Shown: piece after piece, positions 1 through 47,086 of the stretch
Position numbering within the stretch: position 1 is the stretch's first letter
Layout: the number at the start of each line of letters is the position of its first letter
NCBI GenBank assembly: GCA_913009825.1
Contig: CAJVYQ010000037.1
Coordinates: 1-47,086, forward strand
DNA from: an uncultured Deferribacteres bacterium
Lineage (GTDB): Bacteria > Zhuqueibacterota > JdFR-76 > DREG01
Length of the DNA: 47,086 nt
Direction of reading: 5' to 3'
Program-made: the position numbers and the translations under genes
The notes under the pieces: model-generated
Told to the model about the DNA's origin: nothing
Database searches by the model: none
What the model saw: only the letters and a program-made list of their open reading frames with translations

Positions 1-373
1 GACCGGTTTCAACCGTCCCAACGGGACAAAGATATGTGTGTTATTTATTTCCCCGGCATGAATGCCGGGGCTATTTTCAAATTGTCCTTTGGGACATAAA
101 AACCATCTTCAACCTGGCGGTTGTATACAACTGAGGGATTGTTGGACAGTATCAAGTCAAAGATAATGCCGAAATTCAGACCTCTTTAAATCAGGTGTTT
201 TATTGTTCATTAAGTTCTTGTTTACTAGTCAATTGTGAGAAAATCCATGAATAATTGAGCACTGTATGTTTGATTTCAAACTAAAAAACAAGTACTTACG
301 CGATATATAGTGCAAATTCATAATGATTTTTGTCCGGTTATTCAACCTAATATTTGGCCAACATTATTTGTAT
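1..373. other. Gene-free left edge with a perfect palindrome
   Basis: No convincing gene is visible. Positions 51-70 form a perfect inverted repeat (CCCCGGCAT, two-base loop, ATGCCGGGG) followed by CTATTTTC. Around it are GTCCCAACGGGAC (16-28) and a related TTTGGGAC (about 89-96). This looks like a REP-type intergenic repeat rather than a terminator, because no clean T-run follows. Family and mobility are not known. Confidence 0.5.
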
Positions 374-2803
374 TCAAAAAATTCTGGCAATGCCAAAACC
401 CAGGTAAACACCCGGCCGGTTTAGCGGTTTGGTTACATCCAAACGGATGAAGCCAAAAATACCACTGACGGAGAACCCTGCTTCATGATAATAATCATTC
501 AGTTCATTTGGGATATAATGCAACCGTTTTCTTGTTTTTGCCGAAATCCAGGTTCGCCCGGAAGCGCCATGGATGATTAAACCGATACCGTTCCTCACCA
601 GATAATCCAGCCCTAACAATTCAAACGGAACCGTACGGAAATTATGCTCCCAGTAAAGTGCAAGGTATTTTTCTCCCTCGTACGGTCGTACGCCCGCGGT
701 TCGAAAAACACCAAAAGGACTAAAAGAACCGGAGCGGACATCCAGTGCACCAAATTTCTGCACCGGCAGGTCGCCCGCGGCGGTCCCGGCCACCAGACGT
801 AAATAAAGCATGTTAGGCAGCAACCTTCTTTTCAGATAGGTAACAATGTTCCAGTTCAGCGCCAATTGATAGCGCGTGAAGGAAAAATCGCTGTTGAAAA
901 AATTGGGAGAGCTGGTTTCGATTATTAACTGTGCACCTTTTTGCCCCACAATTCCCCACGGCACCCATTCATCGCCGAAATCAATTTTTAGCACGGCAGA
1001 ACGCAGTCGCCCCGCCTGGATGTCCGGGTTGATACGCTGCACCAACTTTCTGCCAATCAGATTGTAATCTGTATTTTTGGCGACGGAGGAGTGAATTTCG
1101 TCATGAAAAGAAACAGAAAAACGGGTGTTGTAAAACCGAATCCGGTGCCGGAATTCCGCTATAAAGCGCTCGTCCCAGAGATAATCAAAATAATCTTCGT
1201 AGCCGATCAAATTCATTGCGGTGTTGTAAAAAACAGGGTAATTGTCGGAGTGATAGCGTGGAACTGTATTGTTAAAATATTGCAGGGTGAAAGCCGTATT
1301 CCTGCGTTTCCCCCGATAATAGGTCATCATTCCTCCATAAGACCATCGTTTCAAACCGGTTTTGTAGGCGCCCCGCAAAGTCAGAGAGAATCTTTTCCCC
1401 AGCCATTTATTGTATTTCACACCCAGATGAAATGCATCAACCCGGTTATAAACAAATTGCGGACTGATCCCGGAAAGCAATTTCTTCATTTTCCCCTTTC
1501 CATTTTTGGCAGAGTTTGCTTCTTTTCCATTCTTTTCTTCCTGTTTCTGCTGCGCTTCATTTTCATTGGTCTGAATCCTCAGCCTTGCCAGCCAGGCGAT
1601 AAAACCGGTGGGTTGAAACGCCTTTTCCAGCGTCATGGTGCTGTCGATGGTTGCATAAGCTTCCTGTTCCCGGAAGGTGAGAGGAATCATACCGGTTCTG
1701 GCTACCAACAGCGTATCGCTTTTGATGGAAAGTGAATCCACCGATATAATTCTTTTCTTTTTGTAAAGCGAATCAGGCAGCACAACGTTGACAGTATAAC
1801 CGGAAATTCGCGAAACCTGGCTGTATTTAATGCGCGGGAAATGAATCCCCGGCATACTGATCAGAATATCGCCTTCCATACGTGCATCCAGTGGCAGCCA
1901 GATTCCCTGGCCAAAATCATTGAATTGCTGTTTATGATAAACATTCCACTTCCGGATGGGAAACGGCATGATCACCGCTTTACCCGGTTTCAGATCAACT
2001 TCAATCATGGCGTATACTTCATCTAACACGGAAAGATGGCCGATGAAAGTCGGCTGCAATTTCCCCCTCGGTTCGGCGGAAATATCGAAAACAATTTTAT
2101 CATCTATGGAGCGCTGGCCGGTTAATTTAAATTTGTAATATCTCAGAGCATCCGGATTAGTGGGACCGATCACTTTTGTCCCCTGAATATCAACATCATC
2201 ATCATAAAAATTCGGCAGATACGCCGATCCAATCATCATATCTTCCGCTTTTATATTTGCCGTCATTCGTCTCGATTTGATGACTTCCCGCTGCCCCCTT
2301 TTAACATCCCAAAAGATTTCCGATGTGCTCTCGGCAATAAAAACTATGCTGGTGTCATTTTCCAGACGAAGCCGTGTGTATGCTTCAGCCTTGTATGTGA
2401 GCAGTTTTTTGCGCCATATCTGTTTTCTTCTGATCACCTCCCGCATGATGGAAACACCCGGATCTTCGGCGGTTACCACGATCGCTTTCATTTTCAGAAT
2501 CGTTGGTTTCAGTAAAATATCTTGCGTCTCCGGCGATTTTTCCGTAATCATAATTTCTTTGGAAATATAACCGATGTAACGCACTAAAATAGTGGCCGGC
2601 AATTTTTTCAGTTTGAGGATATAGACTCCGTCTAAGTTGGAAATAGTGCCGAGATAGGTACCTTTAACCTGTATATTAGCGTAGGGCAACGGCTCGTTTG
2701 ATTTTTTATTTCGAACCGTGCCGTGAATTACTTTTTGGGAATAGGCGGATGGAGCACAAAAAGAAAGAAGGAAAAAGAGGAGAAAAATGCGTTTTGACAA
2801 CAT
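374..2803 (-). CDS. DUF5686-like outer-membrane protein with carboxypeptidase-regulatory-like N-terminal domain
   Basis: About 809 residues from the chosen start. A signal peptide (MLSKRIFLLFFLLSFCAPSAYSQ) is followed by a carboxypeptidase-regulatory-like beta-sandwich (GTVRNKKSNEPLPYANIQVKGT, LDGVYILKL). A long middle region of DUF5686 type and a C-terminal half rich in aromatic beta strands, ending in a terminal Phe (GFGIARIF), suggest an outer-membrane barrel. The open frame extends upstream to 2869, but the ATG at 2803 is preceded by AAGGA at 7 nt and begins a proper signal peptide, so it was chosen. Proteins of this kind are common in Bacteroidota and relatives; their exact role is not established. 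It is transcribed alone and separated from the dipeptidase by about 280 bases. Confidence 0.82.
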   Translation of the reverse strand: MLSKRIFLLFFLLSFCAPSAYSQKVIHGTVRNKKSNEPLPYANIQVKGTYLGTISNLDGVYILKLKKLPATILVRYIGYISKEIMITEKSPETQDILLKPTILKMKAIVVTAEDPGVSIMREVIRRKQIWRKKLLTYKAEAYTRLRLENDTSIVFIAESTSEIFWDVKRGQREVIKSRRMTANIKAEDMMIGSAYLPNFYDDDVDIQGTKVIGPTNPDALRYYKFKLTGQRSIDDKIVFDISAEPRGKLQPTFIGHLSVLDEVYAMIEVDLKPGKAVIMPFPIRKWNVYHKQQFNDFGQGIWLPLDARMEGDILISMPGIHFPRIKYSQVSRISGYTVNVVLPDSLYKKKRIISVDSLSIKSDTLLVARTGMIPLTFREQEAYATIDSTMTLEKAFQPTGFIAWLARLRIQTNENEAQQKQEEKNGKEANSAKNGKGKMKKLLSGISPQFVYNRVDAFHLGVKYNKWLGKRFSLTLRGAYKTGLKRWSYGGMMTYYRGKRRNTAFTLQYFNNTVPRYHSDNYPVFYNTAMNLIGYEDYFDYLWDERFIAEFRHRIRFYNTRFSVSFHDEIHSSVAKNTDYNLIGRKLVQRINPDIQAGRLRSAVLKIDFGDEWVPWGIVGQKGAQLIIETSSPNFFNSDFSFTRYQLALNWNIVTYLKRRLLPNMLYLRLVAGTAAGDLPVQKFGALDVRSGSFSPFGVFRTAGVRPYEGEKYLALYWEHNFRTVPFELLGLDYLVRNGIGLIIHGASGRTWISAKTRKRLHYIPNELNDYYHEAGFSVSGIFGFIRLDVTKPLNRPGVYLGFGIARIF

Positions 2804-3086
2804 TCGAAAATCCTTATTTTTTTTGAAGAATTTTAAACCGGCGATAAATATCAACTTTATACGCCACAAAGAGAAAATTGTTCTACTTTAATGTCAACAT
2901 TTTCCGCGAATTCAGGATTGAGTTATTTTAAAGAATCTGTGACAAAAAAAAGGTGATAGAATCGAGAAAGATTTTTTGCGGTTGGTGCAGAAACCGTTGT
3001 AATGGTTTAAAAACTATCGTACAAATTGCAATTTTTCTAAAAAAAACTTTGCTTTACAGATTTTTGCTGCTACCAATAGATTTTGT

Positions 3087-4319
3087 TTACATCTCCCCGG
3101 CTGCCTTTTCCACCTGGCGAAATACACGCATGAGATTGCCGCCCCAGATTTTGCGAATCTGCTCTTCCGTGTAGCCGCGCCGAACTAACTCCTGCGTTAT
3201 ATTGCCCATTTCGCTCACATCGTAGCAGTCTTTCAAACCGCCGCCGCCGTCAAAATCGGTGCCTATTCCCACATGGTCGATACCCGCAACTTTTACGATA
3301 TGATCGATATGATCCACCATATCGGAGACTGTGGCCAGAGATTGCGGGTATTTCTCCTGAATCGCCTGCCATTCCTGCCGCGCTTTTTTCTGTTCCTCCC
3401 CGGACATCTTTTCATAATTTTGAAACTTTTCGCGTAGCTGCTTCGTCGCTTTGTCCCGCTCCGGATTGGATTCCGGTTTTTTTACGTAGGCGCTTAAAAT
3501 GCACATCTGGATCACACCGCCGTTTTCAGCCAGTTTTTTCAGCATATCATCATTGATATTTCTGGTATTATCGCAAAGCGCCCGGGCACAGGAATGTGAA
3601 GCGATCACCGGCGCTCTGGTGATTTTTAAAACATCGTAAAAAGTGGAATCGGATACATGAGAAATATCCACCATCATGCCAAGCCGGTTCATCTCGGCAA
3701 CCACTTTTTCTCCGAACTTGCTTAAACCGTTGTGCTCGGTCGAGTCCATGGAAGAATCGCAGATATCGTTATTTTTGGTATGAGAAAGAGTGATGTAACG
3801 GGCGCCCAAATTGTAGTATTTCTGAATCATGGAAAGATCATTGCCGATAGGATATCCGTTTTCCATACCGATAAAAATAGCTCGTTTGCCTTCTTTTTCG
3901 ATACGATAAGCGTCATCCGGTGTGTAGGCCATTTCGGCCAGGTCAGAATTATTTTTCACCGTTTCGTGAATTTTATCATACATAGCCAACGCCCTCTTCA
4001 TGGCTTTCGTATTCCCTTCCGGTGTTCTGGGTCCCTGACCGATAAAAACGGCGAAAAACACGGCATCTAAACCGCCTTCTTTCATCCGGGGAAAATCAAG
4101 TTTGCCGCCGCCCTTACGGGGATCATGCTTTTCTGCGATGTTGTAATCCGAGCGCATCAGCATGGATGGCGTGTCGTTATGAGTATCTACCGTCAAAACT
4201 TTTTCGTGAATATCCGCAGCTTTTTTTCTGATCTGCTCCTCCGTCATTTTAGATGAACAGGAACTAAAAACAATCGCCAGCGACAACATGGCGATGACAA
4301 AGTTTACAACGGATTTCAT
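3087..4319 (-). CDS. Membrane dipeptidase, peptidase family M19, lipoprotein
   Basis: Predicted zinc dipeptidase of the renal dipeptidase family, cleaving dipeptides outside the cytoplasmic membrane. The 410-residue product begins with a lipoprotein signal and lipobox ending at Cys21 (IVFSSC). Family signatures in order are the metal-binding HxD (VDTHNDTPSM, residues 44-53), GMENGYPIG, DISHVSDSTF, the histidine motif ASHSCARALCDN and the C-terminal IGTDFDGGGG. The open frame runs to 4526, but the ATG at 4319 has AAAGGA upstream and starts the signal peptide, so the extra 69 codons are unlikely to be translated. Single gene. Confidence 0.93.
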   Translation of the reverse strand: MKSVVNFVIAMLSLAIVFSSCSSKMTEEQIRKKAADIHEKVLTVDTHNDTPSMLMRSDYNIAEKHDPRKGGGKLDFPRMKEGGLDAVFFAVFIGQGPRTPEGNTKAMKRALAMYDKIHETVKNNSDLAEMAYTPDDAYRIEKEGKRAIFIGMENGYPIGNDLSMIQKYYNLGARYITLSHTKNNDICDSSMDSTEHNGLSKFGEKVVAEMNRLGMMVDISHVSDSTFYDVLKITRAPVIASHSCARALCDNTRNINDDMLKKLAENGGVIQMCILSAYVKKPESNPERDKATKQLREKFQNYEKMSGEEQKKARQEWQAIQEKYPQSLATVSDMVDHIDHIVKVAGIDHVGIGTDFDGGGGLKDCYDVSEMGNITQELVRRGYTEEQIRKIWGGNLMRVFRQVEKAAGEM

Positions 4320-4841
4320 GGCGCATCCTTTCATTAAATTTTTTAACACGGACAGAAAAATGCTATAATTGAACACAATATAAGAAAATAATTTTACTTT
4401 CAAAGTGATATTACCATTTAAATTATAAAATAGTTCAAAGGAATCAGACGAGCAAATGGAATATTGGTTTGTTGTATATTTGAGCTGAAAAATATTTAGC
4501 CATTTTTCAAAGGGTAAATATCTCAAGTTTCCAAATCCCGGTTATTCATAAGTTTTGCGGAGTGAGAAATCTCCTGCCTCTTTGTATATTTGTTTGTAGA
4601 TATTTCTCACTTCGTCCCGGTAAAACCCATCGGAACCCCGTTCGAAATAACATGTTTGAGTAAATTATTGTTGATAACAGGCCATCTACTTTTCAAAGAA
4701 CTAAAATATTACCATGTTAGATGTTTTTGCCATGATGAATACAGCAAAATAAAATGATCAAGTCGAATTAAAAACAATTGCAATTAAACTGTAAAATATC
4801 TATTTTTAAATATGTAAATTCAGAACAGAGCATACTACTTA
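4320..4841. other. Intergenic region with palindromic fragments
   Basis: No supported gene. Positions 4558-4650 carry GAGAAATCTCC and TTTCTCACTTCGTCCCGGTAAAACCCATCGGA-like text, which recurs in diverged form at 46677-46765. This is an intergenic repeat fragment. Confidence 0.4.
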
Positions 4842-4975
4842 TAGTGTCTTAACGAAAAGTGGAAAACATGCATCTTGCTTGTTTTATAAACTGTTTAGTT
4901 TCCTATTTTCAATAAGATTATAATTCAAACAAAATGTTTGATATACAATTTAGATACTTTTCGTTCAGCCGCTAC
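4842..4975. repeat. Inverted-repeat element, family 2 (upstream of Fic)
   Basis: The left end TAGTGTCTTAACGAAAA (4842-4858) and right end TTTTCGTTCAGCCGCTA are imperfect inverted repeats enclosing about 100 AT-rich bases. The ends belong to the same family as 5768, 7607-7769, 44712-44822 and 46627-46803. There is no coding capacity, so it looks like a non-autonomous MITE-type element. Confidence 0.55.
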
Positions 4976-5019
4976 ATAAAACGAATCGCATTGAATAATT
5001 CAAACTTAAATACCCAAAA

Positions 5020-5766
5020 ATGAAAATTACAAACAGAGAATACTTTTCAGAATATTATAATCAAATTGGTCATGGATTAAGGTTGTCCATCGACAGTTTT
5101 GATTTTAGTGACCGGCATATCAATTTAGGATATTCTACTCAAGCATCTGCTGTCTATTCTTCAAATATAGAGGGCAATAGTATAGATTTAAATTCTTTCA
5201 TGAATTACAAACTTTCCCGCGAAATATTTAAACCAACGAAAGAAATTGAGGAAATTGAAAATCTTATCACAGCATATAAACTTGCTCAAAATAATAAATT
5301 AAGTGAATCCAACTTTTTGGAATGTCATAGGATTTTATCAAAAACATTATTAATTAAAAACAAAAGGGGAAAATATCGCACTGAAAAAGTTGGGGTTTTT
5401 GGCGAGACAGGTTTAGTATATTTAGCTATCGAACCTGAATTCATTCAGGAGCGTATGAAAATATTCTTTCAAAATATTGAAATATTATTAGAAAGAGGAT
5501 TATCATTAGAGGAGAATTTTTATTTTGCCTCAATAATACATTTAATATTTGTTCATATTCATCCATTCAGAGATGGAAACGGACGGGCTGCCCGCTTATT
5601 AGAAAAATGGTTCTTGACTGGAAAACTCAATGATCAATATTGGAAAATTCCATCAGAAAAATATTATGCAAATATAAATCTTGGCGTAAATTATTATGAG
5701 TTAAATTATGCTAATTGTATACCCTTTTTACTTATGCTGCCGAACAGCATCAAAAGTAAACTGTAA
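5020..5766 (+). CDS. Fic family protein (probable AMP transferase) with inhibitory motif
   Basis: The 248-residue product carries the full Fic active-site motif HPFRDGNGRAAR at residues 181-192, with His181 catalytic and the anion-binding GNGR loop intact. An N-terminal motif SSNIEGN (S47, E51, G52) matches the [S/T]xxxE[G/N] inhibitory helix of class II Fic proteins, so this should be an auto-inhibited enzyme transferring AMP (or a related moiety) to a target protein. It is cytosolic, with no signal or membrane segment. The target is unknown. The gene is AT-rich, has no clear Shine-Dalgarno sequence, and is the only plus-strand gene in the first 26 kb. Its stop codon is one base from a family 2 repeat end that also lies upstream in the same orientation, suggesting acquisition. 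Confidence 0.92.
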   Translation: MKITNREYFSEYYNQIGHGLRLSIDSFDFSDRHINLGYSTQASAVYSSNIEGNSIDLNSFMNYKLSREIFKPTKEIEEIENLITAYKLAQNNKLSESNFLECHRILSKTLLIKNKRGKYRTEKVGVFGETGLVYLAIEPEFIQERMKIFFQNIEILLERGLSLEENFYFASIIHLIFVHIHPFRDGNGRAARLLEKWFLTGKLNDQYWKIPSEKYYANINLGVNYYELNYANCIPFLLMLPNSIKSKL

Positions 5767-5767
5767 T

Positions 5768-5808
5768 TAGTGTCTTAACGAAAATCCTGTTTTCGATCGG
5801 GAACTAAA
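5768..5808. repeat. Short family 2 palindrome abutting the Fic stop codon
   Basis: TAGTGTCTTAACGAAAA (5768-5784), five bases, then TTTTCG and a partial inverted end GGGAACTA. The left end is identical over 17 bases to 4842-4858 and in the same orientation, so the Fic gene sits between direct copies. It resembles a solo hairpin version of the element. Confidence 0.5.
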
Positions 5809-5956
5809 TAGTTGCCGACAATTTTTTGTTCCAATTTCTCTGCATCCTCTGCGCCTGTGCGTTAAAAAAAACGGCGCTCTAAAATGCAGAGACGCAGAGA
5901 GCACAAAGGATGCAGATTTCAATAAAAACTAAAGTGTTACATCATTTCTTATTTCG

Positions 5957-6080
5957 TCCTAATTTGGGCGATTCTAATGTCATTTCGTAGGAATCTTGTT
6001 GGTTTACAGAACTAACAAGATTCTTTCCCGTCTACAGACGGGCAGGCAGAATGAGAAAACTCTTTGAGTGGTTGTTTTAA
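5957..6080. repeat. MITE-like element, family 1, truncated at the GGDEF gene end
   Basis: TCCTAATTTGGGCGATTCTA opens a copy of the approximately 154-bp family 1 element (full copies at 26718, 31188, 42384). It is followed by the conserved AACAAGATTCTTTCCCGTC arm and AAACTCTTTGAGTGGTTGTTT. The outer terminal repeat expected next is missing, and the GGDEF reading frame begins there. Bases 5810-5950 also contain CTCTGC/GCAGAG-rich inverted repeat text. Confidence 0.6.
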
Positions 6081-7438
6081 GCAGAAGTAGAATGAATTGA
6101 TGGCAGCGTTATTTTTTTATCCATGTACATCGCCCGGTCGGCTCTTTCCAGGATGGTCTGTACCGTATCTCCCTGTTTAGGTACAACAATGCCGGCGCTG
6201 ATCGTCACCAATACATCGCCTTTTCTTCTACTCTTGAATTTGCGTTTTTTTAGATTTTCCCGAAAAATATCCAATCGTGTTTCCGCCATTTCTCGATTGA
6301 ACCCTTCGATGATGGCAATAAACTCATCGCCACCGAAACGGGCAAGAAAATCATCGGGTCGGAACGATTCTTTTAAACAGGTCGCAACCTGCGCCAAAAC
6401 AGTATCCCCCGCTACATGACCGTAAGAATCATTGATCTGCTTAAACTTGTCCACGTCGAAAAGGATCACAGAAAATGGCTCATTATTTTCGTGAAAGTTT
6501 TTTAACAGGTTTTTCAATTCCACATCTATGGTATGTTTGGCATGCAGACCTGTGAGCTTATCCGTACTGGCTTCCTGCTGAAATCTTTTAGCGATGAAGG
6601 TTAACTTTTTCGCATCCCTTTCCACATTATTTATTTTGGAACGGAGCCGGGTGATATAGTGATTGGTAGCTTGCGCTTTTTCCGCTTCTTTCTTTTTCCA
6701 GAGTGAAATAGCGCCCTTAATAAGTTCGAACTTGTTAACCACTGCTTTCCGAATATTGGAAATGGTTGCCTTTGGATTTATAGATTCAATCAGAGAGGAA
6801 TACTCATCATCAAACTTTTTTTCGAATGCGGAAAGCCCGGACGTTCTCTCATGCAGAGAAAGTTCCCGGAAAACAGTTTCCTCCAGATTCCTGAACTGAC
6901 GGAAAAGTTCCATAACGGTGCAGGCGATATATTCATGCTCATCGGCAATTTTTGTTTTCAACTCATCAATATAAGTTAAGAATGCCGGCGATAGGCGGTC
7001 GATTTCTTCATCCTTATTCAACTTTTTGCTCAGCCCGTCCGCCTTCACCAAAAGTGCATCGCTGAGGGGATAGAACTCCTCCAGCATTTTTTGCATGATC
7101 TGTGTCAGTAAACCGGATAAAATATCTATTTTTTGGATCAGGTAAAAATCTTTATTTTGCCGAACCTTGTTTTCCTCTGCTGAGAATTCTGTGAAGAGCA
7201 TTTTGTGCCGCAAAGATTCAAGAACTTCTTCAAGGTTGGCACCGCTAATTCCAGGTTCAGTCTCTAATAATTGTCGGATGCGTTTTACATCCTCTTCGAT
7301 GCCGTCGTTGCTTCCCAATAATTGCAGTAACGTGCGGGTCAACTTATGATAATTTTCTCTTTCTTCATTAAAACGAATTTCTAATTTGATGTAATCGTTT
7401 TTGATGGCCTGAAGCTGTTGGCTATTTTCCTGTTTCAT
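6077..7438 (-). CDS. Diguanylate cyclase (GGDEF) with helical N-terminal region
   Basis: A 453-residue protein predicted to make cyclic di-GMP from two GTP. The C-terminal GGDEF domain starts near residue 290 (DKLTGL) and has an intact GGDEF signature at 369-373. The product-inhibition I-site RPDD (360-363) lies the canonical five residues upstream. Residues 1-285 are charged and helical, with coiled-coil stretches (for example 245-290) and no membrane segment, so the enzyme is probably cytosolic with an unrecognised sensory input. The last codon and stop fall in a family 1 repeat: the reading ends HSTSA-stop where the repeat begins, so the native C-terminus may have been replaced. The weak SD-like GAGA at the start leaves the start moderately certain. 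Confidence 0.92.
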   Translation of the reverse strand: MKQENSQQLQAIKNDYIKLEIRFNEERENYHKLTRTLLQLLGSNDGIEEDVKRIRQLLETEPGISGANLEEVLESLRHKMLFTEFSAEENKVRQNKDFYLIQKIDILSGLLTQIMQKMLEEFYPLSDALLVKADGLSKKLNKDEEIDRLSPAFLTYIDELKTKIADEHEYIACTVMELFRQFRNLEETVFRELSLHERTSGLSAFEKKFDDEYSSLIESINPKATISNIRKAVVNKFELIKGAISLWKKKEAEKAQATNHYITRLRSKINNVERDAKKLTFIAKRFQQEASTDKLTGLHAKHTIDVELKNLLKNFHENNEPFSVILFDVDKFKQINDSYGHVAGDTVLAQVATCLKESFRPDDFLARFGGDEFIAIIEGFNREMAETRLDIFRENLKKRKFKSRRKGDVLVTISAGIVVPKQGDTVQTILERADRAMYMDKKITLPSIHSTSA

Positions 7439-7606
7439 TTTATTCTCTGATTTTCACATCACCACGAACAACCGCTTCACTCTGTCTGATCTTTCTCATC
7501 GGTATTTCATCCGCATCCGGAACCATATCGATCAGGAGACAATTCATGGAATTACCAAGGCAGAAATCCTATAACCGGTTACGGATTATCTGTCTAACAG
7601 TTCATT

Positions 7607-7769
7607 AATTAGTGTCTGAACGAAAACCCCACTTTTCTGTCGTTCCCCCGAAAGCAGGAATCTATAAGTTTTTGATTTCATTGGATCCCCCGCCTGCGAA
7701 TGGGCAGGCTGCTTTCGCAAGGATGACGTTTTTTACTGATTTTCAGAGTTTTCGGTCAGGCGCTAATTA
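7607..7769. repeat. Inverted-repeat element, family 2
   Basis: The ends TTAGTGTCTGAACGAAAA and TTTTCGGTCAGGCGCTAA are imperfect inverted repeats about 160 bases apart. The interior has the nested palindromic text GAAAGCAGGAATCT ... GCTTTCGCAAGGATGACG. No gene inside. The flanks 7439-7606 and 7770-7908 show nothing I can support; a plus-strand open frame at 7773-8063 runs through the terminator at 7909 and into an antisense gene and is not credible. Confidence 0.6.
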
Positions 7770-7908
7770 ATTATGTTATCGGCAATGATCAGAATAAATG
7801 AAGAAAATATTACATCCATTTGTAACGATATGAAGAGTCAAAAATTTAAGAAGGGGGAACTTCTCCTATTAGCAGAGGAAGGTAAGGATGGATTGGACAC
7901 CATATTTT

Positions 7909-7940
7909 CAAAAAAAACCGGCATTATTCAACGCCGGTTT
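7909..7940 (-). terminator. Intrinsic terminator of the DUF4097-like gene
   Basis: On the minus strand AAACCGGC, a ten-base loop and GCCGGTTT form an 8-bp stem followed by a run of T residues, 43 bases beyond the stop codon at 7983. This is a textbook rho-independent terminator. Confidence 0.85.
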
Positions 7941-7982
7941 ATTAATTCAGACAATATTCGTTGCATGCAAGTTAAAAAGAAA

Positions 7983-8981
7983 CTATTTCACCTTCCGGAG
8001 GCTGATATTGCCATCGTTCGTACGAATCCTGATTTTCCCTTTTCCGCCATACATTTCCCCTGATTGGTAGTGTTTTCTTTTTGCAAAATTATCCACATCC
8101 GGCACATTGACATGTATCCGGCCGCCGTCGGAATCCAGCCAGAACCGCGCGGAAATTTCTGCTTCAAAATCGAGTGAAACATCGCCGTCATCGGCTACAA
8201 TATCAAAATCAACACGACCGGTTTTTAGCAAATCCAGATCGACATCTGCATCTGAACAGCGGATATCCAACCTTTCTGCCCGGACTTTGCGCAACTGAAT
8301 ATCGCCGTCATTCGTTTCAATGTCAAAATCACCTGTCGATCTGCGAATAGTCACTTCACCATCCCCACTGTTAATCCGGCAATGAGGCATGTCGCAATTT
8401 GCCAGAAAAATATCCCCGTCATCATTCCTTATTGTAAAAGAGCCGCTTAATTCGGAGACGCGTATGGTGCCGTCTTCTGCTCTTATTTTTGTTTTATCCG
8501 CGGCGATATTACTAAGATCAACATTGCCGTCATCCAGAGTTAAAAAGATATTTCCCTGCCGGTCATCGATCTCCACATCTCCATCATCTCCGGTAAATTC
8601 CAGTTCCACATATTTCGGCGCCCGGATTTTATAGGTATACTCATATCGTCTTGAATATTGAACACCGATTGAAATACCGCTCCCCCGTTCTTTTCCGATT
8701 ACATACACTTTTTCACCGTTTTGACGAAATTCGACATCGAAATCATGTCTGTTCCCAATGCCAATCGATTTATATTCCAACCGGTAACGAACGGTAACAT
8801 CGATGACATCTTTATCCCAGGGGAGAACCGTCACGTCGCCGTCGCCATGGTGAAGAATCAATACAGCCCCTTCCCCGACATCGAAACTTTTGTGAAAATC
8901 TTTCTTTATTTCCCGGGCGGCGATTGAACTAAAAATAAAAAACAAAGAGAAGAAAACCACACTTACCATTTTCTTTGCCAT
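7983..8981 (-). CDS. Secreted DUF4097-like beta-repeat protein
   Basis: A 332-residue exported protein. The N-terminal signal peptide (MAKKMVSVVFFSLFFIFSSIAA) is followed by repeating short beta-strand units of the form DDGDVEIDDRQGNI, LDDGNVDLSNI, NDDGDIFLANC, NDGDIQLRKV and NDGNISLRKVK. This is the hallmark of the DUF4097 family, predicted to fold as a right-handed beta helix. Function in the family is not established; 'putative adhesin' is the usual label. The start has a strong AAAGGAGG site 7 nt upstream. Single-gene unit with its own terminator. Confidence 0.85.
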   Translation of the reverse strand: MAKKMVSVVFFSLFFIFSSIAAREIKKDFHKSFDVGEGAVLILHHGDGDVTVLPWDKDVIDVTVRYRLEYKSIGIGNRHDFDVEFRQNGEKVYVIGKERGSGISIGVQYSRRYEYTYKIRAPKYVELEFTGDDGDVEIDDRQGNIFLTLDDGNVDLSNIAADKTKIRAEDGTIRVSELSGSFTIRNDDGDIFLANCDMPHCRINSGDGEVTIRRSTGDFDIETNDGDIQLRKVRAERLDIRCSDADVDLDLLKTGRVDFDIVADDGDVSLDFEAEISARFWLDSDGGRIHVNVPDVDNFAKRKHYQSGEMYGGKGKIRIRTNDGNISLRKVK

Positions 8982-9366
8982 TTTACCAAACCTCCTTTAT
9001 TTGATAAAAAGTAACTGCTTAGCCTACGAAACACACGAAATACTCGAAAGGTTCTATTGATTTTTTATTGGGCTACCTGAGTATTTAGGCTAAAAATTAA
9101 TTTTTACAGATAGATAGAATACGATAATTATTTTGGAGTGTTTCAAAAAAAACTGCGCCGACAAGACTTAGCGCTCTAATTTTCGCTACTCAGAAGGTCC
9201 ACAAAACATACGAAGAACACGAAAGACACGATGTCATTGGACTACAGTGGCGTTTTCAATTGCCCGTCGATGCCCTTGAACGAAAAGTAACAAAACAGCC
9301 GTTATTCCTGTAATCAAGAGAACTCTTTTGGGGTTATGTTGCCCATCGCAAAAAACTAACCGGAAA
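8982..9366. repeat. Intergenic region with family 3 repeat copies
   Basis: 9016-9091 carries CGAAACACACGAAATACTCGAAAGG and, further on, GGGCTACCTGAGTATTTAGGC, which match 23524-23620, 32881-32996 and 46943-47055. A second, partial copy (ACGAAGAACACGAAAGACACGA) sits near 9207. No gene seen. Confidence 0.5.
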
Positions 9367-10986
9367 TTACTGAGTATTGGGAATTTCTACAATCAGCATC
9401 GATATTTTTTTCTGAAGCATAGCTTGTGAAAAACGATATTTTAATTCTACATCAGAAGCGGAAAGACTCACCGTACCGACAGATTCAATTCCACATGCAT
9501 GGGATATTTTCTGAATATTTAATCCAGGTGCAGGCTCGCCTAAAATATTTTTATTCACACCCGGATGCGGTTGTCCGCCCGAAGTGAGCGCACTGTGATT
9601 ATCCAAAACAACCAGGAGAAGACTGCTGTTATTGTGCACGGCATTACAAATAGCCGGAATGGTGCTGTGAAAAAATCCGGAATCACCAATCAAAGCAACC
9701 GGTTTTAATCCTGATGAGGCATTGCTTATACCGTCGGCAACGGCAACGGCAGAACCGATGGCATATTTTGCATCCAGGCGGTTTGCAACGGTAACAAGAC
9801 AACCCGGGTCCCCAACAACAACCAATTTTTGACCCAATCCCTCAGCAGCTTCTTCCAATAATGTTAATACCTGATCGTAGCGACAATCTCCGCAATGACT
9901 CTCTTTGTAGGGTTTTTCTTTTTCCTCATCTTCCGGAAGGTAGACTTTTTCAGATGTAAAATCAGGCAGAAATGAAGAGAGCGCCTGTTGAATCTGCCAG
10001 CGAAAAAGTTCTCCTTCCCTGGGCAGATGACCGGTTCGCTTTCCGGCGATGGTTCCTGTGTACCGGTGTTCCTGAGCGATACTCTTCAAACCGATTTCAA
10101 CAAAAGGTTCATTTTCTTCTAAAACCAAAATATTTTGACAACCTCCCAAAAAATCAACGATCATTTTTTCCGGTAATGGAAATAGCGTCGATAATTTTAA
10201 CAGGGATAATTCAGGTGGAATTTGTCCGCCAAACAGATCAAATAGTTTTTTGAATGTAAAACCGGCGGCAACGATACCGGTTTTACCGTTACCAATTATC
10301 CGGTTGAATGGCGAGCGATTTGCCCAATCCTCAAAATCCGCCAGACGTTGATGCAGGTTTTTATGTTTCTGTTGCACATTTTTGGGAACCGGAACGAAGC
10401 GGAGCGACTCCCGCTTATATTCAAAATCCGGTTTTTTGTTTAACTTTATGCTGATTTCAACCGGTTCGGCCTGCTGGCTGAAGCTGCGGGTTTCCCGAAT
10501 GATAACCGGAATATGGTACTTTTCAGAAAGAGAGAATGCGTCCGCCATCATCTGGTAAGCTTCCGCCGGAGAAGCCGGTTCCATCAGCGGCATTTCCAAC
10601 ATGGGCGCCAACAAACGGGTATCCTGCTCGTTCTGCGAACCGTAGCCGCCGGGATCATCGCCGAGTAAAATTACCAGACCGCCATTCAGCGGGGTAAGAT
10701 TCAGCGCCATCATTGGATCCAACATCACATTCATTCCCACACTTTTCACACACACGAGTGCTCGTTTGCCAACAATGGATGCGCCGATGGCCATTTCCAG
10801 GGCCACCCGTTCATTGCTGCACCACTCTATATAAATGCCGGATTTTTTTCCAACCCTGGCTAAATATTCAATTGTTCCGGAACTGGGTGAACCGGGATAC
10901 CCGGTAACCAACTTCACATTGCCGGCTAAGGCTCCGTAAGCAAATGCCTGGTCGCTATTCAATTCCATGTGAGAATTTGTGAGCAT
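9367..10986 (-). CDS. Indolepyruvate ferredoxin oxidoreductase alpha-like TPP enzyme lacking the ferredoxin domain
   Basis: The 539-residue protein matches the layout of IorA: an N-terminal pyrimidine-binding domain (NSDQAFAYGALAGNVKLVTGYPGSPSSG), a central transketolase C-like region, and a C-terminal TPP-binding domain with GDSGFFHS and the metal-binding region ending VLDNHSALTSGGQPHPG. IorA normally oxidises arylpyruvates to aryl-acetyl-CoA with IorB and passes electrons to its own C-terminal [4Fe-4S] domain. Here the chain stops at VEIPNTQ after the TPP domain, with no CxxCxxC cluster tail, and no iorB is adjacent. A CGDC motif sits just before the TPP domain. Electron transfer would need a partner protein, or the reaction differs. 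Neither candidate start (MLTNSH or MELNSD, six codons later) has a good SD. Confidence 0.82.
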   Translation of the reverse strand: MLTNSHMELNSDQAFAYGALAGNVKLVTGYPGSPSSGTIEYLARVGKKSGIYIEWCSNERVALEMAIGASIVGKRALVCVKSVGMNVMLDPMMALNLTPLNGGLVILLGDDPGGYGSQNEQDTRLLAPMLEMPLMEPASPAEAYQMMADAFSLSEKYHIPVIIRETRSFSQQAEPVEISIKLNKKPDFEYKRESLRFVPVPKNVQQKHKNLHQRLADFEDWANRSPFNRIIGNGKTGIVAAGFTFKKLFDLFGGQIPPELSLLKLSTLFPLPEKMIVDFLGGCQNILVLEENEPFVEIGLKSIAQEHRYTGTIAGKRTGHLPREGELFRWQIQQALSSFLPDFTSEKVYLPEDEEKEKPYKESHCGDCRYDQVLTLLEEAAEGLGQKLVVVGDPGCLVTVANRLDAKYAIGSAVAVADGISNASSGLKPVALIGDSGFFHSTIPAICNAVHNNSSLLLVVLDNHSALTSGGQPHPGVNKNILGEPAPGLNIQKISHACGIESVGTVSLSASDVELKYRFSQAMLQKKISMLIVEIPNTQ

Positions 10987-11004
10987 TTTTCAATTTTCAT
11001 TTAG

Positions 11005-12819
11005 TTAGTTTAATGTATCCGCCACTATATATTTTACGGAGAAATTGTTAAAATCAAGAATCACCTTTTCCCGGCCATAACGGATTTCAATCAACTTGCT
11101 TCCTTTTTTCGAGTTTACAAACGGTCCGCCAAAAAGCGGCCAATTTTTAAATATTATTTTCGAACCGTTGACAAGCCGGCGGTTCGGATAAGTAAAATCC
11201 ATCTGAACGCCGCGGGAATTTAAATACACCACGTGAAGTTTCTTTAAATCCACACGCAGCGAATTGGATTCTATCTGCTGCCGGAAAGCCGCAAATGAGG
11301 GAAATTCGGATTCTTGTGCCACTTCCATGATGACGCCGGTTTTCCGGCTGTGCAACGTTAAGCGAAAATGATCCTTCTCTTCGAACCATTTCCCTTTCGT
11401 GAGCGGTTTCACTGCAAAATACACGGAATCCGATGCGCAGAAAATCCAGCCATCCTCCTCTGTCCGTTCTTCAATGATTTTCGAAAAGAATCCGTTAACA
11501 TGCCGATTCTTTTCATTTTTAGGAATATTGTAAAGAGCGATGAGTGTGTTTTCATGCTGCATCACTTTTTCAAATGGGGAACCTTCCACCCATTTGTTCG
11601 GATCGTTGTAATAGGGCCGCTGTTTCACAATATCCGCGACAATCCTTTCCGGTTTGTCATCAAAATATTTTAAAAGCTGTTTTGCCGAACAGGAAGGATT
11701 GATAAAGAAACAAGTAGAACCGTCTTTTTGCGAAACCCAGGTCAAGTCCCACCGGTGATTTTCCACTGCGGTAATATCACCGAACGAAGAGCCCAACGCA
11801 TAATTAGCGGTAATATAGCTGTATTTCCACGTGGGCAAATCGCTTGTGCTGATGCCAAAACCACGCCGCGGCGCTTTGGTTTCTCTGTGGACGTAGGAAT
11901 TTTTCCGATCCGTGGCAATACTGGCCAAAAGCGGCAGCGGGCGAAATCCCTGCACCGCAGCCAAGCCCACGTAGTACGTCTCCGGCAATTCCGGATGAAA
12001 ATCGCAATCACCAAAAAAAAGATATCCGAACGGAACGGCCACGCCGCAATTCAACACCGTATGCGTAACCTGATTGTATTTTTCCCGGCTGTGCGCGCCG
12101 ATCCAGTTTCCTTTCAGATATTCCGGTACCCAATCGGCTAACAGAAGCTGCATCATCAGCCAGGCTTTTTGCCTCATCAACGGATCTTCGGCAAAATCGT
12201 AGAGTGTAGTAAAACAGAGCAGATAAATTGCATGATAATTGACGGAATCATATTCCAACTGGCCGACGGAAACGGTTCGATTAATAAAATTATAAATCCA
12301 GTTTTCCGCTTCCTGTTTGGCTTCTGCCGCTGTTGTGCCATTCGCAAAAACCGATCCGTTCGGCCAGGTCTGGCCAAACAGATAGCGCGCCGTGCGAACC
12401 TGCAATTTATGGTTTTCCGTGAACCCTTTGTCCCGGCCAAAACTTAACACCAGCCGCTCTCTCACTTTTTCTGCAAATCCGGACGGCAACCGGTCTTTCA
12501 AACGTAAAACGGCATCCATCATGGCATATACATGAAAACTGCCCCAATGAACTGAATCCGAAACGGTATCCTGCAAAAATTGGTAGCCTTTTTCCCTGTC
12601 CACTCCAGTAGCGAGTTTCACAATGCCAAGGTAGATTCTTTTGCGGGGATCATCTCCTTTCATCCAGGTCATGCCGGCAATTGCGTGTAAAATAGTTTGC
12701 CGCCGCTCTTCAAGCTGCCGGTAATATTTCCGGGTGGTGGGATAAAGCGGCTGTGCAGACAGATCGCACATGCATATTTGCAGCGAGAGTAAGATAAAAA
12801 TAAGAAGTATTCTTTTCAT
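11005..12819 (-). CDS. Large secreted protein of unknown function, alpha/alpha-toroid-like
   Basis: A 604-residue exported protein. The ATG at 12819 has GAGG upstream and starts a signal peptide (MKRILLIFILLSLQICMCDLSAQ). The open frame continues to 13083 only by reading through an intron-like remnant, so the longer version was rejected. Residues about 40-330 are helical with aromatic-rich motifs (YHAIYLLCFTTLYDF, GNWIGAHSREKYNQ) and residues about 400-600 are beta-rich. This two-part build recalls polysaccharide lyases of the heparinase/alginate lyase type, but I see no decisive catalytic signature and do not assign a function. It ends 18 bases from the IorA-like gene start and may be transcribed ahead of it. 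Confidence 0.7.
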   Translation of the reverse strand: MKRILLIFILLSLQICMCDLSAQPLYPTTRKYYRQLEERRQTILHAIAGMTWMKGDDPRKRIYLGIVKLATGVDREKGYQFLQDTVSDSVHWGSFHVYAMMDAVLRLKDRLPSGFAEKVRERLVLSFGRDKGFTENHKLQVRTARYLFGQTWPNGSVFANGTTAAEAKQEAENWIYNFINRTVSVGQLEYDSVNYHAIYLLCFTTLYDFAEDPLMRQKAWLMMQLLLADWVPEYLKGNWIGAHSREKYNQVTHTVLNCGVAVPFGYLFFGDCDFHPELPETYYVGLAAVQGFRPLPLLASIATDRKNSYVHRETKAPRRGFGISTSDLPTWKYSYITANYALGSSFGDITAVENHRWDLTWVSQKDGSTCFFINPSCSAKQLLKYFDDKPERIVADIVKQRPYYNDPNKWVEGSPFEKVMQHENTLIALYNIPKNEKNRHVNGFFSKIIEERTEEDGWIFCASDSVYFAVKPLTKGKWFEEKDHFRLTLHSRKTGVIMEVAQESEFPSFAAFRQQIESNSLRVDLKKLHVVYLNSRGVQMDFTYPNRRLVNGSKIIFKNWPLFGGPFVNSKKGSKLIEIRYGREKVILDFNNFSVKYIVADTLN

Positions 12820-12945
12820 CGGAACCTCAGAATGAAAAAACAGTAGAAATAACCCGCCTATACAAAAGAAAAACTTGGCAGCGGAAAACTTCTTTTCCCG
12901 AAAGCATGAATAAAAACAGATCCGCTGGCAGCGGTTGGTTACAGG

Positions 12946-13337
12946 TAAAAGCAGTCGACTTCTCGACTGCTCCCCCACAGATCCGGACGTGAGAATTGCT
13001 ATCATCCCGTTTCCCGGGATTGATTTCTTAAAATCCAAACAGGCACCACCCCATTTGGCATATAACCAAGCTACCCTAAGCATTCTAATACTCTATGTTG
13101 AAACGGTTGGTAACTTCTGTGAAGCTCCCATTGTGTCATCCGTCACAACGTGGAACTTGTCCTGAGCTTGCCGAAAGGTCAGGCTTCTCCTACACCGAAG
13201 TTTCGGCATCGCCTGGGTCGCAATTCCCCACCTTTCCAATCAGAGGCTTTCTCTCCCGATTGAATGGGAATCATCCGTGTGTACAAAAACTGTCTGATTC
13301 AGAGCTCTATCCAGACCTTGCGAACTCAGCTTCGCAC
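12946..13337 (-). mobile_element. Degenerate ORF-less group II intron-like remnant
   Basis: Read on the minus strand, the segment begins GTGCGAAGCTGAGTTCGCA (5' end GTGCG and a perfect TGCGAA/TTCGCA hairpin). It ends with ATTCTCACGTCCGGATCTGT, which resembles the 3' arm of bacterial group II domain V, then a perfect 8-bp hairpin at 12951-12970 in the domain VI position and TTTTAC. No reverse transcriptase remains; the AGC triad side of domain V is not recognisable. Text up to about 13440 (AGGTGAAAGTTCAACCT hairpin) may belong to it. An insert with CCTGACCTTTCGGCAAGCTCAGGA lies near 13160. Moderate confidence from pattern only. Confidence 0.45.
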
Positions 13338-13499
13338 TCCTATTATCCTGAAAATTTTCGGAACACGTGAGGTGCAATACTAATAGCTTGTCTTTGAATA
13401 GGTTGAACTTTCACCTACTGGGTAAGAGCATCGAATTTATTCCCGTTTTCAGCGGGAATCCCAACAATCCCGATTTAGCTCGACACGATAAGCGATTTT

Positions 13500-13507
13500 T
13501 TAAGTGC
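13500..13507 (-). other. Probable cassette-end R''-like box
   Basis: On the minus strand GCACTTAA, 36 bases after the stop of the broken lipoprotein gene, is complementary to the start of that cassette (GTTAAGTGCC at 14240). It matches 8 of 10 positions of the expected complement. No convincing attC stem follows, so the site is decayed or interrupted by the intron-like remnant. Confidence 0.35.
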
Positions 13508-13543
13508 AACTTTGTAAATCGCATACATTTATTTAACTTCAAT

Positions 13544-14197
13544 TCATGGAGAATAAATAGGAACAAGTTTATTTAAATTTGGATGAAAAACCAGAATCGG
13601 AGTTGAACGTCCTTCCGGTGCAAAATTAAAGTAAATAGCTTTCATATCTTTATCAGAATAATATTCCCAAAAATATTTATAATTATCCATAGCTTCTTCT
13701 TTTGAAGAACCAAAACTTTCATATTCTTCTTCAGCGAAATATTTACTCACATTCTTAAATAGTGGGATTCTTTTATCACTTGGTGAAATTTTTCTACTTT
13801 AAAATTAAGTATCTCATTTAAATACCATTTCTTTTTACAATCCAAATATCCTTCACAAGATCTTACATATAACTTATCATAGAAAAATGTGTTAATCTAC
13901 GCTTCATTTGAATATTTTTGCAGAAGAGTGTCTGCGCCTGATAATAAAAAGAAAGTCCAGTTTACTGGTTTTTTCCCAATCTTTAACTTTAAGGTAATAT
14001 TTAATAATTTCGTTCTCTAGTCTACCAGATAAATCAATGGATTTTACTATGGTTGTATCTAAAACATATTTTTGATTTAGGGAAATTGATTTCTGCAAAT
14101 CTGAATTTGTCTGACCTACTTGATTTTCAGACAACTTGTTCTGAGAATTACATGAAATAAATACAAAAAAGAAAACGAGAGCTTTATAACTTTTCAT
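13544..14197 (-). pseudogene. Broken lipoprotein gene (two compensating frameshifts and one stop)
   Basis: It starts as MKSYKALVFFFVFISCNSQ, a lipoprotein signal with lipobox Cys. After VKDWEK the frame changes in an A6 run (about 13973-13978). The second frame reads PVNWTFFLLSGADTLLQKYS, then NEA and a TAG stop, and continues INTFFYDKLYVRSCEGYLDC. At a second A-run (about 13805) the frame returns to the original one: ISPSDKRIPLFKNVSKYFAE ... NLNKLVPIYSP and stop. The intact ancestor would be about 217 residues; no family is recognised. Taken separately, the two open pieces (13904-14197 and 13544-13750) would look like unrelated small hypothetical genes. Two indels plus an in-frame stop favour true decay over sequencing error. 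Confidence 0.65.
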
Positions 14198-14230
14198 ATG
14201 TTATTTATCCAAAAAATTAAACTCGTAAAT

Positions 14231-14305
14231 GGCACTTAACAACTAAGCTCAGGTGCCGCGATGAAGCGCAGCGGAGTAGTAATCACCTACAGCTACAGCG
14301 CCTTT
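14231..14305 (-). other. Degenerate integron attC-like site
   Basis: On the minus strand a stem AGCT-GT-AGGTG / CACCT-G-AGCT encloses CCGCTGCGCTTCATCGCGG, typical of attC terminal structures. Five bases later comes a canonical R' box GTTAAGT (14240-14234). The expected R'' ending in AAC is not found on the far side. The box marks the start of the cassette holding the broken lipoprotein gene, whose ATG follows about 35 bases on. Confidence 0.5.
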
Positions 14306-14324
14306 TTCGGCAATCAATATATTG

Positions 14325-16352
14325 CTATCCATGAAATTTGTAAATTTTAGGATAAAATTTATATGAAGAACACAACCAAACCCATTGTCTACATTGTCTT
14401 TCTAAACGTATAACTTTCAGGGGGGCTTCGATGAACATCACATGAAGCTGATTCTTTTTTTGGATTACTAATGCTAAAACATACGATTTACCCTTTTCTC
14501 TTGCTGTTGCCTCCTCATTACTTGTAAGGGTGAAATGTTGGCCTTCATATTTTAATGATTTTACTTCAACGCAAATAATTTCACCATTTGGATTTATCGC
14601 TTCAATATCATATCCAACGTTTTGCCTACTAACATCTTTAGCACTCCAACCGTCTGAATTCAAAATTTCTAGTACTTGTTGTTCTGCACTCCTCCATTTT
14701 ACTAAACTAATTCTTTTCGAGGGTACAAGTTCAGTAGAACTCTCTTTATTATTTATATCGATAACTTCTTTAACTTCTCTTTTCTTTGACGGAACTATCT
14801 CTTGCGCAATTTCATTATCAGTAATAGCACCAACTAATCTCGATAACTCAGAAGATATACCAATCTTTTCTGTTATGATATCAATAAAATTATCATCTAG
14901 CTTATTTCTTTTACTAACAACCTCTGATAATGATAAATTCTCATTATTAACCGACCAAATTTTCCAATCTTTATCAAGTCTTGTTCGGGAAATCTGTTTG
15001 GTAGAAACTTGCTTGGTTATATGCGCGACGACCTCAGCAGCCCCTTGGGTAGTTAATTGATTCTTCTTTAACTCAGGAGATAGCATTTCTATAGTCAATT
15101 CATGTACACCTAAAAATTTTAACAAAGAATCTAACCCTTCAGTCTCCCCAATATCTCTAGAAGGTATGTTTATCTTTGCATTATTAGCAAGCTTTGTGCT
15201 ATCATTAGGATTTAGCCAACTAGGACGGCGATAAAAATTATTAAATTGACCTTTGGATGCTGTCTCTATTGATTCCATCAACTGTTTTTTGAAGGATTGC
15301 TTTTGAAGCTTGAGCAAGCGTGGTTCAAATAAAGGAATGAATAGTTCAATTAAGTTGCTTTTCGAAAAATCGTCAGTCCGATCAAGACATGTTTTTAATA
15401 AAACTATATAAAAGTTTGCGATTTTTTCAATGGTCTCTATAGTGATGTCATCTTGTATAACTCTAGTCCTGGAGGGATCAGTGCTAATATTTCCATTAAT
15501 TTTGAAGCTGAATCCGGTCTCTTCTGAAGTTGGAAGAAATGCATGAACTACTGCATCCTTAGGTAAGAGCTTTTTGTATTTTTCACCTTCTTTTTGAACA
15601 GCAATGGAGATGTCCTCGTAATGAAAAACAGTCCAATAGTTTTTGTTATTATTAATCGATAATTCTACTAATGATGAATTTTCATCGATGCTAGTATGGC
15701 CTATCCGATATGTAACAATTGATTTAGACTCAAGTGTTACCTTTTCTATATTTCTGAGAAATAATAAAGACGATGGTTCAAGACTTTCAAATTCACTCTC
15801 CACAAAATTTGCAATTAAATCTGAAAAGACAAAGATAGTATTGTACCCATTTTGGTATAACTGATGTATCATCGGTGATAGTTGTGCCTTTATTTTGGAA
15901 TCTATCTGATGAGGGATTCTGATTAGTGGAACCGAACTCGCACTTGGAATGAGAGATGATGTTAATTCGCGAGAAAAAGTAGCCTCAAGGCTACCACTAA
16001 AAAGATGAATCTGTTTTGCAAAACCAACAACTGATTTGAAACCAATACCTCTAAATCCAATACTTGTCCTACGTTCTTTTTGGGAGGCAGCACTTCGACA
16101 TAAAGCTTCAAAATCTAGAACAGTAAATTTACGTCCATCGTTAGCAACAATTATATGCTGATTTATGCGCTTAATTAGGATACGAACTGACCCAGCATCA
16201 TCTGCATTTTGGAGTAATTCAATAAATGAACGTGAGCTATAACTTTCTGCAATGTATCTTTCTAACCCAGCTAAATCAGATATAAGATTTGGCGAGCCTT
16301 TGGCTTCTTGAATTAATGACTTTCTGACATTATTCAATATTGAATCATTCAT
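14325..16352 (-). CDS. NO VEIN/sacsin-like GHKL ATPase with C-terminal DUF3883-type nuclease-like domain
   Basis: A 675-residue cytosolic protein. The N-terminal GHKL (Hsp90-like) ATPase fold is shown by ELLQNADDA (residues 45-53), ANDG (70-73) and the glycine-rich lid GFRGIGFKSV (99-108), as in sacsin and plant NO VEIN. The C-terminal domain has GYDIEAINPNGEIICVEVKS (about 580-599), the D...ExK pattern of DUF3883/Mrr-like PD-(D/E)xK proteins. This pairing recurs in bacterial genes suspected of acting against foreign DNA; that role is inference. The start at MNDSIL follows the stop of the 16357 gene by four bases, implying translational coupling; no SD is visible. AT-rich, probably the second gene of a two-gene integron cassette. 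Confidence 0.83.
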   Translation of the reverse strand: MNDSILNNVRKSLIQEAKGSPNLISDLAGLERYIAESYSSRSFIELLQNADDAGSVRILIKRINQHIIVANDGRKFTVLDFEALCRSAASQKERRTSIGFRGIGFKSVVGFAKQIHLFSGSLEATFSRELTSSLIPSASSVPLIRIPHQIDSKIKAQLSPMIHQLYQNGYNTIFVFSDLIANFVESEFESLEPSSLLFLRNIEKVTLESKSIVTYRIGHTSIDENSSLVELSINNNKNYWTVFHYEDISIAVQKEGEKYKKLLPKDAVVHAFLPTSEETGFSFKINGNISTDPSRTRVIQDDITIETIEKIANFYIVLLKTCLDRTDDFSKSNLIELFIPLFEPRLLKLQKQSFKKQLMESIETASKGQFNNFYRRPSWLNPNDSTKLANNAKINIPSRDIGETEGLDSLLKFLGVHELTIEMLSPELKKNQLTTQGAAEVVAHITKQVSTKQISRTRLDKDWKIWSVNNENLSLSEVVSKRNKLDDNFIDIITEKIGISSELSRLVGAITDNEIAQEIVPSKKREVKEVIDINNKESSTELVPSKRISLVKWRSAEQQVLEILNSDGWSAKDVSRQNVGYDIEAINPNGEIICVEVKSLKYEGQHFTLTSNEEATAREKGKSYVLALVIQKKNQLHVMFIEAPLKVIRLERQCRQWVWLCSSYKFYPKIYKFHG

Positions 16353-16356
16353 GTTA

Positions 16357-16704
16357 TTAACATTTTTTAGGATATACGCGAATTTTAGCTGGCTTAGAAG
16401 ATACATCTGAAATTGTTATATCAAGAGACTGTAAAGCAAAAAAATCTTCTTTTTCTATGTAGTCTGTTGTAGTTCCAATGACTTTACCATCTCGGTCAAA
16501 TGCTGTCGCAACAATTTCAATGTCGTCATCTATTCCTGTTCCGTTTACAGCATGTATTTCACCGTAGATCTCAACATCTGGCATATAGTCAGAGTCTTCA
16601 TAAAAAGATATTTGAGCATTTAAACCCTCAATAGTGATACCAAATTTTTCTTCCATAATTTCAAGTCGCTCAATATTTTCAATTTGTTCTTTTTTATTAG
16701 CCAT
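16357..16704 (-). CDS. Small beta-rich protein of unknown function coupled to the GHKL ATPase
   Basis: A 115-residue protein with a strong GGAGG site 5 nt before its ATG. A short helical start (MANKKEQIENIERLEIMEEK) is followed by alternating beta strands (DVEIYGEIHAVN, DDIEIVATAFDRDGKVIGTT, LQSLDITI) with the layout of FxLYD/immunoglobulin-like sandwich domains. No signal peptide or membrane segment. The stop overlaps the start region of the ATPase gene, so the two are likely made together and may work as a pair. No family assigned. Confidence 0.75.
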   Translation of the reverse strand: MANKKEQIENIERLEIMEEKFGITIEGLNAQISFYEDSDYMPDVEIYGEIHAVNGTGIDDDIEIVATAFDRDGKVIGTTTDYIEKEDFFALQSLDITISDVSSKPAKIRVYPKKC

Positions 16705-17151
16705 AAAGACCTCCTTACTGATAATCTTTACAAAGTTTTAAAAAAATTAACACATTCATAAATGTCGTGGATGAAATAAAAAAAATATTACACATCAACG
16801 CGTGTTTTCACTCCGTTTTGTTTCGCCGTTTTCATCGGACAGAAGGATCTGTGCTCAATCATCATCAATTAACTCGTGTTCATCATCTATATGCAACTCT
16901 ATTGAACTAATGTGAAAATTTGATTTAATGTATTTTGAAATATTTAGCAGCTAGTCCATTCATAACTTCCTGATTTATTTTGAACTCAGCACACTTTAGC
17001 AGAATCACATTCCTCCATTTTAGCTTCGGATTTTACTCTTCTTTTTTTATCCTCAATATAATGCAGAGTGGTAATAACGCTGTCATTATTTTAGGACATT
17101 TATATTGTTTCTTCAATGAGTTAATCATAATTATACTTCCTACTTCCAACC
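16705..17151 (-). other. Cassette interval with a probable decayed small ORF
   Basis: Within this 447-base gap, 17008 to 16855 on the minus strand reads ILLKCAEFKINQEVMNGLAA and KYF, then after a frame change near TTTCAAAATACA continues YIKSNFHISSIELHIDDEHE and LIDDD-stop. The acidic end looks like a genuine protein terminus. A GGAGG lies just before a GTG at 17008, but spacing is short. No other gene or clear attC is visible here, so a decayed cassette is a reasonable but weak reading. Confidence 0.3.
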
Positions 17152-17247
17152 AAACGACGTTGAGATAACCTGCGCTGCCACAAATTAAACTTTCACTTAG
17201 CAACGAACCCAACGCGTGGCAGCGTCAGGTTGATTGATTTGTTGGGC
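17152..17247 (-). other. Integron attC site 3
   Basis: On the minus strand the R'' box GCCCAAC (17247-17241) comes five bases after the kinase stop codon. It is followed by L'' AACCTGACGCTGCCAC (17231-17216) and, after a 34-base variable loop, L' GTGGCAGCGCAGGTT (17181-17167). The arms pair perfectly apart from a single extrahelical A, the hallmark of attC. R'' with its preceding CT (CTGCCCAAC) is the exact complement of the cassette start GTTGGGCAG at 18750. The outer R' box near 17160-17152 (GTCGTTTGG) departs from GTTRRRY. Confidence 0.85.
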
Positions 17248-17251
17248 AGCT

Positions 17252-18274
17252 CTATTCCAATGTTGTATCTGCGATATACTGATACATGTGTCTAATTGCA
17301 TCTGTGAGGCTACTATGCCTTCTGTATTCGGATCGAATACGACGACCGTTCACAGAAACTGTAACAGTATTATTAGTAAAATCAATCGCGCAACGATGTA
17401 GTTTACCCGCACGACAATAGCCTTGCCATTCATCATCCGCCAGACGAATCCAGTCGATATTGAAACGAAGCCTATCAAGATGCTGTCCAAATGCCTGTGC
17501 AGTGTAAAATCTCTTTGCAATATCCGCGTTGCATGCCTTTCTGACTATTCGACGGAGTTTCTCAGGAATATACTCTTCGAAACCGATTCTCTTAATAAGT
17601 GTTCCATTCAGCATGTGGTTTGATAAATTAGGAACGGCATTGATCACTGCGCGCCAATCCGCAATATTTGATATAGCGCGAAAGAGTGTAACTCCCATTG
17701 CAAAGACATCAGTCTGCTCAGTTGTAGCATTGGTGCGAAAGTACTCTGGTGGCAAATGAGGTCTGTAGCCTTTTGCTGAGCCGATCAAAGAAAGTCCTGC
17801 ATCTGTGGCAAGGCCAAAATCTGACAGCTTTGGTATATTTGGAGATAATAAAATGTTCCCCGGTTTAACATCCCGATGAAGGAACCCTTGCGAATGGGCG
17901 TGTTCTAACCCAAGGAGCGCCCCTCGGACGTAATCAACAGATTCGCGGATGGACACCCAGCGTGATGCAAGGGCAGCCTGAAGAGATCCCTCTGGAATAT
18001 ATTCCAAATCAAGAACTATTCTATTTGTACCGTTTACGGGGAAGATGTTTGCTTCGTTGATTGCTACGATATGCTTATGTTGGCACTTATTTAATATCTG
18101 CGCTTCTTCTAGATTCTGCATAAAATTAGAGGGACCGGTCGACAATATAACCTTAATTGCCTTTTCAGTACCAAGAGCTCTATCAAACACATGAAATACT
18201 TGCCCGAAGTTGCCGGAACCGAGAGGGCTTATAATCTGGTATTTGTCAATCGTTGTCGGTATAGGTGTTATCAT
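17252..18274 (-). CDS. Serine/threonine protein kinase
   Basis: A 340-residue soluble Hanks-type kinase. It shows the glycine loop LGSGNFGQVF (18-27), the ATP-orienting lysine in AIKVI (K41), the catalytic loop HRDVKPGN (133-140), DFG (152-154) and a PPEYF version of the APE motif (175-179). It should phosphorylate Ser/Thr on an unknown partner. There is no transmembrane helix or sensor such as PASTA; residues 270-340 form a short C-terminal region with no recognised domain. Its ATG overlaps the stop of the upstream gene in ATGA (18271-18274), so the two are translationally coupled. Both genes lie in one integron cassette bounded by GTTGGGCAG (18750) and CTGCCCAAC (17249). Confidence 0.93.
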   Translation of the reverse strand: MITPIPTTIDKYQIISPLGSGNFGQVFHVFDRALGTEKAIKVILSTGPSNFMQNLEEAQILNKCQHKHIVAINEANIFPVNGTNRIVLDLEYIPEGSLQAALASRWVSIRESVDYVRGALLGLEHAHSQGFLHRDVKPGNILLSPNIPKLSDFGLATDAGLSLIGSAKGYRPHLPPEYFRTNATTEQTDVFAMGVTLFRAISNIADWRAVINAVPNLSNHMLNGTLIKRIGFEEYIPEKLRRIVRKACNADIAKRFYTAQAFGQHLDRLRFNIDWIRLADDEWQGYCRAGKLHRCAIDFTNNTVTVSVNGRRIRSEYRRHSSLTDAIRHMYQYIADTTLE

Positions 18275-18723
18275 GGCAGTTCAAACCAAGCTGCGAGAAC
18301 AGAATGCTTCTGGTTCTTGTCCCAATAAGGAGGGTTTGAACCAAAAACAGTATCGCAATGGGCATATAGGTCTGTTCCTCTCGGGAGCCCGAGACGAGAT
18401 GCAACATAATTGCCAGAAACATAGGAAGTGATGGGTAGGTTACGTCTATGTGCAAGAAGGTTGAGAATACCGAAAGGAAACGAGGACGTGAAAAGTTGAT
18501 TCTTCTTTGGCGCAAGTGTTAGCCTATACGCTATGCGCTCAGGAGCAGATTGATTAATAATCAAATTGAACTGAGACTCATACCAATCCATTAATGCGGG
18601 TACGTCGGTTGTCGCCGGAGTTACAAGTCTATCCTTTACGACTAACACAGGTGCGATCTTTGTCCCCTCAAGAACCGAATAGCGAAACTGCCCTGTAGCA
18701 ATATGTACACCAAGTACTTTCAT
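18271..18723 (-). CDS. Small RNase H/actin-fold-like protein coupled to the kinase
   Basis: 150 residues with an N-terminal MKVLGVHIATGQFRYSVLEG strand-turn-strand typical of RNase H-like or ASKHA folds (RuvC, YqgF, DUF3010-like proteins), then a middle helix region (PALMDWYESQFNLIINQSAP) and a conserved-looking LTLAPKKNQLF. The first strand lacks the usual acidic catalytic residue (His7 stands where Asp would be), so nuclease activity is doubtful. A GGAG site 11 nt upstream fits the start, 27 bases after the cassette boundary. It overlaps the kinase start by four bases; it could be the kinase's substrate or regulator (inference). Confidence 0.7.
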   Translation of the reverse strand: MKVLGVHIATGQFRYSVLEGTKIAPVLVVKDRLVTPATTDVPALMDWYESQFNLIINQSAPERIAYRLTLAPKKNQLFTSSFPFGILNLLAHRRNLPITSYVSGNYVASRLGLPRGTDLYAHCDTVFGSNPPYWDKNQKHSVLAAWFELP

Positions 18724-18743
18724 AATAGTATTTTCTCCTTCCT

Positions 18744-18842
18744 GCCCAACGGTGCAGGTTAAGCTGATTTAAACGCTCAACAAATTAGCAAAATACAAAG
18801 AAACAGCACGCGTTTAAATTCATCTTGAACCTGGTGTTAGCA
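18744..18842 (-). other. Integron attC site 2
   Basis: On the minus strand R'' TGCTAAC (18842-18836) comes four bases after the stop of the 18846 gene. The arms CAGGTTCAAGATGAATTTAA and, on the other side, TTTAAATCAGCTTAACCTG pair over about 22 bases with two extrahelical bases and one mismatch around a variable loop. The site ends with a canonical R' GTTGGGC (18750-18744). R'' is the exact complement of this cassette's start GTTAGCA (19872). The stem is homologous to attC site 1. Confidence 0.9.
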
Positions 18843-18845
18843 TTG

Positions 18846-19835
18846 CTAAATTAAAGATACCCAACTCGTTTTTAATTGTGCAATTTCAGTTATATCCTTT
18901 AATGCTCCAACGATCCCTCCATAAGGGAAAAAATTCAATCCAATATTTATTGTTGCATTGAGGGGTGTTGTTAATCTTGATTTTAATTCTTCAACTAATT
19001 CCTTATGGAACAATTTTAATATTAAATTTTCAATGTCCCTTTTATCACTGATACTAGGGAGATTTATTAAAACTTCATTTGTAATATTTTCAATCATCCT
19101 TCTATAATCACGTCCGGCTTCAGATTGCCTTATTTTATGTATTTTTTCCCAAGATTCATTTGTGTAATCAGGATGATCAAGTGAAATCCAAGTTTTATAA
19201 AAGAAGTCCTTTAATTCGGGTTTCCAAATACTTTTAATTTGCTGATTCTTCCATTCAATTACTTTTGAAATATTATTATCTACCAAGAAAGGTAAATTCA
19301 AACGATAGGCAAGCAAAGAATCAAAATATAATGATTTTAAAATAAAATTTTGAACGAATGAATTTTCTGGTAGGATTTTTTTCAATTCTAAATTATTTTT
19401 ATCTTTAAAAATTTCTTTATTTGCAAGGCGCGTGTCGTTTTGGTCTAAATCATTACTTATCCAAATAAAATATTCTTCATTTAAGAGACCAGCGTCAAAG
19501 ATTATTGGGTAATAGTCAATTTCATAAGATGCTATCATATTACCACTAAGAACAGGGTGCTGAGTATTTGATCCTTCTGGGCTCATAAATAAAGTCATTT
19601 CCTGCCCTGGGGTAAAGTAATTTATCTTTTCTCGGTCTGTTGAAATTTTATTTGCAGGAATCAAGAAATCAAATGATCCATTCTCAACAATACTACATGA
19701 ATATTTTGCGTCTTGAATGATTATTTCATCATAAAGAAGTAAATAATTTTTTATCCTTCTTTCAAGAGACTTCCGCGTCTCGGGACCAGTAAACCATGCA
19801 GCGTTTGATTTAAGAGGTAAAAAAAATCTACTCAT
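18846..19835 (-). CDS. Cassette protein of unknown function
   Basis: A 329-residue AT-rich gene, sole occupant of its cassette. It begins MSRFFLPLKSNAAWFTGPET, 37 bases after the cassette boundary, has no signal peptide, and is helical in the second half (residues 185-300). A mildly hydrophobic glycine-containing stretch near the C-terminus (LNATINIGLNFFPYGGIVGA) could touch a membrane. I recognise no family. The N-terminal 60 residues (ERRIKNYLLLYDEIIIQDAK) read like proteins that sense or bind a ligand, but nothing specific can be claimed. Its cassette neighbours suggest a defence or stress context. Confidence 0.75.
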   Translation of the reverse strand: MSRFFLPLKSNAAWFTGPETRKSLERRIKNYLLLYDEIIIQDAKYSCSIVENGSFDFLIPANKISTDREKINYFTPGQEMTLFMSPEGSNTQHPVLSGNMIASYEIDYYPIIFDAGLLNEEYFIWISNDLDQNDTRLANKEIFKDKNNLELKKILPENSFVQNFILKSLYFDSLLAYRLNLPFLVDNNISKVIEWKNQQIKSIWKPELKDFFYKTWISLDHPDYTNESWEKIHKIRQSEAGRDYRRMIENITNEVLINLPSISDKRDIENLILKLFHKELVEELKSRLTTPLNATINIGLNFFPYGGIVGALKDITEIAQLKTSWVSLI

Positions 19836-19865
19836 TTATTTTTAACCTTTTGAATGTTAATACAA

Positions 19866-19999
19866 TGCTAACGGACAATGTTAAGCTGATTTAAACAGCG
19901 GCAGTGAACTTGATAGAAACCACAGAAATTGAACCAAAACCCACTGAAAAAACAAAAAAACAACGGCTGTTTAAATTCAGCTTGAACAAATGGTTATAC
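19866..19999 (-). other. Integron attC site 1
   Basis: On the minus strand R'' GTATAAC (19999-19993) and a six-base spacer lead into TTCAAGCTGAATTTAAACAG. After a variable loop the return arm GCTGTTTAAATCAGCTTAA pairs with it, leaving two extrahelical bases. R' is GTTAGCA (19872-19866). R'' with its preceding CC (CCGTATAAC) exactly complements the cassette start GTTATACGG at 21104. Stem sequence and length (134 bases in all) match attC site 2 closely. Confidence 0.9.
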
Positions 20000-20031
20000 G
20001 GCCAAATCTACCGATTGGCACTTTATTAAAA

Positions 20032-20976
20032 TCATTGACCGAATTCAGATTCAATTTGTGCTTTTGCTTGAAGTAATTTATCACGTATTTGACTCGTATG
20101 ACCTAAACCTTCTATAACCTTTTCCAATTTATTTAAAGTTGAACCAATTTTAAGTTCAATAGGCATAATTTCCGTGTTTTTATAATCTCCTTTAAAGTTA
20201 AGTAATCTGTCCTTTATAAGATTAATTTCAAAGTGTTCCAACATCGCAGCTGCTCTCCAGGGCACTCGGGTAGTTTTCCCTGAACTTGCCTCAATAATGA
20301 GTGCATCCATAGCTAAAATGTTTTTATAAGCTATTTCTGTCATTCGTTTCATAAATTTTCCAAAATATGCAGCTACATGACATAAGAATGCAATTTCTTC
20401 ATCAGTGTGTGAGATATTATCAATACTTAGGGTTATCTCTAAAAATTCTTCGAATTTAATTAAAACCTCTTTGCTTGATTTCCAAAGATGGCAAGCCTTT
20501 CTTAGATTTTGCTTTACTGCTTGTTCATCTATTGGGGAGTCTGCTTCATCGAGATCTAAAGCTAAAGCATCTTTTAAAAAAACTTTCAGTTTACTTTCCC
20601 CTCCCAGTTTATCTTCATATTCAAAATGCCGGATTCCATGAAGATCGAAAGGAACGTGGCTATCCTTTTTCTTAAGTAGAATAACATTTCTTTTTAACGC
20701 ATGGCAAATGCCAAGTTCATAATAAACATTAGGATTACTACCTGTCAGGTCAGCAATGATAACTTTTGCTTTCTTGATATAGTCAAAAATTTCAAACATG
20801 ATAGGTGTTGATGCAAAATTTTGATCCGCCCTCATACATCGAAAACCGAGCTCTTCAAGGATAGGATTTATGGCGTGGTGATAAACTGCGTCATATTTTT
20901 CATCAAATGGCATAATAACGAAACAGAGATCATCCTCTATAGGCACTTTTCTGTTTAAATATTCAAAAATGTTCAT
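20032..20976 (-). CDS. Protein with deoxyribosyltransferase/TIR-like N-terminal domain
   Basis: 314 residues. The first 120 form a Rossmann-like domain: CFVIMPFDEKYDAVYHHAIN (18-37), ADLTGSNPNVYYELGICHAL (75-94) and KRNVILLKKKD. The NPNVxYELG motif with its Glu (E87) is shared by nucleoside 2-deoxyribosyltransferase-like and TIR-like domains that cleave N-glycosidic bonds of nucleotides or NAD. Residues about 125-314 are helical with no recognised domain and may sense a trigger. Such fusions occur in anti-phage genes; activity here is inference. The protein is soluble. It is the first cassette downstream of the array promoter. Confidence 0.82.
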   Translation of the reverse strand: MNIFEYLNRKVPIEDDLCFVIMPFDEKYDAVYHHAINPILEELGFRCMRADQNFASTPIMFEIFDYIKKAKVIIADLTGSNPNVYYELGICHALKRNVILLKKKDSHVPFDLHGIRHFEYEDKLGGESKLKVFLKDALALDLDEADSPIDEQAVKQNLRKACHLWKSSKEVLIKFEEFLEITLSIDNISHTDEEIAFLCHVAAYFGKFMKRMTEIAYKNILAMDALIIEASSGKTTRVPWRAAAMLEHFEINLIKDRLLNFKGDYKNTEIMPIELKIGSTLNKLEKVIEGLGHTSQIRDKLLQAKAQIESEFGQ

Positions 20977-21095
20977 AAGTTGTCTCTCCCTATAATTGAT
21001 TTAAATGACATTCAGAATATAAATATTCAAGATAATTATTAGAATGACCAAGCAAACATCATTTTATTATGTAGAAATAATCCAAATACTCTAAG

Positions 21096-21104
21096 CCGTA
21101 TAAC
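21096..21104 (-). other. First cassette boundary (R' box, attI-like junction)
   Basis: On the minus strand GTTATACGG starts at 21104 and is the exact complement of CCGTATAAC at the end of the same cassette. It marks where the first cassette was inserted, so sequence between it and the promoter at 21243 is the attI-like leader. No attC arms lie on the upstream side, as expected at the array head. Confidence 0.75.
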
Positions 21105-21242
21105 TATGTGAATATGTACACCATTTTCCATATACTACCCTTATAGCATGGAAAAAAAGAACATATATTATGTATATTTGTTGTAAAACATAGAATAAAA
21201 ACTTGATTTTCCCTTTATATTCAAATAGACTAAATATGATGT

Positions 21243-21271
21243 ATACTAAGGACTTTTATTATGAATGTCAA
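21243..21271 (-). promoter_or_regulatory. Strong sigma70-type promoter at the head of the cassette array
   Basis: On the minus strand TTGACA (21271-21266), exactly 17 bases, then TAGTAT (21248-21243). It lies between the protease stop codon at 21352 and the first cassette boundary at 21104 and points into the array, the position of an integron Pc promoter. The leader to the first cassette ATG is about 260 bases. Confidence 0.7.
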
Positions 21272-21351
21272 GTAAAAATTTCATCACGATACTATAATAA
21301 ACACCTCTGGAAAATTTGAAAAAAAAATTATCTTTTTTTAGCGTCAACATA

Positions 21352-23478
21352 TTATTTTAACAGCAAAAGCCGCTTTGTCGCTTTAAAATCTTTGGCGGTA
21401 ATTTGATAAAAATAGATGCCGCTGGATAAATTCTCCGCCGTAAACCGAACACGATGAGTTCCCGGCTGCATCATTGCGTCTAAGGGGGTCGCAACCACTT
21501 CGCCCAACAGGGTAAAAACTTGCAGCCGGACATGGGAATATTCCCGGACATCGAACTCGATGGTGGTTACCGGATTGAATGGGTTCGGATAATTTTGAGC
21601 CAGACGACAGTGCTCCGGTATAACGCTTTCATCCTGCTGCACACCGACCGGCGTTTCAACCCGCACGGATATGGGGATTTCAATTTGGGCGTTACTGAAA
21701 TCGTTGGAGTTGATTTTAATCAGACCGGAATAATCGCCGGCAGAGAGGTCTGTTGCGTCTATTTTAACATTTACAACTGCGCTTTGTTGGGGAGCAATCA
21801 CTCCCGCCCCATTTTCAAGGACAATCCAATCTGCTTCTCTTTCGCCGAAGCCGGTTCTGTGCATGGAAAAAATATCATCGGCAAAATCTTTGAAGATCGT
21901 ATCCGTTGCATCGGTAACAAAAATATTATCAATTTGTAAACCGTACATCGAAGAATCATCTTCGGTACAAAACCCCAAATCGGACGCAAAGGCGAACCGG
22001 ATGATCACACTATCGGATTTAAAACCGGACAGATCATATTCCACCGGCTGCCAGCCTTTACTGTTACCACCCCAACCGGGAATCCCTGCGCCAAAATTCC
22101 AGCCCTGTTTACTATGGCCAAAACTCCATAAACTCCGGCAGTTATATGCCGGCGAAACCGGTGAAATCACATCAAAAGTTTCGCCGCCGTTTACAGAAAT
22201 CCAGACATTGGCGCCATCCCAACCATCCCATGGAGCATTGGTGCCGGCCGGATCCTCGATTAACCAGGCGCCCATATATGTAAGTTTTGCCGAGATTCTG
22301 TTCCGAAGATCAAGAATGGGCGTATCCAGATATTGCAGCCAATGATTCTCGTAACCGCCCAATTGTGGATCGGCACACCACCACGATTTACCTTCCCACG
22401 CCTGGAACGTATCCGGATGAAAAACAACCGGCACTTCATAATCAATGGCTGAAAATTCCACACTTTCCGCTCCCGTATTGGAAATGGTAATTTCCTCCAG
22501 TTTGACTTCTCCGGAGCGAACCGTTGCATTCACTTCATTTTGTGCGATTGAGATGGCATCTCCGCCCGTCATACTGTCCCAAATGAACGGCATATTTTTG
22601 CCTATGCCGCAACTGCCCCATTTGATACGGAAATAACCGTCCTCACCCCAATATTCTCCCCAACTGTTTTTGCAAATCCAGCTCTGTTCCTCATCGTTCC
22701 AACCGACTATCAAAATTGCGTGTCCGCCCTTTCTATCTCCCCAGACATGTTCATAAACACCGCCATCATAATAACTAAAATCTTCATAAACTGTGTAAGA
22801 AGCGGAAACGGGATGGCGGTACACGGCATTTTTTATATTTTCAATGATATCCTCTTTTGACGTTATGTACCCCCAGCCGGGAATTTTCACCGCATGAGAA
22901 CGCCAGTCATCACAAACGGAATCACAAGGCACGGTATCATCCGCACTGTACGGCAAGCACGATTCCAGAGGAATCCCCATCATTTTTACAAATTCCAACG
23001 CATCGGGAGCGTGACCGCCGTTACACGATCCGGCGTCGCCACAGGACAGAAGAAACTGCTCGGACAGATCTATCATAGAATCCTGATTGGCATTATGTAT
23101 TTTCCACCAGGCCTCTATTTGCGCCACAGCAGAAAAATCCCAGCAACTGCCGCATAGTTTCTGATTTCGTACCGGCGTAACCCAATTCCCATTATGGTCG
23201 CGCCAATCGAATTTTTCCGGCAGGCCGGCAATTTCAGGCAATGATATCAAATCGGCTTTAGCCAGACGACGGGTCTCCGGGAGAGCGCCATATAATTCCT
23301 TTCGTTCCTCCGGCGGTAGTTTGGTTACCCAATTTTCACCGGCGGTCCACCCGGCATTTTTCCCGGTAATGGCTCGTTTGATCTGCGCTAATTCATCCTG
23401 TGCAGCGGCAAAATTCAGATAAGTCAAAACAAATAAGGATGATAAAATTAGAAACAGCGCTCGGGAACGAATTTTCAC
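21352..23478 (-). CDS. Secreted papain-family (C1) cysteine protease with C-terminal sorting domain
   Basis: A 708-residue exported protease. A signal peptide (ends near Ala26) and an inhibitor-like propeptide (about 27-87) precede the catalytic domain. Active-site residues are Cys112 in NQKLCGSCWDFSA, His253 in GGHAILIVGW and Asn271 in CKNSWGEYWG. Beta-rich segments follow (about 300-610), then VRLAQNYPNPFNP-type sequence (QNYPNPFNPVTTIEF, about 630) and the terminal sorting/FlgD-like sandwich ending ATKRLLLLK. This C-terminal domain is typical of type IX-like secretion substrates in Calditrichota, Ignavibacteria and related FCB lineages. It should be released or anchored at the cell surface to degrade protein. 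Single gene. Confidence 0.93.
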   Translation of the reverse strand: MKIRSRALFLILSSLFVLTYLNFAAAQDELAQIKRAITGKNAGWTAGENWVTKLPPEERKELYGALPETRRLAKADLISLPEIAGLPEKFDWRDHNGNWVTPVRNQKLCGSCWDFSAVAQIEAWWKIHNANQDSMIDLSEQFLLSCGDAGSCNGGHAPDALEFVKMMGIPLESCLPYSADDTVPCDSVCDDWRSHAVKIPGWGYITSKEDIIENIKNAVYRHPVSASYTVYEDFSYYDGGVYEHVWGDRKGGHAILIVGWNDEEQSWICKNSWGEYWGEDGYFRIKWGSCGIGKNMPFIWDSMTGGDAISIAQNEVNATVRSGEVKLEEITISNTGAESVEFSAIDYEVPVVFHPDTFQAWEGKSWWCADPQLGGYENHWLQYLDTPILDLRNRISAKLTYMGAWLIEDPAGTNAPWDGWDGANVWISVNGGETFDVISPVSPAYNCRSLWSFGHSKQGWNFGAGIPGWGGNSKGWQPVEYDLSGFKSDSVIIRFAFASDLGFCTEDDSSMYGLQIDNIFVTDATDTIFKDFADDIFSMHRTGFGEREADWIVLENGAGVIAPQQSAVVNVKIDATDLSAGDYSGLIKINSNDFSNAQIEIPISVRVETPVGVQQDESVIPEHCRLAQNYPNPFNPVTTIEFDVREYSHVRLQVFTLLGEVVATPLDAMMQPGTHRVRFTAENLSSGIYFYQITAKDFKATKRLLLLK

Positions 23479-23523
23479 GCTTAATTCCTTTATAATTATT
23501 TTTGAAAAAAAGGTAACTATTTA

Positions 23524-23620
23524 TTCAGCCCACGAAATACACGAAACACTCGAAAGATATTATCCGACTGTTTTTCATGTTTTTTTCGAATCTTTCGTGA
23601 ACCACCTGAGTAGTGATCCG
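23524..23620. repeat. Family 3 intergenic repeat
   Basis: CCCACGAAATACACGAAACA, then CTCGAAAG, about 40 bases, TCTTTCGTGAACCACCTGAG. The same opening and closing words occur at 9016, 32881 and 46943. The two ends are inverted relative to each other (CGAAAG/CTTTCG). Confidence 0.5.
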
Positions 23621-23744
23621 GCTCTTAAATTCCGGGGCACAATGTATATTAAAAACCAGATTTATAATGTATTGTATCCCTGAAAAAATAACACGGATTT
23701 CACGGATCAGACGAATCATCACGGAACTATCTGTGGAAATCTGT

Positions 23745-24353
23745 TTATTGAAATACGCTCATTTTCACATTACCGGCATAAAACGAAATATCTTCAACTT
23801 TCCGCCATTCCTCATTTTCAACAATCTGATCGATACCGCCGTTTTTCCACCAGATTTTAAAATTATGAAAATGTTCATCACCGGCGTTTGATTCGATATA
23901 TGTGATTCCTCTCTTAAACAATTTCACTTTCAAACCCGATCCGGCCGGATTGGCAAAATCGACAATGATCAGATATCCGTTCGGTTTAAGAATCCGGCGC
24001 GCTTCCGATAACGCTTTCCGCACAACCGATAAATCCTTCTCATGCAGTGCAAACTGTGAATATACCAGATCGAAAGATCGATCCGGAAAAGGCAGGGATA
24101 CAACATCTCCCCGTAAACATTTTTTTTGGGCATTTTTCCCGGCTTGCGCCAGCATGTGAATGGAAATATCTACACCAAATGAGAACAGGTTTTTGGGCAG
24201 AAATGAAAGCTGCTTGCCTGTGCCGCAGCCCATATCTAAAACTGTTTTCACATTATATTTTTTTACCCAAAGAACCAACCGTCGGCGTATCCGGTGCATA
24301 ATGGGTTCTAAAAATAAATCATAATATCGCGCGAACGATTTGTAATCATCCAT
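23745..24353 (-). CDS. Class I SAM-dependent methyltransferase
   Basis: 202 residues with the Rossmann methyltransferase motifs: VLDMGCGTGKQLSFLP (motif I, residues 40-55), GVDISIHMLAQAG (motif II), DLVYSQFALHEKD (motif IV) and ARRILKPNGYLIIVDF (motif V/VI). It resembles UbiE/Coq5-type small-molecule methyltransferases. The substrate is unknown. Its start overlaps the end of the ferredoxin-type gene by eight bases, so the two are probably one transcript and may serve the same pathway. Confidence 0.9.
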   Translation of the reverse strand: MDDYKSFARYYDLFLEPIMHRIRRRLVLWVKKYNVKTVLDMGCGTGKQLSFLPKNLFSFGVDISIHMLAQAGKNAQKKCLRGDVVSLPFPDRSFDLVYSQFALHEKDLSVVRKALSEARRILKPNGYLIIVDFANPAGSGLKVKLFKRGITYIESNAGDEHFHNFKIWWKNGGIDQIVENEEWRKVEDISFYAGNVKMSVFQ

Positions 24354-25536
24354 TTGACATAAACAATTTTTTTGCTTCTTTTTTAACTCTGCCGGTTATA
24401 AAAGGGGACAACCGGTGTTTTTCAATCAAAACAGATTTAAACAGATCCCGTTTGTTTTTCTTCGGCCGCACATAATTTTCCCGCAGAGTCAACGAGATCG
24501 ACCCTTTTTCGCAGGCAGAAATGCAGGCGCCGCAGCCCAGACAAATTTCCTGTTTAACTTCACTCACCCTTTTCTCTTTTTCCTTCCCGTCGTTCGATCT
24601 TTTTAAACCGATGGCCCCGACATTGCACGCCGTAAAACACTCGCCGCAATAATCACATAGTTCCGGATCGATGGTTGCAATGTAGCTGGTTTTGGCCACG
24701 CCGTCGAAATAACCCATTTGCACACCGGCCATAATTTCGCAGCAACAGGAACAGCAGTTGCAGATAAAAGTGGGCTTGTTGCGAATATTATCGGTGAGAT
24801 GGGTTAAATGCCGGTGATGAGCCATATCGATAATTTCCAGCAATTCCTCTTTGCTTTTTTGTTGCGCAAATCCCCGTCGTGACAAAAATCTTGCTCCGTT
24901 TCCCAGCGAAATGCAGACATTTTCAACCGGCGCACCCTTTCTGCAGGTTTTGCCCTCGTGTTCTTTCTTGTGCCGGCAATAGCACATTCCTGCCGCGCCG
25001 AAATTAGAATTTTTAATAATCTCCCGGGCGCTTTCATAGGAAACAACCTCACTGTTAACGGGAATATGTTCTTCGTAAACCAGCGAGCGCGTCAATTGAT
25101 TTTTTGTGCCCAAAAACTCTTTTGCCTGTCCGTGCTGCGGGTCGTCATGAAAATACTTGGTCATCAATCCGGCGACTTTTTCAACCGGAATGTCTTTCCG
25201 GTGTTTCATAAAAGTGAATTCAAAAAAGCCGATGACGCCCGGCATGAGCAGATAGTAAATTTCCTCTCCGTATGGCATATCCATGATGAGCCCCTTATCC
25301 GCCATCGATTCCAGCACCGGCAGCAATTCATCGGCATTCATTTTGGTTGCCTTGCCCAATTCGGAAAGTGTGGCTTCTTCCAAAGGAAATTTAGAACCGA
25401 CAAATGCTTCTTTTTCATCGAAAAGCAGAGAGAGTAATTCCCGCAGGATCTCATTGTCAACCAAACCGATGGGGTATTTATTCAACCGGTCGATTAATGG
25501 CACCAAACTGCTTTTTGCGTTTGCTATATGACCCAT
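24346..25536 (-). CDS. 4Fe-4S ferredoxin-type protein with N-terminal winged-helix-like region
   Basis: 396 residues. Residues about 30-90 look like a winged helix (LPLEEATLSELGKATKMNAD). Next comes a region with CYCRHKKEHEGKTC and the dense cysteine cluster CNCCSCCC. The C-terminal ferredoxin domain has two [4Fe-4S] motifs, CDYCGECFTACNVGA and CLGCGACISACEKGS. It is likely an electron-transfer or redox-sensing protein in the cytosol. The ATG at 25536 has AAAGG seven bases upstream; an ATG five codons earlier has no such site. Followed directly by the overlapping methyltransferase gene. Confidence 0.88.
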   Translation of the reverse strand: MGHIANAKSSLVPLIDRLNKYPIGLVDNEILRELLSLLFDEKEAFVGSKFPLEEATLSELGKATKMNADELLPVLESMADKGLIMDMPYGEEIYYLLMPGVIGFFEFTFMKHRKDIPVEKVAGLMTKYFHDDPQHGQAKEFLGTKNQLTRSLVYEEHIPVNSEVVSYESAREIIKNSNFGAAGMCYCRHKKEHEGKTCRKGAPVENVCISLGNGARFLSRRGFAQQKSKEELLEIIDMAHHRHLTHLTDNIRNKPTFICNCCSCCCEIMAGVQMGYFDGVAKTSYIATIDPELCDYCGECFTACNVGAIGLKRSNDGKEKEKRVSEVKQEICLGCGACISACEKGSISLTLRENYVRPKKNKRDLFKSVLIEKHRLSPFITGRVKKEAKKLFMSNG

Positions 25537-25630
25537 ATTTGAACCTTTCATAAAAATTGCCTGATTTTTAATATACAGAAAAGATCAAATAAATAAAAGA
25601 ATAATTATGCTCAAATTTCAATGATATAAG

Positions 25631-25661
25631 AACCTTCCGGGTTTTAGAAGCCCGGAAGGTT
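25631..25661. repeat. Perfect 11-bp hairpin
   Basis: AACCTTCCGGG, a nine-base loop and CCCGGAAGGTT. A related hairpin occurs at 33401-33433. It lies beyond the M48 gene end (25810), but no T-run follows on that strand, so it is an intergenic repeat or a weak terminator. Confidence 0.5.
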
Positions 25662-25809
25662 TTGGGAGGGAAAGGATCACACTAAATACTCGAACAATAT
25701 TTTTTGATCTTAAAAATACATGTCTTTTTTTATTTGAAGTGACCTGATTGGTTACCCGTTAACTATTTCTATCCGGTAAAGTAATTCGTGACAATTGATC
25801 AGCAGTGGA

Positions 25810-26562
25810 TCAAACTTGTTTTCTTTCAAATTTCATTTGATATTGGTCAATAAGTTTGTCAATTTTCTCAATCCGCTCATCAATGGAAGGATGAGTTAAA
25901 AAATAGTTATAAACCGGTAGATCCGCCGGAGAGCCTGGTGCCAATTTACACAATAATGTTTTAGCCGAACGGGGATTGAAGCCGGCGCTGTACATGAGCC
26001 GTACTGCATATCTGTCCGCCTCCAATTCCTTTTCCCGGGAATAACTTTTCTTAAGCAGATCACCCAACGCTTGTTTGGCAAATGTGCCCAGAATACCTTT
26101 TTTCACCACAATATTAGAAACAGCCCGAAAGGAATGATCCGCAATAATCCGATTGAACGGATGTTTCAACATCACATGCAATATTTCATGAGCCAGGATA
26201 AATGCTATTTCATCCCTGTTTTTATCAACTAATTTTAACAGCGCATCCGTAAGAAAAATATATCCGCCGGGCAGAGCAAATGCATTCACATCGGAAGCGA
26301 AAAGCATATAAAAGTGGAATTTACGGTTTTTATCGGTCACTCTTTTACACAGCTTCTCCCCTACTTTATTTACAATCTGTTGATGTGAAGGATCGACATC
26401 TATTTTCATTTCCTGTATGATTTTAACAGCCAACTGTCTGCCCACCCAGGTTTCCGCTTCGATGGCTTCTTCTTCAGAACCGAAGAATGATTTATAGTAC
26501 CATTTGCCTTTAATGAGAGAGGAACCGTATTTATGACCTAATTTGTGGAATAGATTTGCCAT
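25810..26562 (-). CDS. M48-family metalloprotease
   Basis: A 250-residue zinc protease with the HExxH motif HEILH (125-129) and the downstream third-ligand region SREKELEADRYAVRLM (174-190). This is a minimal Ste24/HtpX-like catalytic domain. There is no signal peptide or obvious transmembrane helix, so it is either cytosolic or exported by an unrecognised route; BepA/LoiP-type relatives usually have a signal. The substrate is unknown. Single gene. Confidence 0.9.
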   Translation of the reverse strand: MANLFHKLGHKYGSSLIKGKWYYKSFFGSEEEAIEAETWVGRQLAVKIIQEMKIDVDPSHQQIVNKVGEKLCKRVTDKNRKFHFYMLFASDVNAFALPGGYIFLTDALLKLVDKNRDEIAFILAHEILHVMLKHPFNRIIADHSFRAVSNIVVKKGILGTFAKQALGDLLKKSYSREKELEADRYAVRLMYSAGFNPRSAKTLLCKLAPGSPADLPVYNYFLTHPSIDERIEKIDKLIDQYQMKFERKQV

Positions 26563-26717
26563 AAAAATAATATAACCATCCCCTCATTGAAAAGCAAATA
26601 ACAAGATTTTATTTGGGCAACATTTCTCAATCCGTTAGATTGTAAGGCGACGAGCCTCGTCACCCTGCATCAGATAATTTCATTGTAGTATTTTCTTCGA
26701 ATATCATTTAATTGGTG

Positions 26718-26871
26718 CCTAAATTGAGCGATTCTTAGCTTGAAACAACCACCCAAAGAGTTTTGTCATTCTGCCTGCCCGACGAACCGCAGGCGGGAAA
26801 GAATCTTGTTAGTTCTGTGCGCTAAACCAACAAGATTCCTACGGAATGACATGAGAATCGCTCAATTTAGG
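26718..26871. repeat. MITE-like element, family 1
   Basis: A 154-bp element with terminal inverted repeats CCTAAATTGAGCGATTCT and AGAATCGCTCAATTTAGG. Internal features are GAAACAACCACCCAAAGAG, a CCCGACGAACCGCAGGCGGG palindrome and the facing AAGAATCTTGTTAG / CAACAAGATTCCTA arms. Nearly identical copies lie at 31188-31341 and 42384-42534. No open reading frame, so it must move, if at all, with a transposase encoded elsewhere. Confidence 0.8.
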
Positions 26872-26996
26872 TTGTTGTTATTTTTTTCATTGAGGCTTCG
26901 CGGCGCTATGATGTAAAACCCCTAATTCTCTTGCTTCTTTCACCTGAAAAGTATAATTTTTCAAATCTGTCAATTCGAATAAAAAAAGGATGATTC

Positions 26997-28412
26997 ATGG
27001 CTTACATCATCACAATTGCGATCTATCTCTCCCTTCTTTTAGGTGTGGGAATCAAACTTTCCTTCAAAATAAAAAATCAGGAAGATTTTATGGTGGCCGG
27101 CAGAAAACTGACGGCGCCCATTTTAGTCGGTACGCTGCTGGCAACATGGATCGGTTCGGGCGATATTTTCAGCGTGGCGGATCTAAGTTACAATCACGGT
27201 TTCTCTTCATTGATTGGCAGCGCCGGCGGCTGGATCGGCATCATTGTTATTTTTTTCATCGCCGGAAGAGTACGCCATTTTGGCCAATTCACCGTGCCGG
27301 ACATTTTGGAAGCAAGATATAATAAATGGGCAAGATTGCTGGCAACCATCACCACCATCATTGCTTATATAACCATTGTCAGTTATCAGTTCCGCGGCGG
27401 CGGCTGGGTTGTTAATATCATTTCCGACGGCATGATCTCCAATGAAACCGCCATCATTTTTGTTACTATTTTTGTAATTTTATACACACTGACCGCCGGC
27501 ATGCTCTCTGTTGCTTACCTGGATGTGATCAACGGTATTATCATCTTAATCGGTGTATCTTTGGCACTCCCCTTCCTGATTCATTCCGCCGGCGGACTGG
27601 CAACCATCTCTGCCAATGTCACGCCGCGCGCTCATCCGGTTTTAGGCAATATGACCTGGATAAAAGCGATCGGATACCTGATACCTACTCTGCTCCTGGC
27701 ATTGGGTAACGGCAATATGTACCAGCGGTTTTTTTCTGCAAAAAATGAAAGAGAAGCCAGAAAATCAGTGGTGGGTTGGATTGTCGGCGTCGTTATTATT
27801 GGGGTTGCCTTACAAAGTCTGGCTGTCATCGGCAGCAGTATATTTAAAGGATTGCCGGCCAACGAATCCGGAAAAATCATTTTATTGGTTGCTCATCAGG
27901 GTCTACCCACCGTTGTCGGCTGTATTTTGATTGCTTCCATTGTGGCAATTATTATTTCCACAGCAAACAGTTTTCTACTGGTCCCGGCTACCAATATCAT
28001 CAGGGATATCTGGCAGCGGTTTATCAATCCGGATATATCTCAGAAGAATATTGTTTTTTATTCCAGAATCACGGTTGTTTTACTTGGCGGCGCCGCTTAT
28101 GTTTTAATTCAGTTTTATCCGAGAATACTAAACGCAGCTTATGCCGCTTACACCGTTTACGGAGCAGGGATCACACCGGCTTTGATGGCCACATTTTTCT
28201 GGAAAAGAGCCACACCTACGGCAGGCGCTGTTTCAATCTTAGGTGGCATGGTTGTAACCATTGTTTGGGAAATTTTGACAAAAATCAATGGAGAAACTTT
28301 TTTAGGTTACCCGGCTATCTATCCCGCATTATTTACTTCCATTATTTTGCTGCTGGGAATCAGTTTGCTGCAACCACCGCCGGCGCCGGAAAAATGGCAG
28401 CCTTTTTTTTAA
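26997..28412 (+). CDS. Sodium:solute symporter family protein
   Basis: 471 residues with about 13 hydrophobic segments and the sodium:solute symporter (SSS) pattern: a LAGVGI-like first helix, DFMVAGRKLTAPILVGTLLA after it, WIGSGD, and GNGNMYQRFFSAKNEREARK between the middle helices. It should couple sodium entry to uptake of an organic solute; the substrate cannot be told from sequence. AAAGGATG precedes the ATG at a good distance. It is the only gene on the plus strand between 5.8 and 47 kb. Confidence 0.92.
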   Translation: MAYIITIAIYLSLLLGVGIKLSFKIKNQEDFMVAGRKLTAPILVGTLLATWIGSGDIFSVADLSYNHGFSSLIGSAGGWIGIIVIFFIAGRVRHFGQFTVPDILEARYNKWARLLATITTIIAYITIVSYQFRGGGWVVNIISDGMISNETAIIFVTIFVILYTLTAGMLSVAYLDVINGIIILIGVSLALPFLIHSAGGLATISANVTPRAHPVLGNMTWIKAIGYLIPTLLLALGNGNMYQRFFSAKNEREARKSVVGWIVGVVIIGVALQSLAVIGSSIFKGLPANESGKIILLVAHQGLPTVVGCILIASIVAIIISTANSFLLVPATNIIRDIWQRFINPDISQKNIVFYSRITVVLLGGAAYVLIQFYPRILNAAYAAYTVYGAGITPALMATFFWKRATPTAGAVSILGGMVVTIVWEILTKINGETFLGYPAIYPALFTSIILLLGISLLQPPPAPEKWQPFF

Positions 28413-28444
28413 CAAAAAAGCCGGGTTAAATAATCAACCCGGCT
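28413..28444 (-). terminator. Intrinsic terminator between convergent genes
   Basis: AGCCGGGTT and AACCCGGCT form a 9-bp stem with an eight-base loop. On the minus strand six T residues follow, so it ends the YHS lipoprotein transcript. It begins one base after the symporter stop codon and may also halt the plus-strand transcript less efficiently. Confidence 0.8.
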
Positions 28445-28467
28445 TAAGACGAAAGATTTAAAAATTT

Positions 28468-28791
28468 TTAGTGACTGTCTTGATCATGACCTTCGTCCTG
28501 ATCATGCTGCTGCTCCCCTTTACTTTCGGCCATAGCATATTTTGCCGGATCAGCGTCAAATTTTCCTTTGCAATCCGCTGAGCAAAAGTAGTACGTTTTG
28601 CCTTCGTACTCGGAGGTTATTTTTACTCTGCTTGTATCCACTTTCATGACGCAGACAACATCATTAACCGTTTTCACTTCCGCTTTTGCAACAGCCGTTT
28701 TTGCAGCCGTATCTGATTTTTTCCGGCCCCCGCAGCCAATTACCAGACCAAATGCCAATAAGGCGATCATGACAATAAATACTCTTTTCAT
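28468..28791 (-). CDS. YHS-domain lipoprotein with His/Asp-rich tail
   Basis: 107 residues: a lipoprotein signal (MKRVFIVMIALLAFGLVIGC, lipid Cys20) and a YHS domain with DVVCVMKVD and YYFCSADCKGKFDADPAKYA. The protein ends in a His/Asp-rich tail EQQHDQDEGHDQDSH likely to bind metal. YHS domains bind or sense metals such as copper. It would sit on the periplasmic face or outer membrane. The open frame extends upstream to 28899, but AGGAG six bases before the ATG at 28791 and the signal peptide fix the start. Confidence 0.87.
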   Translation of the reverse strand: MKRVFIVMIALLAFGLVIGCGGRKKSDTAAKTAVAKAEVKTVNDVVCVMKVDTSRVKITSEYEGKTYYFCSADCKGKFDADPAKYAMAESKGEQQHDQDEGHDQDSH

Positions 28792-28899
28792 AGGTTTCTC
28801 CTTTTCCTTTTTTCGTTCTCCGGTTAAGTAACAAATATTCAATTTAACCGCCCATTTTAGGGAAATGAATGATTTTTGTACAATCTCTAATTTCAACAA

Positions 28900-29914
28900 A
28901 GAAAATAAATTTCTAATACAAAAACAATATTTTTTTTCCTGTCCATTTCAAGAGGTAGATAACTATAGAAATACAACTTTTCAGTTTCCGGAATAACACA
29001 GGGAAAACACGGTAATATCATCAGATTGTGGCGAACCGTTGACATAATTTTTTACTTCATGCACGACCCTTTTATTTTGCTCAGTTAATGAACAATTTGC
29101 CTATTGTCTCAGAGTGTCTCAAGGTTACGGTTGGAAAATTCATTCTCCTGATGGTCCATCGCCTCGGTGACTCCATTTGTATATAGGAAGATAGGATCAT
29201 CTTTCTTTAATTTCATCCTTTGTTTCGAATATTGATAATTTTCGATGAGACCCATTGGGATTCCATCCACTTCTTGCAGTATTTTTCTGTTTGTCTTTCC
29301 TCGATAAAAAACGGCGCGTTGTGACCTGCGTTACAGAACTCAAGTTCGCCGGTGGCAGAACTTCATATTCCATAAAAGACAGTAATAAAAACATTGGCTA
29401 AACTATCTGTCACTAAAATATTGGGCATTGTTAGTGAAGTATGGATAGTTCGCCATTCATTTTTATCATCAACATTATTACAGAGTATTCTAACATTTTG
29501 GCACTTTTCGAATAACATTTCGTCGTATCCACTCAATATTTAGTGGTATTTTTAATTTTAGCCACTAAGACACCAGAGTACAAAGATTCATAAAATATTA
29601 TTCTTGTGTTTTTTCGTGTCTTGGTACCTTAGTGGTAATTACTACACTACCATGATTTATTGAGCGGATTCATTTCGTCTTCCTTATCTTTTCCACCCGG
29701 TATTTTTTTACATGTCGTCCATCTAAAGCTGACGGTATGTAAATTTGTAACCGATCTGTTTGAAATCTCACACTTGTGTTCCGTTGCGGCGACTGTATTA
29801 ATTGTCAATTGTGAGGCTGATTGGATAATTGCTAATGAAACTAAATTTTACTTCAACTTAAGTCAACAACATTACGCTCTGTGAGTAGGCTGTATCGCTT
29901 TTTAATTCAAAACA
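28900..29914. other. Gene-poor interval with an inverted repeat
   Basis: About 1 kb with no gene I can support; short open frames on both strands lack ribosome sites and family resemblance. Positions 29562-29635 form an imperfect inverted repeat (CCACTAAGACACCA facing TGGTACCTTAGTGG), a type also seen as GCAAAGCCGCTAAGACG near 31420. Confidence 0.4.
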
Positions 29915-30739
29915 TCATTTCCTATTTTCTTCTTCATTGACAGTCAATACCCCTTTTCCGGGCACTTTATTTTTAAATTGAGTAAGCTCCATCGCAAACC
30001 GGTTAATTGCGCCGGCATGTTCCCCGGCCAATTGTTTTATCTGATCTATCTTCAATTCCAACTTAGATAATTGAGTTTGCAAATTATCCAGCCGGGTTTG
30101 AAGAGCTTGTAAATCGTAATAATTTCCGGCGTTGGTCAAAACTTCACTTTTTTGCGTTTTCATCCGTCTGTGATATTTTTGTTTTCCCCTGTCGATTTTA
30201 TAAGCCACACCGGATTGGAAATTCCAATACCCATCTTTCAAACCGCCGTTCTTGCCGTTAAAATCATCCCCGCTGGTGTATCTGACATCCGTAGAAACCA
30301 GCAGATCTATTGTCGGGCTTATAGGAAGTTTGAACCCGAATCCGCCGATGGCCATGGCGTCGAAAAAAGGCCCGGCGCCACTAAGAGTAAAGCCGATGAT
30401 CCCAAATCCTGTCTGTAAAAAAGGACTTATTTTTGCTCCCGGCAAAACAGAATACATGCCAACAATTTCCACCGGAATCACCGGCACGGTAAAAACTGAG
30501 TGAGCCGGTTTCACTCCCAATTGTCCGAAGCCAATCTGAACTTTTAAATTCCATTGAGAATTAATATTGCGGATGACAAACAGACCCAAATTGGGAGCTA
30601 TTTTTACACTGCCCGCCGCCTTTTCTCCGATTAAAAGGTTGCCGCCAACACCACAGCCGGCACTGTTAAACAGGCTTTGTGCGGACAAATCATGGCCAGG
30701 CAAGAGTACAAAAAAAAGTAACAGAACCATCTTTTTCAT
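29915..30739 (-). CDS. Outer-membrane beta-barrel-like protein with C-terminal coiled coil
   Basis: 274 residues: signal peptide (MKKMVLLLFFVLLPGHDLSAQ), then beta-hairpin-rich sequence with alternating hydrophobics (NLGLFVIRNINSQWNLKVQIG, TVPVIPVEIVGMYSVLPGAK, KLPISPTIDLLVSTDVRYTS) resembling small OmpA-like or 'outer membrane protein beta-barrel' domains. Residues about 210-262 form a coiled coil (LQTRLDNLQTQLSKLELKID), possibly periplasmic. AAGGAGG eight bases before the ATG supports the start. Function unknown; single gene. Confidence 0.78.
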   Translation of the reverse strand: MKKMVLLLFFVLLPGHDLSAQSLFNSAGCGVGGNLLIGEKAAGSVKIAPNLGLFVIRNINSQWNLKVQIGFGQLGVKPAHSVFTVPVIPVEIVGMYSVLPGAKISPFLQTGFGIIGFTLSGAGPFFDAMAIGGFGFKLPISPTIDLLVSTDVRYTSGDDFNGKNGGLKDGYWNFQSGVAYKIDRGKQKYHRRMKTQKSEVLTNAGNYYDLQALQTRLDNLQTQLSKLELKIDQIKQLAGEHAGAINRFAMELTQFKNKVPGKGVLTVNEEENRK

Positions 30740-31693
30740 CTTCGCAACCCTCCTTTTTACTGTTCATTGAAAAAGGACCCCATCTTCTCTTTAAGTATCG
30801 GAAGGCAGGATGAAAATCTGTAGAATTTTTGCTAAAACATCACTTTGGGGTGGTTTATTTTGTTCAGCGGAAAAAGCAGAAGGTAATCTTCTGTGTAATT
30901 TCCAAAATTATTTATGCTAACAATTCGGTCATAAAATAATCCCAAAAACAGATTAAATAAAGTCTAACACAGGATTAATCCTACAACAATTTTTACACTT
31001 TTTTGGAAAAAAGGCTTGTGAATTTTGGCCAAAGTAATAAACTTCCAAAATTTCTCTCCGGATTAGCATCAACATATTGTATAATTTTAAAGCAAAAACT
31101 ACAATTATTAGAGATGATTATAAACTTTGGAAGTTTTTTTGGGAGTAAATCAACAAACACATTTATGAACTGAAAATATTAGTCATACCTAAATTGAGCG
31201 ATTCTTAGCTTGAAACAACTACCCAAAGAGTTTTGTCATTCTGCCTGCCCGACGAACCGCAGGCGGGAAAGAATCTTGTTAGTTCTGTGCGCTAAACCAA
31301 CAAGATTCCTACGGAATGACATTAGAATCGCTCAATTCAGGTCATAATAACACAAATAGTGAAATCCATCTGTTTTTATCTTCTTTAACATACATTTTTC
31401 ATAAAGTTTCACGCAAAGCCGCTAAGACGACAAGAAATTTAAAGTTACGAAAATCATCTCAAAAAACTTAGTTCTACCACTTAATTTAAAAATCAATCAA
31501 GAAATCCAATATAGCCAAAATTTTGCGACTTTGCGACTTTGCGAGATGAATTATTCAGGTTAATAGAATCTGCAAGCCAATTCGGTGAATCGATCTGCCA
31601 TCGTTCAATTGAGTAAGGAGTTACAAATTGAAGAACCGCCTCACCGGCTTTTATGTGATGAAAACTCTTTTTTTCTTCACGATCTTCATCCCC
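30740..31693. other. Intergenic region containing a family 1 element
   Basis: About 950 bases without a supported gene. It contains the family 1 copy at 31188-31341 and, at 31410-31550, loosely inverted text (CGCAAAGCCGCTAAGACG facing TTGCGACTTTGCGACTTTGC). Confidence 0.4.
31188..31341. repeat. MITE-like element, family 1
   Basis: CCTAAATTGAGCGATTCT to AGAATCGCTCAATTCAGG, same size, orientation and interior as 26718-26871, differing at only a few positions, which suggests recent spread. Confidence 0.8.
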
Positions 31694-32824
31694 TCATTCC
31701 AAAACATGAATATTTATCTCTCTGCACATTTCTTTGAGAATCTGCGGCCATACGGTTACGCTTACTTCGCCAAGGTGAGCCTTGCGTAATAGCTGCATAT
31801 AAGTCCGCGACTGCCCGATGCCGCCACCGATGCTAAGCGGGATTTCGTTATTGAGGATACCCTGGTGATACGGCAGTTTAAGGAAATCAAGCTGGCCGGT
31901 CAGTTCCAACTGTTTTTTCAACGATTCAGCATTCACCCGAACACCCATGGAACTCAACTCGTGGCGCCGCCCGGTCACCGGATTCCAGACCAGAATATCG
32001 CCGTTTAGACCGTGCATCGTCCGGCCATCTGCAGATTTGGTTTCCGTCACCCAATCATCGTAATCAGCCGCCCGCATTTCGTGGGGATAGCCGTCTTGCA
32101 GAGTCCAGCCGATACCGTAAATAAAAATGGCCGGATATTCCTGTAAAATAGCCGTTTCCCGCTGTTTACGCGGCATGTCGGGATATTTGTCAAGGATATC
32201 TTCGGCGTGTAAAAAAGTTAGCTCTTCCGGCAAATTCGGATATTTATCTGTTTTTAATTGGGGGTACAATTCCTGAACACAAGTTTCCGCTCCTTTAATT
32301 ACTTTCCATATTTTTTCAACCACCCGGGTTAATGTTTTCAAATTGCGCTGTTCTTCCGTAACCGCCAATTCCCAATCCCACTGATCTACATAAGCGCTGT
32401 GGTCATGATCCAAAAAATAATCTTTACGCACGGCACGCATGTCGGTGATCAATCCTTCTCCCGGCTTCATGCCAAACTGTCTCAACGCCATCCGTTTCCA
32501 TTTGGTCGCTGCCTGAACCACTTCGGCATCGATGGGATGTTTATCGTAATCATTTGAAATATGAAACTGAACCGGCGTGCGCGAGCCGTCGCGATCCAGA
32601 TAGTCATTCACCCCACTTTGGGAATCGACAATCAGCGGAACCTGCACCATCATCAGATTCAATTCTTTACACAAATTTTCTTCGATATACCCTTTTACGG
32701 CATAAAGCGCTTTCATCGTTTCTTTGGGAGTGAGCGATGATTGATAATCATCGGGTAAAATTTTTCTCAGATCGTCGTAATTTCCGATTCCCGGTCCGGC
32801 CAAATCCGCTTTTTTGTCTGCCAT
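31694..32824 (-). CDS. asnA: Aspartate-ammonia ligase
   Basis: A 376-residue ammonia-dependent asparagine synthetase, making asparagine from aspartate, ammonia and ATP. It has a class II aminoacyl-tRNA-synthetase-like fold. Recognisable blocks are VQVPLIVDSQSGVNDYLDRD, VQFHISNDYDKHPIDAEVVQ, DHSAYVDQWDWELAVTEEQR, LNGDILVWNPVTGRRHELSS and the terminal GGGIGQSRTYMQLLRKAHLG. It is longer than the roughly 330-residue E. coli enzyme through its N-terminus and a middle insertion, as in FCB relatives. AAAGGAGG lies just upstream of the ATG. Single gene. Confidence 0.95.
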   Translation of the reverse strand: MADKKADLAGPGIGNYDDLRKILPDDYQSSLTPKETMKALYAVKGYIEENLCKELNLMMVQVPLIVDSQSGVNDYLDRDGSRTPVQFHISNDYDKHPIDAEVVQAATKWKRMALRQFGMKPGEGLITDMRAVRKDYFLDHDHSAYVDQWDWELAVTEEQRNLKTLTRVVEKIWKVIKGAETCVQELYPQLKTDKYPNLPEELTFLHAEDILDKYPDMPRKQRETAILQEYPAIFIYGIGWTLQDGYPHEMRAADYDDWVTETKSADGRTMHGLNGDILVWNPVTGRRHELSSMGVRVNAESLKKQLELTGQLDFLKLPYHQGILNNEIPLSIGGGIGQSRTYMQLLRKAHLGEVSVTVWPQILKEMCREINIHVLE

Positions 32825-32880
32825 TTGTGCCTCCTTTTTTAGTATGTGTCCGTAATTTTAATTGAAGCGATATCGTAACT

Positions 32881-32996
32881 ATTCATCCCGCGCCTGTCTG
32901 ATGTAGACAGAAAACACACGAAACACTCTAAAGGTTTTATCTGACTTTTTTTCCGTATCTTTTCAATTATTTCGTGGGCTACCCGGGTGGTTACAC
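32881..32996. repeat. Family 3 intergenic repeat
   Basis: GCCTGTCTGATGTAGACAG, then ACACACGAAACACTCTAAAGG and, 60 bases on, TTTCGTGGGCTACCCGGGTG. Matches 46943-47055 (same nested GTCTG...CAGGCAGA lead-in) and 23524-23620. Confidence 0.5.
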
Positions 32997-33036
32997 GATG
33001 TCCAAAAATCTAAAATCATCATTCCTTATTCGATAT

Positions 33037-33343
33037 TCAGCCAAACATGTTCTCCCAAATTTGCAGCGTGGTAAACTGCATTTTTGTGATCCCGGTCAAC
33101 GTAACAGCCAATTTTTCCTGGATAATCCGGAACGAAGCGACCGGTTTGCCGAACTGAATCCCGTTCCGCAGCATAATTTCCGGCTTCCTCGTAACAGGCC
33201 ATTGCCGATCCGATTCCTCCCCAGGCGATGATGAGCAGAACCTGCTCTTCCGTAAATTCCCGCACTGTGTTCCGTATTATCTTTTCTTCGTCGGACAGAA
33301 GCGAATCAAACCGCAAAAAATCAACGCCGCAATATTTTTCCAT
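33037..33343 (-). pseudogene. Acyl-CoA dehydrogenase pseudogene (internally deleted, frameshifted)
   Basis: The head MEKYCGVDFLRFDSLLSDEE and IIRNTVREFTEEQVL is the N-terminus of a glutaryl-CoA-dehydrogenase-like enzyme. It jumps directly to AWGGIGSAMACYEEAGNYAA, a segment normally more than 200 residues further on. After ER an extra G shifts the frame; the other frame then reads FGKPVASFRIIQEKLAVTLT and GITKMQFTTLQIWENMFG before a stop at 33037. So most of the middle and the C-terminus are gone. It fits a lost acyl-CoA oxidation step near short-chain carboxylic acid genes. Confidence 0.75.
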
Positions 33344-33400
33344 GCAAACTCCTCGAATAGTCAAATCTTTCAGTCAAACGTAAACCTTCCAGCTAAACGC

Positions 33401-33433
33401 AAACCTTCCGGGTTTTGAAAATCTGGAAGGTTT
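33401..33433. repeat. Hairpin beyond the SLC13 gene
   Basis: AAACCTTCC and GGAAGGTTT flank an inner TTTTGAAAA pairing. It starts 12 bases beyond the carrier stop codon and is related to 25631-25661. It may act as a terminator, though no T-run follows. Confidence 0.5.
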
Positions 33434-33444
33434 CATTTCATTCA

Positions 33445-34992
33445 TCAATGCGCCCAAACCGGCATCATGCCGAAATCGAGCTGAAAAACAGCCGCCGCAA
33501 TGGTGTAAACCACAATCAACACCAAAATTATGCCCACAACGTCCAAACCAAAGCCAACACGCACCATGGTGGGAATCTTTATATAGCCGGAACCAAACAC
33601 AATGGCATTGGGCGGCGTGGCCACCGGCAGCATAAACGCCAGCGAAGAGGCGATGGTGCCGACCATCATGAACACGATAGGGTTCACATTCATGGCGATG
33701 GCTGTGGCGGCTAAAATGGGCATAAAGATGGTTGCCACAGCGGTATTGGAAGTAACTTCCGTGAGCAGGATCATCAGTAAAGCGACAATAAACAGCATGA
33801 GCACAAATGGGAAGGAATGCAAAATCACCAGTTTACCGGCGATCCAGTGTGCCAGTTTGGTTTTGCCGAATCCGTCTGCCAGGGCAATGCCGCCGCCGAA
33901 CAGAATTAAAATTCCCCAGGGAATTTTTACCGCCGTTTTCCAATCCAGCAAAAATACGCCTTTTTTCCGGTTCACCGGCGTTAGAAACAGCAGCATAGAG
34001 ACGAACATGGCTACCGTAGCATCATGGACGTACTGGCTTACACCCAACAGATTAGACCAGCCGGGCAGATGTACAAAACCGATATTCAGATCACGCCGGA
34101 ATATCCAGCCAAGAGCCATAATAATAAAATAAATGAGAGTTAATTTTTCACCTTTATCCATGGTGCCTAACTTTTCCAATTCGTGTCGAAGAGTTTCATC
34201 TCCGATGGCCAGTTTCTGTTTTTCCACCTTAAAAGCGAAACGGGTTAAATAGATCCAGGTGATGGGCAGAAAAACGATGACCAGCGGCAAACAGGTCATG
34301 AACCATTTCATGAACGAAATTTCCGGTGCATCGGGAAATATTTTTTTCAAAGAAGCCACAAAAATAATGTTTGGCGGCGTGCCGATCAACGTGGCAATGC
34401 CGCCGATGCTGGCGGAAAAAGCAATAGCTAACATGAGCGCTTGCCTGAAATCGCTTAATCCTGCGGAATTATCCTTGGCCCAGAATTGCTCGAATTGATA
34501 GATAATTGCCAGCCCGATGGGCAGCATCATCATGGTGGTGGCGGTATTGGAAATCCACATGGAGAGAAAAGCGGTTGCTACCATAAATCCCAAAATAACC
34601 TGACGCGGACTGCTGCCCAAAAAATTGATGATTTTCAGGGCAATTCGCCTGTGCAAATTCCATTTCTGCATAGTGACGGCCATAAAAAAACCGCCCATAA
34701 ACAGAAAAATATTCTTATCACCATAAGAAACAGATACTTCCCCGACAGGCATTATTTTCAACATGGGAAACAGCGCCAGCGGCAACAATGCGGTTGCCGG
34801 AATGGGAATCGCTTCCGTGATCCACAAAATTACCATGAGCATACCTACTGCAGCAGTGCGCTGTGCTTCCGGCGACATCCCTTCCGGGCGCGGCAGTAAA
34901 AGGAAAATGATAAAAACCGGAATGGCTGCAACAAGTCCGGTAAATTGCCATCGGGAATAGCCCGGTTCCGTACTTTCACCTGAATTCTTCAT
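33445..34992 (-). CDS. SLC13/DASS-family anion:sodium symporter
   Basis: 515 residues with about 12 hydrophobic segments. Family patterns are EAIPIPATALLPLALFPML near the first helices, MGGFFMAVTMQKWNLHRRIA, the SNTA-type helix hairpin WISNTATTMMMLPIGLAI and, in the second half, TEVTSNTAVATIFMPILAA followed by MLPVATPPNAIVFGSGYI. The two SNTA motifs bind carboxylate and sodium, so it should import di- or tricarboxylates such as succinate. An in-frame ATG nine codons upstream (35019) lacks an SD, while AGAAGG precedes 34992 closely; the start is not fully settled. Confidence 0.93.
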   Translation of the reverse strand: MKNSGESTEPGYSRWQFTGLVAAIPVFIIFLLLPRPEGMSPEAQRTAAVGMLMVILWITEAIPIPATALLPLALFPMLKIMPVGEVSVSYGDKNIFLFMGGFFMAVTMQKWNLHRRIALKIINFLGSSPRQVILGFMVATAFLSMWISNTATTMMMLPIGLAIIYQFEQFWAKDNSAGLSDFRQALMLAIAFSASIGGIATLIGTPPNIIFVASLKKIFPDAPEISFMKWFMTCLPLVIVFLPITWIYLTRFAFKVEKQKLAIGDETLRHELEKLGTMDKGEKLTLIYFIIMALGWIFRRDLNIGFVHLPGWSNLLGVSQYVHDATVAMFVSMLLFLTPVNRKKGVFLLDWKTAVKIPWGILILFGGGIALADGFGKTKLAHWIAGKLVILHSFPFVLMLFIVALLMILLTEVTSNTAVATIFMPILAATAIAMNVNPIVFMMVGTIASSLAFMLPVATPPNAIVFGSGYIKIPTMVRVGFGLDVVGIILVLIVVYTIAAAVFQLDFGMMPVWAH

Positions 34993-35279
34993 GATACCTT
35001 CTTTGTCCATCCATTTCATAACGGTAATATTTTATTTTTTCTCGGATTATTTTATCCACCGAATCTCTTTCTTCAGTATTCGATATTCACTATTTTTTGT
35101 TCATCATTCAAATTCAAAATTGAGCGATTTTTTCTGTGCTAAGCTTTTTTTATAACCAAAACAGTTGTTGGAATTTTTACCGTAAATTCAATTAAATCGG
35201 TTTGTCGATTCAGTGAATCGACCTACAATCGTTCGATTCAGGCAAATAATACAATGAACGGCTCTGTGGATAAAACAAA

Positions 35280-36905
35280 CTACCTGGCTGTCGCCGCTTC
35301 TCTCTTCTCTCTCAAACCTTTGAACGCCAGCACTGCAAGCACAACGGCGACAACAAACAGAACAAACGCGATCCCCATCAACAGGAAATGTTGATTTTTA
35401 AAATTGCTGATCATCAGAATTACCAATGCCGAAAACGTCACTGCAAACATAAAAATCATAGGATAAAATACGAAAGCATGCTTTATCTTCAGCTCAGTTA
35501 GCCACACGGTTACCGCCAAAAGCGCCATGGCCGCCAACAATTGATTTGCCGAACCGAAGATCGGCCAGATTGCCCGCCACCGGCCGCTGAAGGCCAGGGC
35601 GCCGGCAACAACCACACCCACGCCGGTAGCAATGTAACGATTCTTATTCAGGATACTCGGTTTGCTTTCTTCTTCTTTTTCAAAAAATTCCTGAAAGGAA
35701 AACCGGGCCAGCCTGGTAGCCGTATCCAGTGAAGTCAGCGCAAAGGCGGAGACGGCCAGGGCGGAAAAAGTAGTGCCCACATTTGCAGGAATGCCTAATT
35801 TGCTGATAAAATTTCCGACGCTGGCAGAGAAAAGAGCAATGGGGCCGCCGCCACCGTTACCGATAAATTCATTATATTTCCCGGAAGTGATGGCCGCAGC
35901 GGCAATCAGCGCCACAACCGCCAGCAATCCTTCCATCAACATACCGCCATAGCCCACAATCCGGGCATCCGTTTCTTTATCCAATTGTTTGGAAGTAGTG
36001 CCGGAACCGACCAGCGAATGAAAACCGGAAATGGCGCCGCAGGCAACCGTCACAAACAGGATGGGAAACAGATAACCCAAGTTAGTGGAAAAGCCCAGGT
36101 AAGCGCCAAGTTGTATTTTCGGATTGCCGATGATAATTCCTATTGAAGCGCCGGCGACCAAAATGTAGAGAAGGAAAGAATTAAGATAATCGCGTGGCTG
36201 TAAAAGGATCCAAACCGGTGTGACAGAGGCGATCGTGATGTAGACCAGCAGAAGAGCAATCCAGACGTTTATACTTAATTTGACCGGAACAACCAAGCCC
36301 AGCCAAACGCCGCCAAGCAGCAGCGCTACGCCGATAACGGATGCAATGCCCAATGGGAGTTGCAGCCGGTAAATCGACATACCGAAAAGAACGGCCAACA
36401 GTAAGAAAAACACGGAAGAAGTAGCCGCAGCCGGAACCATCACAAATGTTTTTGCCACCAGGATAGTGAAAACGGCAATCACCAAAATCAGGGTCGACCA
36501 GGCAAAAATGAGAAACAATTTTTTTCCTAAATCGCCCACATGCTCGTGAATAATTTCGCCGATGGATTTGCCCCGGTGACGAACAGAAGCGACAATAGCG
36601 GAAAAATCGTGAACGCCGCCGATGAAGATGGAACCTAAAACAATCCAGAGAAACACGGGAATCCAGCCAAAAATAGCCGCGGTAATCGGCCCGATGATGG
36701 GACTGGCTCCCGCAATAGAGGCAAAATGATGTCCTAATAAGACGGGCGCTTTGGCGGGTACATAGTCGATGCCGTCGGTCATGGTGTGTGCGGGCGTTGG
36801 ACGTGCCGGATCGATTCGAAACCGCTTTATTAAAAATCTGCCGTAAAACAGGTAGGCAAGAAAAAACCCTGCAAGTGCAATGGAGATCAACCAGATACTG
36901 CCCAT
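35280..36905 (-). CDS. cstA: Carbon starvation protein CstA family transporter
   Basis: A 541-residue polytopic membrane protein with the CstA signature blocks DYVPAKAPVLLGHHFASIAG, ASPIIGPITAAIFGWIPVFL, GGVHDFSAIVASVRHRGKSI and GFHSLVGSGTTSKQLDKETD. It is shorter than E. coli CstA (about 700 residues) and matches the compact versions. CstA proteins import pyruvate or peptides during carbon limitation. AGGAGG sits ahead of the ATG, inside the last codons of the 36907 gene, which ends one base before, so the two are co-transcribed. Confidence 0.93.
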   Translation of the reverse strand: MGSIWLISIALAGFFLAYLFYGRFLIKRFRIDPARPTPAHTMTDGIDYVPAKAPVLLGHHFASIAGASPIIGPITAAIFGWIPVFLWIVLGSIFIGGVHDFSAIVASVRHRGKSIGEIIHEHVGDLGKKLFLIFAWSTLILVIAVFTILVAKTFVMVPAAATSSVFFLLLAVLFGMSIYRLQLPLGIASVIGVALLLGGVWLGLVVPVKLSINVWIALLLVYITIASVTPVWILLQPRDYLNSFLLYILVAGASIGIIIGNPKIQLGAYLGFSTNLGYLFPILFVTVACGAISGFHSLVGSGTTSKQLDKETDARIVGYGGMLMEGLLAVVALIAAAAITSGKYNEFIGNGGGGPIALFSASVGNFISKLGIPANVGTTFSALAVSAFALTSLDTATRLARFSFQEFFEKEEESKPSILNKNRYIATGVGVVVAGALAFSGRWRAIWPIFGSANQLLAAMALLAVTVWLTELKIKHAFVFYPMIFMFAVTFSALVILMISNFKNQHFLLMGIAFVLFVVAVVLAVLAFKGLREKREAATAR

Positions 36906-36906
36906 T

Positions 36907-37449
36907 TTATCCTCCTGAGGAATGAATGCTGTTTAAATTTTTAGAGATATTTTCAAGCAAAGGAAGGAAATCATTCCCTTTACGCGGAATAATCCATGAA
37001 GTGGATTGCAGATAGTAAACAATGAGAATAATTTCATACCACCCGCCGAAACCGAACTTCAACCACCGAAACCGATGTGATTTTTTAATCTGCCTGGTTA
37101 GTTCAGGATAACTTTTTTCCTGCGGTGAAACGATGAAGCCTACGAACCGCGTTCTCATATTTAATTGATGAAACGAAAACTCCGATTTTGCCAATTGCGT
37201 CAGCCATTTTTGATGTTTTCCAAGCAAACCCGGTGTGAGGATTTCATCTTCCCGCCAGCACAAGATTACATCCGTTACATGGGATTCATCGAGAATAATT
37301 TTTTTGGAGAGGGAAAAATACTGCATGGCAATTTGGGAACAGGCGATAAGTGGAATTCTTCTGCCGGAAATTTCCACATCATTTTCCAGATCAAAATTCC
37401 CGGCCAGCAGGCTGGTAAGCGTTGTTAAAAATTGATTGTAATCAGACAC
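36907..37449 (-). CDS. Hypothetical protein upstream of cstA
   Basis: 180 residues, no signal or clear membrane helix, no family recognised. Sequence is mixed alpha/beta with KKIILDESHVTDVILCWRED, EFSFHQLNMRTRFVGFIVSP and a basic patch KKSHRFRWLKFGFGGWYEI, followed by a hydrophobic IILIVYYLQ. It ends SIHSSGG one base before the cstA start, and its last codons carry the cstA ribosome site, which argues for a real coupled gene. Confidence 0.65.
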   Translation of the reverse strand: MSDYNQFLTTLTSLLAGNFDLENDVEISGRRIPLIACSQIAMQYFSLSKKIILDESHVTDVILCWREDEILTPGLLGKHQKWLTQLAKSEFSFHQLNMRTRFVGFIVSPQEKSYPELTRQIKKSHRFRWLKFGFGGWYEIILIVYYLQSTSWIIPRKGNDFLPLLENISKNLNSIHSSGG

Positions 37450-37645
37450 AATTCATCAGTATTTTTATACGGGGTTGTTCTATTGAAAACAAAATTGAGC
37501 TGTTTTATTTTAAAAACCTGTTTTTATTACCGATATCGTTGTCGTCTCTTTTATGGGCAGGAGTACAACTTCTGCCCAAGTGAGGAAAGACGCTTCAGCG
37601 TTCTTTCTATTCTTAGTCCAGTGGTTTACCACGGGGCGGTATCTT

Positions 37646-38431
37646 TCAACTTTTCTTCATCCGCAGCAGCGCCCTGCGCATGCCGTCCAGCGTCAGAAAC
37701 GGTTCGTACGCATCGATGGCGGTGGTCTGCTCCATGATGACCTGCGCCAGACCGCCGGTTGCGATGATTTTCACTGCATTGGCGCTGTTCAACTCTTTCG
37801 TGATTCTGCGGATCAATCCTTCCATCATATCCACTGCGCCGAACATGATTCCGGTTTGCATGCTGTTTTCCGAATTGGTACCGATAATTTTTCCGGGGAA
37901 ACTTAGTTCCACCCGATACAGGCGGGCAGCGCGCCGCCACAGATCCACCGCCGAAGTTTCGATCCCCGGCGCGATCACTCCGCCGAGATAATCGCCGGTA
38001 GTGCCGATCACATCGAAAGTCGTCGCAGTGCCGAAATCAACAATAATCAGCGGGCCGCTAAATTTTTCGAATCCGCCGATAGCGTTGCAAAGCCGGTCCG
38101 CGCCAACCGATTTGGGGTTTTCATACAAAATCCGGATTCCCAAATCCGATTCGGAAGAAATAATAACAGGCGTCTCGTGAAGATAGTTTTCAATCATCCC
38201 TTTAAAAATGGAAGTCGCATTGGGAACTACGGAGGCGATGACAACATCCGATATTTTCTCTGCGGGAATGCGGGCGGAATCGCACAACATTTTTACGGCG
38301 ATCCAGCTTTCATCTTCCGTACGCGTATAGGAGGTACTGAGTCGCCAGTGAATTACTAATTCTTCGTCCCGGTAAATACCTAAAACCGTGTGTGTATTGC
38401 CAATATCAACAACAAGCAGCAGATCATCCAT
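37646..38431 (-). CDS. coaX: Type III pantothenate kinase
   Basis: 261 residues, the usual CoaX length. It catalyses the first step of coenzyme A synthesis, pantothenate to 4'-phosphopantothenate. Motifs are the ASKHA phosphate loop VVDIGNTHTVLG at the N-terminus, SVVPNATSIFKG, NPKSVGADRLCNAIGGFEKF, IIVDFGTATTFDVI and YLGGVIAPGIETSAVDLWRRAARL. The open frame runs back to 38536, but AGGA eight bases before the ATG at 38431 and homology support the shorter start. It follows the FmdB gene by 13 bases, probably one operon. Confidence 0.94.
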   Translation of the reverse strand: MDDLLLVVDIGNTHTVLGIYRDEELVIHWRLSTSYTRTEDESWIAVKMLCDSARIPAEKISDVVIASVVPNATSIFKGMIENYLHETPVIISSESDLGIRILYENPKSVGADRLCNAIGGFEKFSGPLIIVDFGTATTFDVIGTTGDYLGGVIAPGIETSAVDLWRRAARLYRVELSFPGKIIGTNSENSMQTGIMFGAVDMMEGLIRRITKELNSANAVKIIATGGLAQVIMEQTTAIDAYEPFLTLDGMRRALLRMKKS

Positions 38432-38444
38432 TTTCATTTTCCTG

Positions 38445-38828
38445 TCAATCGCCGGACAATTCGCCGGGCGTGTAAAGATCGTCGCCGGATTTGCCGGCGC
38501 CTTCGCCTTTATACGCTTCCTCTTCGGCCTCTTCAATCATTTGGTCATAATCTTCCCCCAATTCCTCGCCGAGTTCTTTCCCCATTTTTTTCATCAATTT
38601 CACCATGGATTTGGGATCATTTTCATCCAGATCCCGCCATTTGGAGGGATCGGCCAGACTTTCCAGTCTGGCGTCTTCCGATTTGGGTGAAGCGAAGCGG
38701 GAAAATATTTTTGCGATGTTTTCGCTTTTGCAAGCGGGACAATGCAGTTTTTGCTGCTGGCTGCTCTTCAACAGCAGAACGCTGAATTTTTTGCCGCAAC
38801 CGGCGCATTTATATTCATAAATCGGCAT
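38445..38828 (-). CDS. FmdB-family zinc ribbon protein
   Basis: 127 residues. The N-terminal MPIYEYKCAGCGKKFSVLL and HCPACKSENIAKIFSRF place four cysteines (8, 11, 30, 33) for one zinc, the FmdB/CxxC regulatory domain. The remaining 80 residues are acidic and helical (MVKLMKKMGKELGEELGEDY, EEAEEEAYKGEGAG). Some members regulate formamidase genes; function here is unknown. AGAGGTG precedes the ATG. Upstream partner of coaX. Confidence 0.88.
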   Translation of the reverse strand: MPIYEYKCAGCGKKFSVLLLKSSQQQKLHCPACKSENIAKIFSRFASPKSEDARLESLADPSKWRDLDENDPKSMVKLMKKMGKELGEELGEDYDQMIEEAEEEAYKGEGAGKSGDDLYTPGELSGD

Positions 38829-39071
38829 CGTAACACCTCTTTATTGATTGGTTAAAACTGTCCGTGAAACACACAAAATAATACCAAATTTCATATTAGA
38901 TAATTATTCCCGCATTCTCAGTCCAAAGCAGACAAGTACTGGCTATAGGAGAAGTCCACCCTGAAGAAACCATCAAACTTAAAATCGGCGGATAATCCAT
39001 AGCCCAGACTTAGTGCATTTGCTTGTGGCAATTGATTGAATTTTAACTCCATGATTCGTTACAAAAAACAC

Positions 39072-39099
39072 TTGACAAATCTGTAAAATGTATTATCAT
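39072..39099 (+). promoter_or_regulatory. Promoter of a candidate small RNA
   Basis: TTGACA (39072-39077), 16 bases, TATCAT (39094-39099). The start of transcription is expected near 39106. No plus-strand gene follows; an intrinsic terminator does. Confidence 0.6.
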
Positions 39100-39105
39100 A
39101 AAATT

Positions 39106-39178
39106 GTTCTCTACCCAACGGTAGTGGAATCTAAAAAGGTTTCTGCCGCTGAACCCGTATGAATCAGCGGCATTTTTA
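39106..39178 (+). ncRNA. Candidate small RNA of about 70 nt
   Basis: Between a TTGACA/TATCAT promoter and a strong terminator lies a short stretch with no ORF. It can fold as CTACC-CAAC-GGTAG, then a loose GGAATC/GGTTTC stem, then the terminator stem. It is in the 556-base gap between the FmdB gene and the biotin carrier gene, both minus-strand, so it is an independent plus-strand unit. I do not recognise the family; a cis leader is excluded because no plus-strand gene follows. Confidence 0.5.
39144..39177 (+). terminator. Intrinsic terminator of the candidate small RNA
   Basis: TGCCGCTGA and TCAGCGGCA form a perfect 9-bp stem with an 11-base loop, followed directly by TTTTTATT on the plus strand. 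Confidence 0.85.
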
Positions 39179-39384
39179 TTCCATTTGAATTCACCCTAAA
39201 CATTATATTTCTTTCGTAAATTTTGAATTGAATTTTTTATCTTTTGCCTGTCATGAGCAGGAATCCAGATTCCGCCTATTGAAAGATAACGGACAGTCTT
39301 TTCTCTGCTTGAAAAAAGTTCCGGGCGACATTCAGCGCAATATATTTCAAGATCCATGAAAGCCTCATTTTGTCCTGGGATAAA

Positions 39385-39900
39385 TCAAACCATTTCATTT
39401 ATTTCAAGCAGCAAGGCATCTTTCTCGATGGCGTCGCCCTGGTTGACATGGATTTTTTTCACTGTGCCATTCACGGGAGATTTGATCTCATTTTCCATTT
39501 TCATGGCTTCCACAATGAGCAGGCCCTGACCTGCTTCCACTTGTTGATCCGCTTCCACTTCGATCTGGCTCACCAAACCGGGCATGGGTGCAAGAATTTC
39601 GGTCACGCCTGTTGATTTGGTTTCTGCGGTACGAAACGATTTCCGCAATCGCTGGCGTTCATCTTCCACTTCCACCGTAAACGGAGTCTGATCCAAAACA
39701 AGATTATAGCTGCCGTTCCCTGCTGATTTGAGCCAGACGCGATATTGTTTGCCATATAAAATTAATGAATACAAATTCGCATGAATTTGCTTAAAATCGT
39801 AAGGCACCGGTTTTCCCCTGTAGATGATCTTAATTTCCGGCCGGTGGTTTTCCAATTCCAGATCGTAGGTTTTTCCGGCAATTTGAATTTGATATTCCAT
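39385..39900 (-). CDS. Biotin carboxyl carrier subunit of an acyl-CoA carboxylase
   Basis: 171 residues. The C-terminal biotinyl domain (about 100-171) has the biotin site EAMKMENEIK with Lys134 and flanking APMPGLV and GDAIEKDALLLEI. Residues 1-90 form a small beta domain like the BT domain of propionyl-CoA carboxylase alpha. It carries carboxybiotin between the biotin carboxylase and the carboxyltransferase. It starts one base after the biotin carboxylase stop, so both come from one transcript. Confidence 0.92.
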   Translation of the reverse strand: MEYQIQIAGKTYDLELENHRPEIKIIYRGKPVPYDFKQIHANLYSLILYGKQYRVWLKSAGNGSYNLVLDQTPFTVEVEDERQRLRKSFRTAETKSTGVTEILAPMPGLVSQIEVEADQQVEAGQGLLIVEAMKMENEIKSPVNGTVKKIHVNQGDAIEKDALLLEINEMV

Positions 39901-39901
39901 T

Positions 39902-41404
39902 TTATACTAACATCTCTTTTCGTCCGATTATTTTCCATTTTGAATCCGTTGAACCGTCACCTTCATTAGCATGCAAGACCGATCCCGGTTTTTGCCCGTT
40001 AAAATGGATGAGAGAAGAAACCGCTCCGGCAAAACTTTTGTTGTTCCCGGTTCCGTTTTCTGCCAAACCCTTGTGTTCCGCCAGAAAATGGGTGGAAATA
40101 TTTCCCGACCGGAAATCATCATTTTCCAACAACCGGATGAAAAACGGAATAGTGGTTTCCACACCGAAAACAAGATATTCCCGCAGCGCTCGCTGCATTC
40201 TGTCTATCGCTTCCCGGCGAGATCCGGCCCAGACGATCAGTTTGGCGAGAAGCGAATCGTAATAAGGATAAACAATGCTGCCCATCTGAATCCCGCTGTC
40301 GCAGCGCACCCCGATTCCGCCCGGTTCCTGCAAATACGCTATTTCGCCGGTTGAAGGTAAAAAGTTACTCCCGGAATCTTCGGCATACACGCGGCATTCC
40401 AGCGCGTGACCGTTGGGTCGAACATCTTCCTGTCGGAGTGATAGCCGTTCTCCGGCAGCGATGAAGAATTGCTGCTTCACCAGATCAAGGCCGGTTACCC
40501 ATTCCGTTACCGGATGCTCTACTTGCAAACGGGTATTCATTTCCAGAAAATAGTAATTCAATTGTGCATCCACTAAAAATTCAATGGTACCGGCATTCTG
40601 GTAACCGGATGTCCTGGTGAGACGAACCGCTGCGTTGCCCATCTCCTCCCGCAGCTCGGGCGACAAGAGAACCGAAGGCGATTCCTCAACCAATTTTTGA
40701 TGCCGGCGCTGAATGGAACATTCCCGCTCCCATAAATGAATGGCATTGCCGAACTTGTCGGCCAAAATCTGAAATTCGATATGACGCGGCTGCAGCAGAT
40801 ATTTTTCCAGATAAACGCGGTCATCCCCGAATGCAGCGCGCGCCTCATTTTGTGCCGCGCGAAACGATTTTTCCATTTCGGAACTTTCATGAATCAGGCG
40901 CATCCCTTTGCCGCCGCCGCCGGCTGCCGCTTTCAACAACACGGGATAACCAATTTCATCGGCTATCTTCTGCGCTTCCGGGACAGAAGAAATGGGCTCC
41001 AGCGTTCCCGGAATAGTCGGTACTTTTTGTTGACCGGCTAATTTACGCGCGGCCATTTTATCGCCCATCAATTCAATTGCAGCGGCAGGCGGCCCGATAA
41101 ATTTGATACCGTGTTCGTGTAGTTTTTGCGCAAATCGGCTGTTTTCGGCAAGAAAACCGTAGCCGGGATGAACCGCTTCCGCGCCGCACTGTTTGATCAC
41201 GGCAATAATCTTCTCCTGATTCAAATAGGATTCCAACGCCGGCGCAGGACCGATAAGATAGGCCTCGTCCGCCAACTGAACATGAAGACTTTTGCGATCC
41301 GGCTCGGAATAAATCGCCACCGCCTCAATCCCCATCTCATGACAAGCGCGAATGATCCGCACCGCTATTTCGCCCCGGTTTGCAATTAGTATTTTTTTAA
41401 ACAT
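39902..41404 (-). CDS. Biotin carboxylase subunit of acetyl-/propionyl-CoA carboxylase
   Basis: 500 residues, ATP-grasp enzyme that carboxylates biotin with bicarbonate and ATP. Blocks: MFKKILIANRGEIAVRIIRA, AVHPGYGFLAENSRFA, the ATP lid LLKAAAGGGGKGMRLI (about 155-170), ECSIQRRHQKLVEESPS, FLEMNTRLQVEHPVTEWVTG and GHALECRVYAEDSGSNFLPS. It is slightly longer than E. coli AccC through a 50-residue C-terminal tail. With the separate carrier and the carboxyltransferase at 42568 it probably forms propionyl-CoA carboxylase, given the adjoining mutase genes. Confidence 0.94.
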   Translation of the reverse strand: MFKKILIANRGEIAVRIIRACHEMGIEAVAIYSEPDRKSLHVQLADEAYLIGPAPALESYLNQEKIIAVIKQCGAEAVHPGYGFLAENSRFAQKLHEHGIKFIGPPAAAIELMGDKMAARKLAGQQKVPTIPGTLEPISSVPEAQKIADEIGYPVLLKAAAGGGGKGMRLIHESSEMEKSFRAAQNEARAAFGDDRVYLEKYLLQPRHIEFQILADKFGNAIHLWERECSIQRRHQKLVEESPSVLLSPELREEMGNAAVRLTRTSGYQNAGTIEFLVDAQLNYYFLEMNTRLQVEHPVTEWVTGLDLVKQQFFIAAGERLSLRQEDVRPNGHALECRVYAEDSGSNFLPSTGEIAYLQEPGGIGVRCDSGIQMGSIVYPYYDSLLAKLIVWAGSRREAIDRMQRALREYLVFGVETTIPFFIRLLENDDFRSGNISTHFLAEHKGLAENGTGNNKSFAGAVSSLIHFNGQKPGSVLHANEGDGSTDSKWKIIGRKEMLV

Positions 41405-41571
41405 ACAATATACTCTTCATAGTTTTTAGCCTGAATTATTTATAACCTAAATATTCCCTTGCTTCACTACGGGCATAAGAATCAAACAAATAAATTTTTA
41501 ATGGTTTAGCCGTAAGAACCGGTTTTTTTACGACTTCATTCATTTTTTGATCAGAAATCATTTAATGCCGC

Positions 41572-41913
41572 CTATTCATTATACGAGTTCGACGCATCTT
41601 TCAATGAATCAAATATCATCAATGTCTGGGTAAGGTGGGCAATTTCAATTAATTTTTTAACTTTCGGACCCGGATGGGCAATGACAAGCCGGCCCTGAAA
41701 CCGTTCTGCCTGTCTCCTGCCAAATAACAGGGTACCGAGTCCGGAACTGTCCATGTAAGAAATTTCTGATAAGTCAACAATAATATTCGGTGTATCCTGA
41801 ACAATGATAGCCAGAAATTCTTTTTTCAGTTCCGGTGCCATTTTGGAATCGACGTGATTTTCTAAAATTTTCAGAATGATAATATCATCTTTGACTATTT
41901 TTTCATATTTCAT
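41572..41913 (-). CDS. STAS-domain anti-sigma-factor antagonist
   Basis: 113 residues making a single STAS domain: IIILKILENHVDSKMAPELK, NIIVDLSEISYMDSSGLGTL, with the phosphorylatable serine in DSSG as in SpoIIAA/RsbV proteins. It should bind or release an anti-sigma factor depending on phosphorylation; no kinase or sigma factor is adjacent. The ATG at 41913 has AAAGG seven bases ahead; a GTG five codons upstream is less likely. Placement inside the carboxylase cluster looks incidental. Confidence 0.9.
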   Translation of the reverse strand: MKYEKIVKDDIIILKILENHVDSKMAPELKKEFLAIIVQDTPNIIVDLSEISYMDSSGLGTLLFGRRQAERFQGRLVIAHPGPKVKKLIEIAHLTQTLMIFDSLKDASNSYNE

Positions 41914-42123
41914 TACTATGCCTTTCACAACTATTTGAGGATTTCAAATCATCGATAGTTATTTATAAATATAAAAGTTACAAAAAATAATACATATATT
42001 GACAACAAAAATCAAGTGAATAAAATTCCCTGCTTACCTGTTTTCTTCACATCAAGAAGCTTTTTTCGATTCTGCACGGGTACTATCATCCATTGTAATC
42101 TTTTCATCGGTTCTGTCGTATCA

Positions 42124-42324
42124 TTAGAACAGAGAGGTCACAAGTTTTTTAATCAGCAAATAAACCGGGTAGATCAGAGAAATCGCCAGCAGCGCCATAC
42201 CGATCCACACAATATTTGATTTTTGCTCCGAAAACTCATACTGACATATCGGGCATATGGTTTCGTCGGCGTCGATTTCCATAGCACAGCCGGGACACTC
42301 TTTTGTTTTTCGGGACATTTTCAT
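42124..42324 (-). CDS. Small zinc-ribbon membrane protein
   Basis: 66 residues: a zinc ribbon with two CxxC pairs (ECPGCAMEIDADETICPICQ) followed by one transmembrane helix (IVWIGMALLAISLIYPVYLL). The layout is that of zinc-ribbon-domain membrane peptides of unknown role. No clear ribosome site; the start may be the ATG at 42324 or two codons later. Confidence 0.7.
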   Translation of the reverse strand: MKMSRKTKECPGCAMEIDADETICPICQYEFSEQKSNIVWIGMALLAISLIYPVYLLIKKLVTSLF

Positions 42325-42383
42325 ATAACTATTTTTATTTCAAACGGAATTGAACCAATCAAAAAAACTTCTACTTTGCTGAA

Positions 42384-42534
42384 ACCTAAATTGAGCGATT
42401 CTTAGTTTGAAACAACCACCCAAAGAGTTTTGTCATTCTGCCTGCCCGTCTGTAGACGGGAAAGAATCTTGTTAGTTCTGTGCACTAAACCAACAAGATT
42501 CCTACGGAATGACATGAGAATCGCTCAATTCAGG
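42384..42534. repeat. MITE-like element, family 1
   Basis: A full copy (CCTAAATTGAGCGATTCT to AGAATCGCTCAATTCAGG). The inner palindrome is CCCGTCTGTAGACGGG, unlike the CCCGACGAACCGCAGGCGGG of copies 26718 and 31188, but like the truncated copy at 5957. So the inner module is exchanged between copies. Confidence 0.8.
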
Positions 42535-42567
42535 TGAAATATAATATATTGTAAATTAACGCTGAAT

Positions 42568-44118
42568 TTACAACGGAATATTCCCATGTTTTTTCCTTGG
42601 ATTTCGATCTACTTTATTGCGGGTCATTTCTAAAGCGCGGATCAGCTTAGGCCTTGTCTGCGACGGTTCGATCACATCGTCGATATAGCCGCGAGCGGCG
42701 GCAATATAGGGATTGGCAAACCGTTCCCGGTACTCCACCACTTTTTCATCCAACGCTTTCCGGGGATCATCTGCGGCGGAAATCTCCTTGCGAAAAATAA
42801 TTTCCACCGCGCCCTGGGGGCCCATCACGGCAATTTCAGCGGAAGGCCAGGCTAAATTCACATCGGCGCGGATATGTTTGCTGTTCATCACATCGTAAGC
42901 GCCGCCGTAAGCTTTGCGCAGGATCACGGTAATTTTGGGCACAGTGGCTTCACAAAAAGCATACAGCAGCTTGGCCCCATTTTTGATGATACCCCGCCAT
43001 TCCTGATCCGTTCCCGGTAAAAACCCCGGCACATCTTCAAAAGTGATGATGGGAATATTGAATGCATCGCAAAAGCGAACGAAACGCCCGGCTTTAGTGG
43101 AAGAATCAATATCCAGTACGCCGGCCAGAAAAGCAGGCTGATTGGCAATGATCCCCACCGGTTGTCCGTTTAGATGGGCAAAACCAACCACGATGTTTGG
43201 GGCGAAATGTTCATGAATTTCAAAAAAGTTGCCCTGATCCACAACCCGTTTGATCACCACTTTCACATCGTACGGTTTATTGGGATTTTCCGGCACAATG
43301 GAATTGAGGCTATCATCTTCACGATTGGGATCATCCTTGCATTCCTTCCGTTGCGGATCCTCCGCATTATTTTGCGGGATGAACTGCATCGTTTCCCGAA
43401 CCCGGTCCAAAAGCGCCACCTCATTTTCGGCCACAACATGGGCCACACCGCTCTTGGAGGCGTGTGTCATGGCGCCGCCCAACTCCTCGAAAGAGACATC
43501 TTCATGGGTTACTGTTTTTACAACATTGGGACCGGTGACGAACATGTAACTGGAATTTTTAACCATGAAAACAAAATCGGTGATGGCCGGCGAATAGACC
43601 GCGCCGCCGGCACACGGACCCAGAATGACGGAAAGCTGCGGCACAACACCGGATGCCAGCGTATTACGCAGAAAAATATCCGCATAAGCGCCCAAACCGA
43701 CTACTCCTTCCTGAATCCGCGCGCCGCCGGAATCGTTCAATCCGATGATGGGAGCACCCATTTTAACAGCCAGGTCCATCACTTTGCAAATTTTTTTTCC
43801 GTGCGCCTCGGAGAGAGAGCCGCCTAAAACGGTAAAATCCTGGGAGAAGACAAACACTTTTCTGTCATCGATGGTTCCATACCCGGTGATCACACCGTCA
43901 CCCAAATAACGATGTTTATCCAAGCCAAAATCGCGATTGTGATGCCGCACCAACATATCAATTTCTTCAAAACTACCTTTATCCAGGACTAGTTCGATCC
44001 GTTCCCGTGCGGTTAGTTTCCCTTTTTTGTGCTGTACCTCGATTCGCTTTTCGCCGCCGCCCAATCGGGCTTTTTGTTTTAACTCTCTTAATTGTTCGAT
44101 ACGCTGATCAATTGCCAT
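42568..44118 (-). CDS. Propionyl-CoA carboxylase-type carboxyltransferase (beta) subunit
   Basis: 516 residues of the PccB/MmdA family. It moves the carboxyl group from biotin to propionyl-CoA giving methylmalonyl-CoA. Blocks: [79 protein letters not shown] and [20 protein letters not shown], ending [11 protein letters not shown]. The ATG at 44118 is preceded by GGAG at six bases; the frame extends to 44142. It overlaps the B12-binding mutase subunit gene by 11 bases, showing one operon. Confidence 0.94.
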
Positions 44119-44530
44119 TCTCGGCTCCATATTTTGATTCATACCATTCTTTGATATATGCTACAATCTCCTGCGTATTCGTCCCCGGACCGAACAATTT
44201 TCCAACTCCCTGTTTGTAAAGCTGTTCCATTTCTTCCTTTGCGATGATGCCGCCGCCGGTGAGAAGCACGTCATGCAGCCCGTTTTCATCCAATAATCTG
44301 TGCACTTCAGGGAAAATGGTCATGTGTGCACCGGAAAGAATACTCAGGCCAATCACATTTACGTCTTCCTGCAGGGCGGCTTCCACAATCATCTGCGGTG
44401 TCTGCCGCAGACCAAGATAAATCACTTCCATACCGGCGTCCCGCAGAGCGCCGGCAATGATTTTCGCGCCGCGATCGTGACCGTCCAGGCCGGGTTTGGC
44501 AATTAACACACGAATTTTATCCAAACTCAT
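44108..44530 (-). CDS. Methylmalonyl-CoA mutase B12-binding (small) subunit
   Basis: 140 residues forming a free-standing cobalamin-binding domain. The base-off motif DGHDRG (16-21, with His18 binding cobalt) is followed by [32 protein letters not shown] and [20 protein letters not shown]. It joins the large subunit at 44938 to form the split mutase converting methylmalonyl-CoA to succinyl-CoA. It overlaps the carboxyltransferase gene, but 407 bases holding a repeat separate it from the large subunit gene. Confidence 0.94.
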
Positions 44531-44597
44531 TGTTTACCTCCAAAAGCTGGATTATTTAAGAATTCAAAGAAAAAACACATTTTTATTCAAGAAAAAA

Positions 44598-44711
44598 TTA
44601 TATTGCCAGATCAAACGGCAGATCACTTATGTCCCGTACTTTCCTGCCGTCAATCAGCATATTCAGCATTTCCAATTGGCTTTCATCCTGTATTTGCCTT
44701 TCTTGCACTGA
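44598..44711 (-). pseudogene. C-terminal relic of an unknown gene cut by a repeat element
   Basis: Minus-strand codons reading ELSVQERQIQDESQLEMLNM and LIDGRKVRDISDLPFDLAI-stop look like a genuine protein end. The frame continues upstream only into the family 2 element at 44712-44822, with no ribosome site. Probably a gene remnant left after insertion or deletion; no family recognised. Confidence 0.3.
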
Positions 44712-44822
44712 TAATTCGTGCCTAAACAAAAACTCATAAATGGAGTAAAAAGTGAAATTCCTGCCGTGCCTGAGGCACGACGGAAATGACAAAAAAGCGA
44801 AGTTTTCGTTCGGACACTAATT
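44712..44822. repeat. Inverted-repeat element, family 2
   Basis: TAATTCGTGCCTAAACAAAA and TTTTCGTTCGGACACTAATT are imperfect inverted ends; the interior has a CCGTGCC/GGCACG palindrome and GGAAATGAC. It lies between the two mutase subunit genes. Confidence 0.6.
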
Positions 44823-44937
44823 ATTCAGGCTGTCCGCTAATAACGCTAAAAAACGCGAATATTTGTAATATTATTCCGATTCGCATGATTCGTGTCATGC
44901 GCGGGCTGAATAATCACAAATTAAAAATTCATCCAAC

Positions 44938-46599
44938 CTAAAAAACCGCTGCTTCGCGATATTCGCCGAATTCTTCTTTTAATACCTGCACCATCTCGCC
45001 GAGCGTTACATAATTTTTTGCACACGCAATAAAATGCGGCATTAAGTTCGAACCGTCTACGGCGGACGCGCGAAGCGCTTGCAAACTTCTTTGCACTGCG
45101 TTGTTGTCCCGTTCCGCTTTCACTTTTCGCAGATTTTTTTTCTGCTCCTTTTCTACGTTAGGATCAATTTTCAACAGCGGAATTTCAATTTTCTCTTCTT
45201 GCTCCACATATCCGTTCACACCGACAATAATACGCTCATTTTTATCAATTTCCGCCTGATACTTCGCCGCCGCTTTGGCAATCTCTTTTTGAAAAAATCC
45301 CAGCTCGATGGCGGAAATCACGCCGCCCAATTTGTCTATTTTGGCAAAATAGGTTTCCGCTTCCCGTTCCAGTTCACCGGTTAACGATTCAACAAAATAA
45401 GAACCGGCAAGAGGATCGATGGTGTTGGTCACGCCGATTTCATGGGCTAAAATCTGCTGGGTGCGCAGGGCAATTTTCACCGCCTTCTCCGAAGGAAGCG
45501 CCCAGGTTTCATCCATGGAATTAGTGTGCAGCGACTGCGTTCCGCCCAGCACACCTGCTAATGCTTCATAAGCGGTTCGAATAATATTATTTTCCGGCTG
45601 CTGTGCCGTTAGTGAACAGCCCGCCGTTTGTGTATGAAAACGCATCAGCCGGGAGCGCGGGTTTTTCACTTTGTATTTCTCTTTCAGATGCCGCGCCCAG
45701 ATGCGGCGGGCGGCGCGGTATTTGGCAATCTCCTCAAAAATATCCAGATGGGCATTGAAGAAAAAGGAGAGCCGCGGCGCAAACTCATCCACATCCAGAC
45801 CGGCTTCGATGCCCGCTTCCACATAAGCGAATCCATCTGCCAGCGTGAACGCCAATTCCTGAACCGCTGTGGAACCAGCTTCCCGGATGTGGTAGCCGCT
45901 GATGGAAATGGTGTTCCATTGCCGCACTTCTTTACTGCAAAACTCCATGGAATCGGTTATAATCCGCATCGACGGCTGTGGTGGGAATATGTATTCTTTT
46001 TGCGCGATATATTCTTTCAAAATATCATTCTGCAGCGTACCCCGCAATTTGTCTCTCGACACGCCCTGTTTTTCACCCACTGCAATATAAAACGCAAGCA
46101 AAATTGCCGCGGGAGAATTGATGGTCATGGATGTGCTTACCTGATCCAACGGAATTTTATCGAAAATAATTTCCATATCCCGCAGTGTATCCACAGCCAC
46201 ACCGCAAACGCCAACCTCGCCGTAACTCTTGGGATGATCCGAATCATACCCCATCAGCGTGGGTAAGTCGAATGCGGTGGAAAGCCCTGTCTCGCCATGG
46301 TCGAGGAGAAAGTGGAAGCGCCGATTAGTATCTCCCGGTGTAGCGAACCCGGCAAACTGACGCATGGTCCACAACCGGCCGCGATACATATTCCGGTGCA
46401 CACCGCGTGTGTAGGGATATTCTCCGGGAAAACCGATATTCCGTAAATAATCGATATGTTCCACATCATCCGGCGTATAAAGTTCTTTGATCTTTTTAGA
46501 AGACGTGGTTACAAATTTGTCTTTCCTGTCTTTGCCGGCGGCATTTTTTTGTTTTCGCCATTCTTCTTTTTCCTTTTTGATTTCATCAAGATTTAACAT
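44938..46599 (-). CDS. Methylmalonyl-CoA mutase large (catalytic) subunit
   Basis: 553 residues, the substrate-binding barrel of the split B12-dependent mutase. Blocks: [98 protein letters not shown] and [20 protein letters not shown]. It lacks the C-terminal B12 domain, which is supplied by the 44108 gene. The ATG has GGGAGA at six bases. Promoter not identified; the family 2 and family 1 repeats begin just upstream. Confidence 0.95.
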
Positions 46600-46626
46600 A
46601 TCTATCTCCCGGATTTTATTTTTTAT

Positions 46627-46803
46627 AACTACTTATTGTCTGAACGATAATTCCCGTTTTTGTCATTTCGACCGAAGGGAGAAATCTGTTTAACCTATTG
46701 ATTTATCGTGATATACAGATTCCTCGACTTCGTCCCGATAAAAACCATTGGGACTCCGCGCGGAATGACAAGTTTTACCGGTTTTCGGACAGACACTACT
46801 TAT
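46627..46803. repeat. Inverted-repeat element, family 2 (composite)
   Basis: ACTTATTGTCTGAACGATAA and TTTTCGGACAGACACTACTT are inverted ends. Inside are GACCGAAGGGAGAAATCTG and CTTCGTCCCGATAAAAACCA, related to 4558-4650. Confidence 0.55.
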
Positions 46804-46808
46804 TCATA

Positions 46809-46917
46809 CCTGAATTGAGCGATTCTAATGTCATTCCGCCTGCCCGGCCGCAGCGGGCAGGCAGAATGACCAAACTCTTTGGGTGGTTGTTTCAAGCTCA
46901 GAATCGCTCAATTCAGG
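46809..46917. repeat. MITE-like element, family 1, short form in opposite orientation
   Basis: CCTGAATTGAGCGATTCTAA to GAATCGCTCAATTCAGG with the CAAACTCTTTGGGTGGTTGT arm, reversed relative to the other copies. The AACAAGATTC arms are missing, so it is a deletion derivative of 109 bases. It directly follows a family 2 element. Confidence 0.75.
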
Positions 46918-46942
46918 TCATATTATTACTTTATTCGTAACT

Positions 46943-47055
46943 ATTCAGCTCACGTCTGGCTGACACAGGCAGAAAGCACACGAAACAATCGAAAGATCTC
47001 ATCTAACTTTTTTCCTGTTTTTTTTTGAGTCTTTCGCGGGCTGCCTGAGTAGTGA
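46943..47055. repeat. Family 3 intergenic repeat at the right edge
   Basis: AGCTCACGTCTGGCTGACAC, AGGCAGAAAGCACACGAAAC and, later, TCTTTCGCGGGCTGCCTGAG. Same order of words as 32881-32996 and 23524-23620. No gene in the final 487 bases of the window. Confidence 0.5.
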
Positions 47056-47086
47056 CAATACCGTAACACTTTAGTTTTTTGAACAA

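Follow-up and report, generated by a model that had tools for sequence, protein, structure and literature searches.

The 47,086-nt stretch of DNA analysed here (the window) almost certainly carries a CALIN: three tandem cassettes in the same orientation, with predicted attC ends that look functional, whose integrase is encoded elsewhere in the chromosome. The window corresponds to the complete contig C37 in a draft genome of 5.1 Mb (123 contigs, 95.9% complete) with a G+C content of about 43%. As judged by RpoB, the host belongs to the FCB group; its nearest neighbours are Calditrichota, Ignavibacteriota and Rhodothermota, and its own phylum forms a separate branch with modest support. HemB was dropped as a phylum marker since many bins are without HemB, and RpoB was used instead.

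A preliminary description of this DNA had proposed three minus-strand attC sites. All three are present and genuine: attC 1 at 19866–19999 (134 nt), attC 2 at 18744–18842 (99 nt) and attC 3 at 17149–17247 (99 nt; its start had been placed at 17152). The sites have canonical hairpins with 16/16, 15/16 and 16/16 stem pairs, respectively. Two extrahelical bases were found in every one of them, and the earlier statement that one attC has a single extrahelical base has to be corrected. Read on the cassette strand, the layout is the same in 3/3 sites: the AAC of R'', 6 nt, 2 bp, an extrahelical base, 6 bp, a second extrahelical base and 8 bp, the complementary arm being followed by 8, 8 and 9 nt in the three sites and then by GTT. 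In L'' of all three sites, the extrahelical bases are a C and an A (cassette top strand) at a distance of 6 nt, and the same C and A occur in L'' of the aadA1 and aadB attC as read from public plasmids. The AAC/GTT core is present in every site. The consensus R boxes (RYYYAAC/GTTRRRY) are matched by R'' of site 3 (GCCCAAC) and R' of site 2 (GTTGGGC), with deviations at site 1 (GTATAAC/GTTAGCA) and at R'' of site 2 (TGCTAAC).

An exhaustive scan was carried out for this fixed geometry with at least 15/16 Watson-Crick pairs, that is, at most one mismatch. It returned exactly these three attC and no others in the 47-kb window. Zero matches were obtained in 400 kb from other contigs of the same genome and in that DNA reversed. 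Since the scan gives only three sites and none in the controls, the occurrence of the attC goes beyond chance, and this is the main evidence for it. The three sites span 2.9 kb, within the spacing of a CALIN (a minimum of two attC separated by less than 4 kb). A weak candidate from an architecture scan (16237–16421) was rejected, as it was missed by the covariance model R2 described below and overlaps an ORF. Other copies of the TTCAAGCTGAATTTAAAC stem, to which the preliminary description had drawn attention, were sought in this genome by exact pattern, and none was found.

The boundaries of the cassettes follow from their R boxes. Cassette 1 (TTATACGG... to the G of the next R') occupies 19872–21103 on the minus strand, and its R' box (GTTATACGG, 21096–21104, minus strand), a 10-bp self-cognate match to R'' of attC 1, forms the left boundary of the array. 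Cassette 2 lies at 18750–19871 and cassette 3, with two genes, at 17155–18749, both on the minus strand; the outermost R' of attC 3 (GTTTGGT) is the right boundary. The G+C contents of cassettes 1, 2 and 3 are 33, 29 and 44%, against about 43% for the genome (32.9% measured over 20000–21104, 29.4% over 18843–19871 and 44.0% over 17248–18750). All genes and attC of the array share one orientation, and the genes run towards their own attC. The R' and R'' of each cassette are self-cognate: GTTATACGGC/GCCGTATAAC (10 bp) in cassette 1, GTTAGCATTG/CAATGCTAAC (10 bp) in cassette 2 and GTTGGGCAG/CTGCCCAAC (9 bp) in cassette 3. Self-cognate boxes of 7–9 bases had been claimed before, and the matches thus prove to be slightly longer. 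AAC positions picked at random from the window reach a match of at least 9 bp in 1.3% of cases and one of at least 10 bp in 0.5% within a 700-nt zone; the R' position of cassettes 2 and 3 is not free, being the R' of the preceding attC. The length of the matches is ordinary, since class 1 cassettes give 8–13 bp by the same measure.

Such an array is likely mobilised by the standard mechanism, as follows. The bottom strand of attC, here the plus strand of the window, would fold into a hairpin with two extrahelical bases. The folded site would be cut and recombined by IntI at the G/TT of R', in this case in trans. The cassettes would be excised as circles and inserted with their own R' and R'' matched, and the self-cognate boxes would then be the trace of the circular state of the cassette.

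A search of the genome with TIGR02249 detected no intI in the window contig, as had been claimed for the 47 kb. One full-length match was obtained in the genome, on contig C88 (11442–12383; 471 bits, cut-off 265), in a frame without stops. The array had been called integrase-less, either a CALIN-type cluster or one with its integrase further off. Locally it is a CALIN, but genome-wide the term integrase-less is wrong, as an intact IntI with an adjacent attC is present on C88 and the truncated start of a second intI lies at the ends of C21 and C111. The cassette beside the C88 IntI (12590–13149, with a 12-bp self-cognate pair) starts with GTTATAC at 12590, about 0.1 kb from the start of the intI ORF (12491), and its attC at 13143–13273 has 16/16 pairs. 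This attC is homologous to window site 1 over the full length, loop included (z about 11). The homology indicates that the window array shares a site lineage with the C88 integron, and on this account the C88 IntI is most likely the agent acting in trans on the window cassettes. We infer that this IntI is active and is the mover of these cassettes. Upstream of R' of cassette 1, no attI-like similarity to C88 was seen.

C88 could be mis-binned, given a draft of 123 contigs, though this is less likely because of the homology of its attC to window site 1. Since the window array lies 17–26 kb from either end of C37, it does not just represent a terminal piece that broke off the C88 array. After its attC, C88 ends in an apparent group II intron start in cassette orientation (RF02005, 22 bits, below gathering), and one arrangement with a group II intron just downstream of an attC has been described (PMC7923331). 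The contig probably broke at the intron repeat. The region 11433–13391 of C88 (locus L010) thus comprises the intact IntI, one cassette and the intron start at the contig end. The contig ends of C111 and C21 (loci L007 and L008, 1–190) encode the N-terminus of the second intI. Both contigs begin inside this gene; their initial 127 bases are exactly identical, after which the sequences diverge, and this suggests that two copies were merged during assembly.

Outside C88, attC occur at a minimum of four loci. In addition to the array on C37, single sites were located by model searches on C25 (41413–41510, minus strand), C14 (94974–95046, minus strand) and C53 (1600–1665, plus strand). The C53 site belongs to a single cassette that is complete, carries a glyoxalase-like gene and has self-cognate boxes of 9 bp (locus L155, 1093–1665). 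The C14 site comes after a uracil-DNA-glycosylase-like gene (locus L154, 14975–15519). The C25 site is the edge of a 3-kb insert between cobA/hemD and hemB (locus L153, 7334–10411), which contains a MazF-type toxin-antitoxin pair, an AlbA_2 protein and the one attC; in G002, a genome of the same family, cobA/hemD and hemB lie about 30 nt apart without such an insert. No recognisable cognate boxes were seen at C25 and C14, from which it appears that some inserts are old or incomplete.

These scattered sites bear on how the CALIN arose. With a probability approaching one half, the cassettes entered an ordinary chromosomal site by attC × attG insertion, carried out by the resident or an earlier IntI. 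Insertion at attG has been described (Loot et al. 2024, as cited in PMC12901181), and the several attC-bearing loci outside C88, the complete C53 cassette and the splitting of cobA/hemD from hemB by the C25 insert all point in this direction. The missing cognate boxes at C25 and C14 argue against it, as does the window locus, for which no empty site could be recovered from flank synteny in genomes of the same family and the same order. Decay of an integron, in which an adjacent ancestral intI disappeared or was relocated by rearrangement, leaving the cassettes stranded, is a serious contender that nevertheless falls short of an even chance. CALINs occur commonly and have often been regarded as integrons that degraded (PMC9024848, PMC9668308), a truncated second intI start does exist in this genome (C21 and C111 ends), and the last R' (GTTTGGT) is without a good cognate downstream. 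Against decay, the window holds no intI remnant or attI-like sequence, and the cassette boundaries and stems are intact; moreover, single attC cassettes at several unrelated loci are not expected from one decaying platform. Because single cassettes are scattered in this way, insertion is slightly favoured over decay.

Covariance models were also applied to the sites. Model R1, built from 12 class 1 attC only, finds site 3 with 40.3 bits (E=1.6e-8), and the AT-rich sites 1 and 2 were not detected by it. Model R3 was built from 24 attC of other genomes, none from this one. Over 571 kb it gives scores of 33.6–46.4 bits to site 3 (46.4 bits), to the C88 site and to three others, the rest scoring at most 13.4 bits. 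Sites 1 and 2, both AT-rich with an 8-nt spacer, were not recovered by R3. A check with attC models thus supports site 3 and leaves sites 1 and 2 unrecognised, attC 1 as a whole being undetected by covariance models; model R2 contains sites 1 and 2, and its finding of site 2 is not independent. The assignment of sites 1 and 2 draws instead on their geometry, their box matches and their homology to other attC. Run without filters, R1 yielded nothing but truncated and chance matches, and it was left unused for sites 1 and 2. Covariation counts were not usable as evidence, as the sequences had been chosen for pairing. A search of the window with Rfam gave nothing at gathering threshold; to our knowledge, Rfam holds no attC family. 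That the hairpins are terminators or unrelated inverted repeats is very improbable: for each site, some shuffled sequences fold equally well, and independent models miss sites 1 and 2, but the fixed spacing and the extrahelical positions are exactly those of class 1 attC, no equally good geometry was found in the control DNA of the genome, and the boundaries fall at the R-box matches.

The array encodes four proteins, all on the minus strand. The gene of cassette 1 (20032–20976) specifies a 314-aa protein with an N-terminal TIR-like domain (CAP12/PCTIR TIR; PADLOC TIR effector, E=7e-16), which matches Pfam PF10137 below cut-off (E=0.001). Relatives of this TIR protein adjoin attC in G016 and G041, although both of these attC score weakly (21.7 and 28 bits). 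The cassette 2 gene (18846–19835) encodes a 329-aa orphan of no family, with nothing above threshold in Pfam, NCBIfam and PADLOC. In cassette 3, gene A (18271–18723), a 150-aa orphan, overlaps gene B (17252–18274) by 4 bp. No match to the gene A product was found in Pfam, NCBIfam, PADLOC, plasmids, viral contigs and 81 other genomes of the phylum, and the viral contigs held no homologues of the orphan ORFs. Alignment-free structure predictions of the two orphan proteins gave pLDDT of 47 and 33 and were unusable. Gene B encodes a 340-aa Ser/Thr protein kinase with a PD-T4-6/MAD6-like kinase domain (PF00069, E=1e-37; in PADLOC, mad6 E=1e-42 and PD-T4-6 E=5e-37). The kinase domain is common to gene B, the single-kinase defence protein PD-T4-6 and the kinase MAD6, whereas the 340-aa gene B product has another C-terminus and is co-encoded with the 150-aa orphan; it scores below the full-length NCBIfam cut-off for MAD6. 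Judging from these resemblances, the cargo (the TIR protein and the orphan/kinase pair) may plausibly serve phage defence. Adjoining the array at 14325–16406 is an AT-rich gene (34% G+C) that combines a sacsin-like ATP-binding domain with a NOV_C domain and is TmtA-like in PADLOC; it is possibly another defence gene.

The phylum of the host was surveyed for integrons through draft genomes. IntI above cut-off is present in 19/39 of them, and attC at E<=1e-3 in at least 41/82, a lower bound, as genome-wide model searches score part of the candidates only (one missed the C88 site). In the IntI tree, eleven IntI of the phylum form one clade adjoining Neomarinimicrobiota and others fall elsewhere; the C88 IntI is unplaced. 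Window site 2 is identical at 81/99 positions to an attC in G068, a genome of another family of the same phylum, where it accompanies a different cargo gene. This identity points to cassette exchange or shared site ancestry across families. The IntI on contig C48 of G036 (locus L094) clusters with those of Gallionellaceae/Methylococcaceae, and a 62-nt stretch across its attC is identical to a betaproteobacterial locus (L063); this reflects either a recent cross-phylum cassette transfer or a mis-binned contig. A well-formed chromosomal integron, in which ten attC lie upstream of a single intI within 17 kb, was observed in the Verrucomicrobia bin RA.bin74 (locus L052). The earlier remark that integrons of FCB lineages are little described is partly right, although complete ones have been reported in Chlorobi, Ignavibacteriae and Salinibacter (PMC9024848). 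For the host phylum itself, no description of a CALIN was found in the papers searched.

The most interesting aspect of the array is the dispersal of cassettes around an integrase-bearing genome. The survey documents integrons as common in an uncultured FCB phylum, and the host is a natural genome in which several cassette loci are separate from the integrase. Should the dispersed cassettes be attG-type insertions, they would be a natural counterpart to the laboratory insertion by IntI outside attI. A bolder reading, put forward tentatively and held less probable than its alternatives taken together, is that this genome, perhaps the whole phylum, scatters cassettes over ordinary sites of the attG type by its resident integrase. 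The chromosome would then serve as a cassette store whose candidate defence cargo includes a kinase/orphan pair to which the searches revealed no relative. The cargo supplies candidate defence genes that can be tested.

Compared with known systems, the window array agrees with a CALIN as defined by IntegronFinder (two or more attC with less than 4 kb between them, in one orientation, with no intI nearby). It differs in that an intact intI and a related attC are present on another contig and that more single attC are dispersed in the genome. The class 1 cassettes with the aadA, aadB and catB3 attC have the same succession of R'', 6 nt, 2 bp, extrahelical C, 6 bp, extrahelical A and stem, and self-cognate R boxes similar in length to those of the window. 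In contrast to them, the window cassettes have AT-rich stems (sites 1 and 2), an 8-nt R' spacer, longer loops and no resistance genes. Integrons of metagenome-assembled genomes, archaeal CALINs included (PMC9668308), are mostly CALINs with attC over several contigs per bin, as here; unlike that set, the present host is a bacterium of the FCB group with IntI in the same bin. Thus, the window array is a CALIN, an element of an ordinary type, in a bacterial group that has been little studied.

Follow-up and report, generated by a model that had tools for sequence, protein, structure and literature searches.

Stk of phage 933W is a prophage kinase responsible for the exclusion of phage HK97 and has been known since the 2000s. 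Among described systems, the stk region of 933W and related phages is closest to the gene pair discussed here. In the parts of the published work drawn on here, Stk is described as a tyrosine kinase that causes abortive infection and excludes HK97 (PMC6356687), that shows low activity before HK97 infection and is activated on infection (PMC3681748), and that stable lysogens express from pRM (PMC3430580). In those same parts Stk is handled as a single gene and a partner is unmentioned. The immunity region of phage phi24B is equated here with that of 933W solely from the note in its record (similar to bacteriophage 933W) and from the gene name; the gene order in this record is cro, cI, an ORF for a RuvC-like protein of 153 amino acids (1484-1942) and stk (1939-2985). 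The 153-residue ORF carries no annotation in the phi24B record; in other phage records it appears as hypothetical or as 'RuvC-like Holliday junction resolvase', and one RefSeq entry reads 'RuvC family protein'. On one E. coli chromosome the order is cI, a DUF3024 gene, the RuvC-like gene and the kinase gene. The prophage form of the pair occurs in 223 of 5,426 complete E. coli genomes (ca. 4%). In the open-licence literature no paper was found that covers the RuvC-like partner.

The window analysed here, a stretch of 47,086 nucleotides from an uncultured Deferribacteres bacterium, harbors a homologous pair of genes, located in an integron cassette. Its kinase has the same length as that of the 933W/phi24B region and has the C-terminal domain in common with it, and the homologous RuvC-like gene lies directly 5' of the kinase gene with a short overlap, as in the phage. 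Unlike the phage genes, the pair is neither downstream of cI nor under control of cI and pRM, and its RuvC-like protein carries H7 and H141 at positions where the phi24B type has R and E. The lambdoid form of the pair corresponds to the stk region that Stx phages of the 933W type carry. An earlier note on this DNA knew of no described system with such a composition; that statement is not supported. The 933W-type stk region contains the same two genes, and Stk itself has been published (PMC6356687, PMC3681748, as far as drawn on here).

The integron cassette and its surroundings

The whole cassette, as delimited by attC borders, spans positions 17149-18750 and is read from the minus strand. Gene 1 (18271-18723, minus strand) encodes the RuvC-fold protein of 150 amino acids, and gene 2 (17252-18274, minus strand), located downstream, encodes a Hanks-type Ser/Thr (or dual-specificity) kinase of 340 amino acids that is homologous to 933W-type Stk. 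Both ORFs are intact and overlap by 4 nucleotides, the ATGA at 18271-18274 (minus strand), where gene 1 stops and gene 2 starts, an arrangement indicative of translational coupling. No further gene lies between the two attC sites. This agrees, down to the coordinates, with the earlier note, which had described an intact Hanks kinase and a 150-residue protein overlapping by ATGA and forming one cassette.

The attC site of the preceding cassette (18744-18842, 99 nt) provides the R' sequence (GTTGGGC on the minus strand, GCCCAAC at 18744 on the plus strand) that opens the kinase cassette. The attC site of the kinase cassette itself (17149-17247, 99 nt) starts right after the kinase stop codon with R'' (GCCCAAC on the minus strand, GTTGGGC at 17241 on the plus strand), which is exactly complementary to the opening R'. 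Each of these 7-mers occurs once in the 7.9-kb array, and the preceding cassette, which holds an ORF of 329 amino acids, obeys the same reciprocal rule with GTTAGCA and TGCTAAC. According to folding, both attC sites form long imperfect stems. The assignment rests on folding together with the reciprocal 7-mers, the site at 18744 not being decided by folding energy alone, and a search for attC sites that allowed a single bulge recovered no site. An integron integrase (TIGR02249, 471 bits) is encoded in the same genome on another contig (C88), not adjoining the array. The locus thus shows what defines an integron cassette, i.e. attC with R'' and R' and a stem at both ends and IntI in the genome. 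A Shine-Dalgarno-like sequence, AGGAAGGAG, can be read 5' of gene 1 (18735-18743, minus strand), immediately past the cassette junction. The distance from the junction to the start codon of gene 1 is 21 nt, which leaves little space for a promoter of the cassette's own, and expression probably relies on read-through.

The region 13900-21000 is a cassette array without an integrase on its own contig, the sole strong IntI of the genome being near the end of contig C88. A neighbouring cassette region (14325-16704, minus strand) contains two ORFs of 115 and 693 amino acids that overlap by 50 nt. The 693-residue product is an ATPase of the sacsin type, carries a NO VEIN domain at its C-terminus and matches the PADLOC TmtA models at 9e-57; this ORF pair is likely another defence unit. 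The 329-residue ORF of the preceding cassette (18846-19835, minus strand) has no family match in Pfam, NCBIfam or PADLOC and has a GC content of 0.30, compared to 0.44 in the kinase cassette. Further on, a 314-residue protein (20032-20976, minus strand) is TIR-like in its N-terminal half (PADLOC TIR effector, 7e-16; Pfam CAP12-PCTIR_TIR, 0.001) and has no solved relative. Judged from these predicted products, the cassettes adjoining the pair look defensive. Integrons have been described as banks of anti-phage cassettes, and the small defence units carried as cassettes by chromosomal and mobile integrons that are cited in the portion of that work used here resemble the present pair in this respect (PMC12409362). 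Elsewhere in the window, at 5020-5766 (plus strand), a stand-alone gene of the Fic/DOC family is found (Pfam, 1.6e-14).

The kinase and the RuvC-like protein

The kinase domain, residues 12-262 (17489-18241, minus strand), is recognised by Pfam Pkinase at 1.3e-37. All catalytic residues are kept: the glycine loop (G19-V26), the VAIK lysine (K41), E57, the HRD..N motif (H133-N140), DFG (D152-G154), PPE (P175-E177) and D189. Residues ca. 271-340 (17255-17464, minus strand) form a C-terminal accessory domain of about 70 residues which is confidently predicted to consist of beta strands and one helix. This domain has no match in Pfam but is common to kinases that have a RuvC-like partner, and its residues W275, W283 and R311 are conserved in the alignment. 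A match to phrog_2361 (E = 2.3e-45) covers residues 7-309. By these motifs and alignments, the product of gene 2 is a Hanks kinase that is complete and carries an accessory domain at its C-terminus.

The kinase domain is also related to those of PD-T4-6, MAD6 of the MADS system, PglW of BREX and the PASTA kinases (StkP/PknB). Unlike the similarity to 933W-type Stk, the match to these proteins is restricted to the kinase domain and lies far under the curated cut-offs where these exist. The score against MAD6 was 119 bits at an NCBIfam cut-off of 460, and in case of PD-T4-6 the kinase domain alone was matched (best value 5e-37), no better than by a generic kinase.

Used as a single query, the 150-residue protein gave no match in Pfam, NCBIfam, PADLOC or plasmids, and its own match to a RuvC profile is weak (E = 1.4); RuvC was reached solely by a profile built from several partner clades. 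Such a profile of 9 partners matched RuvC structures, with E = 1.5e-7 over the full length for 7w8d and E = 0.01 for 1hjr. Aligning 15 partners with 9 RuvC sequences in hhalign gave a probability of 98.5% (E = 2e-15). An AlphaFold2 model of the 150-residue protein (pLDDT 86.8, pTM 0.84) retrieved RuvC at all of ranks 1-12 in Foldseek, with TM scores of ca. 0.80. The VIA comparison with RuvC (Z 18.2, 148 residues, rmsd 2.5) was better than with every other RNase H-fold family. Profiles and model thus indicate that the protein has an RNase H fold and is a member of the RuvC resolvase branch. The earlier note had proposed an RNase H/ASKHA-like start, of which the RNase H part stands. The ASKHA (sugar kinase/actin) assignment is rejected; Ppx/GppA and sugar kinases ranked far below RuvC.

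Whereas the fold and full-length sequence homology relate the protein to RuvC Holliday junction resolvase, its catalytic tetrad is replaced. The D-E-D-D residues of RuvC, intact in 9 out of 9 RuvC controls, correspond to H-R-N-H in the window protein (H7, R67, N, H141). In the 15 partners compared, R, H or A occupies the first position, R or K invariably the second, and E, D or H the last; neither the position-7 aspartate nor the tetrad glutamate is retained in any of them. With the tetrad replaced, the standard two-metal nuclease site is absent, and gene 1 encodes a RuvC-family protein without the catalytic tetrad. The window clade has H7/R67/N/H141 and most other partners R/R/x/E, which shows that the pocket is not strictly conserved. 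There are known cases of RuvC-like domains that are inactive yet bind nucleic acid; further down the VIA structural list of the 150-residue protein stand TEFM, Spt6 and Tex.

The gene context also differs from that of the resolvase. The partner profile additionally recovers genuine ruvC genes in the phylum of the window. At each of the 18 RuvC control loci (L061-L078) a ruvA- or ruvB-like gene lies nearby and a kinase gene does not, whereas no ruvA or ruvB neighbour is found at the pair loci, where a kinase gene adjoins.

Linkage of the two genes in other genomes

A scan of 84,980 species genomes yielded two relatives of the small gene, both with a kinase homologue directly 3'. The overlapping pair of SZUA-421 has 75% identity to the small protein and 73% to the kinase; for the overlapping pair of Accumulibacter the values are 46% and 49%. 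The SZUA-421 pair (L003) adjoins a region of tRNA-like repeat peptide (5144-5401) and a large serine recombinase (7918-9501), and its surroundings are probably a genomic island. The next-best plasmid kinases (ca. 30% identity) likewise have a small gene directly 5' in Methylocystis, Novosphingobium, Klebsiella, E. coli, Providencia and Mesorhizobium. In the plasmids of Methylocystis and Novosphingobium the pair is placed between hsdS and hsdR, and a third type I restriction operon with the pair is present in another genome of the window's phylum, giving three unrelated bacteria with this hsdS-hsdR arrangement (L005, 2516-4053; L006, 2489-4029; L089, 6916-8669). These pairs have the same order as the cassette, the RuvC-like gene followed by the kinase gene, but differ by their position within the restriction operon and by retaining D at the last tetrad position.

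The pair is also found in prophage regions of Enterobacteriaceae and in an SPbeta-like Bacillus phage. Viral scans that used the partner as query gave 55 distinct contigs, and in all 55 the kinase gene follows the partner gene; many are near-identical E. coli prophages, so these are not 55 independent events. The first 38 of these contigs contained 17 distinct small proteins. The kinase gene is intact in 51 contigs and in one is cut by the contig end just inside the gene; in the remaining three (L017, L023 and L111) it is frameshifted behind an intact RuvC-like gene, in L017 and L023 within runs of A. Behind these frameshifts may be selection or phase variation, or else errors of sequencing. 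No relatives turned up when viral sequences were scanned with the clade of the window or with that of the restriction operons.

Sequence identity between the window and phi24B is 18% for the RuvC-like protein and 29% for the kinase. The direct hhalign comparison of the window clade with the lambdoid clade alone is weak (probability 4.6), while the link through the restriction-operon clade has a probability of 86; the connection between window and lambdoid forms therefore depends on the clade from restriction operons, on the joint profile and on the kinases. In a mirror-tree analysis of 15 divergent pairs the correlation was r = 0.959, a value not reached in any of 20,000 permutations, which by this measure indicates that the RuvC-like protein and the kinase co-evolve.

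The earlier note had suggested that the two genes move together, had proposed to look for the pair elsewhere, and had named absence of the partner beside kinase homologues as evidence against such coupling. When 398 sampled genomes of the Accumulibacter phylum were searched with the kinase profile, three matches at E<=1e-45 resulted. Two of these are full-length and accompanied by the partner, while in the third (G475) a different gene, of 168 amino acids, overlaps the kinase start. Among 81 genomes of the window's phylum, the partner is found beside the window kinase and one restriction-operon kinase, and matches to the kinase domain only, mostly long PknB-like kinases, lack it. Kinases matched over their whole length, C-terminal domain included, thus have the partner, and generic PknB-type kinases, matched in the kinase domain only, do not; the outcome that the earlier note had named as refuting did not occur. 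The pair is found again in the immunity regions of phages, in type I restriction operons and in genomic islands. Homologous overlapping pairs in unrelated genomes also mean that the pair is not a chance arrangement. Judged from gene order and homology, it is a translationally coupled unit of prophages, type I restriction operons, islands and the present cassette.

Stk-like kinases preceded by a different small gene were observed both in G475 (L157, 1384-2942) and in Sinorhizobium (L093, 1303-3532). The small gene carries the motif VVxKAS...SAExRGV, resembling RuvC with E changed to K, and its profile match is weak; the Sinorhizobium copy is interrupted by an IS5 element.

Function of the pair

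On balance, we lean towards reading the cassette as a variant, carried by an integron, of the Stk exclusion (abortive infection) module of prophages, the kinase being its effector and the nuclease-dead RuvC protein its sensor or regulator. Since the pair is shared with the immunity regions of Stx phages, whose kinase blocks a rival phage, the RuvC-like partner is probably the sensor or brake of a phage-defence kinase. The kinase would be held quiet in healthy cells. On infection, the RuvC-like protein would engage recombination or replication intermediates of the phage, or a phage DNA-processing protein; its fold, made for branched DNA, would bind without cutting and would act via the kinase, possibly through the C-terminal domain of the latter. 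The kinase would then phosphorylate host proteins, and growth would stop ahead of phage production. Activation on infection and exclusion of HK97 enter this proposal by analogy with the published work on 933W Stk, and at 18% and 29% identity to phi24B the trigger and the targets may differ. Growth arrest by an infection-triggered kinase is favoured by the shared module, the phenotype of one of its members, the placement in restriction operons and the defensive-looking array. A nuclease-dead RuvC fold favours a role in binding: the protein may sense branched DNA or a DNA-processing protein of the phage, or may inhibit the kinase. The phage-sensing role put forward in the earlier note is thus supported as the likeliest function; the observation made there is confirmed and its interpretation supported in part.

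A more general proposal, which we offer tentatively as a possibility, is that the pair is a widespread two-component anti-phage sensor in which a kinase of the Hanks type is activated by the nuclease-dead RuvC protein once the latter recognises branched DNA or recombinases of the phage. The product of HK97 orf41 is reportedly the trigger of Stk. In the HK97 record Gp40 and Gp43 flank erf and a second recombination gene, from which Gp41 would be the Erf recombinase; we treat this assignment as a lead only. If the proposal is true, the pair would be a protein kinase gated by DNA structure, and activation of 933W Stk would be explained.

The kinase may also be a toxin that the RuvC-like protein binds and inhibits without any sensing, phage damage or takeover then freeing the kinase, an alternative that is the main rival and that we consider rather unlikely. 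The layout is the usual one of antitoxin-toxin operons, a small gene first, a larger one second and a start-stop overlap, but the likeness to type II toxin-antitoxin systems is limited to this order and coupling, and no DNA-binding autoregulator domain of a classical type II antitoxin was identified in the partner. The three viral contigs with a frameshifted kinase gene fit inhibition of a toxic kinase in that the converse was not seen, among contigs that were found via the partner; two of the three frameshifts, however, fall within A runs and could be artefacts of sequencing. Moreover, 933W Stk is little active in uninfected cells according to the part of PMC3681748 used here, whether or not through the partner.

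Improbable, in our judgement, is a lysogeny or host-regulation module that has no role in defence and is spread by mobile elements for other reasons. It would fit the prophage copies, which are under cI control and expressed in lysogens (PMC3430580, in the part drawn on). Against it stand the pairs inside type I restriction operons, the location of the present pair in an integron array with TIR-like and sacsin/NOV-like genes close by, and the exclusion phenotype published for the 933W kinase (PMC6356687, in the part drawn on). Least credible, and very improbable, is that the RuvC-like protein is the effector of the kinase and, once phosphorylated, cuts or blocks phage DNA with an alternative active site: the RuvC fold, the conserved pairing and the single acid (E or D) kept at the last tetrad position in some clades would suit it, but loss of the position-7 aspartate and of the glutamate, the latter always to R or K, in all 15 partners leaves the two-metal RuvC site unable to form.

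As an exclusion module, the cassette pair would be a divergent, cassette-borne variant of a known system in which the second component is present but had been overlooked. The 933W-type Stk has a conserved and co-evolving partner across phage, restriction-operon, island and integron contexts, and this partner is a resolvase in which other residues, mostly basic, stand in place of the cutting ones. It offers a concrete and cheap test of the off-state of the kinase and of what the kinase senses, and with it a pseudo-nuclease/kinase pair would join the list of immune modules.
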